40,749 bases of DNA from Gemmatimonadota bacterium (GTDB lineage Bacteria > Gemmatimonadota > Gemmatimonadetes > Gemmatimonadales > GWC2-71-9): NCBI GenBank assembly GCA_024641735.1, contig JAHECN010000008.1, positions 1 to 40,749 on the forward strand, given 5' to 3'. The notes below the pieces were generated by a model that was given only the letters and a program-made list of their open reading frames with translations, had not been told where the DNA came from and did not search any database. This document shows positions 1 to 40,749 of this stretch, in pieces (positions within the stretch are counted from its first letter, which is position 1; each line of letters begins with the position of its first letter). A program made the position numbers and the translations under genes.

Positions 1-3000
1 TGCTTCGAGACGTTGGATCCGACCCGAACCACCACGAGGTAGTCCCCTGGTGCGGCCGTCCCACCGCCACCACCACCGCCTCCACCACCGCCGCCGCGAC
101 CGCCCTGACCGACCTGAAGATCGAGCAGGCCCGCGACCGTACCGGCCAAGGTGCTGTCGGCACCGGCTGCCCGGCTGATGAGCCCGGCGATCCCGCCCGC
201 GCCACGTCCGCCGCCGCCACCTCCACCACCGCCGCCGGCTGCACCGCCCTCACCTGGGCGCTCATTCCACGCGGGGGCCTGGCCACCACCCGCGCCACGG
301 CCTCCACCGCCCCCACCACCGCCGCCACCGGCACCACGGCCTCCGGCGCCGCCGCCAAGTGCTGCGGTAGGATTCTCGACCAGCTTCCGGACGCGTGCCA
401 AGGCCGCTGTGTCGGCGCCAGCCTTCTTGAGCGAATCAAAGACCGTGTTCATCCGGCGCACGGCCAGGATGGAATCGCGCCGTTGCGAGGGGGTCATCGG
501 CTGAGGCGCTGCCGGTGGCGGGGTCATGTTGAAACCCCACGTGACCTTGTGCAGGCCGGCGGCGCCCGGACCCGTCATTCGGCTGACCGTGTCACCCGCG
601 GCGTTCACCACCAGGATGGTGGCCGTCGACGCCACGCCACTCGCGCCGACACGGTACTGAATTTCGGCACCGTACTGCGGCGAATTCGCCCGGAAGACTG
701 CCTGCCCGGTGGACTCTCCGCCCATCGGCGCTTCGTACCACTGGACCGCAGTCCGCGGAGCGAATTGCACCAGCGCGAGCGCCATCACGCTGTCGCTCAT
801 CTGCGGGATCGCATTCACGTCAACGATCCAGATCGAGCGGCCGTGTGTGGCGGCGATCAACTCGCGATCGCGTGGATGAATCTTGAGGTCATGGACCGGC
901 ACCGTCGGAAGGCCGGTCATGAACTTCTGCCACGACCCACCCTTGTTGAGCGACAGGTAGACGCCCACATCGGTCCCGACATAGAGCACATTTGGATTCG
1001 CGGGGTCTTCGCGGATCACGTGCGCAAAGTCCGGTCCGCCCGTCGGGAGATTCGCCGCGATGGACGTGAACGTCTTGCCGAAGTTGCGCGTGGCATACAC
1101 GTACGGCGTGAAGTCGCCCGTCCGGTGATTGTCGAAGGTCACGTAGAACGTGTTGCTGTCCGCGTAGGAAGGCTCGATCCGCGACACATAGGTGCCCGCA
1201 GGAACGCCGGGGAAACGCCCCGTCAACTCTTCCCACGTCGCGCCGTCATTCCGCGTCAGCCAGAATCGTCCATCGTCCGTGCCGGCATAAAGGAGACCGG
1301 GGCGCACATACGACTCCGCCAACGAGACGATCGTGGCGTAGGTCTCAGCCCCGGTTGCATCCGTCGTGATGCCGCCGGTCGTCCGCGTGGAGATGCGGAT
1401 CTTGGTGCTATCCGCATAGGTCAAGTCGGGCGAGATCGGATACATCTCGTCCCCCATCTTGACGGACTTCATGACGCGATTGGATCCAGCGTAAAACGTC
1501 TTGGCGTTGTGCGGCGACAGAATGTACGGCGTGTTCCAGTTCCACCGCAGGGTGAGGCCCGCCGAGTCGGCGGCGATCATGGCGTTGATCTCGGCGATCC
1601 GCTTCTTCACCGCGGAGGAAGAGGCGTTCGGCGATTCCTCCAGGACGGCAATTGTGTCGCGCCATGCCGCAGCACGTTGGCGCCAGTTCGGCTTGGAGAG
1701 GCCGGAGCGCTCACCGGTGGCAATGTTGACTCGGCTCATGGAGCCGCCCTGCGACGTCCCGTAGATGATGTTGGCGTCGGTCGGATCCTGCTGCGTGACA
1801 AAACCATCGCCACCGGCGTAGGTGAACCACATCGAGTTGGTGATGCCACCCGAACGGCGCCGGCTCGGACCACACCAGGAGCCGTTATCCTGCAGTCCAC
1901 CGCAGACGTTGTACGGCGTGGCGAAGTCAAACGACACGGCGTAGAACTGGCCGATCGCGAAATTGTTCGGGAACCACCAATTGCCGCCCTTGTCGAACGT
2001 GATCCCGATCCCGCCGTCATTGCCGACGACCATCCGATCCGGATTGTTCGGATCGATCCACATGGCGTGGTGGTCGACATGGATGCCGACCGTGGTGGTC
2101 CGTACGGTCTTGCCGCCATCGGTCGAGAAGTTGACCGGCGTGGACGACCAATAGACGCGGTTGGGATCCTTCGGGTCGACACGCACTTGCGAGTAGTAGA
2201 ACGGGCGCACGTTGTTGGTGTTCATCTGCGTCCACGTCGCGCCACCATCCTCGGAACGATAGAGGCCGGAATTGCTCTTGGCGGGCGTACCGACGCCGCT
2301 CTTCCCCTTCGGGTTGGCGGCGGTATCGGCCTCCACCAGCGCGTACATGATGCGCGCATCGCTCGCGGCAATCGCGAGCCCGATCCGGCCCTTCATCGTC
2401 TCCGGGAAGCCTCCCCCCTTCACTTCCGTCCACGTCTCGCCGCCGTCCGTGCTCTTCCAGAGCGCGCTGCCCGGCCCACCGCTCTGCAGGAAGTATGGTC
2501 CGCGCTGCCGCTCGTAGGAGGAGGCAAAGAGCGTGTTCGGATTGGTGGGGTCCATCACCAGGTCGATGAAGCCGGCCTTGTCACTGATGAACTTCACGAG
2601 CCGCCAGTTCTTGCCGCCGTCCGTGGTCTTGTAGAGGCCACGGTCCGGATTGCTGTTCCAGATGGCGCCGAGGGCCGCGACCCACACGGTGTTCGGGTCC
2701 TTCGGGTGCACGAGAATCCGGCCAATTGTCTGGGTCTTTTCGAGCCCCATCAGCTTCCAGGTCAGGCCGCCGTCCATCGACTTGTAGATCCCCTGGCCCG
2801 GCGAAATCGAATTCCGTGAATTCTGCTCGCCCGTACCGGCCCAGATCTGCATCGTGTCGCTCGGCGCGATCGCGAGGTCGCCCATCGAGACCACCCGTTC
2901 GTCAGTGAAGAGCGGGCGGAAGGTGACGCCACCATTGGTGGTCTTCCAGATCCCGCCGCCCGCTGCTGCCACGAAGAAGGTGGTCGACGGCGAGGGGATC

Positions 3001-3170
3001 CCCTCCACGTCGGCCACACGCCCCATCATGTTGGCTGGGCCGATTTCCCGCCACCGAAAGGCGGAGAGTGACGCGGGATCAAGGGGAGTGGAAAGCTGGG
3101 CGGTGAGCGGGGCAACCATGCCGAGGAGCAGGCAGGTGGCGGCAGCAGCGCGGACGTGGGCACGTCGCAT
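1..3170 (-). CDS. Vps10/BNR-repeat beta-propeller secreted protein, C-terminus outside window
   Basis: About 1056 codons are visible and the frame is open to the left edge, so the C-terminus is missing. The start is the ATG at 3170, giving a signal peptide (MRRAHVRAAAATCLLLG, then a hydrophobic run ending at TAQ). The mature part carries many BNR/sortilin-type blades of the pattern 'W-K-S/T-T-D-G-G-x-T/N-W' (for example IWKTTNGGVTF, IYKSMDGGLTWK, LYKTTDGGKNWR), each preceded by a 'DP.NPN.ly.gt' turn, as in Vps10-domain proteins. It is therefore an exported propeller protein, often annotated as glycosyl hydrolase or photosystem II stability-like. No catalytic residues can be assigned, so the function is unknown. 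Near the visible end there are three glycine/arginine-rich tracts (coding bases about 61-110, 198-250 and 286-358) between folded parts. The family call is firm; the role is not. Confidence 0.88.
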   Translation of the reverse strand, partial: MRRAHVRAAAATCLLLGMVAPLTAQLSTPLDPASLSAFRWREIGPANMMGRVADVEGIPSPSTTFFVAAAGGGIWKTTNGGVTFRPLFTDERVVSMGDLAIAPSDTMQIWAGTGEQNSRNSISPGQGIYKSMDGGLTWKLMGLEKTQTIGRILVHPKDPNTVWVAALGAIWNSNPDRGLYKTTDGGKNWRLVKFISDKAGFIDLVMDPTNPNTLFASSYERQRGPYFLQSGGPGSALWKSTDGGETWTEVKGGGFPETMKGRIGLAIAASDARIMYALVEADTAANPKGKSGVGTPAKSNSGLYRSEDGGATWTQMNTNNVRPFYYSQVRVDPKDPNRVYWSSTPVNFSTDGGKTVRTTTVGIHVDHHAMWIDPNNPDRMVVGNDGGIGITFDKGGNWWFPNNFAIGQFYAVSFDFATPYNVCGGLQDNGSWCGPSRRRSGGITNSMWFTYAGGDGFVTQQDPTDANIIYGTSQGGSMSRVNIATGERSGLSKPNWRQRAAAWRDTIAVLEESPNASSSAVKKRIAEINAMIAADSAGLTLRWNWNTPYILSPHNAKTFYAGSNRVMKSVKMGDEMYPISPDLTYADSTKIRISTRTTGGITTDATGAETYATIVSLAESYVRPGLLYAGTDDGRFWLTRNDGATWEELTGRFPGVPAGTYVSRIEPSYADSNTFYVTFDNHRTGDFTPYVYATRNFGKTFTSIAANLPTGGPDFAHVIREDPANPNVLYVGTDVGVYLSLNKGGSWQKFMTGLPTVPVHDLKIHPRDRELIAATHGRSIWIVDVNAIPQMSDSVMALALVQFAPRTAVQWYEAPMGGESTGQAVFRANSPQYGAEIQYRVGASGVASTATILVVNAAGDTVSRMTGPGAAGLHKVTWGFNMTPPPAAPQPMTPSQRRDSILAVRRMNTVFDSLKKAGADTAALARVRKLVENPTAALGGGAGGRGAGGGGGGGGGGRGAGGGQAPAWNERPGEGGAAGGGGGGGGGGRGAGGIAGLISRAAGADSTLAGTVAGLLDLQVGQGGRGGGGGGGGGGGGTAAPGDYLVVVRVGSNVSK
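61..358 (-). repeat. Three Gly/Arg-rich low-complexity coding tracts
   Basis: Within the Vps10-like gene, three stretches read almost only as Gly with spaced Arg and Ala (GGN/CGN codons on the minus strand), at about 61-110, 198-250 and 286-358. They are separated by ordinary sequence. They lie after the propeller blades and before a segment reading GDYLVVVRVGS, so they look like flexible linkers rather than part of the fold. Confidence 0.8.
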
Positions 3171-3254
3171 CAGGCGTTCTCGTGGCTGGAGGGACTGGGG
3201 GTTTGGGCAGTTCATCCCCTGTACGGCCAAGGGTATCCAAAGGTTGGCCCGAAA

Positions 3255-3273
3255 AGCCGAATTCCGAAAGGCT
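3255..3273 (-). terminator. Weak hairpin plus T-run after msrQ
   Basis: On the minus strand, five bases after the msrQ stop, AGCC and GGCT can pair across an 11-base loop and are followed by TTTTC. The stem is only four base pairs (one or two wobble pairs could extend it), so this is a possible but weak intrinsic terminator between msrQ and the downstream Vps10-like gene. The rest of 3171-3277 shows nothing recognisable. Confidence 0.3.
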
Positions 3274-3277
3274 CCCT

Positions 3278-3889
3278 CTACGCCGGCGCGCCCTTCCGAC
3301 GGCGCCGCTCCCATCGGGCCGCCAGGAGCAGAATCAGCACGACGCCGAAGGCCACCGGGGTCGAAGTGTCCAGTTTCACCAGCCAGAGGTAGTGGAAGAC
3401 GCCCAAGACCGCCGCGACGTAGATCAGCCGATGCAGCGTGACCCATCGCTTGCCGAGCTTCCGAATGGCCCAGCCGCTGGATGTCAACGCGAGGGCCAAC
3501 AGGATGACAAACGCCGAGAAGCCGACGGTGATATAAGGCCGCTTGGCGATATCGTGTAGGATCTCTCCCCAAAGCAGCGACTGATCGAAGACGAGGTAGC
3601 AGAGCGCGTGCAGCAGCGCATAAGTGAAGGTCCACAGGCCGAGCGGCTTTCGGAGGCGAATCAGTGGGTTGACCCCGGTCAGTCGCCGGAGCGGCGTGAC
3701 CGTCAAGGTCAGCATCAGCATGACCAACGTGGTGGTCCCAGTGAAATGCTCCAGCTTCTCCGCGGGGTTCGCGCCGAGGTCAATCGCGGTGATCCCCAGC
3801 AGCCCCAGCCCCAAGTAGAGGGCGGGGCCGATGCCCCCAACGATCACGGCGGGACGGATGACCCGCCCCACCCAGTGTGATGCCGTCAT
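3278..3889 (-). CDS. msrQ: MsrQ, heme-binding membrane subunit of periplasmic methionine sulfoxide reductase
   Basis: A 203-residue integral membrane protein of the YedZ/MsrQ branch of the ferric-reductase-like family. MsrQ passes electrons from the inner membrane to the molybdoenzyme MsrP, which repairs oxidised methionines of periplasmic proteins. The sequence shows about six hydrophobic segments, an early HFTG histidine, the paired-histidine region TYALLHALCYL, and a later HRLIYVAAVLGVFHYLWL segment. These histidines fit the b-heme ligands of the family. The tail is strongly basic (RWERRRRKGAPA), consistent with a cytoplasmic end. It starts four bases after the msrP stop, so the two are surely co-expressed. 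Length matches the family (about 200). Confidence 0.93.
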   Translation of the reverse strand: MTASHWVGRVIRPAVIVGGIGPALYLGLGLLGITAIDLGANPAEKLEHFTGTTTLVMLMLTLTVTPLRRLTGVNPLIRLRKPLGLWTFTYALLHALCYLVFDQSLLWGEILHDIAKRPYITVGFSAFVILLALALTSSGWAIRKLGKRWVTLHRLIYVAAVLGVFHYLWLVKLDTSTPVAFGVVLILLLAARWERRRRKGAPA

Positions 3890-3893
3890 CCGA

Positions 3894-4826
3894 CTAGTAC
3901 AGCGTCCGCGGGTCCATCCCCGCGTAAAGCGAGGCGACCTGATCCGCGTAGCCGTTGAACGGGAGCGTCGGGCGCTTCAGGAAGTCACCGATCCGGCGCT
4001 CCCGGGCCTGGCTCCACCGCGGATGGTCGACCGCGGGATTCACGTTGGCAAAGAAGCCATACTCATCGGGGGCCAGCAGCTGCCAGCTGTTGCGAGGCTG
4101 CTCTTCCACAAACCGGATTTTCACGATCGACTTGCCGCCTTTGAACCCATACTTCCAGGGGACGACGAGCCTGAGGGGCGCCCCATTCTGGTTGAGCAGC
4201 GACTTCCCGTACAACCCCGTGGCCAGCAACGTGAGCGGGTGCCGTGCTTCGTCCATGCGGAGGCCTTCCACGTAGGGCCACGGCATGATGTTGGTGCGCT
4301 GCATCGGCATCTGGGTGGTGTCGTAGAGCGTGTGGAACTCGATGTACTTCGCCTTGGTCCCAGGCTCCAATCGATTGATCAGATCCTTGAGCTGGATGCC
4401 ATTCCACGGAATGACCATCGACCAGGCTTCCACGCAGCGGTGCCGGTAGGTCCGATCGACGACCGGGATTCCCTTGAGAAGGTCGTCGAGATCGTAGCGG
4501 CCCGGCTTCTTGACATCGCCTTCCACTACGACTGACCAGGGACGCGGCCGGAGCGTGTGGGCGTTCTTGGCCGGATCGTCCTTCCCGGTCCCGAATTCGT
4601 AGAAGTTGTTGTAGGTCGTGATGTCCTTGAAAGAGGTCGGGTCGTCCGCGAACGCCTCAGCGCCCACCACGGGCGCTGGGGACTTGCCCCGCGCGGCCAT
4701 GACCCGATTCGCCGTGATCGCCACGGCGGTGACACCTGCCGCTGCAAGCCAAGCACGGCGCGAGACGTAATGGCGCTCTTCGGTGATTTCGGAAGTCGGA
4801 ATATCAGGGGGACGGCGAATCAGCAC
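3894..4826 (-). CDS. msrP: MsrP, Tat-exported molybdopterin methionine sulfoxide reductase catalytic subunit
   Basis: 310 residues, YedY/MsrP family (sulfite-oxidase fold). It reduces methionine sulfoxide in periplasmic proteins using a molybdenum-molybdopterin cofactor. The start is the GTG at 4826, with GGAG about nine bases upstream. The N-terminus holds a twin-arginine signal (SRRAWL at residues 22-27, then a hydrophobic stretch ending at VMA), as expected for export of a folded cofactor protein. Cys131 in RHRCVEAW is the expected Mo ligand, and the surrounding [17 protein letters not shown] block is the family signature. The C-terminal motifs [20 protein letters not shown] and [14 protein letters not shown] also match. 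It precedes msrQ in a two-gene operon. Confidence 0.96.
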
Positions 4827-4889
4827 GGCAGCTCTCCAGACTGGGGCATCATTTCCATACGCGTCTGGGGCGCCAAGAGTTCCGCACGA

Positions 4890-4978
4890 CGGACAGGGAG
4901 GGATTCGAACCCTCGAGACGGCGTAAACCGCCTAAACGCGTTCCAGGCGTTCCTCTTCAACCACTCGAGCACCTGTCC
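4890..4978 (-). tRNA. tRNA-Ser(GGA)
   Basis: The minus strand folds as a class II tRNA: a perfect 7-bp acceptor stem (GGACAGG at 4978-4972 with CCTGTCC at 4897-4891), discriminator G at 4890, a T-loop containing GGTTCGAATCC, and a long variable arm. The anticodon stem AACGC/GCGTT encloses loop CTGGAAC, giving anticodon GGA. CCA is not encoded. The 63 bases to the msrP start show only a short palindrome (CCAGTCTGG); no clear terminator was found. Confidence 0.96.
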
Positions 4979-5125
4979 TGAGGCGGCGACACCTGCCGCG
5001 AGGGGGTGAAAGTAGCGGATCTGGCCTCGATCGGCCAGCACCGAGGCTGGCTCGCCACTCTCGACGAGGATACCCTTCTGGATCCCGCACACGCACTCCC
5101 CTTCCCTCGCTCGGCGGAACCCCTG

Positions 5126-6145
5126 ATGCGCCTCACGGCTACTGCACTGCTCCTGACGCTTCCCCTGTTCGGTTGTGCCGGGAACGGGTCACAAAAGGCC
5201 TCCTCGGGCCAGGCGCCCGGTCTCGCCATGATTCCGGCGACACGGGCGGGGTGCGCGCCGTTACCGGCGCTCGACTCGGTTGGCCTGCTCCGAGACGTGT
5301 TCCGCTTGGCCGACGACTCGATGCGCGGCCGTCATCTCGGTTCGCCAGAAGGGGCCAAGGCCCGCGACTACCTCGCCTCGCGATTCGATGCGCTCGGGAT
5401 TGGCACGATCGCGCCGGGACGCCTCCACCGGGTGCCGGTGATCGCCGCGCCTCGGAATTTCAACGTCGACCACGCGTTCAACGTGGTCGGGGTGGTGCGC
5501 GGATCGGTGTCGCCCGAGCAGTACATCGTGGTGACCGCGCATTTCGATCACGTGGGGATCGGTCGCGCGGTCGAGAACGACTCGATCTACAATGGCGCTG
5601 ACGACAACGCCTCGGGTGCCGCCGCGCTGGTCGCGTTGGCCAAGCATTTTGCCGCTGCCCCGCCGCGTCACTCGATTGTGTTCGCAGCCGTGGACGGCGA
5701 GGAGCGTGGCATGCCGGGGAGTCGTGGATTCGTTGATGCGCCAACGGTTCCGCTCGACCAGATCCTCGTGAACGTCAACCTCGACATGGTCGGCCGCAAC
5801 GCGAAGAACGAAGTGTATGCCGCCGGACCGGGCAAGTACCCGCAACTGCGCCCTGTGGTGGAAGCCACGGCCAACTGCTCCCCCGTGACGACCCTGTTGG
5901 GCCACGACACACCTGCGGCGGGCCCGGGCAACGACTGGACGAACCAGTCGGATCAAGGCTCCTTCCATCGGAAGGGGATCCCCTTCGTCTACTTCGGCGT
6001 CGAAGATCACGCCGACTACCACAAGCCCAGCGACACACCGGAGCGGTTGATGCCAGGGTTCTATGTCGGCGTCGTCCGGACGGTAGCGGATTTCATCCGA
6101 CGGTTTGATGAGGCGCCGGTCGCGCGCGTTCCCGCCGCGCCATGA
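5126..6145 (+). CDS. M28-family zinc metallopeptidase, lipoprotein
   Basis: 339 residues from the ATG at 5126, chosen because it gives a lipoprotein signal (MRLTATALLLTLPLFGC, lipobox LFGC). The frame is open further upstream to 5006, but that stretch encodes no signal. The peptidase M28 (aminopeptidase/glutaminyl-cyclase-like) zinc site is visible: His139 and Asp141 in AHFDH, the GADDNASG block (Asp159/Asp160), the catalytic glutamate region DGEERG (Glu192/Glu193), NLDMVGRN, and the last histidine in DYHKPSDTPE. It is expected to be a membrane-anchored, periplasmic or surface exopeptidase. It overlaps or abuts the S9 peptidase gene on the same strand, suggesting a two-gene peptide-degradation unit. 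The 147 bases upstream, shared with the tRNA-Ser(GGA) leader, show no strong promoter. Confidence 0.92.
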   Translation: MRLTATALLLTLPLFGCAGNGSQKASSGQAPGLAMIPATRAGCAPLPALDSVGLLRDVFRLADDSMRGRHLGSPEGAKARDYLASRFDALGIGTIAPGRLHRVPVIAAPRNFNVDHAFNVVGVVRGSVSPEQYIVVTAHFDHVGIGRAVENDSIYNGADDNASGAAALVALAKHFAAAPPRHSIVFAAVDGEERGMPGSRGFVDAPTVPLDQILVNVNLDMVGRNAKNEVYAAGPGKYPQLRPVVEATANCSPVTTLLGHDTPAAGPGNDWTNQSDQGSFHRKGIPFVYFGVEDHADYHKPSDTPERLMPGFYVGVVRTVADFIRRFDEAPVARVPAAP

Positions 6146-6183
6146 GCCTCCCCTTCTCTGTCATTCACCTCCCGAGGTGCCAG

Positions 6184-8541
6184 ATGTCCCTCTCCCGTCG
6201 TTTCGTCACTGCCATTGGCCTCGCCCTGGTGGCTGGCGCCGCCCCGGCGGCGGCCCAACAGCTCACGGCAGCTGACTATGCGCGCGCCGAGCAGTTCCTT
6301 GCTCCCACCGTGAACCCCTTGGTCAAAGGGGGCGCGGGACAACCCACCTGGCTCAGCGGAGACCGCTTCTGGTATCGCAAGAGCAGCGCGACCGGCAGCG
6401 AGTTCCTGCTCGTGACACCCGCCTCACGCCGCGCAGTGCCGCTCTTCGATCACGCCGCCGTCGCGGCGCGACTGAGCGCGGCCACCGGGAGCACGATCTC
6501 CCCCACAGCTCTCCCGTTCCAATCACTCACCTTGAGCGCGGATGAGCGGAGCGTCACGGTGGTCGCCGGCGGGAAGGCGTGGCAGTGTGATCGGCTGGGC
6601 AAGGCATGTGCAGACCAGGGGGCAGCCGGGCCCGCTGCTGCCGCCGGCTTTGGTGGTCGCGGCGGCGGTGGCCGGGGTGGTGGACGCGGAGGAGCGGCGG
6701 GTGGTGGCGTGGTCTCCCCCGACAAGGCCACCGCTGTCTTCATCCGGGACTGGAACCTCTGGCTTCGCGACAACACCACGGGAACCGAGCGCCAGCTGAC
6801 GCGTGACGGCGTGGAGAACTACGGCTACGCGACGGACAACGCGGGTTGGACCACGAGCGACCGCGCCATAGTGCTCTGGTCGCCGGACTCCAAGAAGATC
6901 GCGACCTTTCAGCAGGATCAACGTCGCGTCAGCAACATGTACCTCGTGGATGTCCGCGTCGGTGCACCGGCATTGCGCAGCTGGAAGTATCCGTTTCCAG
7001 GAGACAGCGTCATCACCATGATCGAGCGGGTGGTGATTGACGCGGCCACTGGCGCGGTGACGCGTCTCAAGATGCCAGCGGATCAACACCGCTCGACCTT
7101 GGGCGATGACATCTCCATGGACGACATGAAGTGGAGTCCGGACGGCACGGAGCTCGCCTTCGCGTCGGTCTCGCGTGACCACAAAGATGTCTGGCTGCGG
7201 CTCGCCAACACGGCTACGGGCGATGTGAAGACAGTGTACCACGAACACTCGCCGACGCACTTTGAATCGGTGACGGGGTGGCGCGTCTGGTGGAAGACCC
7301 GGGAAGTCCTGTGGTACTCACAGCGCGAGGACTGGGGACGGCTCTATCTCTACGACCTCGACAGCGGCGCCCTGAAGCGCACGGCGACCGACTGCAATTG
7401 CAACGTCACCGCGATCGTGAGTGAAGAGGAAGCCACGCGCACCCTCTGGTTCACTGGACTCGGACGCATCCCGGGCGGCGACCCCTATTTCCGGCACCTC
7501 TACCGGGTCAATGTGGACAAGGGCCCGGTGGTGGCACTCACGCCGGAAGACTTCGATCACGACGGCCAGCTTTCGCCCGCTTCGAAATACGTCATCGACA
7601 CGTATTCGACGCCGGACACTCCTGGCGTCACCGTCCTTCGTGATGGCGTCAACGGCCGGATCCTCCTGGAGCTTGGCCGCACCGACATCTCCGCCCTGCT
7701 CGCCACGGGATGGACGCCTCCGATGCGTATCACCATGAAGGGCCGGGATGGCACCTCGGACATCTACGGGCTCCTCTTCCGGCCGACGAACTTTGATCCG
7801 GCCAAGAAATACCCGATCATCAATCAGATCTACCCAGGCCCGCAGTCCGGCAGCGTGGGCGGCCGGTCGTTCTCTGCCGCGCGCGGCGACACGCGTGCGT
7901 TGGCCGAACTCGGATTTGTGGTCGTGCAGATCGATGGCATGGGCACGCCGAATCGCACGAAGCGCTTCATGGATGCCTACTACGGCATGATGGGCGACAA
8001 CACGATTCCTGACCAGATCTCCGGGATGAAGGAACTCGCGGCGCGCTTCCCGTGGATTGACCTGACACGTGTTGGTATCTGGGGACATTCCGGCGGCGGC
8101 TTCGCGACCACGAGCGCGATGTTCCGCCACCCGGAGTTCTTCCACGTCGGGATCGCCGAATCCGGCAATCACGACAACCGTGTCTATGAGGATGACTGGG
8201 GGGAGCGGTATCAGGGGTTGCTGACGCGGAATCCTGACGGCACCGACAACTACACAGCCGAAGCCAACCAGACGTTGGCCAAGAATCTGAAGGGGAAGTT
8301 GCTGCTGGCCCACGGCACATCGGACAACAACGTGCCGCCGAACAACACGTGGCTCGTCGTGGATGCGTTGATCAAGGCCAACAAGGACTTCGATCTCTTG
8401 ATGATCCCGAACGCCGGGCATGGGTTCGGATCCGCCTCCAACTACATGATGCGGCGTCGGTGGGATTACTTCGTCGAGCATTTGCTCCACGCCACTCCAC
8501 CACGCGAATACCAGATCGGTGGTGGAAGCGGCGGGCGCTGA
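6184..8541 (+). CDS. S9-family prolyl oligopeptidase / dipeptidyl-peptidase IV-like, secreted
   Basis: 785 residues from the ATG at 6184, preferred over an in-frame ATG at 6142 because GAGGTG lies at the right distance upstream and a clean signal peptide follows (MSLSRRFVTAIGLALVAGAA, cut near AAAQQ). The N-terminal part is a DPP-IV-type propeller with WSPD and similar blade motifs. The C-terminal alpha/beta hydrolase domain has the triad Ser636 (GHSGGG), Asp714 (HGTSDNNVP) and His746 (NAGHGFG). It should cleave Xaa-Pro or similar dipeptides outside the cytoplasm. A Gly/Arg-rich insertion sits at about residues 155-175, inside the propeller domain, and is absent from typical family members. 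It follows the M28 peptidase gene directly. Confidence 0.94.
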   Translation: MSLSRRFVTAIGLALVAGAAPAAAQQLTAADYARAEQFLAPTVNPLVKGGAGQPTWLSGDRFWYRKSSATGSEFLLVTPASRRAVPLFDHAAVAARLSAATGSTISPTALPFQSLTLSADERSVTVVAGGKAWQCDRLGKACADQGAAGPAAAAGFGGRGGGGRGGGRGGAAGGGVVSPDKATAVFIRDWNLWLRDNTTGTERQLTRDGVENYGYATDNAGWTTSDRAIVLWSPDSKKIATFQQDQRRVSNMYLVDVRVGAPALRSWKYPFPGDSVITMIERVVIDAATGAVTRLKMPADQHRSTLGDDISMDDMKWSPDGTELAFASVSRDHKDVWLRLANTATGDVKTVYHEHSPTHFESVTGWRVWWKTREVLWYSQREDWGRLYLYDLDSGALKRTATDCNCNVTAIVSEEEATRTLWFTGLGRIPGGDPYFRHLYRVNVDKGPVVALTPEDFDHDGQLSPASKYVIDTYSTPDTPGVTVLRDGVNGRILLELGRTDISALLATGWTPPMRITMKGRDGTSDIYGLLFRPTNFDPAKKYPIINQIYPGPQSGSVGGRSFSAARGDTRALAELGFVVVQIDGMGTPNRTKRFMDAYYGMMGDNTIPDQISGMKELAARFPWIDLTRVGIWGHSGGGFATTSAMFRHPEFFHVGIAESGNHDNRVYEDDWGERYQGLLTRNPDGTDNYTAEANQTLAKNLKGKLLLAHGTSDNNVPPNNTWLVVDALIKANKDFDLLMIPNAGHGFGSASNYMMRRRWDYFVEHLLHATPPREYQIGGGSGGR
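6646..6708 (+). repeat. Gly/Arg-rich insertion inside the S9 peptidase gene
   Basis: About 20 codons dominated by Gly with regularly spaced Arg (pattern GRGGGGRGGGRGG) within the propeller half of the S9 peptidase. It resembles the tracts in the Vps10-like gene at the left edge, although the genes are unrelated and on opposite strands. Confidence 0.8.
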
Positions 8542-8542
8542 T

Positions 8543-8857
8543 TCACGCGGGGCGGTGTTCCGCGACGAGTGACCAGGTACGGATCTCCGGCGGGCCGGCG
8601 AAGAGCTCGCCGGCTCCCGCGATGAATGCGCGCAGATGCGGCGTCTCAAAGTGGGGGCCGAAGTAGGCCTCCGCGGAACTCCACTGCTCGTCGAGCAGGA
8701 TCGACGCGGGTGCGTCGGGGTCCTGATACACCCGAATGCCGAGGCAATCCGTCTCGGAGCGCACCACGAGTGCCGTGAGTGCGTCGAGGGCGTCGCGGGC
8801 AGCCGCCTCCTTCCCCGGCAGGGCGGTGTACCCGATGATGACGGTGACCGGGCTCAC
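8543..8857 (-). CDS. ABM-domain (antibiotic biosynthesis monooxygenase-like) small protein
   Basis: 104 residues forming one dimeric alpha/beta-barrel ABM domain: an opening beta strand VTVIIGYTALPGKE, a central CLGIRVYQDPDAP strand, LLDEQWSSAEAYFGPHFETPHLRAF, and a closing PEIRTWSLV strand. Members are cofactor-free quinol-type monooxygenases or of unknown function; nothing here fixes a substrate. The start is a GTG at 8857 that overlaps the stop of the upstream YegP-like gene by four bases (GTGA), so the two are translationally coupled. The 3' end meets the S9 peptidase gene convergently, one base apart. Confidence 0.85.
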   Translation of the reverse strand: MSPVTVIIGYTALPGKEAAARDALDALTALVVRSETDCLGIRVYQDPDAPASILLDEQWSSAEAYFGPHFETPHLRAFIAGAGELFAGPPEIRTWSLVAEHRPA

Positions 8858-9186
8858 GCCGTCAGGTCCTTCACGGTCGCATCAGGCGCGTTCTTCTGAA
8901 CCGACGCGATGCCGTTCTCCATCGCGGCAGCACTGGAGTACATCTCGCTCTTCCCAATATCCTGCCCATTGGTCGCGGTCAACGCGAAGTACGGATCGCC
9001 CTTCGCGGACGTCCGTCGGTCGAACCGTGCCGCCGCCGCATTCTTCCGCACCGACGCAATCCCATCTTCAGCCGACGCCTTCGAGGCATACTGCTGACTC
9101 GTCAGAATGATCTCGTGATTGCCGGCCTTCAGGTTGAACATGAACTTGCCTGATGCGGTCGCCTTGAGCTCGAAATAGCCTGCCAT
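8854..9186 (-). CDS. YegP-like protein with tandem DUF1508 repeats
   Basis: 110 residues from the ATG at 9186 (GGGGGA lies just upstream). It consists of two copies of the about 50-residue DUF1508 unit: the first has YFELKATASGKFMFNLKAGN and ends SAEDGIASVRKNA, the second has PYFALTATNGQDIGKSEMYSS and ends AMENGIASVQKNA. Each unit folds as a beta-beta-beta-alpha module in known structures of the family (E. coli YegP). The molecular role is not established; some relatives are linked to stress. It overlaps the ABM gene start. Confidence 0.92.
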   Translation of the reverse strand: MAGYFELKATASGKFMFNLKAGNHEIILTSQQYASKASAEDGIASVRKNAAAARFDRRTSAKGDPYFALTATNGQDIGKSEMYSSAAAMENGIASVQKNAPDATVKDLTA

Positions 9187-9218
9187 GGAATCCCCCGTAG
9201 GCGGTAAGAGTGTCGCCG

Positions 9219-11621
9219 CTAGCCGAGCACCTGGACCGTCGTGCTCGTGCGTCCGCTGCGCACGTACAGCTTCACGTGCAGCGTCGCCGTGGCGGCATCC
9301 CAATAATAGCGGTCCCCGGTCCCGGTGGTGATCTCGGCGAGGGTCGCGACCGCAACCAGCGGTGTTCCGCTGCCAAAATCCCGAATCACGGCGAACGGAA
9401 GACCAGTCAGATACGGGATCGCCACCTGGATCCAGTCGCCAGGATCAGCGCGCTGCAACGTCACTCGGAAGCGCGCCGGGATGGGCGTGGGACCCCAGAG
9501 AACTGTGAACTGCCGACCGGCCGGGACCGAGAGCCGGAGCGCGCGTGGATTGCTCGGGATGCCGACGAGGGAGAGCGTCGCGCCGTCGTCACGCCGAATG
9601 GAGAGCGGCGCGACGGCGTCCTGCGCCTCACTGTCGAATGCGAGGCCGAGAAATCGGGTCGCACAGTGCCACGCATTCCATTCCGCGCGCCGCACGCAGT
9701 CCGGCGTCACCATCAAGGGGACGTCGGCAATGACGGTTCTCCCGATCGTGCCGGTGACCGCGCCATCGACGTCTCGAAAGAGCGCCGCCTTGTCACCGTC
9801 CTTGTCGGCCTGCGGCGCTTCGAGCAGCACCTGATTCGCATTGATGAATCGCAGGGCCGAGCCAAAATTCAATTGGGAGATCGAAAATCCGTTGCGGCGA
9901 TTGTAGCCCAATGCACTGGCGAGACGTCCCGGCGTACTGGCGAAATTGACGAATGTCACGTTGCTCGCCCCGACTGTCCCGTCGTAGAACTCGAACCCTC
10001 GGATCGGAAAGGTCGGATTCGGTGACGTCGTGCGATTGTCACTCTCCCCGACCACCAGGGAGTTCTCGAGAAACGTTTCAGACGCGGCGAACGTTGCACC
10101 GATCAGATTGTCTGACAGCACGGCACCGTCCAACCGCTGACTCGACCCCCGTAGCCACACCGCGCGACCGGTGTTCTTCCACCCGGCGAAATTCCGAAAG
10201 ACCGCCAGCACCGGCGCCCCGTTGGCTGCCGCGCCGAGACGTGGGGAGTAACTCGTGGTCTCGGTCGTGCCGTCCGGCTTGGGCCCGTCATCAACATTCA
10301 AGCCGGGACGACGGTTCGAGTGCGCCACGTTGTCCCGGAATTCCCCCAACGGTGTCCGCCGAGGGACGTCCGGTTGACCCGTCGAGAATCCGGTCGGGGC
10401 AGCGGGGAGCGCGTACCAGAAACCAAAGCCGACCGAACCCGCAGCGGCATTCCCGCGAATGAGGTTATCGGGGTTGGTGATCCAGTATGTCGCGGGTGTG
10501 GCATCCGAGGCGAGGATCCGCTGCGCCAACGCAGGAATGCGCGCCGAAAGCCCCAGATTCCCTTCGAGCGTGTTGCCGCTTTCGGCGCCATCCTCGAAGA
10601 AGTAGCCGTGGCCGAGGTGGTCATAGCAGACATTGCGCTGAGCGACCGCCCGGTCGGTACCATGAATCGTCAGACAGCGATTATTGGTCTTCCAGATGGC
10701 GACATCACGCACATACTGTCCGTTTACATCACCTGCCATATGCCAATGGACGGGATAGTGCCCCACGATGCCGCTCTGTCCCATCTGCGTGAACGAGGCG
10801 CCTTCGATGCGCGCCGTCGCCCCGGGCAAAATGATCAGGTGCCCCCCGAAGCCATTCGCGGAGAGCGAATCACCCTGAATCGTGATGTTCCGCGTCAGCA
10901 AGGCAACCTCGGCCCGTTGGTCCACCCCCGTGCCCGCAATCTGTTGAATCGTCCCCCAATGTTCATGCTTCAGGGTCCGGTCGAGCACGATTCCCCTCCC
11001 CGACGCCGAGACGATCAGCGCTTCCTCCGCCTCGGCAGGATCGAAGTCCGTTGACGCCACGACAATCCGGTCCCCGGAACGCCACGGCACCGTCTCGCTG
11101 AGCGTCAGGGTCTGCGCTCCCGGCGGCGCGGTCGCGCCGAGTCGGGTCCACCCCTGTCGCGGCTCACCGTGGAGATCAAGCGTGCCCCCAGGAAAGATGG
11201 CCAGCACCTTGGTCCCGACGGTCGTCCGATTCCCGTCATCGGTGCCGGTGAGCGTGAGCGTGAACCGACGCAGGTACGGTGCCTCGGCGCTTCCGATGCG
11301 CAACGTGCCGCGGACATGCACCTCCTGCGCGACGAGGGCGAGATCCATGTCCGGTGCGACCTCCAGAGTGCCAAGCACTGTCACGCGATGGAGCGGCGGC
11401 GGGGTGACGTCCAAGCGGACCGTCATCCCTTCCGGGATCGTGACATCCTGACCCACGCTCGGGGTCGCCAACGGCGCCCACGTCGCGGCGTCAGACCAGC
11501 GCGGGACGGCGCTCGTCACGGGAGGTGGAGGAGGAGGAACAACGGGGGTCGTGGGAATTTCCGGTTCGACGGTGCACCCAACCAGCAATGCAGTCAGGAC
11601 GGCGATCGTGGCGCGACGCAC
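9219..11621 (-). CDS. CEMIP/TMEM2-like lipoprotein: G8 domain plus right-handed beta-helix
   Basis: 800 residues from a GTG at 11621 with GGAG upstream. The N-terminus is a lipoprotein signal (MRRATIAVLTALLVGC), followed by a proline-rich spacer. A G8 domain follows (about residues 40-160, opening RWSDAATWAP and including VTIPEGMTVRLD, with LGTLEV and GTLDLHG strands). Next comes a parallel beta-helix region whose core matches animal CEMIP, TMEM2 and fibrocystin-type proteins: YPVHWHMAGDV, RCLTIHGTDRA, NVCYDHLGHGYFFEDGAESG and TYWITNPDNLIRGNAAAGS. In animals CEMIP and TMEM2 are linked to hyaluronan breakdown, so a polysaccharide-binding or -cleaving role at the cell surface is plausible but not proven. 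It stands alone: 32 bases before the YegP-like gene and 59 after the ABC permease gene. Confidence 0.85.
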   Translation of the reverse strand: MRRATIAVLTALLVGCTVEPEIPTTPVVPPPPPPVTSAVPRWSDAATWAPLATPSVGQDVTIPEGMTVRLDVTPPPLHRVTVLGTLEVAPDMDLALVAQEVHVRGTLRIGSAEAPYLRRFTLTLTGTDDGNRTTVGTKVLAIFPGGTLDLHGEPRQGWTRLGATAPPGAQTLTLSETVPWRSGDRIVVASTDFDPAEAEEALIVSASGRGIVLDRTLKHEHWGTIQQIAGTGVDQRAEVALLTRNITIQGDSLSANGFGGHLIILPGATARIEGASFTQMGQSGIVGHYPVHWHMAGDVNGQYVRDVAIWKTNNRCLTIHGTDRAVAQRNVCYDHLGHGYFFEDGAESGNTLEGNLGLSARIPALAQRILASDATPATYWITNPDNLIRGNAAAGSVGFGFWYALPAAPTGFSTGQPDVPRRTPLGEFRDNVAHSNRRPGLNVDDGPKPDGTTETTSYSPRLGAAANGAPVLAVFRNFAGWKNTGRAVWLRGSSQRLDGAVLSDNLIGATFAASETFLENSLVVGESDNRTTSPNPTFPIRGFEFYDGTVGASNVTFVNFASTPGRLASALGYNRRNGFSISQLNFGSALRFINANQVLLEAPQADKDGDKAALFRDVDGAVTGTIGRTVIADVPLMVTPDCVRRAEWNAWHCATRFLGLAFDSEAQDAVAPLSIRRDDGATLSLVGIPSNPRALRLSVPAGRQFTVLWGPTPIPARFRVTLQRADPGDWIQVAIPYLTGLPFAVIRDFGSGTPLVAVATLAEITTGTGDRYYWDAATATLHVKLYVRSGRTSTTVQVLG

Positions 11622-11680
11622 GGGAGCTCCGACGAGTGGGGATGGCCGAAGTATCGGCGCAGTCGATCAGCCTGAGGAAC

Positions 11681-12487
11681 TCAGTCCACTACCCGACGAA
11701 TGAACCCACGGACGCCGAGCGCGGACAGGGTCATCGCGAGCAGCAACAGCATCAGGATGGTGGCCAGTGGCGACATGTGAGGGACGTCCGGCGTGAGTGC
11801 GATGCGGAGCCCCTCTGCCATGTACACCAGGGGATTCATCAGCACGACTTTCTGGAGCCATGGGATCGCCGAGAGCGAGGCCCAGGGGTAGTAGACGCAT
11901 CCCAAAAAGACCATCGGCGTCAGTACGATCGCGAACATCAAGCCGATTTGCTGCGGTCGGATCGCCGTTCCGAGGAAGAGGCCGAGCGCCGCCCCAGTCC
12001 AACTGGCCAGGAGCAGCATGGTGACCAGCATCGGCCAGCTGGCGACCCGGACCGTGACCTCGGTGGCCGGGAGGATCAGCAAGATCGGGAAGACCAAAGC
12101 GCCGGAGAGGATGCCTTGGAAGGCACCGAAGCAGATCTTGGCGAATGGCACCGTGGCCAAGGGGTTCGGGGCCAAAACCCGATCCTCAATCTCCCGGGTG
12201 GCGCCAAGCTCGATGCTGAGTGGAAGCGCGACGGCGGAGATCGCCGTGAACATCATGGCGACGGCGACGAGACCGGGCACCAGCACCGTGGCGAATGAGG
12301 TCACGCCGGCCGCCACGGGGATCTGCTGGCCGCTCCGCGGCAGAACGTAGGTAAACACGAACACCGTCAGGAGCGGATTGGCCACCACCCGAAGGAAGAA
12401 GGGGAGTCCCTCACGCCGCAGCACGGCAGCGTCGCGGGACCAAAGGCCGAGAATGGACGCAAAGAGATTGGGAGGACGTTTACTCAC
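11681..12487 (-). CDS. ABC-2 type transporter permease
   Basis: 268 residues with about six hydrophobic segments (for example LTVFVFTYVLP, TVLVPGLVAVAMMFTAISAV, LVFPILLILPATEV, LGLFLGTAI and a last LATILMLLLLAMTLSAL). This is the membrane half of a DrrB/NodJ-like ABC-2 exporter. The conserved ABC-2 block is visible around REIEDRVLAPNPLATVPFAKICFGAFQGIL. Its start overlaps the stop of the ATPase gene by eight bases, so the two form one transporter. The substrate cannot be deduced; close types export lipids, polysaccharides or antibiotics. Confidence 0.9.
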   Translation of the reverse strand: MSKRPPNLFASILGLWSRDAAVLRREGLPFFLRVVANPLLTVFVFTYVLPRSGQQIPVAAGVTSFATVLVPGLVAVAMMFTAISAVALPLSIELGATREIEDRVLAPNPLATVPFAKICFGAFQGILSGALVFPILLILPATEVTVRVASWPMLVTMLLLASWTGAALGLFLGTAIRPQQIGLMFAIVLTPMVFLGCVYYPWASLSAIPWLQKVVLMNPLVYMAEGLRIALTPDVPHMSPLATILMLLLLAMTLSALGVRGFIRRVVD

Positions 12488-13418
12488 GAAGGTCCCGGCC
12501 GGTGAGAGCGATAAAGACCGTTTCCAACGACGGGTCGACCACGCGCAGGTCGGTCAGTCCGAACGGTGCCACGGCGGCGACGACACGGGGCACTCCGGAG
12601 CGTTCCGGAGTCACCAAGATGCGGAGTCCCCGCTCCGTGTCCTGAATCTCCTGGACGCCCTCGATGGCCCTGAGCGCGTTCCGCGCCTCGGCCCGCTCCC
12701 CGGAGAGCGCCAAGTCGATGGCGGCGGCACCACCCGCCTCTGACTTCAGCTGTGCCGGAGTGCCCTCGGCGAGCAACCGCCCATGGTCGATAATGGCCAG
12801 GCGATCGCAGAGTTGGTCCGCCTCTTCCATGTAGTGCGTGGTGAGCACCACCGTAATGCCGTCCGCCTTGAGCGAGCGGACCAGGTCCCAGAGGGCGAGT
12901 CGGCTTTGTGGGTCGAGTCCTGCAGTCGGCTCATCCAGAAAGAGCACGTCCGGGCGATGCGCGATGGCGCGAGCCAACTGGACGCGTTGTGCCAGTCCAC
13001 CGGAGAGCGCCATCGGCATCGCAGATGCGCGGTCCGCAATCCGGAAGCGCTCGAGCAATTCGTCGGTCCGCTCCCGGGCGGCATGGCGACCGATCCCGAA
13101 ATAGCGGCAGTGGAAGTAGATGTTCTCCCGCACGGTGCACGAGCGATCGAGGGTGAGCGCCTGGGCTGCGACCCCGATAATGCGCCGCACTGCCGTCGGG
13201 TGCTCTCGGACGGAATAGCCCGCGACAACGGCCTCTCCGCCGGTCGCGCGCACGCGCGTGGTACAGATGCCGATCGTGGTGGTCTTGCCCGCCCCGTTGG
13301 GGCCGAGCAGCCCGTAAATGGTCCCCACCGGCACGTTGAGCGAGACGCGGTCCAACGCGGGAGTGGCGGAACCCTGGTAGACCTTTTCCAGCGCCGTCAG
13401 TGAGACTGCGTTGGTCAC
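12480..13418 (-). CDS. DrrA-like ABC transporter ATP-binding protein
   Basis: 312 residues. Walker A GPNGAGKT is at 39-46, signature LSGG at 138-141 (LSGGLAQR), Walker B VLFLDEP at 158-164, then the D-loop GLD and switch histidine in LTTHYMEE. After about residue 220 there is the C-terminal accessory domain typical of DrrA-type exporters. The start is a GTG at 13418 that overlaps the stop of a 58-codon membrane-protein gene by four bases (GTGA), and its own stop overlaps the permease start. The three genes therefore appear to be translated together. It energises the adjacent permease. Confidence 0.94.
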   Translation of the reverse strand: MTNAVSLTALEKVYQGSATPALDRVSLNVPVGTIYGLLGPNGAGKTTTIGICTTRVRATGGEAVVAGYSVREHPTAVRRIIGVAAQALTLDRSCTVRENIYFHCRYFGIGRHAARERTDELLERFRIADRASAMPMALSGGLAQRVQLARAIAHRPDVLFLDEPTAGLDPQSRLALWDLVRSLKADGITVVLTTHYMEEADQLCDRLAIIDHGRLLAEGTPAQLKSEAGGAAAIDLALSGERAEARNALRAIEGVQEIQDTERGLRILVTPERSGVPRVVAAVAPFGLTDLRVVDPSLETVFIALTGRDLRE

Positions 13419-13591
13419 CTGCCCTCACGACGTCGGCGATACCCCACGGTACCCACCGCGATCAGTCCGACCGCGAGGAAGAACACGCCCGAGGCCACTG
13501 GGGGAGGGATACGGGGCACACCACAGAGCCCTGTCAGAACACAGGATTCTGGGAGCGACGCTTGTGCAGCAAGCCAGAGGGTCAGCATCAT
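13415..13591 (-). CDS. 58-residue membrane protein with PEP-CTERM-like tail, coupled to the ABC transporter
   Basis: A small gene supported by position and composition: its TGA overlaps the GTG of the ABC ATPase gene (GTGA). The product has a short hydrophobic start (MMLTLWLAAQA), a Cys-x5-Cys segment (CVLTGLC), then VPRIPPPV, one transmembrane segment (about residues 34-50) and a basic end YRRRREGR. The order Val-Pro-rich motif, hydrophobic helix, arginine cluster resembles C-terminal sorting signals of the PEP-CTERM type, but the exact PEP triplet is absent and almost no mature protein remains in front. No convincing Shine-Dalgarno precedes ATGATG at 13591; a TATCAT six bases upstream could be a -10 box for a leaderless message. 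I do not recognise a family. It may be a small transporter subunit or regulator. Confidence 0.6.
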   Translation of the reverse strand: MMLTLWLAAQASLPESCVLTGLCGVPRIPPPVASGVFFLAVGLIAVGTVGYRRRREGR

Positions 13592-13614
13592 GCCTGAATG
13601 ATAGCCACACACAG

Positions 13615-13658
13615 GAAAAGCACGAGAGGGCACCGCCATCAGGCGGTGCCCTCTCGTG
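13615..13658 (-). terminator. Strong intrinsic terminator after tRNA-Ser(CGA)
   Basis: A perfect 17-bp inverted repeat (arms 13621-13637 and 13642-13658, four-base loop) begins six bases after the tRNA 3' end on the minus strand and is followed by CTTTTCC. It should end tRNA transcription. It lies only 30 bases ahead of the small membrane-protein gene, so it also separates the tRNA from the ABC operon. Confidence 0.85.
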
Positions 13659-13663
13659 ACGAA

Positions 13664-13750
13664 CGGACGGGGAGGGATTCGAACCCTCGAAACCGTTGCC
13701 GGTTTGCCGGTTTTCGAGACCGGTTCCTTCAACCACTCGGACACCCGTCC
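13664..13750 (-). tRNA. tRNA-Ser(CGA)
   Basis: Class II tRNA on the minus strand: acceptor GGACGGG (13750-13744) pairs with CCCGTCC (13671-13665), discriminator G at 13664, T-arm with GGTTCGAATCC, long variable arm. Anticodon stem CCGGT/ACCGG encloses CTCGAAA, giving anticodon CGA (reads UCG). CCA is not encoded. The arms resemble those of tRNA-Ser(GGA) at 4890-4978. Confidence 0.96.
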
Positions 13751-13832
13751 TCAGGCCGGCACACATGCTCCGGAGCCGCGCAAAATGCTCGTATCGGACG
13801 CCCCGATCAAGAGGAGCCCGCAAAACCAGCCC

Positions 13833-14273
13833 TCAACGGCCGTTCAGGATCGTCGAGGCGTCGGAGAAGTTCTTGAGCGGGAGAGTCACGCTCAGCGCGC
13901 CTTGTCGAGCCCAGTGCAGGACCAGCCGAATGGAATCCCCGCGGGCATACCCGTGAGTCGTCTCCGTCACCATGATGTGTGGGCCACCGGCCCCGAGCAC
14001 GACAGTCCCGCCTGCAGCGATCGGAAGGCGCGCGAGCGGCACCATGCGGTCATTCACATTGTCGTGCAGCATGGCGCTTCCGTCCGGGCTTTCCACGGCC
14101 ACCAGTGTGTCGAGCTCTGCCGCTGTCACGTGAAATCCGATGGTGGTGCTGCGGCTGGCAGCGTGCCCCCAGGCCACACCGTTGCTCACCGTGATGTGCC
14201 CCGCGGTGGCGGTGGCGCCCGACAGGACTGGAGGGCGCTGACAGCCCGTCAACAGCAGCAACAGTGCGCCCAT
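13833..14273 (-). CDS. PCu(A)C-type periplasmic copper chaperone, lipoprotein
   Basis: 146 residues from the ATG at 14273, chosen because it yields a lipoprotein signal (MGALLLLLTGC, Cys11); the frame stays open upstream but there it is antisense-like sequence inside the next gene. The PCu(A)C copper site H(M)x-M-x-HxM is present: Met68, His70 and Met77 (AMLHDNVNDRM), then His99 and Met101 (GGPHIMV), after the AAGGTVVLGAGG turn typical of the family. Such proteins carry Cu(I) to the CuA centre of cytochrome oxidase or serve in copper handling. It lies 20 bases behind a membrane glycosyltransferase gene, with no obvious functional link, and no sco or oxidase gene is in view. Confidence 0.88.
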   Translation of the reverse strand: MGALLLLLTGCQRPPVLSGATATAGHITVSNGVAWGHAASRSTTIGFHVTAAELDTLVAVESPDGSAMLHDNVNDRMVPLARLPIAAGGTVVLGAGGPHIMVTETTHGYARGDSIRLVLHWARQGALSVTLPLKNFSDASTILNGR

Positions 14274-14293
14274 GTGACCCCACCACCGGGTTG

Positions 14294-15916
14294 TCACTTG
14301 TCCTCGTGCGGGATGACTGCCATCTGGAAGGAACCATCGTAGCTGCTCAACCACGCAACCTCCCCTGGGCCTCGGCCCAACAGTGAGAGCAGTTCCGCCT
14401 GCTGCTCGGCATTCCACCTCCGGACCCGACCCGCCGAACCGGGCGGGATCTGCGCGACAATTGGAGAGCGCAGCAGCCAGGCATCGGAGACGACGGGAAT
14501 CGCGGGACCGATGACGACGACCTGTCGACCCACCAGCCCGCCGGGAATGTCCCGCGCACCCGCCGCGATGATTCGCGCCAGTCGACTGGTATCGCTCGCG
14601 GCACGATCTGCCAGATCTCGGGCATGCAGCGCCCCACGTCCGAATGCCGCGGCCAACCCGAGCCAGGTGAGGACCAGGATCCATGGCGCCGCCATCCTGG
14701 TGGGGGCCGGCGCCTGAGGCGGCCGCCACCACCGAAGCGCACCCATGGCGGTGAGCATCACGAATGGCGCGATCAATCGCGGCTCAGCGTGGACCACCAC
14801 GAATTGTCCGACACCGATGATGCCAAGGAGCATCGCGAGCATCGCCGCCCGGTCCTCCTTCCACCCCGAGGGGATGGTCCCCGGACGCCACGCAAGGAAC
14901 GCGATCGGCAGGAGCACCCCGAGCAGCAGGTGCGGGGTCCACAGGGAGAGAACGGCCCAGCTCTGTCGAATCCAGTACCCGAACAGGTCCAACAGGTCGA
15001 GCGGCCCCCGACCGCGGCTCTGCACCCCCGCGTCCCATGCGGTCGGATCAGACCATGGCGCATAGGTCCATGGGGTCCCTGTGAAATCTGCGATCGCCAC
15101 GACCTCCCCATCCGTGAGCGAAAGCGCCCCCTGTCGATCGTGCGTCCCGCTGTGCGAGTCCGGCGTGCGTGAGTCGCAGCGATCGAGATACCAACACGCG
15201 TTCAACCGTCCCGCACTCCCGAGCGTGAGTGAGCCGTACTTGAGACTCATCGGCAGGACCCACACGAGCGCGACCACGGCCGCGATGAGCGTGGCGCGGA
15301 GTGTGGAACGACGGGTTGACTTGGAGAGGACCACCAGCACGACCGCACTGACCAGCAGCCAGGGCCAGCTACTCGTCTTGGCGAGAAACGCTGCACCGCA
15401 CCAGAGACCGAGCGGCGCGGCGCGACGACCACCATGCATCACCAACTCGCCGCCAATCCCTACGAGTGCAGCGAGCAGGAGCAGATCCGGGGTCACCGCA
15501 TCAAGTCGTGGCGTGCGCGCGCTGGCGAGGAGAAAGGCCGCGAAGAGGCCGCGTGCAAAGATCGGATCGCCGTGCGCACGGGCGATCCGCCAAAGCATCA
15601 CGACGATCCCCACGGCGATCGCGCCGTTGACGGCGTGGACCTGGGTGAGAAAGGCCTGCCCCTCTGCGCCGCCGACCATGCCAACGATCGCGAGGATCGA
15701 GGGGTAGAGTGGCGACCAATAGCCTTGCACGGCCGCCGACCAGTCGCCGGCACGCATGCGCGCCGCCATATCGAGATAGGAGACGCCGTCGGGATTCAAG
15801 GCGGTGCGGCTCGTCCACGCCAAGGCGATGCAGAGGAGCGCAGCGAGTAGCGCGATCGCAGCGATCTCTCGTCCCGCGTGCTCCCCCGATGGGGAGCCAC
15901 GCGTCACAGATGTCAC
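14294..15916 (-). CDS. GT39/ArnT-like multi-pass membrane glycosyltransferase
   Basis: 540 residues with about ten or more hydrophobic segments. After the first helix comes LNPDGVSYLDMAARMRAGDW, the extracytoplasmic loop with the acidic motif (D-G) seen in PMT/ArnT (GT-C) enzymes, then GYWSPLYPSILAI and further helices. GT-C enzymes transfer sugars from polyprenyl-phosphate donors on the outer face of the inner membrane. Acceptor and sugar are not predictable here. There is a long soluble loop around residues 235-300 (ACWYLDRCDSR onward) and a soluble C-terminal part. Its stop is 20 bases before the copper-chaperone gene; its start overlaps the response-regulator stop by four bases. Confidence 0.8.
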   Translation of the reverse strand: MTSVTRGSPSGEHAGREIAAIALLAALLCIALAWTSRTALNPDGVSYLDMAARMRAGDWSAAVQGYWSPLYPSILAIVGMVGGAEGQAFLTQVHAVNGAIAVGIVVMLWRIARAHGDPIFARGLFAAFLLASARTPRLDAVTPDLLLLAALVGIGGELVMHGGRRAAPLGLWCGAAFLAKTSSWPWLLVSAVVLVVLSKSTRRSTLRATLIAAVVALVWVLPMSLKYGSLTLGSAGRLNACWYLDRCDSRTPDSHSGTHDRQGALSLTDGEVVAIADFTGTPWTYAPWSDPTAWDAGVQSRGRGPLDLLDLFGYWIRQSWAVLSLWTPHLLLGVLLPIAFLAWRPGTIPSGWKEDRAAMLAMLLGIIGVGQFVVVHAEPRLIAPFVMLTAMGALRWWRPPQAPAPTRMAAPWILVLTWLGLAAAFGRGALHARDLADRAASDTSRLARIIAAGARDIPGGLVGRQVVVIGPAIPVVSDAWLLRSPIVAQIPPGSAGRVRRWNAEQQAELLSLLGRGPGEVAWLSSYDGSFQMAVIPHEDK

Positions 15917-17196
15917 GAAGCGTCCGCTGGGGGAGGATTGACGGGTGACACTTCCGGGGCTTCTGCGCTGCCCGCTTCAGTCCCAGCCACCGGCGGCGCC
16001 AGCTGCAAGATCATGACGACCCGTTGCCCGGACTCGGTCAGGATCCCGATCCGATTCGGTGTGGCCTCTGGATCGACAGCAGTCGCGCGCACCACGGGAT
16101 CACCCGGGGCCATGGCCCAGCCGAGCTGCAGGAGTGCCTGCGAAACCCGCGCGCCCGCATGTGTTGCCAAGGAGGAGGTGAGCGCCGCAGGATCCCTGAG
16201 GTGGGATTCGGCAGTTTCCGCCAAGGCACTCGCATCGGCACTGGCAATGAGCACGATCACTTCGACCGACTCACCCTCCCCTGCAGATGCCAGCGTGACC
16301 TGCACCACAGCAGGCTCTGGAGGGAGTGCCACCTCGCCAGCTTCTTCCGTGGACTCCTGGCCTACCAAAATCCCGAGCGACTGACGGCACCCCGCGGCCA
16401 ATTCGCGGCGCACGTCCGTCGTGAGCGCGGTCGCCAATCGCGACTGTGCCGCCTCGGAATTGCGCAGGTGGGGTTCGAGCGCCTCGGCCAACTTTTTCGG
16501 TGCGTAGGAGCGCGTCACGACCGCGTCGAACCCCTCGACGGCAGTGTCGGCAGCGGCGCTGCCCAACAGGATGACGGTCGTGCCCCGCTCGCGCAGCGCA
16601 CTGGCCATGGCGGCCTCACCCGGCATGGGAAGCCCCTCCCCAAGCAGGGCCACGGCGGGCAGTTCGGTCATGGCCCACGCCAGTGCTGCCGCCGGGAGCA
16701 GCTGGTCCATCACCTCGAACCGGCCACCGACGGCGGCGCGCACGACATCACCGTATCCGGTTTCACGATCCACCAGAAGCAGGGCGGTACGCGAGCCGTC
16801 GTTGTGGTTCGCTTCGCGCGCCTTGGTCGCCACAAGTGCGAGGATGGCGTCAAAACGATCACCTGCGTTGGCAGGGTTGAGAGGCTTCAGCAAATAATCC
16901 TCAATGCCGAGCGCCACCATCCGGAGAATCATCGCCTTTTCCGAAACCGACGAGATCGCGACGACGGGGATCTCTCGGTACTTGACGCTGGAGCGCAGGG
17001 CTTCCAGCAATCCGACGCCACCCAAGTGGGGCATCTCCATATCGGTAAAGATCAGGTCCGGCGCATCGGCCTCGATGGCGGCGAGGGCCGCCACCCCGTC
17101 TTCGGCCTCCCGGACTTCGGCGCCGGGCTGGCGTGAGGCCAGCCGGGCGACCAGGCGGCGCATCGTTGGATCATCATCGACGACAAGAACCTTCAC
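15913..17196 (-). CDS. Two-REC response regulator with unassigned C-terminal domain
   Basis: 427 residues from the GTG at 17196, which has GGGGGGAGG just upstream; a longer open frame exists, but its extra N-terminus is not protein-like and runs into tadA. REC1 (1-125) is complete: acidic pocket Asp7-Asp9, phospho-acceptor Asp52 (FTDMEMP), Ser82/Ser83, Lys104 (LKPLNP). A second REC-like domain (about 140-250, opening RTALLLVDRETGYG, later TTVILLGSAAADTA and TRSYAPKKL) lacks a clear phospho-acceptor and looks degenerate. The remaining about 170 residues contain two similar-length segments with LATALTTDVRREL and LASAGEGESVEVIVLIASADASAL; a CheX/CheC-like fold is possible but unproven. No DNA-binding domain and no histidine kinase gene is nearby. 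Confidence 0.78.
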   Translation of the reverse strand: MKVLVVDDDPTMRRLVARLASRQPGAEVREAEDGVAALAAIEADAPDLIFTDMEMPHLGGVGLLEALRSSVKYREIPVVAISSVSEKAMILRMVALGIEDYLLKPLNPANAGDRFDAILALVATKAREANHNDGSRTALLLVDRETGYGDVVRAAVGGRFEVMDQLLPAAALAWAMTELPAVALLGEGLPMPGEAAMASALRERGTTVILLGSAAADTAVEGFDAVVTRSYAPKKLAEALEPHLRNSEAAQSRLATALTTDVRRELAAGCRQSLGILVGQESTEEAGEVALPPEPAVVQVTLASAGEGESVEVIVLIASADASALAETAESHLRDPAALTSSLATHAGARVSQALLQLGWAMAPGDPVVRATAVDPEATPNRIGILTESGQRVVMILQLAPPVAGTEAGSAEAPEVSPVNPPPADAS

Positions 17197-17281
17197 AAAC
17201 TGCCTCCCCCCTGCGGGACGCCTCCACGATGCACGGCGCTGATGTCGTGCGCGTGGAACGTTAACGAAGAATAGGAGGGGA

Positions 17282-17297
17282 AGCGCAAATATGCGCT
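17282..17297 (-). terminator. Short hairpin downstream of tadA
   Basis: A 6-bp inverted repeat (AGCGCA / TGCGCT, four-base loop) lies 53 bases after the tadA stop and is followed on the minus strand by pyrimidine-rich sequence (TCCCCTCCTATTCTT). It may be a weak terminator of the clpB-tadA unit. The rest of 17197-17350 holds only the leader of the response-regulator gene. Confidence 0.3.
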
Positions 17298-17350
17298 GCC
17301 GGGGCGGCGGGCTGGCGATGCACCCGGGCGATGGCCCCGAGAATCCGCGT

Positions 17351-17818
17351 TCAACGACGCTCCTGGAAAAAGGTCCGCAAGAGAGCCCCGCACTCCTCGG
17401 CACAGGCGCCACCGCGTACTTCCGGTTGGTGATTGAGTTGCGGATGGCGCAGCAGGTCATGCACCGACCCGGCCATGCCAGCCTTGTCGTCCCAGGCGCC
17501 GAAGATGACGCGCCCAATCTTGGCGAGGACAATGGCGCCAGCACAGTGCGCGCATGGTTCGAGGGTGACGTAGAGCGTCGCGTCGGGGAGGCGATCTGTT
17601 CCGGAGCTCACCAGTGCGGCACGAATGGCGAGGCATTCCGCGTGCGCGGTCGGGTCGCGGCGAGCCACCGTGAGGTTATGGGCGGAGGCGAGCAGTTTGC
17701 CGTCTTGCATGATCACCGCGCCGACAGGTACCTCGCCCGCCGAGGCGGCTTCCGCCGCCTCGGCCAGCGCCAATGCCATGCCAGCCTGATCGGCCGGCGA
17801 GAGCGGCGACTCATTCAT
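17351..17818 (-). CDS. tadA: TadA, tRNA-specific adenosine deaminase
   Basis: 155 residues from the ATG at 17818, which overlaps the clpB stop by eight bases; an in-frame upstream start would reach further into clpB. TadA converts A34 to inosine in tRNA-Arg(ACG). The zinc-deaminase site is complete: His59-Ala-Glu61 (TAHAECLAI) and Pro88-Cys89-x-x-Cys92 (EPCAHCAGA). The proton-shuttle glutamate is Glu61. Other marks are EVPVGAV near the start and GAWDDKAGMAGS, with the family's LNHQPEV block near the end. Length is normal. Coupling to clpB is unusual but may simply reflect compaction. Confidence 0.95.
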   Translation of the reverse strand: MNESPLSPADQAGMALALAEAAEAASAGEVPVGAVIMQDGKLLASAHNLTVARRDPTAHAECLAIRAALVSSGTDRLPDATLYVTLEPCAHCAGAIVLAKIGRVIFGAWDDKAGMAGSVHDLLRHPQLNHQPEVRGGACAEECGALLRTFFQERR

Positions 17819-20423
17819 CCGTGTCAGTGACGCGCGCAAAGTGGAGCTGATCCCCTGCGGTGGTCACGCGCACAATGTCTCCCTCGGCATATCCGCCCGC
17901 GAGCAACTCCATCGCGATTGGGTTCTGCAGTTCGCGCTGGATGACCCGCTTCAAGGGACGTGCCCCGTACATCGGATCATACCCCGTATCCGCCAGCCAG
18001 GACATCGCTTCCGGCGTGACATCGAGGACCAGCCCCCGCGCCGCCACCATCGTGCGCAGCTTGGCGAGCTGCAGTGCGACAATTTGATCCAGATCCTCGC
18101 GCGACAGCTTGTGGAAGACGACAATGTCGTCCACGCGATTGAGGAACTCGGGACGGAAGTGCCCGCGCAACTCGCCAAGCACCTGTGACTCGATCTCCAG
18201 CCACTCCATCGCATCGGGTTCGCGAGTGGCCGCGATGTGCTGACTGCCGAGATTGCTGGTCATGATGATGACCGTGTTCCGGAAATCGACCACCCGACCA
18301 TGCGAATCGGTCAACCGCCCTTCATCGAGCACTTGCAGCAGCAGATTGAAGACATCCGGATGCGCCTTCTCGATTTCGTCGAGCAGGAGCACAGCATACG
18401 GCCGCCGACGGACCGCTTCCGTCAATTGCCCGCCCTCCTCGAAGCCGATGTACCCAGGGGGGGCACCGATCATACGCGACACCGCGTGCTTCTCCATGTA
18501 TTCCGACATGTCGAGACGCACCATCGCGCGCTCGTCGTCAAAGAGAAACTCGGCCAGGGCCCGCGCGGTTTCCGTCTTCCCCACGCCGGTGGGACCCAAG
18601 AAGATGAACGAGCCTGTTGGCCTCGCGATGTCCTGCAACCCCGCGCGGGTCCGCCGAACGGCATTGGCCACGGCCGCGAGCGCCTCCGGTTGCCCCACCA
18701 CGCGGCGCGCGAGCTCCGCTTCCAACTTGGTCAGCCGTTCCTTCTCGGATTCCAGCATCCGCGTCACGGGAATGCCAGTCCATTTCGCCACGACCGACGC
18801 GATGTCCTCCGCATCGACCTCTTCCCGCAGGTAGCGCGCGCCCTGCTGTGCTTCGCCCAACTTGGCTTCATCGATTGCCAGGGCGCGTTCCAATTCCGGA
18901 ATCTTGCCGTAGCGCAGTTCCGCGGCGCGTTGCAAATCCCCGCTTCGGGTGACCTGCTCCACTTCAGCGCGCAGCTGCTCGACTTCAGCCTTCTTCTGCT
19001 GGATCCGTTCGATGGCCGACTTCTCGCTCTGCCACTGCGCCTTCATGGCGCCGCTCTTTTCCCGTTGGTCCGCGATCTCCTGCTCCAGCACGTGCCGGCG
19101 CTCCACCGAGACCTTGTCCTTCTCCCGCAACAAGGACTGGCGTTCGATTTCCAGTTGCAGGATGCGGCGCTCGACCTCATCGATTTCCTGCGGCAGGGAG
19201 TCGATCTCCATCCGCATCTTGGCCGCGGCCTCATCCATCAGGTCGATCGCCTTGTCCGGCAGGAACCGATCGCCGATGTAACGATTGGAAAGTGTTGCGG
19301 CGGCGATCAGGGCGTGGTCGGTAATGCGAACGCCGTGGTGGACCTCGTACTTCTCCTTCAGGCCGCGGAGAATGGCGATGGTATCTTCGACGCTCGGCTC
19401 GCCGACGTGTACGGGCTGGAAGCGACGCTCCAGCGCCGCGTCCTTCTCGACATGCTCCCGATACTCGTCCAGCGTCGTAGCCCCGACGACGTGCAACTCG
19501 CCGCGGGCGAGCGCCGGCTTGAGCAGATTCGAGGCGTCGAGTGCGCCCTCCGACTTCCCTGCCCCCACCAACGTGTGCATTTCGTCGATGAAGACGATGT
19601 AGCGCCCGGCCGCGTCAGTCAGTTCCTTGACGACGGCCTTCAGACGTTCCTCGAACTCCCCACGATACTTGGCGCCGGCAAGGAGCAAGCCGATATCCAG
19701 CGCCACCAGTTCGCGATTGCGCAGCGAGTCGGGGACATCGCCGTTCACGATCCGCTGGGCCAACCCTTCCACGATCGCCGTCTTACCGACCCCAGGCTCG
19801 CCAATCAAGACTGGATTGTTCTTGGTGCGGCGTGACAGGACCTGCATGACGCGTCTGACCTCCTCGTCACGCCCGATCACGGGATCCAGTTTTCCCTCAC
19901 GCGCTTGTTCTGTCAGGTTCCGCGTGAACCGCTCGAGGGACTGGTACTTCTCCTCGGGTGTCTGGTCGGTGACCCGATGCGATCCCCGGACCTGATCCAG
20001 CGCCAACCGCAGTTCCTTCGCCCCCAAACCAACGTCCTCGAGCAGTCGGCGAGCAGTAGTGTTCTTCTCTTCGGCCAATGCGAGCAGGAGATGTTCGGTC
20101 GAGATGTAATCATCACCGAATTCCTTGCTCAACTTTTCCGCGCGGTCGAAGACCTTGCTCAGCGTGCGATCGAACGCGGGCTGGGCGTCGCCCCCCTCCT
20201 GTCGTGGAAAGGTCGCGACCTCCGCCTCCACTTGATTGCTCAGTTGGGCGACGACGACACCAGCCTTTTGCAGCAATGGCTGCACGATCCCCTCTTCCTG
20301 GGCCAGCAACACCGCAAGCAGGTGGGCGTCATTGACGACCGGATTCCCGCGCTGACGCGCGTGGTCGATCGCGGCTCGGACAGCCTCCTGCGCTTTGACG
20401 GTCAGACGTTCAGGCTTCAGCAT
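17811..20423 (-). CDS. clpB: ClpB, AAA+ protein disaggregase
   Basis: 870 residues, the normal size. ClpB pulls polypeptides out of aggregates together with DnaK. N-domain (about 1-145, opening [10 protein letters not shown]), first AAA+ module with Walker A GEPGVGKT at 208-215 and Walker [14 protein letters not shown], a long coiled-coil middle domain (about 410-525, rich in E/R/Q, which separates ClpB from ClpA), and a second AAA+ module with GPTGVGKTE (about residue 610) and [14 protein letters not shown]. The pore motif [11 protein letters not shown] is present. The ATG at 20423 follows AAGGAGG. I looked upstream for CIRCE or a heat-shock sigma-type promoter and saw none. tadA is co-transcribed. 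Confidence 0.98.
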
Positions 20424-20552
20424 GGCTCAATTCCTCCTTGGCTTGCCTCCTGAGTGGCAAAGCCCGGACCCGCTCAGTCTGCCGGAATGGCCGACTCACC
20501 CTTGAAGGTATCGGTTTGGGGGGAAAAGCCGAGAGGGACGCGACGGCGTCCC
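20424..20552. other. Intergenic leader of clpB
   Basis: The 129 bases between the small Ig-like protein gene and clpB hold the clpB ribosome-binding site (AAGGAGG at about 20430-20440, read on the minus strand) and otherwise no convincing terminator, operator or promoter. A GAGTC/GACTC pair is too short to call. Confidence 0.4.
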
Positions 20553-20978
20553 TCACGGGTTGGTGACGATCAGCTTCCGCGTTCGAGGAACACGGTCATC
20601 CACGGTGAGCTGGATCCAGTACACACTGGGTGGCGCGACGCGCGTCCCCCCATCAATTGTGCCGTTCCACACAGCCACGTAATTCCCACAGCGTAACGCA
20701 CGATTGTCGAGCACCTCAGTCTGCCGCTCTCGAAGCACCAAGATGGCGACCGGTTCCGACAATGAATTGTGGACCTTCAGACTGACTCGTGGAACATGGT
20801 CCTTGCGGCAAACCTCCGCATCGATGGAGAATGGAACGAGCGCCGCCGGGAGGACGGGGTTGGGGCGAGGTTCCTCGAGGAGAACCGGAGGTCGTTCCGA
20901 CGCGCGCTGGGCTGCGGCCGGACGTGCCACCAATCCGAGGAGGACTGCCCCCACCACCGACCAGAAGAGTCGGCGCAT
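20553..20978 (-). CDS. Small secreted protein with FlgD/T9SS-type Ig-like C-terminal fold
   Basis: 141 residues from the ATG at 20978 (an ATG six codons upstream is also in frame). A signal peptide (MRRLFWSVVGAVLLGLVARPAAAQ) is followed by a proline-rich linker and a single beta-sandwich domain. That domain carries the pattern 'SLKVHNSLSEPVAILVL...GNYVAVWNGTIDGGTRVAPPSVYWIQL', as in FlgD Ig-like and Por-secretion-associated domains (G.Y...WdG....G..v..G.Y...l). Two cysteines, in EVCRKD and LRCGNY, could form a disulfide. The function is unknown; it may be an exported adaptor. It stands between recO (107 bases upstream) and clpB (129 bases downstream). Confidence 0.72.
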   Translation of the reverse strand: MRRLFWSVVGAVLLGLVARPAAAQRASERPPVLLEEPRPNPVLPAALVPFSIDAEVCRKDHVPRVSLKVHNSLSEPVAILVLRERQTEVLDNRALRCGNYVAVWNGTIDGGTRVAPPSVYWIQLTVDDRVPRTRKLIVTNP

Positions 20979-21085
20979 GGAAACTCCTTCAAGCAACAGA
21001 CAGGGGTGAGTTCGAGCAGACCTCCGTCATGGACGGGTTCGGATTGGTGAAGCTGAATAGTGGCACGGCGAGGCCCCCGGTGCTA

Positions 21086-21835
21086 CTACCCGGCCTGCTG
21101 CCAGGCCTCCAGCGCCGGGAGCGACCCGTCACCGAGATGGTGCCCCACCCACCGAACCAGGAGCCGACGGTGGGCGGCGCCATGCCGCTCGTCGAGGAGC
21201 GGCAGGTCCCCTCCCGGGGTCAAGAGTGCTTCGAGCGCCTCCCGAGCCTCTATGGGGAGCTGGGACCCGCCAGCGCCCCGGGCACAGCTCGGGCAGAGCA
21301 GCCCCCCGTCTCCGAGGGAGAAGAGCGCAGCACCATGGGGGACGGGGACGCCATCCCGTGCGCACACATCGAGGGAGGGTCCGAGTCCGAGTTCCGCGAT
21401 CAACTGCCAGAGGGCACGAAGCCCGACCACCGGGAGGGCGTCTGCCGGAACGGCCTCAATCAGCCCCACAGCGTCGAGCACCTGATCGAAGAGCTCGGGG
21501 TTGGCCATCGGGGGGACAAAGCGCGTTGCCAGCTCGGCGAGTGCTGAGGCCGTGCGAAATCGCTCCAGGTCAGCGGCGAGTCCGCCATGCCAACCTGTCA
21601 TGTCGAAGGCGGTCAAGGTGTGCAGGTCACCGCTTCGGGAGGGGAGGAGGTGCGCCTGCCCCTCACTCAGCAACTGCAGCGAAGCCCCGAATCGGCTCTT
21701 CGGACGCAAGGCGCCCTTGGCGATGGCGCTCACCATGCCGAAGTCCCGCGTGAGCAGCCGGACAATCCGGGAGGTGTCCCCGTACCGGATCGAGCCGAGG
21801 ATGAGTGCGGATGTGAGCTGCGGGGATCCCGCCAC
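21086..21835 (-). CDS. recO: RecO, DNA repair mediator
   Basis: 249 residues from a GTG at 21835, four bases after the stop of the propeller lipoprotein gene; the longer open frame is antisense to that gene. RecO anneals ssDNA and loads RecA with RecR. The N-terminal OB-fold is clear (LTSALILGSIRYGDTSRIVRLLTRDFGMVSAIAKGALRPKSRFGASLQ, read in segments). The helical C-terminal part holds the usual zinc site, but only three of four cysteines are seen: LDVC-ARD then LLCPSC, so the second Cys of the first pair is replaced by Asp. Some RecO proteins lack zinc altogether. Its place behind B12 uptake genes is notable. Confidence 0.9.
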   Translation of the reverse strand: MAGSPQLTSALILGSIRYGDTSRIVRLLTRDFGMVSAIAKGALRPKSRFGASLQLLSEGQAHLLPSRSGDLHTLTAFDMTGWHGGLAADLERFRTASALAELATRFVPPMANPELFDQVLDAVGLIEAVPADALPVVGLRALWQLIAELGLGPSLDVCARDGVPVPHGAALFSLGDGGLLCPSCARGAGGSQLPIEAREALEALLTPGGDLPLLDERHGAAHRRLLVRWVGHHLGDGSLPALEAWQQAG

Positions 21836-21839
21836 CGAA

Positions 21840-22913
21840 TCAGTTGCCGATCGGAAAGAGATCCGCGGGAATTTCGGTAATCGCAGCGGCAACCGGGCAG
21901 ACACCCGCAGCGATCGCCTTCCGTTCGACCAAGTCGACGCCGAAAACGCGCACGCGACCGGTTCCTCCACCGAGCACACAGGAGCCTGCTTCGACGACGT
22001 AACTCCGCCCGAAGGCGTCACTCGCCAACCCACGGGGATCGAGGAGCGGGATGCCGGCACCAGCGCCACGCTCAAGGCTGCGTGTCCTGATGTTGAACAC
22101 CATCAGGCCTTCGGTCGCACTCGCCACCATCAGCCGATCACCACCATCCGAGGAGAGGAATCTCGGCGCGACGCCGATCCCTCCAAATGACGCAACTTCT
22201 CGCTTCAGAACCGGGTCCACGGCGGAGAGACGGCCTTCGACCGTTCCACCATTCCCAGCGTTGAGGATGTAGAGCAGCCCATCGGAGGTCTGGACCGCGG
22301 CCAGCGCGTTACCTGGACCGAGCAGCGGCACGGAGTCGAGCGAGGACTTGCCGCGCTCAAAGAGCCCCAGCCAACTCTGCAGATTCGGGCAGGTCGGTTG
22401 CACGGGGAAGCAATTCTGCCGGTTGCCATTCACGAAGAAGATTCTGCCGCGCGCGAGGCCGAACGCCTGCGGACCCTGCGTCAGTCCGGTGATGCGTTCG
22501 GATGCACCGTTAACGTCGAAGCGGGTCACCAGATTCGCGATCGGCGAGGCAGCGAACCCCTCTCCGTCCGCGGTGAACGCGATGGACGTGACAGGGCCCA
22601 GTTCCCCGACGCCGGTCAGGACGACGGCGGACAATTGGCGCGTGGCGAGGTCGACAATCAAGATCTGCCCACCGGACCCCAGCCCCACGGCGGCCTTGCT
22701 CCCTGAGACAGCCAAGGTGGTCGGCTCCCCGACCCCGGGGCCAAGCGGGATGGTGACCACGGAGGAGGTGGAGTCGACGGCGACCAACCGCAGGGCGCGT
22801 TCGGTTTGATCGAGCACCACCAGCACTTCCGTCGGAAGCGAGACCGGTCCCGTCGTCGGAGCACACGCCCCGAGGATGCCCACCACGAGCAGGCCGACCG
22901 GCCAGAACCGCAT
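21840..22913 (-). CDS. Beta-propeller (YncE-like) lipoprotein in the B12 operon, BtuG-like candidate
   Basis: 357 residues from the ATG at 22913, which is preceded by AAGGGGAG at ideal spacing. The N-terminus is a lipoprotein signal (MRFWPVGLLVVGILGAC). The rest is made of repeated short beta units of the YVTN/YncE propeller type (VLVVLDQTERALRLV, ILIVDLATRQLSAVVL, SIAFTADGEGFAASPIANLVTRFD, LLYILNAGN, RLMVASATEGLMVFNIRTRSL, SYVVEAG). Two cysteine pairs (NCFPVQPTC; SCVLGGG and GVCPV) suggest disulfides in an extracytoplasmic protein. It lies directly behind btuB under a cobalamin riboswitch. In Bacteroides the surface lipoprotein BtuG, also a propeller, binds B12 and sits on BtuB. A similar role is inferred, not shown. 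Confidence 0.82.
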   Translation of the reverse strand: MRFWPVGLLVVGILGACAPTTGPVSLPTEVLVVLDQTERALRLVAVDSTSSVVTIPLGPGVGEPTTLAVSGSKAAVGLGSGGQILIVDLATRQLSAVVLTGVGELGPVTSIAFTADGEGFAASPIANLVTRFDVNGASERITGLTQGPQAFGLARGRIFFVNGNRQNCFPVQPTCPNLQSWLGLFERGKSSLDSVPLLGPGNALAAVQTSDGLLYILNAGNGGTVEGRLSAVDPVLKREVASFGGIGVAPRFLSSDGGDRLMVASATEGLMVFNIRTRSLERGAGAGIPLLDPRGLASDAFGRSYVVEAGSCVLGGGTGRVRVFGVDLVERKAIAAGVCPVAAAITEIPADLFPIGN

Positions 22914-22930
22914 GATCGTACTCCCCTTCA

Positions 22931-24907
22931 CTAGTAGCGGAGTCGGGCACCCATCAGCAGAGTACGCCCTCGTCCCGGAAATCCAACAACCTGATCAAAC
23001 GCGGCGTCGAAGAGATTCTCCCCGCGAAGCGTAAGGTCGAGTCCCGAGGGTGAACCCTCTTTCTGGCCCACGGGAAACTCCATCGCGAGGTCGACGACGG
23101 TATAGGAGGGTAACGTGGTACGGCTCGCGGGGAAATCCCGGTAATCGACGTCGTCTCGTGCCCCAACATGCGTCAGGGTTCCCGCAACCGTCACCCCGGC
23201 CTCACGCAACGTCATCGTGATCCCGCCACTCGACTTCGGCCGACGGAGGAGCTCCCTACCCTGCCGGAAGGTCAGGGACGAGGCACTCCCGCTATCGGTA
23301 ACCTCGGTATCCAGGAGGGTCCAATGCGCACGCACGCGGAGGATGGAGGTCGGCTGCACGGCGACCGCGGCCTCGACCCCACGGCTCGAGGCCGCCCCGA
23401 GATTGACGTAGGTCGGTTCACCCGGTGCTGCGCCGACGTACTGGATCAGCTCCCGGAATCGCTGCGAGAACCCAGTCACCTCGACCTGGGCCTGGCGCCC
23501 AATCTGGTGCGACAGAGCCATCTCGACATTGGTGCTTCGTTCGGGATTCAGCGCAGGGTTGCCCACCTCGAAGAGGTCATCCGCAAAGAGTTCGGCGAAG
23601 GTCGGTGCTTTGAATGCCGTCCCGACCGCCCCCCACACCCGCGTGCGTGCTGAGAGCTCGAGCGAGGCACCGGCACGCCACGTCCCGAACGCACCGAAGG
23701 CCGAGTTGTCATCGAACCGGCTTCCGAGTTGGAGCGTAAGGCTTCGGACCGGGGCCATCAGGAGTTGAAGATAGAGATTCGCGGTCGTGCGCTCGGTCCC
23801 GAAGCTTCCCTGCTCCTCGAAGGCCCCGCTACCGTAGTTCTGTGCCGTTCGGCTGGTGCTGGCAATCTCTTCCTGCTCCACGCCGGCTCCCACGGAAATC
23901 GTGGTCCGCGCGAAGCGTCGGCTATCGAGTCGCGCGTCGACCCCACGCCGCCACGTCTTTGCCGACCGATCGCTGTCGAATCCATACCCCACGGAATCTG
24001 CGGGTGAGTCTGGACGATTCGTGGCCCCCGCTTCGAGCCTTGCCACATATCCGTGCAGGCTGCCGCTCATGCTGGCACCCAAGGGCCGCGTGGCCTGTGC
24101 CCCGACCGTGAGGCGCCGTTCCGTGGTGCGCTGGTTGCTGTCCACGGGGATACCGGCATAGTCCGTGGGATAGCCCGCCACGACATCACCCAGTTGTGCC
24201 GTCAGCGCCAGCCTGCCGCCCGAGGCATCCCGCAGGTCGAGTCGGGCCGTGCCAACCTGATTGGTGTACCGGTTATTGAAGGCGTAGATCCCATTGCTAC
24301 TGAATCGCGAGCCGGTAAGCGAAAGCGCAGATCTGCCGCTCCCGCCCGCCAGCCGGAGATCAGAGCCGCGTGTCCCGAAGGTCCCGCCACGCGTCGCTGC
24401 CGAGCCGGTTCGGCGCGCGCTCCCCTGCCGTGTAAAGAGCTGCACCACGCCACTCATGGCATCCGCGCCATAGAGCACACTGACCGGTCCGCGCACAATT
24501 TCGATCCGGTCGAGATTGTCGATCGTGAGATCCGCGAGATTCAGCGAGCCTCCCGGCGCGTTCAGCGGGACACCATCCAAGAGCACTTTGACGTAATCGC
24601 TCTCCCCGCCGCGCAGAAAGAGTGAGGTCACCGCGCCATACGAGCCATTCTGCACCAGCATCATCCCAGGAACTTCGCGCAGCGCGTCCTGCAGTAGATG
24701 CACGCCGCGCGCACGCAAGTCATCTCCTTCCAGAATCGTGACGGCCGCAGGCAGTGGAGTAGTGGCCTCGACACGCGACGCCGTCACCCCGAGGTCGCGG
24801 AGTCGTGCCGTGTCTGGTGCCAATCGACGCTGTTGGGCCGACAGCGCGGTCCCGGTCAGAGCGAGCACGAGCAGGAACAACATGGAGCGACGCGCGCGTG
24901 AAGTCAC
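22931..24907 (-). CDS. btuB: TonB-dependent outer-membrane receptor, BtuB-type
   Basis: 658 residues. Signal peptide (MLFLLVLALTGTALSAQ), a TonB-box-like stretch (LRDLGVTASR), the plug domain (AAVTILEGDDLRARGVHLLQDALREVPGMMLVQNG, read in segments; FLRGGESDYVKVLLDGVPLN; IDNLDRIEIVRGPVSVLYGADAMSGVVQLFT), then a 22-strand barrel ending in RTLLMGARLRY with an aromatic last residue as required for outer-membrane insertion. The length is close to that of E. coli BtuB. The gene follows btuD with a four-base overlap (GTGA) and lies under the cobalamin riboswitch, which supports cobalamin as the ligand. The GTG at 24907 was kept as start; an internal ATG eight codons later would also give a signal peptide. 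Confidence 0.9.
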   Translation of the reverse strand: MTSRARRSMLFLLVLALTGTALSAQQRRLAPDTARLRDLGVTASRVEATTPLPAAVTILEGDDLRARGVHLLQDALREVPGMMLVQNGSYGAVTSLFLRGGESDYVKVLLDGVPLNAPGGSLNLADLTIDNLDRIEIVRGPVSVLYGADAMSGVVQLFTRQGSARRTGSAATRGGTFGTRGSDLRLAGGSGRSALSLTGSRFSSNGIYAFNNRYTNQVGTARLDLRDASGGRLALTAQLGDVVAGYPTDYAGIPVDSNQRTTERRLTVGAQATRPLGASMSGSLHGYVARLEAGATNRPDSPADSVGYGFDSDRSAKTWRRGVDARLDSRRFARTTISVGAGVEQEEIASTSRTAQNYGSGAFEEQGSFGTERTTANLYLQLLMAPVRSLTLQLGSRFDDNSAFGAFGTWRAGASLELSARTRVWGAVGTAFKAPTFAELFADDLFEVGNPALNPERSTNVEMALSHQIGRQAQVEVTGFSQRFRELIQYVGAAPGEPTYVNLGAASSRGVEAAVAVQPTSILRVRAHWTLLDTEVTDSGSASSLTFRQGRELLRRPKSSGGITMTLREAGVTVAGTLTHVGARDDVDYRDFPASRTTLPSYTVVDLAMEFPVGQKEGSPSGLDLTLRGENLFDAAFDQVVGFPGRGRTLLMGARLRY

Positions 24908-25734
24908 GATCGGAAATCCTTCGGGGTGGGGGGAGTCATGTCACGCGTCGTCACACCGATGCGGCGCAGCGGGACGATTTGCGGGGTGCCATCGCCGAGG
25001 GGGGTCACTGCGACGGGCCATTGGAAGAGGGCCGACAGTGTGTCCGACCGCAGGACGTCCGCTGGGGCACCCTCCGCGAGGGTGCGTCCGTGATCGAGCA
25101 ACAACAATCGATCGGCGAATCGCGCGGCAAGATTGAGGTGATGGGTGATGATCAGCACGCCGAGCCCATCGGCCGCCAGCTGCTGGAAGAGCTCGAACAA
25201 CTCCATCTCATGTCCGACATCGAGCGCCGAGGTTGGCTCGTCCAACAGGAGCAGACGCGGGGAGGCAACCAACGCCCGCGCGACGCGCACACGCTGCCAC
25301 TCGCCACCAGAAAGGGTATCAATCATTCGTGATTCAAGCCCCGCCACATCACATCGCGTCAGGGCAGAGGAGACCGCATCACGATCTTCACTGCTGACGG
25401 CGGCGACTGGTCCGAGCCGCGCCCACCGTCCCAGCAGCACGAGTTCGGCGACGGTCAGCGGAAAGGCCGGTTCTTCACGTTGCGGCAGAGCACCCACGAC
25501 ATCTGCCAGCGCGCGCCGGGGCCACGCATCGATCGCACGACCCTCGAGCGTCACCTGACCCTGCGTGAGTGGCACGAGGCCGAGCAGTGCGCGCATCAAC
25601 GTGGACTTGCCGCTGCCATTCGGACCCGCGATCGCCACGATCTCACCGGCACCCAGCGAGAGCGTGAGATCGGACAAGGCATCGGTCGGTGCCCCGGGGT
25701 GCCGCACCGTGATCTGTTCGGCCACGAGTCTCAT
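24904..25734 (-). CDS. btuD: BtuD-type ABC transporter ATPase for cobalamin/corrinoid uptake
   Basis: 276 residues of the FecE/BtuD group. Walker A GPNGSGKS at 37-44, Q-loop Gln85 (ALPQREE), signature LSGGEWQR at 141-148, Walker B LLLLDEP at 161-167, D-loop SALD, and switch His in IITHHLNLA. About 20 residues after the last core strand form a tail. The ATG at 25734 overlaps the btuC stop (ATGA) and the stop overlaps the btuB start, so the three are coupled. It powers import across the inner membrane. No periplasmic binding protein gene (btuF) is found in the operon. Confidence 0.93.
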   Translation of the reverse strand: MRLVAEQITVRHPGAPTDALSDLTLSLGAGEIVAIAGPNGSGKSTLMRALLGLVPLTQGQVTLEGRAIDAWPRRALADVVGALPQREEPAFPLTVAELVLLGRWARLGPVAAVSSEDRDAVSSALTRCDVAGLESRMIDTLSGGEWQRVRVARALVASPRLLLLDEPTSALDVGHEMELFELFQQLAADGLGVLIITHHLNLAARFADRLLLLDHGRTLAEGAPADVLRSDTLSALFQWPVAVTPLGDGTPQIVPLRRIGVTTRDMTPPTPKDFRS

Positions 25735-26726
25735 GCGAGACTCCGCCGGAGCAAGACGGCGAAGAGTGGCACACCAACCAACGCGGTAATCACGCCGACC
25801 GGCAACTCGGCAGGACGGACCACGGTACGCGCCAGCGCATCCGCGAGCACGGTGAAGGCACCCCCCGCCAAGAACACCGCCGGGAGGAGGCGACGGTGCA
25901 ATGGACCGATCAGTCCGCGCAGGGCATGCGGAACCACCAGTCCGACGAAGCCGATCGTTCCGGCGACCGCCACGGTCGCTGCGGTCAGCACGGATGTCAC
26001 AACGATGACATAGCGTCGCGTGCGATCGACTTCGGCGCCCAGCATCGCGGCGGTCTCCTCACCCAAAGCCAGCAAATCGAGCGCACGTGACAACCACCAG
26101 AGCACACCCAGCATGGGCAACGCCAGCATCACGAAGCGTCCGAGCGATTCCCACGATGCCCCGGCGAAGCCACCGAAGAGCCAGACCGTTGCCGCCCGGA
26201 AGGTGAAGGGATCCACGATCGCCAAGAGCGCCGTGGTGACTGCACCCGCGAACGCCGAGACGACGACGCCGGCGAGGAGCAAAACGCGCGGGTCGAGGCG
26301 ACGGCCGGCGACGGCGGCGACCCGATAGACCAGCGCCACGGCTGCCAGTGCACCAATCGTGGCGCTCCCCGCGACACTCCACCCGCCAGGCAGTCCGGCG
26401 ACGACGCCGATCACCGCACCGAGCGCCGCGCCTCCCGAGAGGCCGAGGAGCCAGGGCTCGGCGAGCGGGTTCCGGACCAGCGCCTGCAACGCTGCTCCAC
26501 AGGCCGCGAGCGTCCCGCCGACGCCGAAGGCCAGGAGGACGCGTGGTGCGCGGAGGGTGCGGACGATCATGCCAGCGTCGCCGGAACCGGCGCGCAGGGA
26601 TTCCAGTACCTCGTGCGGAGAGAAGAGCACGGGACCCACGAACAAGGCAGCGACGAGCACCAGCACGGACGCCACCCCGAGGAGGGCGAGCGCGTGTGGC
26701 AGTCGAACGGTGCTGTGGGTGGTCAC
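25731..26726 (-). CDS. btuC: BtuC-type (FecCD family) ABC permease
   Basis: 331 residues, about ten transmembrane segments. Family blocks are visible: LRAPRVLLAFGVGGTLAACGAALQALVRNPLAEPWLLGLSGGAALGAV (read in segments), VVSAFAGAVTTALLAI, WLFGGFAGASWE, and the late VGFVGLVVPHALRGLIGPLHR region that contacts the ATPase. The first gene after a cobalamin riboswitch, so it is the translocation channel for cobalamin or a related corrinoid. The start is a GTG at 26726, immediately behind the riboswitch terminator T-run, leaving no separate Shine-Dalgarno of the usual type; a later in-frame start would cut into the first helix. Confidence 0.92.
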   Translation of the reverse strand: MTTHSTVRLPHALALLGVASVLVLVAALFVGPVLFSPHEVLESLRAGSGDAGMIVRTLRAPRVLLAFGVGGTLAACGAALQALVRNPLAEPWLLGLSGGAALGAVIGVVAGLPGGWSVAGSATIGALAAVALVYRVAAVAGRRLDPRVLLLAGVVVSAFAGAVTTALLAIVDPFTFRAATVWLFGGFAGASWESLGRFVMLALPMLGVLWWLSRALDLLALGEETAAMLGAEVDRTRRYVIVVTSVLTAATVAVAGTIGFVGLVVPHALRGLIGPLHRRLLPAVFLAGGAFTVLADALARTVVRPAELPVGVITALVGVPLFAVLLRRSLA

Positions 26727-26731
26727 GAAAA

Positions 26732-26764
26732 AGCCCGTCTCCGACTCAGGGTCGATGACGGGCT
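26732..26764 (-). terminator. Riboswitch expression-platform terminator
   Basis: On the minus strand AGCCCGTC-like arms (26757-26764 and 26732-26739) pair as an 8-bp GC-rich stem, with an inner GAC/GTC pairing in the loop, followed by TTTTT (26728-26732). The T-run ends one base before the btuC GTG. Its place between the B12 aptamer and btuC makes it the likely off-switch. Confidence 0.8.
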
Positions 26765-26788
26765 GACGTGCGACGCAGACGGCGGGAC

Positions 26789-26851
26789 GGTCGTGCCCCG
26801 GTCCTCCACGACCACGCCACCTGCCCCTCCCCCGAGGGTGTGCTGGTGGCG
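26789..26851 (-). promoter_or_regulatory. Two further leader hairpins between aptamer and terminator
   Basis: Downstream of the aptamer the leader can form hairpin A (26815-26821 with 26845-26851, CGCCACC/GGTGGCG) and hairpin B (26789-26795 with 26807-26813, a perfect 7-bp GGTCGTG/CACGACC stem, 11-base loop). Hairpin A overlaps the last base of P1 and may hold the kissing-loop partner of the aptamer or compete with P1. Their switching roles are inferred. Confidence 0.5.
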
Positions 26852-27004
26852 CGAACGGAGAGGTCTCCTGGCTCCGGGCTCGACGCTCGCCTTCCCAGAG
26901 AATCCTCCCTCCAGTGGCCTGATGCGCGCCGATAGATGAAAATGCCCGTCACAGTGGCGGGGCCGCGCCGGTGTCTCACCGGTCTTCCGAGCTGCCCCGT
27001 TCGC
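26851..27004 (-). promoter_or_regulatory. Cobalamin riboswitch aptamer
   Basis: The minus strand carries the conserved B12-riboswitch core: GGAAGACCGGTGAGACACCGG (stem-loop), then GGCCCCGCCACTGTGA, and at the 3' side the B12 box GCCAGGAGACC (around 26862-26872). A closing stem P1 of 8 bp forms between 26997-27004 and 26851-26858 (GCGAACGG / CCGTTCGC). It heads the btuC-btuD-btuB-lipoprotein-recO genes and should switch them off when adenosylcobalamin or a relative is plentiful. Together with the hairpins downstream it fills the 315 bases between btuC and the next gene. Confidence 0.95.
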
Positions 27005-27024
27005 TGGTCTTCAATTGTCCCGCG

Positions 27025-27053
27025 AAGCTACCCGGCCCGACTCAGGACGGCAA
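27025..27053 (-). promoter_or_regulatory. Possible housekeeping promoter of the B12 operon
   Basis: TTGCCG (27053-27048) and TAGCTT (27030-27025) are spaced by exactly 17 bases and would start transcription near 27018, about 14 bases before aptamer stem P1. The -35 lies within the last codons of the upstream membrane-protein gene. This is a visual match only. Confidence 0.4.
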
Positions 27054-28112
27054 GAGCGAGCGGATCTCCTCCTTGAGCGCGTGCCGAGCGGCCAGATACT
27101 GCTGCCACTCCGCCGCCGAGCGCACCGATTCCTGGCCTGCATTGGCGGCATCCAATTGCGCGAGTGCATCGAGAAGCACCGTGAGTGTGGGCTTCGCGGG
27201 AACTCGTCGCCGGTTGGTGCGGACGGCGAGAAAAGCCAATCCGAGTGCGAAAAGTGCGGCGAGAAGCGGCGTGAGCCAGGTGGGGAGGAGCAGGCGCGTA
27301 AAGCGGAGCTCCAACGCATCCCCTGCGGCGACGTTGCCGGTCCACCGTCGATACTCCACGCCGTCGGTGACGGCGCTGTCCGCCACCTGCACCGTCCCAC
27401 GCACTTCGGTGTCCCCTTCTTCAAGCAACAGGTTGACCAGTGCCACCGTCGTACTGAAGGGCACCTGCAACCGGCGCGTCGATGGGGGGATCTGATAGTG
27501 GAGCAGGATCTGCCGTTGCCCGGGAGGAATGGCCGCATGCAATTCGAGGGAGTCGCCGTGGACATCGACCGCGTCCGACGCAAAATCAGACTCGCCGACG
27601 ACCACGTTGACTGCGCTCGGTGGCAGAGCCAGTTGCCACGTCGGCTGATCGCGTCCCGCGGCGACTCGCGTCTGCTGCTCCGCGTTCTCCAGCAACAGCA
27701 GGTCCACGACGTTTCTGGTGCCATCCGCGGCCGGCGCACCGATCACCAGATGCCGTGCCGCCAGCCGGATGGTGACGGTCGCAGAGGTGTCGGACACCAG
27801 CACGATCAGCGGCGTAGCGCCCGGAGATCCTGCGCGCACTGGCGTGGCGAAGTAGTCGATCCCCTGCCAGCGCGCGGAAATGAGAAGCAGTGTCCCGGAA
27901 TCCGCCGTGACCGCGAAACGAAAGGCACCGTCGGGTCCGGCGCGGAGCGAATCGATCGGCCCTTGTTCGTCGGCCGTGACCCGATGGAGCACCACGACGG
28001 CACCCACCGCGGAGAGGGTGTCGCTCCCGACGACACGTACAACACGGCCGGCCACCGTTCCACCGGGGCCGGCCGCGGAGAGTGCCGCCATCAACAGCAG
28101 GAAGCCTGTCAC
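27042..28112 (-). CDS. Unrecognised single-pass membrane protein with carboxypeptidase-regulatory-like domain
   Basis: 356 residues from a GTG at 28112. Signal peptide (MTGFLLLMAALSAAGPGG), then a CarboxypepD_reg-like beta domain (GTVAGRVVRVVGSDTLSAVGAVVVLHRV, and GPDGAFRFAVTADSGTLLLISAR, read in segments). A second extracytoplasmic beta region follows up to about residue 270. Then come a transmembrane helix (about 280-297, TWLTPLLAALFALGLAFLAV), RTNRRR as a stop-transfer signal, and a helical cytoplasmic tail of about 55 residues. I do not recognise a named family. It is the last gene of the long rib-PTS-metK-ahcY unit, 13 bases after the ahcY stop. A GGAACC-TGA-GGTTCC hairpin spans that stop and may make its translation depend on ahcY translation. 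Confidence 0.7.
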   Translation of the reverse strand: MTGFLLLMAALSAAGPGGTVAGRVVRVVGSDTLSAVGAVVVLHRVTADEQGPIDSLRAGPDGAFRFAVTADSGTLLLISARWQGIDYFATPVRAGSPGATPLIVLVSDTSATVTIRLAARHLVIGAPAADGTRNVVDLLLLENAEQQTRVAAGRDQPTWQLALPPSAVNVVVGESDFASDAVDVHGDSLELHAAIPPGQRQILLHYQIPPSTRRLQVPFSTTVALVNLLLEEGDTEVRGTVQVADSAVTDGVEYRRWTGNVAAGDALELRFTRLLLPTWLTPLLAALFALGLAFLAVRTNRRRVPAKPTLTVLLDALAQLDAANAGQESVRSAAEWQQYLAARHALKEEIRSLLPS

Positions 28113-28119
28113 GCCGTGA

Positions 28120-30719
<2,600 letters not shown>

Positions 30720-30745
30720 CGGGCCTCGCGGTAAAGGTGACAAGT

Positions 30746-32557
30746 TCAAGATGACCGGGGCAAGCTAGCCCCCGTCGAAGGGTGCGGCAACGCGCTGCCC
30801 GGATCGACGAGCCGCAGGTCAAGGTGCCGGCCGAGCGCCTCACGGAGGACGGCCTCGACTCCCGCCACGCTGCGTTCCCGGAGCGCGGCCTCTGCCGCCT
30901 CACGGGCGGCATGCATCGGGACGCTGCGGATCACCAACTTCACCAGCGGAATGGCGGGCGGGGCAATACTCAAACGGTCGTAGCCCAGCCCCAGCAGGAG
31001 GAGGGCCGACATCGGATCGGAGGCCATCTCGCCACACATCGAGGTCGGAATCCCTGCCCTGCCCGCAGCGGAGCGCACATGGGCCAGGGATCGCACCACC
31101 GCCGGATGCAACGGCGAAAAACGCTTGGCGAGCCGGGCATTCCCGCGGTCGACCGCGAGCGTGTATTGGGTCAAGTCGTTGCTTCCGACGCTGAGAAAGG
31201 CGGAGATCGCGGCGAATTCTTCGGCCATCATCACGGCGGCCGGCGTCTCGATCATCACGCCCACGGGGACATCGGCCGCCGCGCGAATGCCCGCGGCGCG
31301 AAGCGACTCCGCCTCCTCCGCCAGGAGGATCCGCGTCTCGGTCACTTCCTCGAGCGAGATCACCATCGGCAGCATCAACCAGATGTCGCGATCGGCTGCC
31401 GCCCGCAACACGGCCCGGAGTTGGGGTCGGAAGAGGGCGGGTTCATCGAGACAGACGCGGATACTGCGCCAGCCGAGGAAGGGATTCGCCTCATGGGGCG
31501 CAGTGAACGCGGACGGGAACTTGTCTCCCCCGAGATCGTAGCTGCGCACCACCACCGTGTTCCCTGAGAAGGCCGCACCAACGCGTCGGTAGTACTCCGT
31601 CTGTTCATCCTCAGTCGGGAGCGTCGTGCGACCGGTGACAAGAAATTCCGTCCGGAGCAGTCCGACGCCCTGCGCGCCATGGCGCAACGCCGGCTCGAGT
31701 TCTTCCGGCAAATCCACATTGCCGGTCAGCAGGACCCGGGTGCCATCCGGCGTCTCGGCCGGTTCGGTGGCGATCCCCTCGAGCTGCAACTCCAGCTTGT
31801 GCCGCCGCGACGTCTGGACGCGCGCCAATTCAAGATCATCCGGCGTCGGCTCGAGAATGACGGTCCCGCTCTGTCCGTCGAGCATCACGAGCGCGCCTTC
31901 GTGGATCGCCTCCATGGCACCGCGAAGTCCCATGACCGCTGGAATCCCGAGCGAGTGCGCCAGGATCGCCGCGTGGGACGTGCGCGTGCCCTCTTCGCAG
32001 ATGAATCCGACAATGTGATCGCGATCGAACTGCACGGTGAGTCCGGGCGAAAGCTCACGCGCGACGATGACCACTTGCTGATCAATGCCGCCGAGCCAGG
32101 CCTCTTCGTTCGCGCGGCCGAGCAGATGCGCGAGCATGCGAAGCTGAATCGCATTGAGATCAGCGAGTCGGTCCCGCAGCATGGCCTGCCGCGAGCCCTG
32201 CCAGAGGTTTCGCAGTTCGAGTGCCTTGAACTCGTACGCCGTTTCTGCCGAGAAATTGTTCTTGCGGATGAGCGTCTCGACGCTCTGCAAGAACTGCGGG
32301 TCCTGGACCATCATCATCTGGGCATCGAAGATGCCGGCCTCCTCCGGGCCAGCGCGCTGCAACGTGCGCTCCCGAAGCTCCCCCAACTGCTCAAGCACTG
32401 CAGCGGTGGCGTCTGCGAGCCGCGCGATCTCGGATTCGATCTGATCGGCGGCCACCGTGCGATCCGGCACATCCGGAAACGCCCAACGCACCAACATCGC
32501 GGGTGCCACCGCGACACCTGGCGAGACGCCAACACCGTGGAACTGGCGAGTGGTCAT
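30746..32557 (-). CDS. ptsI: PTS enzyme I (phosphoenolpyruvate-protein phosphotransferase)
   Basis: 603 residues. It takes phosphate from phosphoenolpyruvate and passes it to HPr. The phospho-histidine is His195 in [11 protein letters not shown]. The PEP-binding C-terminal barrel shows [33 protein letters not shown], the [14 protein letters not shown] signature and MCGEMASDP with the catalytic cysteine. It starts with an ATGA overlap on the ptsH stop. Being a classical cytoplasmic enzyme I without GAF or fused EIIA parts, it is of the sugar-PTS rather than the nitrogen-PTS (PtsP) type. Confidence 0.97.
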
Positions 32558-32820
32558 TGCTCGCCGAAGCCGGCTGCGATCAAATCGGCGAGCGCGACCG
32601 CCGCGGCCTCCTCATCGCTCCCGGTGGTCCGGATCCGGACGGTGGCGCCGTTCTCGGCAGCAAGCATCATCACGCCCATGATGCTCTTGCCGTTCACCGT
32701 CTGGCCGTCGCATTCGAGCTCGATTTCGGACACGAAGGTGGACGCGAGCCGCACCACCTGTGCCGCGGGACGTGCGTGCATGCCGAGGGAATTGACAATG
32801 ACGCCTTCACGTTCGATCAC
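32554..32820 (-). CDS. ptsH: HPr phosphocarrier protein
   Basis: 88 residues from a GTG at 32820 preceded by GGAGG. Both regulatory phosphorylation sites are intact: His15 in SLGMHARPAA for phosphate relay from enzyme I, and Ser46 in NGKSIMGVM, the target of HPr kinase. With hprK six genes upstream, HPr here is very likely controlled by Ser46 phosphorylation. Start and stop both overlap neighbours by four bases (EIID and ptsI). Confidence 0.96.
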   Translation of the reverse strand: MIEREGVIVNSLGMHARPAAQVVRLASTFVSEIELECDGQTVNGKSIMGVMMLAAENGATVRIRTTGSDEEAAAVALADLIAAGFGEQ

Positions 32821-33557
32821 CGGGAACCTCCGACCACAAGAAGCGCGAGAGCGAGCAACACAAGTCCGAGCCGCAGCCCTGTGACTCTCGCCCGAGTACG
32901 AGTGGCGATCGCCAGCACCGCGCCGATTCCGCCAATCAGGATGATGGGCATCACAGGGATGCCCGGAATGTCTGCCAAGAGCCCAGCGACGGCGATGGGG
33001 ATGGCCACCCCCACCGCGAAGGCCGCGAGCCGTTGGGCATCTTCTGCCCGCCGCGGCAGCCAGGAACGCTGGAGTGCCGCGCCGACCCCGATGCCCTCGC
33101 GGAGCCCGAGGTCGAGTCCCCACACCGTGATGGCGAGGCGCAGCACGTTGTGCACGACGACGGCCGCCAGGACGGCCCACGCACCGATCCAGGGCGTTGC
33201 CGCCAGTGCCAGTCCCATCAGCGCCGGGACCTGACCGGTCCAGATGAGCTGATCGCCCATGGCCCCGAGCGGCCCAGATAGCGCGGTCCGCAGTCGCACG
33301 ATCGTGGCACCCGGAACCGCATCACGCTCCGCCCGCACCACCGCGCCGACCGCGACTCCCGCAAGATAGGGATGGGAGTTGAAGAACTCGGCGGACCGTG
33401 CGATGGCCGCGTGTCGCTCAGCCCGAGATTTGGCGGCGAGGTGCTCTCGGAGCAACGGGGCCGCAGCATGGGCCACACCGATTCCCGACATCCGTTCGTA
33501 GGTCCATGCGGCCTGCACGGCGAGCAACCGCAGAATGGCCTGCGCGCGCGCTTTCAT
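32817..33557 (-). CDS. PTS mannose-family EIID membrane component
   Basis: 246 residues from the ATG at 33557, overlapping the EIIC stop (ATGA); a longer open frame runs back into EIIC and is not real. ManZ-type features: QAAWTYERMSGIGVAHA near the start, EFFNSHPYLAGVAVG, LSGPLGAMGDQLIWTGQVPALMGLALA, and hydrophobic segments in the C-terminal half. Together with EIIC it forms the sugar channel. It is somewhat shorter than E. coli ManZ (about 280). Confidence 0.9.
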   Translation of the reverse strand: MKARAQAILRLLAVQAAWTYERMSGIGVAHAAAPLLREHLAAKSRAERHAAIARSAEFFNSHPYLAGVAVGAVVRAERDAVPGATIVRLRTALSGPLGAMGDQLIWTGQVPALMGLALAATPWIGAWAVLAAVVVHNVLRLAITVWGLDLGLREGIGVGAALQRSWLPRRAEDAQRLAAFAVGVAIPIAVAGLLADIPGIPVMPIILIGGIGAVLAIATRTRARVTGLRLGLVLLALALLVVGGSR

Positions 33558-34225
33558 TTGCCGAAGACCAGCAGGAGTCCGGTGGCCAGTCCCACCGCAA
33601 GCCAACGCCGGCGTGCACCGGCACCACCCGTTCGGAGCGCACCGCTCAAGGCCGCGGCGAACCCGCCCGTGATCGTGGCGGCACTGAGCAACTCCAGATG
33701 GGAGATTGTGGACCACGAGATCTGGGCCGCCGCCATGATGACAAGCAACCCCACGCCGCCAAGGAAGAGCCCACGAAAGGCATCGCGGGCCAATGCGTTG
33801 CGCTGCAGTTCCCAGATCGCTCGCGCCTCCCCTTCCGTCACCCGGGGCAGGCGTTTCAGGATCGACTCGGCATTGCGCCTACGATGCACGTGCAACGACA
33901 CGCCACCCAGCAAGGCGAGGGGGAGTCCGAGCAGACCAGCCAGCGCCAACGCCGGCGCAGCAGGAACCAACGCCGCCGCGCCTCCCGCCGCGACCGCCGC
34001 CGCCCCATAGTCCGGGTACCGCGAGGCACCGATCGGCAGCACATCCAGCGCGTACAGCTCCAACGCCACACCGACCAGGACTCCGGCCGCCACATCGCCA
34101 GCCAGCAACCCTGCGACGGTCGCCGCGACGAGTGGGCGCGAGAGTAGACCCTGTGGGGCGGAGACCAGATCCACCGTCACGATGATGCTCCACAACCAGA
34201 GCGCCGCCGCGATCGCGAGGGTCAC
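33554..34225 (-). CDS. PTS mannose-family EIIC membrane component
   Basis: 223 residues from a GTG at 34225 that overlaps the EIIB stop (GTGA). ManY-type core: APQGLLSRPLVAATVAGLLAGDVAAGVLVGVALELYALDVLPIGASRYPDYG (read in segments), which matches the conserved 'RPLV..pl.GLllGD...Gi..G..LEl...g..piGa...Pd' pattern. Further hydrophobic segments follow. It is shorter than typical ManY (about 265), and the middle part has a basic soluble stretch (HVHRRRNAESILKRLPR). A true start slightly upstream is unlikely because EIIB ends there. Confidence 0.88.
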   Translation of the reverse strand: MTLAIAAALWLWSIIVTVDLVSAPQGLLSRPLVAATVAGLLAGDVAAGVLVGVALELYALDVLPIGASRYPDYGAAAVAAGGAAALVPAAPALALAGLLGLPLALLGGVSLHVHRRRNAESILKRLPRVTEGEARAIWELQRNALARDAFRGLFLGGVGLLVIMAAAQISWSTISHLELLSAATITGGFAAALSGALRTGGAGARRRWLAVGLATGLLLVFGK

Positions 34226-34698
34226 AGCAAGGCGGCCAGCGCAACCGCCGGCGTCGTCGGAAGGTCCTGCGCCGTAATTTCGGCGCCTGAGTCCGCCATC
34301 GTGCGCAGCAACGCGGCCTCGGACGGGTCGAGGTACAGATACCGCAGCCGCTCCACCCGGTCGGCGCGATGATGAATGCCACCAAGGTTGATGCGGCGCA
34401 CCAGCGCCGGCTCCGCAGCGTGTAGCGTGCTCATGGTCGCGAGGTCGCCGGTCAGCAGGATACCTGGCCTGGGATCGGCGGCCCACTCTGGCAGGCGCCG
34501 GACGGCCTCCGCCGTGCTGACGACGATCAGTTCAATCCCATCCGGGATTGCCATGCGATAGAGATCCTGCTCCCACTCACTGAGTCGCACGCCATCATCC
34601 ACCAGCACGATGAAGCGTACGGCAAGCGGGCGACCCCAGCCGATCACGACTTGCCCGTGCACCAGGCGATCGTCGACACGGAGCAGCGAGAGCGGCAT
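34222..34698 (-). CDS. PTS mannose/fructose/sorbose-family EIIB
   Basis: 158 residues, the standard size. The phospho-histidine is His14 in RVDDRLVHGQVVIGWG, the family signature. Other blocks: IVLVDDGVRLSEWEQDLYRMAIPDGIEL (segments) and RRINLGGIHH. It receives phosphate from EIIA and phosphorylates the incoming substrate. The ATG overlaps the EIIA stop by one base (TGATG). Confidence 0.94.
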   Translation of the reverse strand: MPLSLLRVDDRLVHGQVVIGWGRPLAVRFIVLVDDGVRLSEWEQDLYRMAIPDGIELIVVSTAEAVRRLPEWAADPRPGILLTGDLATMSTLHAAEPALVRRINLGGIHHRADRVERLRYLYLDPSEAALLRTMADSGAEITAQDLPTTPAVALAALL

Positions 34699-35069
34699 CA
34701 GCGCGCCGCCACGGCCCGCGCACCCACGTCGGCAATGTGGGCAGCTACCGTATCGACATCGCCGTCACGATGGAAGACGAACTCCAGCAGCATCGCCAAG
34801 TTGACTCCGGTCACCACGCGCACGCCAGGGATCTCCTGCATCTGCCGCATCGCAGCGAACAGACACGAACCGCTCGGCATGTCGATGAAGACGAGGGCCG
34901 GTCCGGGCGTGATCGCCGCGAGGATCTTCTCCTCCAGCGTTCCACGGTCACAATCCGTGTTCGAGATGGCAAGCAACCCGGAGTCCGCCCCTGCGATCTG
35001 CTCGACTGCCCCGACCAATGCGGCCGCCAGCTGCCCGTGCCCGACAATCACACCCGTAATCTGTGTCAT
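34698..35069 (-). CDS. PTS mannose-family EIIA
   Basis: 123 residues, an EIIA-Man fold: ITGVIVGHGQLAAALVGAVEQIAG with phospho-histidine His11, the VFIDMPSGSCLFAAMRQM block in place of the usual 'tDl.GGSp.n', and VVTGVNLAMLLEF. It takes phosphate from HPr. The DMPSGS variation is mild but visible. The start overlaps the hprK stop (ATGA), linking the kinase and the PTS. Confidence 0.93.
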   Translation of the reverse strand: MTQITGVIVGHGQLAAALVGAVEQIAGADSGLLAISNTDCDRGTLEEKILAAITPGPALVFIDMPSGSCLFAAMRQMQEIPGVRVVTGVNLAMLLEFVFHRDGDVDTVAAHIADVGARAVAAR

Positions 35070-36022
35070 TCGAAGTCATCCCGAAGATATTCTCGCACGC
35101 CGCGCTTCTCGCGCATCTTCTTGAGCAGTCGTTCATTGAATGCGGCCGCCACGTCGACGCCAGAGTAGCGGAGCAGGTGCATCATCGCCACGACCTCCGA
35201 GACGACGGTGATGTTCTTTCCGGGATTGAGGTGCACCACAACCTTCGGAATTGGCACATCGAGAATCATCTGCGTGTCCCGCTGCAATCCGGTGCGGTCG
35301 ATGTTCTGCGCGTTCTCCCAATCCTCCAACTGCACGACCACCTCGATGCGCTTCTGCTGGCGCACCGAGCGGACGCCGAAGAGCGCCGGGATGTCCACCA
35401 AGCCGACGCCACGAATCTCCATGTGGTGTGCCGCCATCTCGTGCCCCTGCCCGAGCAGGACATCCTTGCCCCGTTTGGTGACCTTCACCACGTCGTCGGC
35501 GACGAGGCGGTGACCGCGTTCCACCAAGTCGAGCACACATTCACTCTTGCCAATGCCGGAACGACCAACAAACAGCAGCCCCACGCCGTAGATGTCGGCG
35601 AGCGAGCCATGCAGCGTGGCGGTCGGTGCAAACGCCTCCTCCAGCATCGGCTTGATGCCGCGGTAGAAGTCGGCCGTCTTGAGGCGCGTCCGCAGGACGG
35701 GCACCTGGCGAGCCCGCGCGAGGTCGAGCAGCGGTTCGGGCGGCTCGAGACCCTTGGTGATGAAGATCGCGGGGAGGTCGTATTGGAACAGTTGCTCCAG
35801 CGACGTCGTGCGCGCGTCCGGGGTCAGCGAGGCGAGGTAGGTGACCTCGGTCTCGCCCAAGACATGCAAGCGATCCGGAATGAAGCGACCATGGTAGCCC
35901 GCCAACACCAGACCAGGCGACGCGATGTCCGCATCCGGCACGAGGCCATCCAGACCGAGTTCCCCGGTCAGGGCTTCGAGTTGTAGCGACTCGCCGGCGG
36001 CGAGAAAATCACGAAATCGCAT
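35066..36022 (-). CDS. hprK: HPr kinase/phosphorylase
   Basis: 318 residues. HprK phosphorylates HPr on Ser46 and removes that phosphate, adjusting PTS flux to the metabolic state. N-terminal domain (1-130), then His139, Walker A GRSGIGKS at 153-160, DDVVK (about 176-180), and the family signature region RGVGLVDIPALFGV (usually RGlGiinv..lfG), all present. In Firmicutes it supports catabolite repression through CcpA; in Gram-negative groups it more often tunes PTS activity. No ccpA-like regulator gene is in view. It starts nine bases after the glycosyltransferase gene. Confidence 0.96.
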   Translation of the reverse strand: MRFRDFLAAGESLQLEALTGELGLDGLVPDADIASPGLVLAGYHGRFIPDRLHVLGETEVTYLASLTPDARTTSLEQLFQYDLPAIFITKGLEPPEPLLDLARARQVPVLRTRLKTADFYRGIKPMLEEAFAPTATLHGSLADIYGVGLLFVGRSGIGKSECVLDLVERGHRLVADDVVKVTKRGKDVLLGQGHEMAAHHMEIRGVGLVDIPALFGVRSVRQQKRIEVVVQLEDWENAQNIDRTGLQRDTQMILDVPIPKVVVHLNPGKNITVVSEVVAMMHLLRYSGVDVAAAFNERLLKKMREKRGVREYLRDDFE

Positions 36023-36031
36023 CGGCGCTCC

Positions 36032-37168
36032 TCAAGCAGAAAACGACGGTGGCGGGATGCGAGCTGCCACAAGATCCTCAAGGTGCTGTTCCACCTGTGT
36101 CGCGGCGGACTCCCAGCTCAGTGCCTCGGCGTGGGCGCGCGCGGCCCGACCCAATGTGGCCACGAGCTCGGGATCACTCGCCAGGCGACACATTGCTGCA
36201 GCCAAGGCGGACACGTCACCGTGCGGCACCAACAGACCGGTCCGACCATCCCGCACCGAATCCCGAAGCCCGGGGGAGTCCGACGCCACGGAGGGTGTGC
36301 CGCAGGCGGCGGCCTCCATCACGGTGATTCCCCACCCTTCCTTCGGTGAAGGAAACACGTTTGCCACGGCCTCCCGCAAGAGTTGCAGCTTGGTTGCTTC
36401 GTCGACGAACCCGCGAAAGCGCACGGCCGCACCAAGGCCGAGCGTTGCCGCAAGCGCCTCAAGGCGCGGGCGATCGTCCCCGTTGCCTGCGATGTCGAGC
36501 GTCACGTCTGGGCGCGTCGTGCGGGCCTCCGCGAGCGCGCGCAGGAGCAGGTCCACGCCCTTGTAGCGCTTGAGTCGACCGAGGTAGACAAACCGCCCAG
36601 GATTGGCTCGGGGCACGGAGGCATCGGGTGTGTACTTCACGGCATCGACGCCGGGATACACGACGGCGATGCGCTCACGCGGCACGCCACGCGCTACGAG
36701 ATCGTCCCGCGTGGAATCCGAGATGGCGTGAAACCAGGCGCGGCGATAGAGCCGAGCGATCGGCCGTTCCGCGAGCCAGACCATCGCGGCCATCGGCCAC
36801 GAGACCTCCTGAAATGCGGTGGTCCCGAAGAGATGGGGAATCATGGCGTAGACCGGGAGCGTGGTCAGCGTCGGAGTGAAGAGCGGCAGCTTGTTGACAT
36901 CATCCACCACGACATCGGGCGCTTCCTCGCGCAAGGCCCGCCGCACGGCGCGTCGTCCGACCAGCGCAAAGGTGTGACGGTCACCATGGCGGTGCACTTC
37001 CACACCCTCGACCATCTCGACCGGCGCTCCACCCTCGAAGCCGGAGCAGACGAGCCGCACCCGATGCCCGCGTGCGGCGAGTCGAGAGAAGAGTTCGAAC
37101 AGGTGGATCTCCGCGCCTCCCGCGTGGGGATTGCGGAGATCCTGCCAATTGACGAGAAGAATGTTCAT
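36032..37168 (-). CDS. GT4-family glycosyltransferase
   Basis: 378 residues with the GT-B fold. The N-terminal glycine-rich start is MNILLVNWQDLRNPHAGGAEIHLFEL. The C-terminal nucleotide-sugar domain holds GRFVYLGRLKRYKGVDLLLRAL and the E-x7-E-like motif EGWGITVMEAAACGTPSVASDSPG (read in segments). It transfers a sugar, donor and acceptor unknown; possible roles are glycolipid or exopolysaccharide assembly. The gene is sandwiched between nusB (11 bases) and hprK (9 bases), with no other glycan gene near. Confidence 0.88.
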   Translation of the reverse strand: MNILLVNWQDLRNPHAGGAEIHLFELFSRLAARGHRVRLVCSGFEGGAPVEMVEGVEVHRHGDRHTFALVGRRAVRRALREEAPDVVVDDVNKLPLFTPTLTTLPVYAMIPHLFGTTAFQEVSWPMAAMVWLAERPIARLYRRAWFHAISDSTRDDLVARGVPRERIAVVYPGVDAVKYTPDASVPRANPGRFVYLGRLKRYKGVDLLLRALAEARTTRPDVTLDIAGNGDDRPRLEALAATLGLGAAVRFRGFVDEATKLQLLREAVANVFPSPKEGWGITVMEAAACGTPSVASDSPGLRDSVRDGRTGLLVPHGDVSALAAAMCRLASDPELVATLGRAARAHAEALSWESAATQVEQHLEDLVAARIPPPSFSA

Positions 37169-37179
37169 GGTGGGCGCGC

Positions 37180-37596
37180 CTAGAGGCAGCCCAGGTCACG
37201 TGCGACGCGATCGAGGACCCCATTGATGAATCCTGGGGCCTTCGCACCGGCGAAGCGGTGGGCCAGCCAGATCGCTTCATCGAGGACCACCTTCGGCGGC
37301 ACGACCCCGACCATCAACTCATGGATGCCAATCCGCAGAATGTTCCGCTCCACCGATGCGATGCGCTCGAATCGCCAATGCTCAGCGGCACCGCTGGCGA
37401 GCCGGTCGATCGCGTCCTGGTGGGCCAGCACGCCGTCCACCAAGGCGCGGGCCTCGTCGTGGACCATCGGCTCGGGGCCGGTGAGGCGCGCGAGGCCACT
37501 CGACGCGGCATGCTGGTCGCCCTTGCCGACCACTTCCAGCGTGTAGAGCAACTGCAGCGCGCGAGCACGGCGCTTGGATCGATCGCTCACTCGCAT
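37180..37596 (-). CDS. nusB: NusB transcription antitermination factor
   Basis: 138 residues, all-helical NusB family: SKRRARALQLLYTLEVVGKG at the start (basic RNA-binding helix), and FERIASVERNILRIGIHELMVGVVPPKVVLDEAIWLAHRFAGAKAPGFINGVLDRVARDLG (segments), the strongly conserved C-terminal block. It acts with NusE (S10) on boxA RNA in rRNA antitermination. The start overlaps ribH by ten bases, the common ribH-nusB arrangement. Confidence 0.95.
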   Translation of the reverse strand: MRVSDRSKRRARALQLLYTLEVVGKGDQHAASSGLARLTGPEPMVHDEARALVDGVLAHQDAIDRLASGAAEHWRFERIASVERNILRIGIHELMVGVVPPKVVLDEAIWLAHRFAGAKAPGFINGVLDRVARDLGCL

Positions 37597-38063
37597 GCGA
37601 GGTCCAATTGATCCAGCAGATCAGCGGTCCGCAGCGCGGCCTCCGCAGCCTCCTGTCCCTTGTTTCCCGCTTCCCCACCGGCGCGCGCAATGGCCTCGGC
37701 CATGGTGTTGCAGGTCAACAATCCAAATCCGATGGGAACCAAAGTGTCGGTGGCGGCACGCGCCAGTGCAGCGGAGGTCTCGCCGGCCACGAAGTCGAAG
37801 TGTGGTGTTTCTCCCTGTACCACCACGCCGAGTGCCACAACCGCACGATACCGCTCACTGCCCGCCGCTGCCGTGACGGTCACACCAAGTTCAAATGCGC
37901 CGCTGACCCAGAAGACGTCGATGTCATCGCCGGGGACGCCTGCCTCAAGGCAGGCCGCGCGAGCGCCGTCGAGCAGGCGCGTCGTGACACGCTCGTGGTA
38001 CCGTGAGACGACAATGGCGACTCTGCCGCCCTCACTGTGCAGGCGTCCGGAATATTCAGGCAT
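37587..38063 (-). CDS. ribH: RibH, 6,7-dimethyl-8-ribityllumazine synthase
   Basis: 158 residues. It condenses the ribityl-pyrimidine with the butanone phosphate to make lumazine, the precursor of riboflavin. Motifs: VAIVVSRYHERVTTRLLDGA, VSGAFELGVT, ALGVVVQGETPHFDFV with the active-site His (in TPHFD), and GLLTCNTMAEAIARAG. The loop reading LLTCNT replaces the more usual LT(T/V)(D/E)(T/N). Spacing to ribBA is three bases. Confidence 0.96.
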   Translation of the reverse strand: MPEYSGRLHSEGGRVAIVVSRYHERVTTRLLDGARAACLEAGVPGDDIDVFWVSGAFELGVTVTAAAGSERYRAVVALGVVVQGETPHFDFVAGETSAALARAATDTLVPIGFGLLTCNTMAEAIARAGGEAGNKGQEAAEAALRTADLLDQLDLACE

Positions 38064-38066
38064 CGC

Positions 38067-39275
38067 TCAACTCGTCAGGAAATGGCCAAGCTTGTCGCGC
38101 TTGGTGGCCAGATAGGCACGGTTCTCGTCCGTCGTGTCGGCCACCAGTGGTACGCGCTCGACGATCTCAAGCCCATACCCCTCCAGGCCGACCATCTTGC
38201 GCGGGTTGTTGGTCATGATCCGCAAGGTGGAGAGCCCCAAATCTCGCAGGATTTGGGCACCGATACCGAAGTCACGCTGGTCGGCCTTGAAACCGAGGCG
38301 TTCATTGGCCTGCACGGTGTCCTCGCCTTCGTCCTGCAGGGCATAGGCGCGCAACTTGTTCAGCAGCCCGATCCCACGCCCTTCCTGATCCAGATAGACG
38401 ATCACCCCCGCACCCTCGGCGACGACCCGCGCCATGGCGAGGTGCAACTGGTCGCCGCAGTCACAGCGCAACGAGTGGAAGACGTCTCCCGTCAGGCACT
38501 TGGAATGCATCCGCACCAAGACGCTTTCCTGCCCTTCCACGTTGCCGTGCACCAGCGCGACATGCTCCGAATCATCGACATCGTTGCGGTAGCCGATCAC
38601 CCGCCATTCCCCCGACTCCGTCGGCAGGCGCGCGTCGGCGATCCGATGCACCAGCTGCTCGGTGCGCAGGCGATAGGCCACCACTTCCGCGACGGTCACC
38701 AAGGTGAGTTCGTGCGTGGCGCAGAACTGCTCCAATTCCGGGACCCGCGCCATGGAGCCGTCGCTGCTCAGGATCTCGCAGATGACGCCGGCAGGATGAA
38801 ATCCAGCGAGCCGGGCAAGGTCGACGCTCGCCTCTGTGTGCCCCACACGCTGCAGCACCCCGCCTGGCCGCGCGCGGAGGGGTGGGATATGTCCCGGGCG
38901 CCGGAGATCGTGGGGTTGGGTGTCCGGATCGATCGCCACCCGAATGGTGGTGGCACGGTCGGCGGCCGAGATCCCGGTGGTCACCCCGAAGCGGCGGGCG
39001 GCATCGATGGTCACGGTGAAGGCCGTCGACATCGCCTCGGTATTCTGCTCCACCATCTGGGGCAGGGCGAGACGGTCACAATCTTCCGACGTCAGGGCGA
39101 GGCAGATCCAGCCTCGGCCATGGCGGACCATGAAATTGATGATCTCGGGCGTCACAGTTTCCGCCGCGCAAACGAGGTCGCCCTCGTTCTCGCGATCCTC
39201 GTCGTCGACGACCACAATGACCTTGCCGGCCCGCAAATCGGCCAAGGCTTTCTCCACCGGCGCGAAAGGCGTCAT
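38067..39275 (-). CDS. ribBA: RibBA, bifunctional DHBP synthase / GTP cyclohydrolase II
   Basis: 402 residues from the ATG at 39275 that overlaps the ribE stop (ATGA). The N-terminal RibB half (1-about 200) has VVVDDEDRENEGDLV, GISAADRATTI and RVGHTEASVDLARLAG; it makes dihydroxybutanone phosphate from ribulose 5-phosphate. The C-terminal RibA half has the zinc site in SKCLTGDVFHSLRCDCGDQ, then YLDQEGRGIGL and MTNNPRKM; it opens GTP. Both active sites look intact, so it should perform both entry steps of riboflavin synthesis. Confidence 0.97.
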   Translation of the reverse strand: MTPFAPVEKALADLRAGKVIVVVDDEDRENEGDLVCAAETVTPEIINFMVRHGRGWICLALTSEDCDRLALPQMVEQNTEAMSTAFTVTIDAARRFGVTTGISAADRATTIRVAIDPDTQPHDLRRPGHIPPLRARPGGVLQRVGHTEASVDLARLAGFHPAGVICEILSSDGSMARVPELEQFCATHELTLVTVAEVVAYRLRTEQLVHRIADARLPTESGEWRVIGYRNDVDDSEHVALVHGNVEGQESVLVRMHSKCLTGDVFHSLRCDCGDQLHLAMARVVAEGAGVIVYLDQEGRGIGLLNKLRAYALQDEGEDTVQANERLGFKADQRDFGIGAQILRDLGLSTLRIMTNNPRKMVGLEGYGLEIVERVPLVADTTDENRAYLATKRDKLGHFLTS

Positions 39276-39877
39276 TCTGCGCCCGCCGAGTGCCAAGCCT
39301 TGCTCAGTTCCCGCACATACTTCCCCACCGTATCTCCTTCCACATGCAACCGATCACCGGGGCGACGATCGCCGAGCGTGGTGTGCCGCAAGGTAAACGG
39401 GATGATGGCCAGTTGAATGACGCCCGGGGCCGGAATCGCATTGACGGTCATGGAGATCCCATCCACGGTGATGGACCCGAGCGGGATGGTCACCGCGGCG
39501 ACGGCCGGCGGTACGGCCAGATCGATCAGCACGGCATCCTCCCGTTCGACGATCGTCAGCACGCTCCCCACCCCGTCGACATGCCCCTGGACGAGGTGTC
39601 CACCCAGCCGGTCGCCGGCCCGGAGCGCGCGCTCCAGGTTCACCCGCCGCCCAGGGGCGTAGTCACGGAAGGCCGTCCGCTCGAGCGACGTCGCGATCAG
39701 GTGGACCCGAAACCATCCCTCGCCGATCCCCGTCACCGTCAGGCAGGCACCATCGACGGCGATGCTCTCACCCAAGGCCAAGTCGTCCCACGGCACATCG
39801 ATGGTGAGCTCAAGTCCCCCGTGGTCGCGCGTCGCGACCTGCACGGTCCCGACCGCTGTAATGAGTCCGGTAAACAT
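39272..39877 (-). CDS. ribE: RibE, riboflavin synthase alpha chain
   Basis: 201 residues from the ATG at 39877 (MFTGLITAVGTV, the classic start). It dismutates two lumazines into riboflavin. Two tandem lumazine-binding domains are seen: the first with GESIAVDGACLTV, the second with GSITVDGISMTVNAI, plus GHLVQGHVDGVG in between. It begins two bases after the ribD stop. Length is standard. Confidence 0.97.
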   Translation of the reverse strand: MFTGLITAVGTVQVATRDHGGLELTIDVPWDDLALGESIAVDGACLTVTGIGEGWFRVHLIATSLERTAFRDYAPGRRVNLERALRAGDRLGGHLVQGHVDGVGSVLTIVEREDAVLIDLAVPPAVAAVTIPLGSITVDGISMTVNAIPAPGVIQLAIIPFTLRHTTLGDRRPGDRLHVEGDTVGKYVRELSKAWHSAGAE

Positions 39878-39879
39878 CG

Positions 39880-40749
39880 CTACCGCTCCAAGACCATGAG
39901 AGTGTCGCCATCCGCGGAGAGCACTTCGCTCCGGATCTGTCGCCAACGCGCTGCCGAATCAATCGCGGGGGTCCCGAGCCCATGCCACGCCGGGAATCCG
40001 TCGCCGAGCCAGATCGGGCACTGGATCTGGTAGACACGATCGATCAGTCCCTCGACAAACATCGCTCCAGCGAGACGCCCGCCGCCCTCGATCAACACGG
40101 AGGTGATCCCATCCGATCGCAACGCCACCAGCGCATCGGTGAGACTCTCGGCAATGAGCACCCGGGCCCCCGCGCTGATCAATGCGGCGCGCTGCTCCGC
40201 CGACACGGTCGGCGCCATGGCGACAACCACCGGGGCGGGCTGGCCATCGTGCAACATCGCGTGTTCCGCTGGAAAGGTGCCGTTCCGATCAAACACGATG
40301 CGACGCGGGAGAACGCGCGGCTCCAGACTGCCTCGCACCGTGAGACGGGCACTATCAAACACGGCCGTATGCGCCCCAACCCCGATCGCATCGAAGCCGG
40401 CACGCAACTGATGCACCCACTCGCGCGCTCCATCGCCGGAAAGCCACTGCGATCCACCCTCGGCGTCGGCAATACAGCCATCCATCGAGACGGCGAGTTT
40501 CACAGCGACAAACGGACGATCGGAATCCGAGTGCAGATGACAGAACGCCGCGTTGAGTGCACGCGCCGCTTCTTCACCAACTTCACCTTCCACGGTCACA
40601 CCGGCACCACGGAGTCGAGCAACTCCTCCACTCGCCTCCGCATTCGGGTCCGCCATCGCCATGACGACTCGGATGATGCCGGCCGAGAGAATGGCATCCG
40701 TGCACGGCGGTTGCTTGCCCTGATGATTGCACGGTTCCAGCGTCACATA
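39880..40749 (-). CDS. ribD: RibD, deaminase/reductase of riboflavin synthesis, N-terminus outside window
   Basis: 290 codons are visible; the frame is open at the right edge (first visible residues YVTLEPCNHQGKQPPC), so about the first 70-80 residues, including the HAE motif, are missing. The zinc cysteines of the deaminase domain are seen in EPCNHQGKQPPC. The reductase domain follows: FVAVKLAVSMDGCIADAEGGSQWLSG, DAIGVGAHTAV, RIVFDRNG, and SVLIEGGGRLAGAMF near the NADPH site. It heads the visible part of the rib-PTS-metK gene string; any FMN riboswitch would lie beyond the right edge. Confidence 0.96.
   Translation of the reverse strand, partial: YVTLEPCNHQGKQPPCTDAILSAGIIRVVMAMADPNAEASGGVARLRGAGVTVEGEVGEEAARALNAAFCHLHSDSDRPFVAVKLAVSMDGCIADAEGGSQWLSGDGAREWVHQLRAGFDAIGVGAHTAVFDSARLTVRGSLEPRVLPRRIVFDRNGTFPAEHAMLHDGQPAPVVVAMAPTVSAEQRAALISAGARVLIAESLTDALVALRSDGITSVLIEGGGRLAGAMFVEGLIDRVYQIQCPIWLGDGFPAWHGLGTPAIDSAARWRQIRSEVLSADGDTLMVLER

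Follow-up and report, generated by a model that had tools for sequence, protein, structure and literature searches.

Does a bacterium outside Bacteroidota capture vitamin B12 at its surface with a propeller lipoprotein that acts as a lid on the receptor BtuB? According to the literature, BtuG occurs in Bacteroidetes alone (PMC6143338), and TonB transporters capped by a lipoprotein likewise seem to be confined to that phylum (PMC10404256). The question is raised by a B12 uptake operon of a Gemmatimonadota bacterium in which a lipoprotein gene stands directly behind btuB. The stretch of DNA that we analysed (40,749 nt, hereafter the window) is contig 55 of 245 in a 2.75 Mb genome assembly that is 96% complete.

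The operon lies on the minus strand and is headed by a cobalamin riboswitch aptamer (26863..26988; RF00174, 62.8 bits, E 2.4e-13, gathering score 31.5), which is the single RF00174 match in the genome and spans model positions 47–167 of 189, that is, the aptamer core without its outer ends. It is followed by btuC (25731..26726; FecCD E 3.5e-85, with BtuC models among the best NCBIfam matches), which encodes the B12 ABC transporter permease and is the sole FecCD gene above cut-off in the genome; by the ATPase gene btuD (24904..25734; ABC_tran E 4.4e-32), which overlaps btuC and btuB by 4 nt each; and by btuB (22931..24907), encoding a TonB-dependent B12 receptor with plug and barrel domains whose best NCBIfam match was TIGR01779 (TonB-B12) at E 5.7e-74, a score under the strict cut-off of that model. 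These matches confirm the aptamer-btuC-btuD-btuB order read by the first-pass annotation from the letters alone. The lipoprotein gene (21840..22913, 357 aa, ATG at 22913, stop at 21840) begins 17 nt after the btuB stop, and both this spacing and the lipobox LGAC, also claimed at that stage, were verified in the sequence. The apparent transcription unit ends with recO (21086..21835; RecO_N and RecO_C), which has a possible GTG start 4 nt past the lipoprotein stop. The operon indeed contains no btuF, as had been noted; one Peripla_BP_2 gene (PF01497, E 2e-31), a BtuF candidate, sits on another contig (G000:C173).

Upstream of the operon, a gene for a 356-aa protein (27042–28112, minus strand) gave no Pfam or NCBIfam match and is kept throughout the family at about 31–46% identity, in the fixed order 356-aa gene, btu operon, recO, clpB. 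Just upstream of the uptake locus are also ahcY and metK (28126–30749, minus strand), methionine-cycle genes named by eye.

Cultures of Gemmatimonadota require cobalamin, and neither the aerobic nor the anaerobic de novo cobalamin pathway was found in the phylum (PMC10581226), so that B12 uptake is probably needed. The genome studied here encodes the B12-dependent methionine synthase MetH, and CbiC was not found in it, the assembly being incomplete, so that genes can be missing; this combination is fitting for a B12 scavenger.

The lipoprotein starts with MRFWPVGLLVVGILGA followed by the lipid cysteine, residue 17, in a clear lipobox LGA-C (signal peptide and lipobox 22863..22913, minus strand; cysteine codon 22865-22863). 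This cysteine was invariant in 39 aligned family sequences, which share 29–55% identity with the window protein, as were two further cysteines, C296 and C323 of the mature protein. Homologs were present in 55 of the 102 genomes of the window's family, and the named relatives, retrieved with a 16-row subset of the family alignment, came almost all from Gemmatimonadetes/Gemmatimonadales MAGs. Judged by this sequence conservation, the ORF is not one of chance. Searched as a single sequence against Pfam and NCBIfam, the protein gave no match above cut-off, including to the YncE, YVTN and BtuG models. PF16819 (DUF5074), the Pfam model of BtuG, matched neither the window protein nor 38 homologs, and its matches listed across the phylum were other propellers, none of them on lipoprotein loci; PF01497 (Peripla_BP_2) did not match the lipoprotein either. 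A PDB search with the single sequence returned chance-level matches only, and profiles were needed. The YncE/YVTN-type units seen by the first-pass annotation thus stand as a propeller recovered by profile and structure only, whereas no YncE, YVTN or BtuG model of Pfam or NCBIfam recognises them significantly.

Structure prediction of the 357-residue protein and its comparison with BtuG, proposed at the outset as a check, yielded a propeller. The AlphaFold2 model of the mature lipoprotein (22 sequences; pLDDT 88.6, pTM 0.89) has 28 strands, as for seven four-stranded blades. With a limit of E<=0.001, a Foldseek search against 350,542 PDB chains gave 1,603 matches, in line with what a propeller should give. 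Ranks 1–10 were taken by BtuG1, BtuG2 and BtuG3 of Bacteroides and by 3DSM, a homolog of BtuG, with E from 1.3e-13 to 1.1e-11 and TM mostly 0.70–0.74. Rank 11, the best non-BtuG match, was AztD, and the lactonase-type propellers 1ri6 and 6nau were also among the matches. The fold evidence lies in the rank and not in the score, because the TM of about 0.72 for BtuG is only modestly above the 0.55–0.69 of other propellers in the same list. A family-profile search of PDB sequences placed BtuG1 (8ptd, 8ptf, 8blw; E 3e-6 to 1e-10) among the best natural matches, and with the alignment from outside the family as profile, the remaining BtuG structures appeared at about 1e-3 or below. As controls at the level of PDB sequence profiles, two propellers of the phylum without btu linkage were compared; 1l0q, hydrazine synthase and YncE came first among their matches, and BtuG stood far lower. 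The greater profile likeness to BtuG is supporting but not conclusive, because propeller repeats resemble one another.

If the lipoprotein serves BtuB, its gene might be expected to travel with btuB, and the first-pass annotation had suggested a survey of whether the pair is kept behind B12 riboswitches in related genomes. Within the window's family it is so in part. RF00174 exceeded the gathering score in 18 of 22 family loci tested. Among 40 family loci, btuB was directly upstream of the lipoprotein gene in 22, the lipoprotein followed btuD without an intervening btuB in 15, one had a btuB remnant (L040) and two were cut by contig ends; as the 15 loci show, the gene need not stand beside btuB in this family. 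recO followed the lipoprotein gene in 39 of the 40, the fortieth stopping at a contig end. In genomes whose operon no longer includes btuB, the btuB at another site is headed by a riboswitch of its own (L174–L184). Most family loci outside the window's genus start with btuF, so that btuF and the lipoprotein coexist in one operon. Genomes in genera g2, g3, g18 and g36 have a riboswitch-btuFCDB-recO operon without the lipoprotein (L170–L173), so that BtuB can work alone and the lipoprotein is accessory.

Two family loci show further details. In L040 (12076-12249) a short btuB-like remnant lies between btuD and the lipoprotein gene, and the same genome has a full-length btuB at another site (L181), under a separate riboswitch, which suggests relocation of btuB. 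In the lipoprotein-free locus of genus g3 (L171:1136-4200), a large ORF, transglutaminase-like by eye, and a second, divergent BtuF-like gene stand between btuB and recO.

Outside the family the pairing was nearly constant. A profile search of 395 genomes revealed full-length lipoprotein homologs in other families and orders, and a BtuB-like TonB receptor directly adjoined the lipoprotein in 39 of 40 such Gemmatimonadota loci sampled; in the remaining one, L205, the lipoprotein gene adjoins btuFCD and its beginning is masked. When ten of these receptors were scanned, five matched an NCBIfam model at 1e-25, each of them TonB-B12 alone. A cobalamin riboswitch was found upstream on the same strand in 18 of the first 20 loci and, in a second set, in all five tested loci whose unit starts with btuB. 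Several units consist of riboswitch, btuB and lipoprotein only. Pairs that do not share an operon with btuFCD can have their own riboswitch (L131, L134, L135, L137, L139, L146), and in L146 the pair and btuFCD lie on opposite strands with a riboswitch for each. As recO is not conserved outside the family, the linkage that survives is the one with btuB. The lipid cysteine stood behind a hydrophobic signal in all 20 homologs aligned from these loci. Conservation of the pair is therefore borne out beyond the family but is weakened within it by the 15 loci in which btuB does not lie between btuD and the lipoprotein gene and by the operons that lack the lipoprotein.

Taking these data together, the best explanation, and in our judgement a fairly probable one, is that the protein is an accessory B12-uptake lipoprotein acting as a BtuG-like, corrinoid-capturing lid of BtuB. 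Its riboswitch context, lipid-anchor signal, predicted propeller, nearest structures (BtuG) and evolutionary pairing with BtuB were computed directly; from this point we infer outward orientation, corrinoid binding, lid action and transfer to BtuB. The lipoprotein would be held by its lipid on the outward face of the outer membrane, would bind a corrinoid in the central funnel of its propeller and, sitting as a lid on BtuB, would hand it to the receptor, which would import it with energy from TonB. BtuF, whose gene is on another contig, and BtuCD would then bring the corrinoid to the cytoplasm.

The foremost alternative is a lipoprotein that faces the periplasm, a chaperone that would receive corrinoid from BtuB or store it and pass it to BtuF. 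We regard this as unlikely, yet as an alternative to be taken seriously, given that many family loci keep the lipoprotein gene with btuFCD after the departure of btuB and that AztD, the best non-BtuG fold match, is thought to act in such a way for zinc. AztD is a periplasmic propeller chaperone that serves an ABC system with a binding protein; its ligand, however, is a metal, we know of no TonB receptor partner for it, and BtuG structures rank above it. Moreover, the constant partner outside the family is the outer-membrane receptor and not btuF, down to the riboswitch units that hold only btuB and the lipoprotein. On surface export, for which a signal is not established in Gemmatimonadota, the stretch after the lipid cysteine of the window protein (CAPTTGP) differs from BtuG in having no Bacteroidota-type charged export signal, a rule that may not be that of the host phylum; homologs from outside the family are acidic there (CDDDG, CGDDG), a weak excess over BtuF lipoproteins, which are themselves partly acidic. 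In the L146 homolog (L146:8932-10239) the lipid anchor is separated from the propeller by some 100 additional residues, which by eye resemble an immunoglobulin-type domain and would form a kind of stalk.

The remaining alternatives survive less well. An enzyme with a propeller scaffold of lactonase or dehydrogenase type, either corrinoid-modifying or dependent on a cofactor, which would remodel incoming corrinoids, is in keeping with the presence of 1ri6 and 6nau among the fold matches, but it is improbable given that enzyme family models of Pfam and NCBIfam gave no match above cut-off and that the lipoprotein pairs with BtuB. That a generic YVTN/NHL propeller lipoprotein came into the operon by chance, with no role in B12 uptake, we consider very improbable: other Gemmatimonadota propeller proteins do match the family profile, though more weakly (L185–L189), but the btuB and riboswitch linkage recurs in different families of the phylum, the paralogous propellers examined do not adjoin btu genes, and the two controls described above keep BtuG far down their lists. 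Replacement of BtuF by the lipoprotein, which the first-pass annotation had offered as its alternative because the window's operon lacks btuF, is rejected as most improbable in view of the BtuF candidate at C173, the single FecCD permease above cut-off and the joint occurrence of btuF and lipoprotein in one operon in most relatives outside the genus.

How close, then, would a lid of BtuB in Gemmatimonadota be to those already known? Like BtuG1, BtuG2 and BtuG3 of Bacteroides thetaiotaomicron, which form BtuBG complexes (PMC6143338, PMC10404256), the protein is lipid-anchored, is predicted to be a seven-bladed propeller and is encoded beside btuB in cobalamin-riboswitch loci; to this come the best PDB fold matches and the weak profile similarity to BtuG1. 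Unlike BtuG, it shares only 10–15% identity over the fold, escapes PF16819, is encoded apart from btuB in some genomes, belongs to the phylum Gemmatimonadota and has an E. coli-like BtuB as partner. The best PDB sequence matches of the window BtuB were to E. coli BtuB (E 1e-38), and Bacteroides BtuBs were absent from its PDB matches at E<=1e-4. Because PF16819 does not recognise the family and the BtuB resembles that of E. coli more than those of Bacteroides, the sequences point to a counterpart of BtuG that is distant or was recruited independently, and speak against a BtuB-BtuG module acquired by recent transfer. The first-pass proposal of such a counterpart outside Bacteroidota is thus upheld by fold, nearest structures, lipobox and btuB pairing behind riboswitches, but not by the sequence-family test. 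The lipoprotein is best called a protein that may work like BtuG without being a demonstrated member of its family, descent and convergence both being possible.

Two other propeller systems offer partial likenesses. XusB, which caps XusA, a xenosiderophore receptor of Bacteroides (PMC13142918), is also a seven-bladed propeller lipoprotein with a TonB-dependent transporter as partner. It differs in its siderophore ligand and its DUF4374 family, and was outside the 50 best fold matches. As in YncE/YVTN-type propellers, the propeller gene adjoins that of a TonB-dependent receptor; the E. coli YncE gene adjoins the PQQ receptor gene YncD/PqqU. YncE, however, is not known to carry a lipid anchor, and in the PDB profile searches it was matched by the control propellers but not by the BtuB-linked family.

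BtuG-type capture, thought unique to Bacteroidota, probably exists elsewhere, because BtuG provides the closest solved structures and the pairing with BtuB recurs across the phylum. More tentatively, and short of what we would call likely, Gemmatimonadota may have arrived separately from Bacteroidota at a surface propeller that caps a BtuB of E. coli type, in which case lipoprotein-capped TonB-dependent import would have arisen more than once and would not be a Bacteroidota invention. If a phylum-wide BtuB-propeller pair is real, surface capture of B12 would be a more general answer to scarcity, and surface lipoprotein export would be implied in Gemmatimonadota, a poorly known phylum that inhabits soils, waters and sediments. 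Recent work on the B12-binding DUF4465 proteins, beside whose genes and TonB transport genes the PF16819 propeller family has been reported, points in the same direction (PMC13398666). B12 binding, complex formation with BtuB and surface exposure are now concrete tests for the lipoprotein.

Some minor features of other loci also emerged. Tandem copies of the propeller lipoprotein occur in L203, L206 and L092, in the first two behind btuB, which suggests duplication within the uptake locus. Several BtuBs from outside the family (L131, L132, L133, L135, L137, L139, L144) have, by eye, an N-terminal carboxypeptidase-regulatory-like domain, as in the lid-bearing XusA of Bacteroides. One record named Bacteroidetes (L083) is probably misbinned or misnamed, because the N-terminus of its lipoprotein is identical to that of a Gemmatimonadetes record (L082).
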